From Sphingobacteriia bacterium (lineage in GTDB: Bacteria > Bacteroidota > Bacteroidia > Chitinophagales > Chitinophagaceae), in contig REAV01000181.1 of NCBI GenBank assembly GCA_004294465.1, forward strand, positions 1 through 14,408: 14,408 nucleotides of DNA, written 5' to 3'. The position numbers and the translations under genes are program-made. Below, piece after piece: positions 1 to 14,408 of this stretch (positions within the stretch are counted from its first letter, which is position 1; each line of letters starts with the position of its first letter). The notes beneath the pieces are model-generated. The model was given only the letters and a program-made list of their open reading frames with translations, searched no databases and was not told the origin of the DNA.

Positions 1-1335
1 TATTTGATCAACTTAGTTACATTAATTGGTTTTTGCATCGTGAATATGTTGAGTAAAGACGTGCACCTTACTTTGATTGTATTAGCACCTTTACCCATTT
101 TAGCGATCACTATATATATTGTCAATAGTATTATCAATAAAAAAAGTGAGATCATTCAAAGTAATTTATCTGATCTAACTACGAATGCACAAGAATCCTA
201 TTCAGGTATTCGCGTTATAAAATCATTTGTTCAAGAAAAAGCAGTGTTAGGCTTCTTCGAAAAAAATAGTGAAGCCTATAAAAAAAATGCTGTAGGGTTA
301 GCAAAAGTAGAAGCTGTGTATTTCCCGAGCATGGCTTTGATGATTGGTATCAGTACGTTGGCAACTATTTTTATAGGCGGTTTACAAGCTATACAGGATC
401 CAACTAAAGTGGGTATGATTGTAGAGTTTGTGATCTATATCAACATGCTTACTTTTCCGGTTAGTGCCATAGGATGGACAGCCAGTATGATACAGCGAGC
501 AGCAGCTTCACAAAAACGATTGAATGAATTCTTGGATGTGAAACCTGCGATCACCAATCCTTCTACAAAAAAATACAGCGGCAATCTGGGAGGATCCATC
601 CATTTTGAAAATGTCAATTTCACCTATCCTGATACTGGTATCAAAGCCATTCAACAGTTAAATCTTGATATTCAAGTAGGAGATAAAGTGTTGATCTTAG
701 GTAAAACCGGATCTGGTAAAACCACCCTTGCTCAATTATTACTACGATTTTACGAGCCCAATAGTGGTTCCATTAAAATAGGAGGAAGACCACTCAATGA
801 AATTCCATTGAATGAATTACGCAGGCAAATTAGTTATGTACAACAAGACGTATTCCTATTCAGTGATACGGTGAGTAATAATATTCGGTTTGGTGTAGAT
901 GCCAATACTCCTTTCGAAAAAGTGAAAGAAGCTGCTCAGTTTGCTAATGTAGACCGAGATATCATGGGTTTTGATCAACAATATGAAACGATGATTGGAG
1001 AAAGAGGGGTGACCTTAAGTGGAGGACAAAAGCAACGAATTTCCATTGCACGGGCTTTAATTAAAGAGCCTGAGATCATTGTTTTTGATGATTGCCTTAG
1101 TGCGGTAGATGCCAAAACAGAAAAAGAAATAATTGGCCATTTATATGGCTATTTACAAGATAAAACGGCTATTATCATCACCCATCGAATCTTTTCAGGC
1201 TTTCATTTTGATAAAATCGTGGTTTTTGAGGATGGACGTATAGCCGAAGTGGGAACTCATGAACAATTAATGGCAACCAGCGGGTATTATGCTGAATTAT
1301 ACCGTTTGCAGCTTACTGAAGAAGCAGAAAGCTGA
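1..1335 (+). CDS. ABC exporter half-transporter (membrane plus ATPase domains), 5' end outside window
   Basis: This is the C-terminal part of an inner-membrane ABC exporter subunit that couples ATP hydrolysis to export of an unknown substrate. The frame is open to base 1, so about 140-150 residues (the first membrane helices) lie upstream, judging by a usual family length near 590. Counting from base 4, residues 1-180 hold hydrophobic helices and the coupling region, and residues 200-443 are the nucleotide-binding domain. Visible motifs are Walker A GKTGSGKTT (233-241, Lys239), signature LSGGQ (338-342), Walker B ending in Asp362, and the H-loop His394. The residue after the Walker B aspartate is Asp363 instead of the catalytic Glu. 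The stretch FDDCLSAVD resembles the MdlA-type subunit of heterodimeric exporters, so a partner subunit may exist elsewhere. It could also work as a homodimer with weak catalysis. The family is certain; the substrate is unknown. Confidence 0.93.
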   Translation, partial: YLINLVTLIGFCIVNMLSKDVHLTLIVLAPLPILAITIYIVNSIINKKSEIIQSNLSDLTTNAQESYSGIRVIKSFVQEKAVLGFFEKNSEAYKKNAVGLAKVEAVYFPSMALMIGISTLATIFIGGLQAIQDPTKVGMIVEFVIYINMLTFPVSAIGWTASMIQRAAASQKRLNEFLDVKPAITNPSTKKYSGNLGGSIHFENVNFTYPDTGIKAIQQLNLDIQVGDKVLILGKTGSGKTTLAQLLLRFYEPNSGSIKIGGRPLNEIPLNELRRQISYVQQDVFLFSDTVSNNIRFGVDANTPFEKVKEAAQFANVDRDIMGFDQQYETMIGERGVTLSGGQKQRISIARALIKEPEIIVFDDCLSAVDAKTEKEIIGHLYGYLQDKTAIIITHRIFSGFHFDKIVVFEDGRIAEVGTHEQLMATSGYYAELYRLQLTEEAES

Positions 1336-1339
1336 AAAC

Positions 1340-1369
1340 TTGGTCAATTCGTCAACTTCCCTATATTTG
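1340..1369 (+). promoter_or_regulatory. Bacteroidota-type promoter for the PUR-family gene
   Basis: TTG at 1340-1342 is followed after 19 bases by TATATTTG at 1362-1369. This matches the TTG / TAnnTTTG layout used by the main sigma factor of Bacteroidota. It begins just after the ABC transporter stop and would start transcription near 1375, leaving a leader of about 33 bases before the GTG at 1408. The ABC exporter and the PUR-family gene are therefore probably separate transcription units. Confidence 0.7.
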
Positions 1370-1407
1370 TAAATCACTTAACAAAGCTTTAACCAAAACA
1401 ATCAATT

Positions 1408-1866
1408 GTGGAGTACGAGAACAACGAAAAGAAAATGGAGAGTGTGTACAGCACCAGAATCCGTGCAGGAAAAAGAAGAACCTATTTTTTTGATGTGAGA
1501 GCCACCCGTGGAAATGATTATTTTCTCACTATCACAGAGAGCCGTAAGCGCTTCGACAACAATGGCTACGACCGCCATAAAATCTTTTTGTATAAAGAAG
1601 ATTTTAACAAGTTTATCAAAGCAATGGTAGAAGCCATTGATTATGTAAAAACTGAGTTGATGCCCGATTTCGATTTTGATGCGTTCAATCATGAATACAG
1701 TGAAGACGAAAATGGTGGAGAAGCTACCCCTCCAAAACAGGAAGCCCTAGTGGTTGATATGATACAAGATGCCGCTCCTGAATCAGTTGCAGCAGTGGTT
1801 ACACCAAAAGTAGAAGACGAACCAGTAATTAATCCAACCGCTACTGAAGAAGTAGATAAATGGTAA
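1408..1866 (+). CDS. PUR-family (DUF3276) DNA/RNA-binding protein
   Basis: This 152-residue protein belongs to the bacterial PUR-alpha-like family, small single-stranded nucleic-acid-binding proteins related to eukaryotic Pur-alpha. Residues 10-90 form the PUR repeat. They include the typical stretches KRRTYFFDVR, DYFLTITESRKRF and DRHKIFLYKEDF, followed by a helix ending in ELMPDFDFDAF. Residues 95-152 are an acidic, Ala/Pro/Glu-rich tail that looks disordered. I chose the GTG start at 1408 because related proteins begin with a similar Tyr-Glu-Asn-rich stretch before KKMESVYS. ATG at 1435 is the alternative and would remove nine residues. A good promoter precedes the gene and a strong hairpin follows it, so it is probably transcribed alone. 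The family is clear; the cellular role (regulation or nucleoid and RNA binding) is not established from the sequence. Confidence 0.9.
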   Translation: MEYENNEKKMESVYSTRIRAGKRRTYFFDVRATRGNDYFLTITESRKRFDNNGYDRHKIFLYKEDFNKFIKAMVEAIDYVKTELMPDFDFDAFNHEYSEDENGGEATPPKQEALVVDMIQDAAPESVAAVVTPKVEDEPVINPTATEEVDKW

Positions 1867-1887
1867 TATTTTTTTCGATTGCTTGCT

Positions 1888-1925
1888 AAAAAAAATACCC
1901 CGCCAATTGGTGGGGTATTTTATTA
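1888..1925. terminator. Rho-independent terminator usable from both strands
   Basis: The arms at 1892-1904 and 1909-1921 form a 13-base-pair stem with one G-U pair and the loop AATT. An A-run lies on the left flank and T-rich sequence on the right, so the structure can end transcription in both directions. It sits 22 bases after the PUR-family stop and 17 bases beyond the stop of the minus-strand pyrophosphatase tail, exactly where a shared terminator between convergent units is expected. Confidence 0.85.
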
Positions 1926-1941
1926 ATAGCTGAACTATAAA

Positions 1942-2289
1942 TTATTGTTTCTTTTCAGTTTCATTGATATTCATTTTTACTCCTTCCTTAGCATCAATAT
2001 ACATGGCATATTTGCTTGCTACATCTGCAGTTAATTCAGTACCGTTGATGGTGATTTTTCCATTATTAATTTCTAATTTAACATCATCACCTTTAGCCAG
2101 ACCATCTTTTTTCAATGCTTCAATCAAACTTTTCATTTTATCTCCGTCGCCATCAATAGATAAAGTTGTAGTGCTATCAGTACTTGTTTGCTTAATGGTT
2201 ACTTCTACTTTCTTTTCGGTAAGATTTGCACCTTTGGTAGGATGCATTGTAGCCAAAGTAGGAGCGATAACCAATGAAACGATACTCAT
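1942..2289 (-). CDS. Detached C-terminus of membrane pyrophosphatase: last membrane helix plus soluble tail
   Basis: This 115-residue frame begins with ATG sharing its A with the pyrophosphatase stop (TAATG). Its first residues, MSIVSLVIAPTLA, match the final transmembrane helix (TM16) of membrane pyrophosphatases, which normally follows NILIKL. Reading one base twice near 2298 joins the frames as NIL-IKL-MSIVSL, giving one 804-residue protein. I therefore read it as the broken-off end of the upstream gene and not as a separate gene. After the helix come about 97 hydrophilic residues rich in Lys, Asp and Thr, with an internal stretch EINNGKITINGTEL. Ordinary pyrophosphatases end shortly after TM16, so this is an extra domain, and it should face the periplasm because both termini of the family lie on that side. 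Translation by reinitiation at TAATG is possible, but the product would lack the gate lysine. Confidence 0.75.
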   Translation of the reverse strand: MSIVSLVIAPTLATMHPTKGANLTEKKVEVTIKQTSTDSTTTLSIDGDGDKMKSLIEALKKDGLAKGDDVKLEINNGKITINGTELTADVASKYAMYIDAKEGVKMNINETEKKQ

Positions 2290-4355
2290 TAATTTAATAA
2301 GATATTCATTGATGGGCCTGATGTATCCTTAAATGGATCTCCCACTGTATCACCAGTTACAGAAGCTTTATGTGGCTCTGATTTCTTGAAATACATTTCA
2401 CCATTAATTTCAACACCTTTTTCAAAAGATTTTTTAGCATTATCCCAAGCACCACCGGCATTGTTTTGGAAAATTCCCATCAAAACACCGCTCACAGTTG
2501 CACCAGCTAAGAATCCACCTAATGCTTCAGGTCCTAACAAAAATCCAATTAGCAAAGGAGATACAATAGTGATTGCTCCAGGCAACATCATTTTCTTCAA
2601 AGAAGCTTCAGTTGAAATAGCTACACACTTATCATATTCTGGTTTACCAGTACCTTCCATAATTCCAGGAATAGTTCTGAACTGTCTGCGAACTTCTTCC
2701 ACCATTGCCATTGCCGCTTCACCCACTGCTCTGATAGCCAATGAAGAGAAGATAAATGGAATCATTCCACCGATAAACAATGAAGCCAATACATCTGCTT
2801 TATAAATATCAATATGTTGATTATCTGGCATTGCTACTCCAACAAATGCTGCAAATAAAGCCAACGCTGTTAGTGCAGCAGAAGCAATAGCAAATCCTTT
2901 ACCGCTAGCAGCTGTTGTATTACCTACTGCATCTAGGATATCTGTTTTTTCACGAACATCACTTGGTAATTCACTCATTTCAGCAATACCACCTGCATTA
3001 TCAGCGATAGGTCCAAAAGCATCAATAGCCAATTGCATAGCAGTTGTAGCCATCATACCAGCTGCAGCAATTGCCACACCATATAATCCAGCACAAGCAT
3101 AAGATCCATAGATACCGCCAGCCAATACTATAATAGGTAAGAAAGTACTTTCCATACCAACTGCTAAACCACCAATAATATTAGTAGCATGACCTGTTGC
3201 AGATTGACGGATAATGCTCATTACTGGGCGTTTGCCCATTGCAGTATAGTACTCTGTAATAATACTCATTAATGCACCTACCAATAAACCAACTGCAATA
3301 GCTCCCATCACTCCATTACGAGAAAACTCCAAGCCACGCAAATTCATGGTTTCTGGTAAAATATAATTTACAATAAAATAAGAAGCAATAGCAGTTAATA
3401 CCATTGATCCCCAGTTACCCATGTTCAAAGCACGTTGAACAGCATGTGTACTTGCACCTACTGAATCACTCACTTTTACAAACAATGTTCCAATAATCGA
3501 TAAAATGATACCTACACCAGCAATAATCATTGGTAATAAGATAGGAGCTAAGCCACCAAATGCATCTACTGATTTGGTTTCTTGTCCTAATACCATGGTT
3601 GCTAATACAGTTGCAACATAAGAACCAAATAAATCGGCTCCCATTCCAGCAACATCACCCACATTGTCACCTACATTATCGGCAATAGTTGCAGGATTAC
3701 GAGGATCATCTTCTGGAATTCCAGCTTCTACTTTACCTACTAGATCGGCACCAACATCGGCAGCCTTAGTATATATACCACCACCCACACGGGCAAATAA
3801 GGCAATACTTTCAGCACCTAAAGAAAAGCCAGTTAATACTTCTATTGTACGCAACATTCCTTCAGCATCTCCATCTGGAGAGAAGAAATGTTTCAAAATT
3901 AAAAACAGTCCGCCTAGTCCTAAAACAGCTAAGCCAGAAACGCCTAATCCCATAACAGCTCCACCAGTAAATGAAACATTTAAGGCTTTACTTAAACTGG
4001 TTCTTGCAGCTTCAGCTGTTCTTACATTGGCTTTAGTAGCTACTTTCATTCCAATATAACCAGCAGTTGCACTAAATACAGCGCCAATTACAAAAGCAAT
4101 AGCAATACTCCAGTGACTTTCTGGATTGCTGTTTGCCATAAAACCTAATAATAAAGCAACGACAGCTACAAAGTAGCCCAGGATTTTCCATTCTGCTTTT
4201 AAAAAGGCCATTGCACCTTCGGCAATGTAATTACTGATTTCTTTCATTCTGGCATTACCAGCGTCTTGTTTAGAAACCCAATTAAATTTGATTAACGTGT
4301 AAAGGAGTCCTATAACTCCCATCGCCGGAACGGCATAAAACAGTAGATTGTTCAT
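2289..4355 (-). CDS. hppA: K+-dependent type membrane pyrophosphatase (ion pump), frameshifted before TM16
   Basis: Membrane pyrophosphatase hydrolyses PPi and pumps H+ and/or Na+ out of the cytoplasm. The ATG at 4355 gives 688 residues; a TTG two codons earlier is less likely. Substrate-binding motifs are intact: GGGIYTKAADVGADLVGKVE, EDDPRNP and DNVGDNVGD near residues 191-235, and DNAGG and DAVGNTTAA further on. Ala482 and Gly485 (GNTTAASGKG) mark the K+-dependent class; K+-independent enzymes carry Lys and Thr there. The gate glutamate is not at either usual TM6 site: Asp241 is followed by Gly244 and Ala248. Instead Glu182 lies seven residues before Arg189 in TM5, the arrangement I recall for the Flavobacterium johnsoniae H+ pump. 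The frame stops after PSMNILLN. Homologues continue NILIKLM into TM16, so TM16 and its gate lysine are lost unless one base is missing from the sequence. The promoter is at 4393-4400. Confidence 0.93.
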   Translation of the reverse strand: MNNLLFYAVPAMGVIGLLYTLIKFNWVSKQDAGNARMKEISNYIAEGAMAFLKAEWKILGYFVAVVALLLGFMANSNPESHWSIAIAFVIGAVFSATAGYIGMKVATKANVRTAEAARTSLSKALNVSFTGGAVMGLGVSGLAVLGLGGLFLILKHFFSPDGDAEGMLRTIEVLTGFSLGAESIALFARVGGGIYTKAADVGADLVGKVEAGIPEDDPRNPATIADNVGDNVGDVAGMGADLFGSYVATVLATMVLGQETKSVDAFGGLAPILLPMIIAGVGIILSIIGTLFVKVSDSVGASTHAVQRALNMGNWGSMVLTAIASYFIVNYILPETMNLRGLEFSRNGVMGAIAVGLLVGALMSIITEYYTAMGKRPVMSIIRQSATGHATNIIGGLAVGMESTFLPIIVLAGGIYGSYACAGLYGVAIAAAGMMATTAMQLAIDAFGPIADNAGGIAEMSELPSDVREKTDILDAVGNTTAASGKGFAIASAALTALALFAAFVGVAMPDNQHIDIYKADVLASLFIGGMIPFIFSSLAIRAVGEAAMAMVEEVRRQFRTIPGIMEGTGKPEYDKCVAISTEASLKKMMLPGAITIVSPLLIGFLLGPEALGGFLAGATVSGVLMGIFQNNAGGAWDNAKKSFEKGVEINGEMYFKKSEPHKASVTGDTVGDPFKDTSGPSMNILLN

Positions 4356-4392
4356 AAGCAATTGTGTCTGATATTTATTTGGTTCAAGTTGG

Positions 4393-4400
4393 CAAAAATA
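4393..4400 (-). promoter_or_regulatory. Promoter -7 element for the membrane pyrophosphatase
   Basis: On the minus strand TATTTTTG fits TAnnTTTG and lies 38 bases upstream of the pyrophosphatase ATG. No clear TTG is found at the usual upstream distance. Just upstream on this strand a short inverted repeat (GGGTT/AACCC, 4401-4412) runs directly into the T-rich element. It could weakly terminate transcription coming from the lipoprotein gene. Confidence 0.45.
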
Positions 4401-4447
4401 GGGTTAAAACCCATTTGCTTGTTAAAAACGTATTAACAGTCTTTTTA

Positions 4448-5671
4448 TTATTGATCCAGGGAAGCTGTATCGGCTCTTCCAGTAAAAACCGAACTCATTT
4501 TACCCGCAGACCATATATTTCGATTAAACTTGTTTCCTAAAATGATAACGGTAGCGGTGTCATTGATCAATCTTTTAAAAACCGCATTATTGCCATGCCA
4601 CCAGCCATTGTGGTAAACAATCGTTGGATCTGGTGGATTTACATACAAATGCCATCCTAATCCATAGTTTTTAGTCCCCCTGGTTTCATTGCTTAATGGC
4701 TCGTAGGACATTGCAAGGGTAGATTGATTAATAAAAGTACCCTGATAAAGAGCCCGATCCCATTGCAATAGGTCTCTTACCGTGCTATAAATATTTTTAT
4801 CTCCATAAACTCAATCCAATTTTTCTAAAGGAAAAGGGGATTTATTATAATTATAGGAAGGGATATAATTAGCCGTATCCTTTAAGCTAAATACATAACT
4901 GTCTTTCATACCCAAGGGGGTAAAAACACTGTCTTTCATGTATTGAGGGTAGGTTTGACCGGTAATTTTTTCTATGATCAACGCTAATAAAGCATAATTG
5001 GTATTACAATAACTATATCTCCGGTTAGGGGTAGCTTCTAAAGCAGGTTTTAATTCAACCAGATAACGCAGCACATCATAGTTATTGCTGATTCCTGTTT
5101 GAGAAATTGGATCTTTTACATACACGGTATATTTAACCCATTTGCCTCTTTTGTTCTTCTTTTTAGTTGTATAAGATCTAGTTCCTGCCATAAAATGATC
5201 ATATTTAGGCAGACCACTTCTATGAGACAATAAATTTTTGATGGTGATGGTCTCATAAGGAAAGCCATTCAGGTACTTAGCCACCGGTTCATCTATATCT
5301 AACCTGCCATCTTCCATTAAACGAAGGATGGTCATTGCAGTAAAGGTTTTGGATACAGAAGCTATATGAAAAGTAGAACTGGAAGTAATTGGCTCTTTGG
5401 TTTTAAAATTGATCATCCCTCGGTAATCCTCAAATACAATTTCGCCATTTTTAGCCATGATGATGGCTCCGTTAAACCCAGTGGCAACCAATTGTTTTTG
5501 GTAAAGTGGCTCAATCAAATTGGCATAATATTCTTTTGATTTGCTTGAAATAGGTGAAAAATCGTTAATTGGAGAAAAAGAAGCCTGCTCTTTTTGCATT
5601 TTAGACTTGTCTGAACCACTACAAGCCATTATTAAAAAAGAAAGTACTGGAATAATCATCTTTCTGGGCAT
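4448..5671 (-). pseudogene. Serine beta-lactamase-like lipoprotein (PF00144 family) interrupted by an in-frame TGA
   Basis: Read through the stop, this is a 407-residue serine hydrolase of the class C beta-lactamase / penicillin-binding-protein fold. The ATG at 5671 starts MPRKMIIPVLSFLIMAC, a lipoprotein signal with Cys at residue 16, so an envelope-anchored enzyme is expected. Catalytic motifs are SVSK (Ser105, Lys108), YCN (Tyr221-Asn223; YxN motif) and, beyond the stop, HNG (His354) within HNGWWHG, equivalent to the KTG/HxG box. Codon 287 is TGA, lying between LEKLD and VYGDKNIYSTVRDLL. The sequence before and after is in the same frame and clearly continuous, and Gly (GGA) is the residue expected there, so one base change explains the break. 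The first part (4811-5671) keeps two of three motifs; the rest (4448-4810) has no plausible start. It may be a young pseudogene or a sequence error. The substrate is unknown, and many relatives are peptidases or esterases, not antibiotic-resistance enzymes. Confidence 0.85.
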
Positions 5672-5695
5672 TAGGATTACATTGGTACGAAAACA

Positions 5696-5703
5696 CAAAT
5701 ATA
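5696..5703 (-). promoter_or_regulatory. Promoter -7 element for the beta-lactamase-like lipoprotein
   Basis: TATATTTG on the minus strand lies 25 bases upstream of the ATG at 5671. It overlaps the only upstream alternative start (TTG at 5698), which supports the ATG as the true start. No clear TTG is present 19-21 bases further upstream. Confidence 0.5.
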
Positions 5704-5782
5704 ACTGTACAATGTACTTTAGCCACCCTAAGTGGAAAACTATGCAGTGGATGTGAAAACAATAAACATTTATTTTGCAAAC

Positions 5783-7024
5783 ATGAGCACAGCAGTTAAA
5801 ACGACCAGTTATCCAAAAGAGCGAATCAATATACTTTTTTTAGAAAATATAAGTGAAAGGGCTGTTCAACAATTCAAACAGAACGGCTATACGAATATCA
5901 AAAAATTAAGCGGAGCATTAAGTGAAGATGAATTGATCAAAGCGGTAAAAGACGTCCATTTAATTGGTATACGTTCTAAAACGATGATCACTAAAAAAGT
6001 ATTGGAAGCTGCTACAAAATTACAGGCTATCGGTTGTTTTTGTATTGGAGTAAATCAAGTTGATTTAAAAGCGGCTACTAAAGCTGGGGTAGTTGTATTT
6101 AATGCTCCCTATAGTAATACAAGAAGTGTGGCAGAATTAGTGATTGGATCAAGCATCATGCTCATTAGAAGAATCATTGATAAAAACAAAGCAGCACATG
6201 ATGGCATTTGGCTAAAAGAAGCAAAAGGCAGCTTTGAACTTAGAGGAAAAACATTGGGGTTAATTGGATATGGAAATATTGGATCTCAGGTAAGTGTGCT
6301 GGCAGAATCACTCGGAATGAAAGTGTTGTTTTATGATACTGAAACAAAACTGCCATTGGGCAATGCCCACTCTGCAAAAAACATGAAAGAGCTATTAGGA
6401 CTTTCTGATATTGTTTCATTGCATGTGCCAGAAACAGCACAAACAAAAAACATGATCAATAAGAACACCATCAAGCAAATGAAAGAAGGTGCTATATTGA
6501 TCAATTATGCTCGTGGCGAAGTGGTAGATTTAAAAGCATTGGCAAATGCTTTATCAGAAGAACATTTAAGCGGTGCAGCAATTGACGTGTATCCTTTTGA
6601 ACCAGAAAAAAATGGAGACCGTTTTGAAACTCCTTTGCAAGGATTAAAAAATGTAATACTCACTCCTCACATAGGCGGATCAACTGAAGAAGCTCAACAA
6701 AATATTGGGGAAGATGTGAGTATCAAATTATTTCAATACCTCGAAAGAGGCATTACCAATGGCTCTCATTCGGTTCCTGCAATAGGATTACCTCCCATAG
6801 ATGGAGCACATCGTTTATTGCATACACACCATAATGTTCCGGGTGTGCTTAGTGCCATCAATACGGTTTTGTCGAAAAACAATATCAATATTGTTGGTCA
6901 ATATTTAAAAACCAATGAAGAAATTGGCTATGTTGTTTTGGATGTAGATAAAAAATTATCGACCCAGGCTCTGGCATTATTGAAAGAAGTAAAACATACT
7001 ATTAAAGTAAGGTTACTCTATTAA
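5783..7024 (+). CDS. serA: D-3-phosphoglycerate dehydrogenase with serine-sensing ACT domain
   Basis: SerA oxidises 3-phospho-D-glycerate with NAD+ to 3-phosphohydroxypyruvate, the first step of serine synthesis, in the cytoplasm. The ATG at 5783 gives 413 residues, close to E. coli SerA (410). The frame stays open back to a GTG at 5732, but those extra residues look unrelated. The NAD-binding loop is GLIGYGNIG (159-167) with Asp185 at the end of the second strand. Catalytic Arg244 (YARGE), Glu273 (PFEPE) and His296 (TPHIGG) are all present. The C-terminal ACT domain (about 340-413) keeps His349, Asn351 and Asn369, matching the E. coli serine-binding residues His344, Asn346 and Asn364, so feedback inhibition by serine is likely. 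Its last bases overlap the cutC stop on the other strand. I found no convincing promoter; the divergent lipoprotein promoter lies just upstream. Confidence 0.95.
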   Translation: MSTAVKTTSYPKERINILFLENISERAVQQFKQNGYTNIKKLSGALSEDELIKAVKDVHLIGIRSKTMITKKVLEAATKLQAIGCFCIGVNQVDLKAATKAGVVVFNAPYSNTRSVAELVIGSSIMLIRRIIDKNKAAHDGIWLKEAKGSFELRGKTLGLIGYGNIGSQVSVLAESLGMKVLFYDTETKLPLGNAHSAKNMKELLGLSDIVSLHVPETAQTKNMINKNTIKQMKEGAILINYARGEVVDLKALANALSEEHLSGAAIDVYPFEPEKNGDRFETPLQGLKNVILTPHIGGSTEEAQQNIGEDVSIKLFQYLERGITNGSHSVPAIGLPPIDGAHRLLHTHHNVPGVLSAINTVLSKNNINIVGQYLKTNEEIGYVVLDVDKKLSTQALALLKEVKHTIKVRLLY

Positions 7025-7752
7025 TTTGTCTTAATGACTTGATTCAGGTGTTTAATTTCTTCAACATCCACAAAATCAATATCAAAATCTTCGGGCATTT
7101 TTTCATTTCGGAAAAGGGTAGAAGAAGCCACTCTTATTCTTGCTGAAGTATGCACTTCAGTAACACCAGTTGAATCAATGATATGTTTTACATTTGAACT
7201 ATTCAACCCACTGCCTGGTAAAATAATGATTCGACCACTAGCCTGGTCTACCATTTGTTTTACCAATGTCAAACCATCCGTTACTTTAGGTTCTTGTCCT
7301 GATGTTAATATTCTATTGCAACCAGCTTCAATTAAAATTTCCAATGCTTCTAATGGATTTTTACATCGATCGAATGCACGGTGAAAAGTAACTTCAAGCG
7401 GATAGGCGGCTTCTACCAATCGAGCCGTATTGTCTTTATCAACGCTTCCATCTTGATTGAGCAATCCAAAAACTACTCCATCAAATCCCAATTCTTTACA
7501 CAATAAAATATCTTTTTTAATGATGGCTATTTCATCGGCAGTATGAAAATAATCTCCACCTCTAGGACGGATCATCGGGAACACAGGAATAGTTATTTTT
7601 TCTCTGATCGTTTTTAAATATCCATAAGAAGGCGTAGTGCCTCCATTGGCATAATTTTCACATAATTCAATGCGATCTGCACCTGCATTGCTCGCTGCAA
7701 TAGCAGTAGCCACATTGAATACACAAATTTCGAGTAATATATGTTGACTCAT
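7021..7752 (-). CDS. cutC: CutC family TIM-barrel protein
   Basis: This 243-residue protein matches the CutC family in length (E. coli about 248) and along its whole sequence. Conserved stretches are GADRIELCENYANGG (24-38), MIRPRGGDYF (60-69), VTFHRAFD (121-128), then RILTSGQ, a GSGLN loop and EVHTSAR. The family is named for copper homeostasis, but that role is doubtful: in E. coli the copper phenotype has been linked to a small RNA within the gene, and the fold looks like that of an enzyme. The protein has no signal peptide and should be cytoplasmic. Its ATG follows the glycosylasparaginase stop by one base (TAA-G-ATG), so the two are almost certainly cotranscribed and translationally coupled. 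This context suggests a role linked to glycoprotein or amino-sugar breakdown, which is my inference. The gene converges with serA, with stop codons overlapping in TTAA. Confidence 0.93.
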   Translation of the reverse strand: MSQHILLEICVFNVATAIAASNAGADRIELCENYANGGTTPSYGYLKTIREKITIPVFPMIRPRGGDYFHTADEIAIIKKDILLCKELGFDGVVFGLLNQDGSVDKDNTARLVEAAYPLEVTFHRAFDRCKNPLEALEILIEAGCNRILTSGQEPKVTDGLTLVKQMVDQASGRIIILPGSGLNSSNVKHIIDSTGVTEVHTSARIRVASSTLFRNEKMPEDFDIDFVDVEEIKHLNQVIKTN

Positions 7753-7753
7753 C

Positions 7754-8761
7754 TTAGATTAAAAATTTACCGTCGATTAATTGATTGTTATTGTCGCCAG
7801 TGCATACAGCATAATTAAATCCTTTCTGTAAACAGAAAGAACCGTATTCGCCATTTTTATTGATGGCAATAATAGCAGCCTGAATGTCTTTAGCCTTAGC
7901 ACCTTTTATTTTATACAATCGTTCTATCACTTTTTTACAGGCTATTTCAGGAGTTACACCTTGACGCATTAACTCAATCACTGCATGTGATCCACCCACT
8001 CTTATAATATCTTCTCCTTGACCAGTTGCAACTGCAGCACCTACTTCATTGTCAACAAATAAGCCAGCTCCAATAATAGGGGAGTCGCCTACACGTCCAC
8101 GCATTTTAAATCCCATGCCACTGGTGGTGCAACTTCCGCTTAAATTCCCCGCTGCATCCATAGCGATCATTCCAATAGTATCATGATTAAAAGAACCATC
8201 AGACAATCGACTCGGCACAAATGCTTGTTGATTTTTTTCGATATTGATTTGCGGCTTATATTCTGATTTTTTTAACCATTTTTCATATTCTTTTTTAGCA
8301 TCTTCAGACAATCCTTCTTTTTCTAAAACAAATCCCTGAGAGAGTGCAAATTGTTGTGCACCTGAACCAACTAAAAATACATGTGGCGTATTTTCCATTA
8401 CTTTTCTGGCTACCTGAATGGGATGTTTTATTCTTTCTAAAAATGCCACACTTCCGCAATTGGCATACTCATCCATAATACATGCATCCAATGTAACATA
8501 GCCGTCTCTATCTGGGTTGGCCCCTAAACCAACACAACAGTTTCTTTCATTCTCTGTTACCATTACACCTTGCTCCACAGCATCAAGCGCTCTGCCATTA
8601 TTTTTTAAAACTTGCCAAGCTGCTTTGTTAGCGCGTATTCCGGCATCCCAGGTTGAAATAACGATTGGTTTTTGAACAGCTGATTTTCCTTTATAGGCAG
8701 ATAAGCCAATAGCACTTAAACCCATCGAACTAAGTTGTAAAAATTGTCTTCTAGCTAGCAT
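7754..8761 (-). CDS. Glycosylasparaginase (N4-(beta-N-acetylglucosaminyl)-L-asparaginase) with Tat signal
   Basis: This Ntn-hydrolase cleaves the GlcNAc-Asn bond left after breakdown of N-glycoproteins, releasing aspartate and the amino sugar. The protein has 335 residues. The N-terminus ARRQFLQ followed by a mildly hydrophobic stretch is a twin-arginine signal, so export in folded form to the periplasm is expected. The autocleavage site is HDTIGM, with Thr195 becoming the N-terminal nucleophile of the beta chain. The alpha chain contains STWDAG near its start and the beta chain contains RGRVGDSPIIGAG and ATGQGED, typical of the family. A plain isoaspartyl peptidase or L-asparaginase is the main alternative, but HDTIGM and STWDAG favour the glycosylasparaginase branch. 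It is the first gene of a pair with cutC. I see no strong promoter in the 90 bases shared with the divergent kinase gene; a partial match, TAAATTTT, lies at 8788-8795. Confidence 0.9.
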   Translation of the reverse strand: MLARRQFLQLSSMGLSAIGLSAYKGKSAVQKPIVISTWDAGIRANKAAWQVLKNNGRALDAVEQGVMVTENERNCCVGLGANPDRDGYVTLDACIMDEYANCGSVAFLERIKHPIQVARKVMENTPHVFLVGSGAQQFALSQGFVLEKEGLSEDAKKEYEKWLKKSEYKPQINIEKNQQAFVPSRLSDGSFNHDTIGMIAMDAAGNLSGSCTTSGMGFKMRGRVGDSPIIGAGLFVDNEVGAAVATGQGEDIIRVGGSHAVIELMRQGVTPEIACKKVIERLYKIKGAKAKDIQAAIIAINKNGEYGSFCLQKGFNYAVCTGDNNNQLIDGKFLI

Positions 8762-8851
8762 GATTGATTATTATTAAATAGAGAAATAAAATTTATCAAT
8801 TAAGTTGACTAAGATACTTATTTCCTTGTCTATAATTCGTATTTTGAATGG

Positions 8852-9880
8852 GTGATTACCAATCAACTCGATTCTATTTTTAATTCATTTGGATGGACCA
8901 ATGTTCAGCATAGTTCATTAACCAGTGGATTGATCAATCATACCTGGAAAATCAAGGCAGATCAGGGTGAATTTATTTTGCAACGCATCAACACCCAAGT
9001 ATTTAATCATCCTGAATGGATTGACGACAATATTGGAATGATTGCACAATATCTACAACAACATACGCCCCATTATTTATTTACAACTCCGGTTGCCAAT
9101 AGAAACAATCTGCGATTGATTATTGATAATGAATTGGCATATCGTGCTTTTATTTTTATTCCAGACACAATTACACTCACAGTTGTAGATCATCCTATTC
9201 AAGCGAAGGAAGCTGCAGCCCAATTTGCCAGCTTTACCAAAGTATTAATTCATTTCCCTATTGATCAATTACATATTACTTTACCGAATTTTCATCAACT
9301 GGATTTACGCTATCAACAATTTGAAAAAGCCATACAAAACAATAATACCGATCGGCTTGGACATTGCAAAACGCTCATTGAATCATTAAAAGACAATGTG
9401 TCGATTGTGCAACAATTCAAAGACTATATATCCAATCCAGACGCACACAAAAGAGTGATGCATCATGATACCAAAATCAGCAATATTTTGTTTGATTCAA
9501 AAGGGAAGGGGCTCTGTGTAATCGATCTGGACACTGTTATGCCGGGATATTTATTCAGTGATATTGGAGACATTCTCAGAACCTATATTTCCCCAGTTTC
9601 GGAAGAAGAAAAAAATCTCGATAAAATTGAAGTGAGAAAAGAAATTCTTAGCGCAATTTACGAAGGTTATATAGGAACCATTAAAGATTCCATTACTGCA
9701 TTTGAAATGGATCATTTTTATTTAGGCGGTGAGATATTAATCTATATGCAGTCATTGCGTTTTATCACAGATTATTTGCAAAATGATATTTATTATGGTA
9801 AAAAATACCCCGACCATAATTTGGTCAGGGCACTCAATCAAGATAGGTTATTGCAATTATTTCAGGAAGCGATACGCTAA
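8852..9880 (+). CDS. Phosphotransferase of the APH fold, N-acetylhexosamine 1-kinase (NahK)-like
   Basis: This 342-residue cytoplasmic kinase has the aminoglycoside-phosphotransferase fold (PF01636). The N-terminal lobe shows LTSGLINHTWKI and FILQRINTQVF, which resemble NahK, the enzyme that phosphorylates GlcNAc or GalNAc at the anomeric hydroxyl using ATP. The catalytic loop is HHDTKISN (204-211), with catalytic Asp206 and Asn211, and the metal-binding segment is VIDLDT, with Asp225. The start is GTG at 8852; no ATG lies nearby in frame, and the resulting N-terminus has a sensible length. Bacteroidota homologues are sometimes labelled mucin-desulfating (MdsC) proteins. The substrate is inferred from similarity and from the neighbouring glycosylasparaginase and GH109 genes; a choline- or homoserine-kinase-like role cannot be excluded. 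It is divergent from the glycosylasparaginase and ends 9 bases from the convergent GH109 gene, whose terminator seems to lie inside this coding region. Confidence 0.85.
   Translation: MITNQLDSIFNSFGWTNVQHSSLTSGLINHTWKIKADQGEFILQRINTQVFNHPEWIDDNIGMIAQYLQQHTPHYLFTTPVANRNNLRLIIDNELAYRAFIFIPDTITLTVVDHPIQAKEAAAQFASFTKVLIHFPIDQLHITLPNFHQLDLRYQQFEKAIQNNNTDRLGHCKTLIESLKDNVSIVQQFKDYISNPDAHKRVMHHDTKISNILFDSKGKGLCVIDLDTVMPGYLFSDIGDILRTYISPVSEEEKNLDKIEVRKEILSAIYEGYIGTIKDSITAFEMDHFYLGGEILIYMQSLRFITDYLQNDIYYGKKYPDHNLVRALNQDRLLQLFQEAIR
9800..9830 (-). terminator. Rho-independent terminator for GH109 gene, inside the end of the convergent kinase gene
   Basis: Read on the minus strand, CCCTGACCA and TGGTCGGGG form a 9-base-pair stem with one U-G pair and loop AATTA, followed by TATTTTTT. 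The wobble exists only in the minus-strand RNA (the plus strand has a C-A mismatch), and the T-run is only on that side, so it is oriented for the GH109 transcript. It begins 60 bases past the GH109 stop. Confidence 0.6.
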
Positions 9881-9889
9881 GTTTTGCTA

Positions 9890-11314
<1,425 letters not shown>

Positions 11315-11349
11315 TTATCAGGATATTAGCCTCAATTCAGATCTAAAAT

Positions 11350-11357
11350 CAAATATA
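11350..11357 (-). promoter_or_regulatory. Promoter -7 element for the GH109 gene
   Basis: TATATTTG on the minus strand matches TAnnTTTG and lies 75 bases upstream of the GH109 ATG. No clear upstream TTG is seen at 19-21 bases. The long AT-rich leader shows no strong hairpin. Confidence 0.4.
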
Positions 11358-11395
11358 CTTATTTTCCTATAATTAATATTATGTTAAATAGTTTA

Positions 11396-11427
11396 TTTGA
11401 CAATTTAATTTAGTCATACTACCTTTG
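11396..11427 (+). promoter_or_regulatory. Bacteroidota-type promoter for the small secreted protein
   Basis: TTTG at 11396-11399 is followed after 20 bases by TACCTTTG at 11420-11427, an exact TAnnTTTG match. The predicted transcript starts about 20 bases before the ATG at 11456. It is divergent from the GH109 promoter, which shares this 180-base gap. Confidence 0.7.
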
Positions 11428-11455
11428 TTGTAAGAATTCACTCAATAATTGCCAC

Positions 11456-11692
11456 ATGAAAAAGATTGCCTTTCTATTATGTAGTTATAGTATTGCTACC
11501 CTCTTATCTGTTACTTCAAGTTTTGCACAAGCAAAATCAGATAGCACCAACACCAAAAAAATTCAGGCGCTGGAAAATAAAGTTGCCAGCCAACAAAAGC
11601 AAATCAATCAAATAAAGAATAAATCCTTTTTTGAAACTCCCAATGGTATAGATCGCCGCGGTTCCAAACAGCCCATTTTTCCAAAAAAATAA
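11456..11692 (+). CDS. Small secreted lysine-rich coiled-coil protein, function unknown
   Basis: This 78-residue protein is not one I recognise. Residues 1-25 form a Sec signal peptide (MKK start, hydrophobic core, cleavage expected after SSFA), so the mature product of about 53 residues is periplasmic or secreted. Residues 33-55 (KKIQALENKVASQQKQINQ) form a short coiled coil with heptad-like Ile, Leu, Val and Ile spacing. The end is basic and Pro/Gly-rich (RRGSKQPIFPKK). The gene has a good promoter and an ATG at a sensible distance, which supports it as real. It lies 83 bases upstream of the sortilin-like gene on the same strand, and no terminator separates them, so readthrough is possible. 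A partner-binding or scaffold role would be a guess. Confidence 0.7.
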   Translation: MKKIAFLLCSYSIATLLSVTSSFAQAKSDSTNTKKIQALENKVASQQKQINQIKNKSFFETPNGIDRRGSKQPIFPKK

Positions 11693-11723
11693 ACTTTATC
11701 TAATTATCGTACAAATCGAGTTC

Positions 11724-11755
11724 TTGATCAATTAAGGCTTTTTGTTGTAATTTTC
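11724..11755 (+). promoter_or_regulatory. Possible weak promoter for the sortilin-like gene
   Basis: TTG at 11724-11726 is followed after 21 bases by TAATTTTC at 11748-11755, which differs from TAnnTTTG at the last base. It would start transcription only about 15 bases before the ATG at 11776. Cotranscription from 11396-11427 is the alternative. Confidence 0.3.
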
Positions 11756-11775
11756 AATTACTAAACTATCAGTCC

Positions 11776-14274
11776 ATGCAATTGATCACTCGCTCCATCT
11801 TTTCATTCGGTTTAGCGTTTTTAACGCTTATTGCTTCAGCTCAGGTAGATCCTGGCTATTTAAAAGCCATGAAATGGCGAATGATTGGCCCACATAGAGG
11901 CGGCAGAACTGTTGGAGCAGTTGGAATTCCGAATCAACCCAATGTATTTTATATAGGTGTTAATAATGGTGGTGTATGGAAAACCACCGATTTTGGAAGA
12001 ACCTGGAAACCTATTTTTGATGATCAACCTACTGGGTCCATTGGAGATCTGGCTGTTGCCCCCTCTAACCCTAACACCATTTATGTTGCTTCTGGTGAAG
12101 GAATTCAACGCCCCGATTTATCAGTTGGCGATGGTATGTATAAGTCAATAGATGCAGGTAAAACCTGGGAAAATATTGGCTTAAAAGATGGCCAACAAAT
12201 TGGAGGTATTGCCATCGATCCGAAAAATGAAAACAAGGTATTTGTTGCGGTACTGGGTCATCCCTATGGTCCGAATAAGGAACGTGGCATTTTTAGAACT
12301 TCAAACGGGGGAAAAACCTGGGAAAGGGTTTTGTATAAAGATGAAAATACTGGCGCTATTCAAGTAACCATCGACCCTAATAATTCCAATATTATCTATG
12401 CTGATTTATGGGCAGGTCGTCAGGGCCCTTGGGAAAACGGTGCATGGAATGGTGCTGAAAGCGGTTTATACAAATCAACAGATGGTGGTGATACCTGGAA
12501 AAAATTGGTCACCGGCCTCCCTACTGTAGCTCAAGGATTAGGTAGAATTGGATTTTGCATTGCTCCAAGCAATTCCAATAGATTGTATGCAACTGTAGAT
12601 GCCGGAGACAAAGGAGGAATTTATAGAAGTGATGATGCGGGTGAAACCTGGATTAACATGAGTAGCGATAATAGATACTGGGGACGCGGTTCGGACTTTG
12701 CTGAAATAAAAGCAGACCCTTTGAATGCCGATATCGTTTATACTGCCAATGTGGTTGCTTGGAAATCTAAAGATGGAGCAAAAACTTGGAAAGCTTTTAG
12801 AGGAGCTCCTGGTGGAGATGATTATCATCGCATTTGGATCAACCCTACTAACAACAATATTATTTTAATGGCATCCGATCAAGGAGCCATTATTACCGTA
12901 AATGGTGGTGAAAGTTTTTCATCATGGTACAATCAACCAACTGCTCAATTTTATCATGTTAGTACTGATAATGCATTTCCTTATAATGTTTATGGAGGTC
13001 AGCAAGAAAGCGGATCTGTTGGTATATCCTCGAGAGGAAATGATGGACAAATTACTTTCAGAGAATGGCATCCAGTTGGTGTTGAAGAATACGGATATGT
13101 GGCTCCTGACCCACTCGATCCGAATATTATTTATGGAGGAAAAATTACCCGCTTTGATAAACGTACAGGCCAGGTTCAACATATCTCTCCGGAAGCAATC
13201 GCTTCTGGAAAATATCGATTTGTAAGAACAGCTCCGGTCTTGTTTTCACCAGTTGATCCAACCACTTTATTTTATGCAGGCAATGTATTGTTTAAAACCA
13301 ATAACGGAGGAAAATCATGGCAAGTAATAAGCCCGGATTTAACGAGAGAAAGTTATTCTAACATTCCAGAAAATGTTGGAATTTATACTACGGAGGAAAT
13401 GAAAAAAATGCCAAGACGTGGGGTTATTTATACCATTGCTCCTTCGCCAAAGAATGCAAATATTATTTGGTGTGGAACCGATGACGGTTATATTCAACTC
13501 ACAAAAGATGGAGGAAAAACATGGAAAAATGTAACTCCTCCTTCGATTACTGAATGGAGTAAAATTTCCATTATGGAAGCCAGTCATTTTGATGAGAACA
13601 CCGCTTATGCTGCAGTGAATCGAATCCGTTGCGACGATATGAAGCCGCATATTTATAAAACAACTGATGGTGGAACAACATGGAATGAAATAGTCAATGG
13701 ATTGCCATCAGATCCTATCAATACTGTAAAAGAAGATCCAAATACAAAAGGATTATTGATTGCCGGCTCTGAAAGAATGGTATATTTTTCTTTGAACGAT
13801 GGTCAGCAATGGCAACCATTACGATTAAACATGCCAGCTACTTCTATTCGTGATTTAGTAATTAAAGACGATGATATTGTTGTAGGAACGCATGGAAGAT
13901 CTTTTTGGATTTTAGACAATATCACTCCGCTTCGACAATTAGTAAAGAATAAAAATGTTGTGCTGTTTAAACCACCAACAACTACAAGGGTTAGATGGAA
14001 CATGAATACTGATACTCCAATACCACAAGAAGAACCAAGTGGTCAAAACCCTCCAGATGGAGCCATTATCGATTTTTATTTGAACAAAAAATCAAGTGGG
14101 CCAATTACATTAGAGATAAAAGATAATACAGGAAAAATAGTAAGGAAGTTTAGCAGCAATGATCTACCCTATCCTATTCCGCCAGTAAATATTCCTTTGT
14201 ATTGGGTGCCTACAAAAATAGTGCTATCAAAAATTGCCAATGATCCAATATTGGATTCTATTATTTGGGTATGA
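11776..14274 (+). CDS. Secreted Vps10/sortilin-like beta-propeller protein, C-terminus replaced
   Basis: This 832-residue protein has a signal peptide (cleavage after about Ala22) followed by WRMIGPHRGGRT, the usual opening of bacterial sortilin/Vps10-like proteins, often labelled glycosyl hydrolases without proven activity. Many Asp-box (BNR) turns recur through residues 70-680, for example FGRTW, DAGKTW, NGGKTW, DGGDTW, DAGETW, DGAKTW, NGGKSW, DGGKTW and DGGTTW, which indicates large stacked propellers. After residue 700 comes the start of the linker and C-terminal region (NIPLYW to residue 810). Homologues continue with a segment containing a GxHRFxWD-like motif and roughly 200 more residues. 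Here the family resemblance ends at Trp810 and only 22 unrelated residues follow. I infer 3' truncation at a junction near 14,190-14,210. The role may be in extracellular protein or polymer handling; none can be assigned. Confidence 0.88.
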   Translation: MQLITRSIFSFGLAFLTLIASAQVDPGYLKAMKWRMIGPHRGGRTVGAVGIPNQPNVFYIGVNNGGVWKTTDFGRTWKPIFDDQPTGSIGDLAVAPSNPNTIYVASGEGIQRPDLSVGDGMYKSIDAGKTWENIGLKDGQQIGGIAIDPKNENKVFVAVLGHPYGPNKERGIFRTSNGGKTWERVLYKDENTGAIQVTIDPNNSNIIYADLWAGRQGPWENGAWNGAESGLYKSTDGGDTWKKLVTGLPTVAQGLGRIGFCIAPSNSNRLYATVDAGDKGGIYRSDDAGETWINMSSDNRYWGRGSDFAEIKADPLNADIVYTANVVAWKSKDGAKTWKAFRGAPGGDDYHRIWINPTNNNIILMASDQGAIITVNGGESFSSWYNQPTAQFYHVSTDNAFPYNVYGGQQESGSVGISSRGNDGQITFREWHPVGVEEYGYVAPDPLDPNIIYGGKITRFDKRTGQVQHISPEAIASGKYRFVRTAPVLFSPVDPTTLFYAGNVLFKTNNGGKSWQVISPDLTRESYSNIPENVGIYTTEEMKKMPRRGVIYTIAPSPKNANIIWCGTDDGYIQLTKDGGKTWKNVTPPSITEWSKISIMEASHFDENTAYAAVNRIRCDDMKPHIYKTTDGGTTWNEIVNGLPSDPINTVKEDPNTKGLLIAGSERMVYFSLNDGQQWQPLRLNMPATSIRDLVIKDDDIVVGTHGRSFWILDNITPLRQLVKNKNVVLFKPPTTTRVRWNMNTDTPIPQEEPSGQNPPDGAIIDFYLNKKSSGPITLEIKDNTGKIVRKFSSNDLPYPIPPVNIPLYWVPTKIVLSKIANDPILDSIIWV

Positions 14275-14408
14275 GTGCTGATACTTTTCCATATTTCATC
14301 CTTAAAATCGTATAAATATACCCCCTTGTCTTTTGTAGCAATCCCTAAATGTTTTTTTGAAGTGGCTATTCCTCCTAAGCCAATTCTTGTTTTTTGAGGC
14401 AATCCTTC
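14169..14408 (-). CDS. C-terminal fragment of a beta-propeller repeat protein, 5' end outside window
   Basis: The frame is open to the window edge, so only the last 79 residues are visible. Two repeat-like units appear: GGIATS...LGIATKDKGVYLYD...IWKSI, then IGSLAIFDSTIFVGTQYKGIF. This pattern (strand, short turn, GTxxKGIF-like strand, W) is typical of Bacteroidota propeller proteins with YCF48/BNR-like or two-component-regulator-like blades. The stop comes only a few residues after the last unit, so the end may be cut off. Its last 106 bases overlap the 3' end of the convergent sortilin-like frame. Because 14211-14408 reads much better as protein on this strand, I take that stretch to belong to this gene and the overlap to be a junction. 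Function is unknown. Confidence 0.55.
   Translation of the reverse strand, partial: EGLPQKTRIGLGGIATSKKHLGIATKDKGVYLYDFKDEIWKSISTHTQIIESNIGSLAIFDSTIFVGTQYKGIFTGGIG

Follow-up and report, generated by a model that had tools for sequence, protein, structure and literature searches.

A membrane pyrophosphatase gene interrupted just before its gate lysine in one Chitinophagaceae draft genome: a probable consensus error

The stretch of DNA analyzed here (14,408 nucleotides, hereafter the window) is contig C33 of draft genome G000, an assembly of 1.78 Mb in 233 contigs that is 70.6% complete. Its minus strand carries two open reading frames of different phase that overlap at their ends. The main frame (2289–4361, 690 amino acids) begins with a TTG codon as listed, with an ATG two codons further in. 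It ends ...GPSMNILLN-stop within helix 16 of a membrane pyrophosphatase, with the stop codon at 2289–2291. The tail frame (1942–2289, 115 amino acids) lies one base back, in the −1 phase. Its ATG (2287–2289) overlaps the main-frame stop in a TAATG (2287–2291) and opens MSIVSLVIAPTLA, the end of helix 16, which is followed by a C-terminal extension of about 100 amino acids. The junction (2287–2303) thus differs by a one-base shift from that of unbroken relatives. Read in the −1 phase, it contains IKL ahead of the tail ATG, with the lysine codon at 2293–2295. An earlier sequence-only reading of the window had described a split into NILLN-stop and a TAATG restart, with this lysine codon missing from both products; inspection of the sequence directly confirmed the coordinates and the reading, and the codon exists in the −1 phase only. 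Were the −1 shift to occur as late as possible, at the final codon, Asn would occupy the gate position; an earlier shift is needed for Lys.

At the opposite end of the contig, a Sortilin/BNR-type gene (11776–14274, plus strand) ends near a minus-strand open frame of 79 amino acids (14169–14408), which by eye resembles part of another propeller protein. Neither a Pfam match nor an informative similarity was found for this terminal region, and the contig end may be chimeric.

The main frame matches PF03030 with an E-value of 1.1e-263 over profile positions 1–635 of 645, and NCBIfam model NF001955 (sodium-translocating pyrophosphatase) with 1202 bits at a cut-off of 1059. Family membership predicts pyrophosphate hydrolysis coupled to Na+ or H+ transport. 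The frame shares with membrane pyrophosphatases, including those of solved structure from T. maritima (4av3) and V. radiata (4a01), the core and the helices up to helix 16. Its residue 689 was aligned to Vigna residue 741, so the Asn that follows occupies Vigna position 742. Table 3 of PMC6882861 places at this position of helix 16 (16.50) an ionic-gate residue, K742 in Vigna and K707 in T. maritima, with 94.5% identity, and PMC5150537 describes K16.50 as paired in open states with a gate glutamate that is semi-conserved, and as repositioned in bound states. The lost lysine is accordingly the one that had been named from the sequence, Vigna radiata Lys742 of the helix 16 gate. In contrast to the other pyrophosphatases, the window has Asn in place of K16.50, then a stop, with the continuation in the −1 phase; both assembled frames lack the gate lysine.

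For comparison of the junction, 109 related loci were used: 29 lie in same-genus or same-order genomes (part of the matches obtained in 54 of 60 genomes searched), and 80 are the best of 593 from named genomes. Judged by the pyrophosphatase protein, the nearest named genomes among these best 80 of 593 are Chitinophagaceae and other Bacteroidetes, including Sediminibacterium, and many are metagenome genomes. One locus (L026) ends short of the junction, leaving 108 usable loci; three locus pairs are identical between the two sets, so that 105 are distinct. Every one of the 108 reads SMNILIKLMSIV unbroken. Since the relatives carry both parts in one frame, a chance overlap of two unrelated frames was rejected, and the alignments identify the two frames of the window as one gene. 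The alignment to close homologues that had been proposed as a check thus returned no case of the same split.

Homologous proteins gave the same picture. Among 145 of them (25 from one search and the best 120 of 8000 from another), NILIKLMS is present in 142. The remaining three (P0004, P0018 and P0023) start at the Met of MSIVSL and are hence uninformative; they come from contigs of 1.4–1.9 kb. Four others (P0003, P0005, P0019 and P0021) start one Met earlier, with MNILIKL. All seven are probably genes cut by contig edges. The six nearest proteins among the matches listed (P0026–P0031, of which P0029 is labelled at source as a Sphingobacteriia metagenome-assembled genome) are whole, 793–804 residues long, and contain NILIKLMS. 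They differ from the main frame at 5–9 positions over 676–687 residues (98.7–99.3% identity) and have a tail of the same 115 residues as the window but, unlike the window, joined to the body without a break.

The tail of the window stays open as far as the usual stop and shows 10–16 differences from five intact tails, which differ among themselves at 4–15 positions; the corresponding numbers for the main frame are 5–9 for the window against intact relatives and 1–8 among the relatives. Private residues number five in the window's tail, compared to 0–7 in the five intact relatives, and four in its main frame (one being the shifted codon itself), compared to 0–3. By these counts the window sits slightly apart in both main frame and tail, with no extra decay in the tail. 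The break is therefore either very recent or an artefact not present in the organism, and an old pseudogene was rejected on the same ground.

The length of the extension that follows helix 16 is highly variable across relatives. Counted after the Lys-Leu, it is 39–58 residues in 29 of the 108 loci, 85–135 in 63 and 220–247 in 15; in one it is cut by the locus end. Most same-genus loci contain a weakly conserved strand/helix segment, while extensions in some other families (L027, L028 and L031) are rich in Cys, His and Met. No Pfam or NCBIfam family scored over its cut-off on the window's tail. AlphaFold prediction of the 115-residue tail from 20 sequences (19 of 25 found plus that of the window) gave a mean pLDDT of 55.5, too low for a fold search. 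Among the literature matches listed, nothing on C-terminal extensions of bacterial pyrophosphatases was judged relevant.

The quality of the G000 consensus was assessed by a census of broken genes, using tblastn in both directions between G000 and a relative, G021. Of 60 further G000 contig stretches, 10 consisted entirely of N, and the G000 part, window included, comprised 61 contigs and 549,752 letters; the G021 part comprised 1,437,775 bases of about 3.0 Mb. In a first pass, 4 of 7 forward and all 4 reverse rows fell inside codons 1–21 and were set aside as start-site or antisense artefacts. Six of the 11 forward census rows came from a single frame, L220, which was judged antisense (several stops, 57% identity) and left out. 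Five of the 152 G021 genes compared are broken in G000, and none of 155 is broken in G021 in the reverse comparison. Besides the pyrophosphatase at the window junction on the minus strand, the broken genes are a serine hydrolase of family PF00144 (window 4448–5698, minus strand) with an in-frame stop at 4808–4810, parB (locus L127 on G000:C16) with an in-frame stop at about 1164, a gene for a Big_5-domain protein with a frame shift close to a contig end, and an RmlD-type gene broken at an ambiguous run. The serine hydrolase gene and parB are both open in G021. Fisher's test gave p = 0.029 for 5/152 against 0/155 and p = 0.058 for 4/151 against 0/155, with the gene at the ambiguous run removed. 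The excess weakly suggests a poor G000 consensus.

The pump gene also appears in pieces of different frame, away from the junction, in two of 36 same-genus genomes, which counts against a broken pump gene being peculiar to G000. In G028 (C168:5268–7120) the pieces cover residues 2–428 and 502–689; in G036, a single-contig genome, three pieces lie out of order (C1:899709–903153). These breaks would fit faulty assembly as well as a pump that the cell can spare, and we left our assessment of the window unchanged by them.

How, then, is the frameshift to be explained? Directly observed are the shift of frame, the unbroken junction of the relatives, a tail that is open and undecayed, and further broken genes in the assembly. 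An error of assembly or consensus is favoured by the unbroken relatives, the open tail, the fragmentation of the draft into 233 contigs and the breakage of other genes. We consider that the frameshift is probably a consensus error in the contig. Such an explanation is weakened by several points. One-base sequencing errors usually fall in homopolymers, and there is no homopolymer of at least five bases within 2201–2400. Two of the other broken genes carry point stops, which are seen in real pseudogenes too, and the excess of broken genes is statistically weak. The pump pieces in G028 and G036 may indicate that this genus can do without the pump. It is quite possible, though less likely, that a real, recent and private mutation has put the pump of this strain out of action. 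The protein would then break off within helix 16, short of the gate lysine, the tail would be unmade or useless, and the cell would survive without the pump. The lack of a homopolymer near the site suits such a mutation, the undecayed tail suits a very young event, and the fragmented pumps of G028 and G036 suggest that the loss may be tolerated. On the other hand, the mutation is absent from the 108 junction-holding loci and from the six nearest proteins; the other broken genes, parB among them, implicate the consensus; and no second PF03030 match that could offset the loss was found in the genome, at its 70.6% completeness.

Readings in which the split is functional fare much worse. Programmed −1 frameshifting, or another form of recoding, could join the frames into a full pump, and in genes that use programmed −1 frameshifting, such as dnaX and those of the IS3 type, the second frame likewise lies in the −1 phase. 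The window shares this correct relation of the frames but differs from such genes in having no slippery heptamer, no conservation of the arrangement and apparently no strong downstream structure. No heptamer of the X_XXY_YYZ type occurs in the 13 codons usable for a −1 shift, i.e. the span from the last stop in the −1 phase to the zero-frame stop. The RNA from the junction onwards folds slightly better than shuffled sequences, but with a z-score of −1.64 and 9 of 200 shuffles as good in the one window folded the structure is not exceptional. With none of the 108 loci sharing the arrangement and no slippery heptamer, conserved recoding was rejected, and recoding of any kind is highly improbable. 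Still less probable is a genuine two-part pump, in which a stop-restart at TAATG would yield a body of 690 residues plus a tail of 115 made separately, with no gate lysine in either. The TAATG overlap is a plausible restart and the three short public proteins P0004, P0018 and P0023 begin exactly at MSIVSL, but the break falls in the middle of helix 16, the short contigs of these proteins and the MNILIKL starts of the four others fit cuts at contig edges, and TAATG is also found in 38 of the 108 unbroken loci. In the relatives the gate lysine is followed by Leu-Met, and where this pair is encoded TTA-ATG it includes TAATG in the shifted phase, so that an overlapping stop and start come free with a shift at this place. 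Even taken together, it is very unlikely that the strain makes a body ending before the gate lysine that is completed by the restarted 115-residue tail or by recoding, with Asn or Lys at the gate. The sequence-only reading had likewise ranked sequencing error and inactivating mutation above recoding and a two-part pump, and the unsplit state of all 108 loci and the lack of a slippery heptamer support that order. Our verdict is that a consensus error is the likeliest explanation, a private mutation comes second, and recoding or a two-part pump is very unlikely.

The locus is best explained as an ordinary membrane pyrophosphatase gene with a C-terminal extension (the best named match being sodium-translocating) in a Chitinophagaceae draft genome, whose helix 16 is hit by a shift of one base that occurs, among the sequences examined, in the G000 assembly alone. 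If this shift is indeed a consensus error, the gene is probably functional, and the living cell would make the usual pump in one piece, about 804 residues long and with the gate lysine present. What the assembly contains is a normal pyrophosphatase gene interrupted in one draft, which gives no reason to class it as a split or recoded pump of a new kind. The frameshift in itself is of little importance. Were the split real, the need for K16.50 in pumping would be put in question, but nothing found here favours a split. The case serves rather as a caution: a frameshift that falls at a mechanistically famous residue and creates a neat TAATG restart can mimic design.
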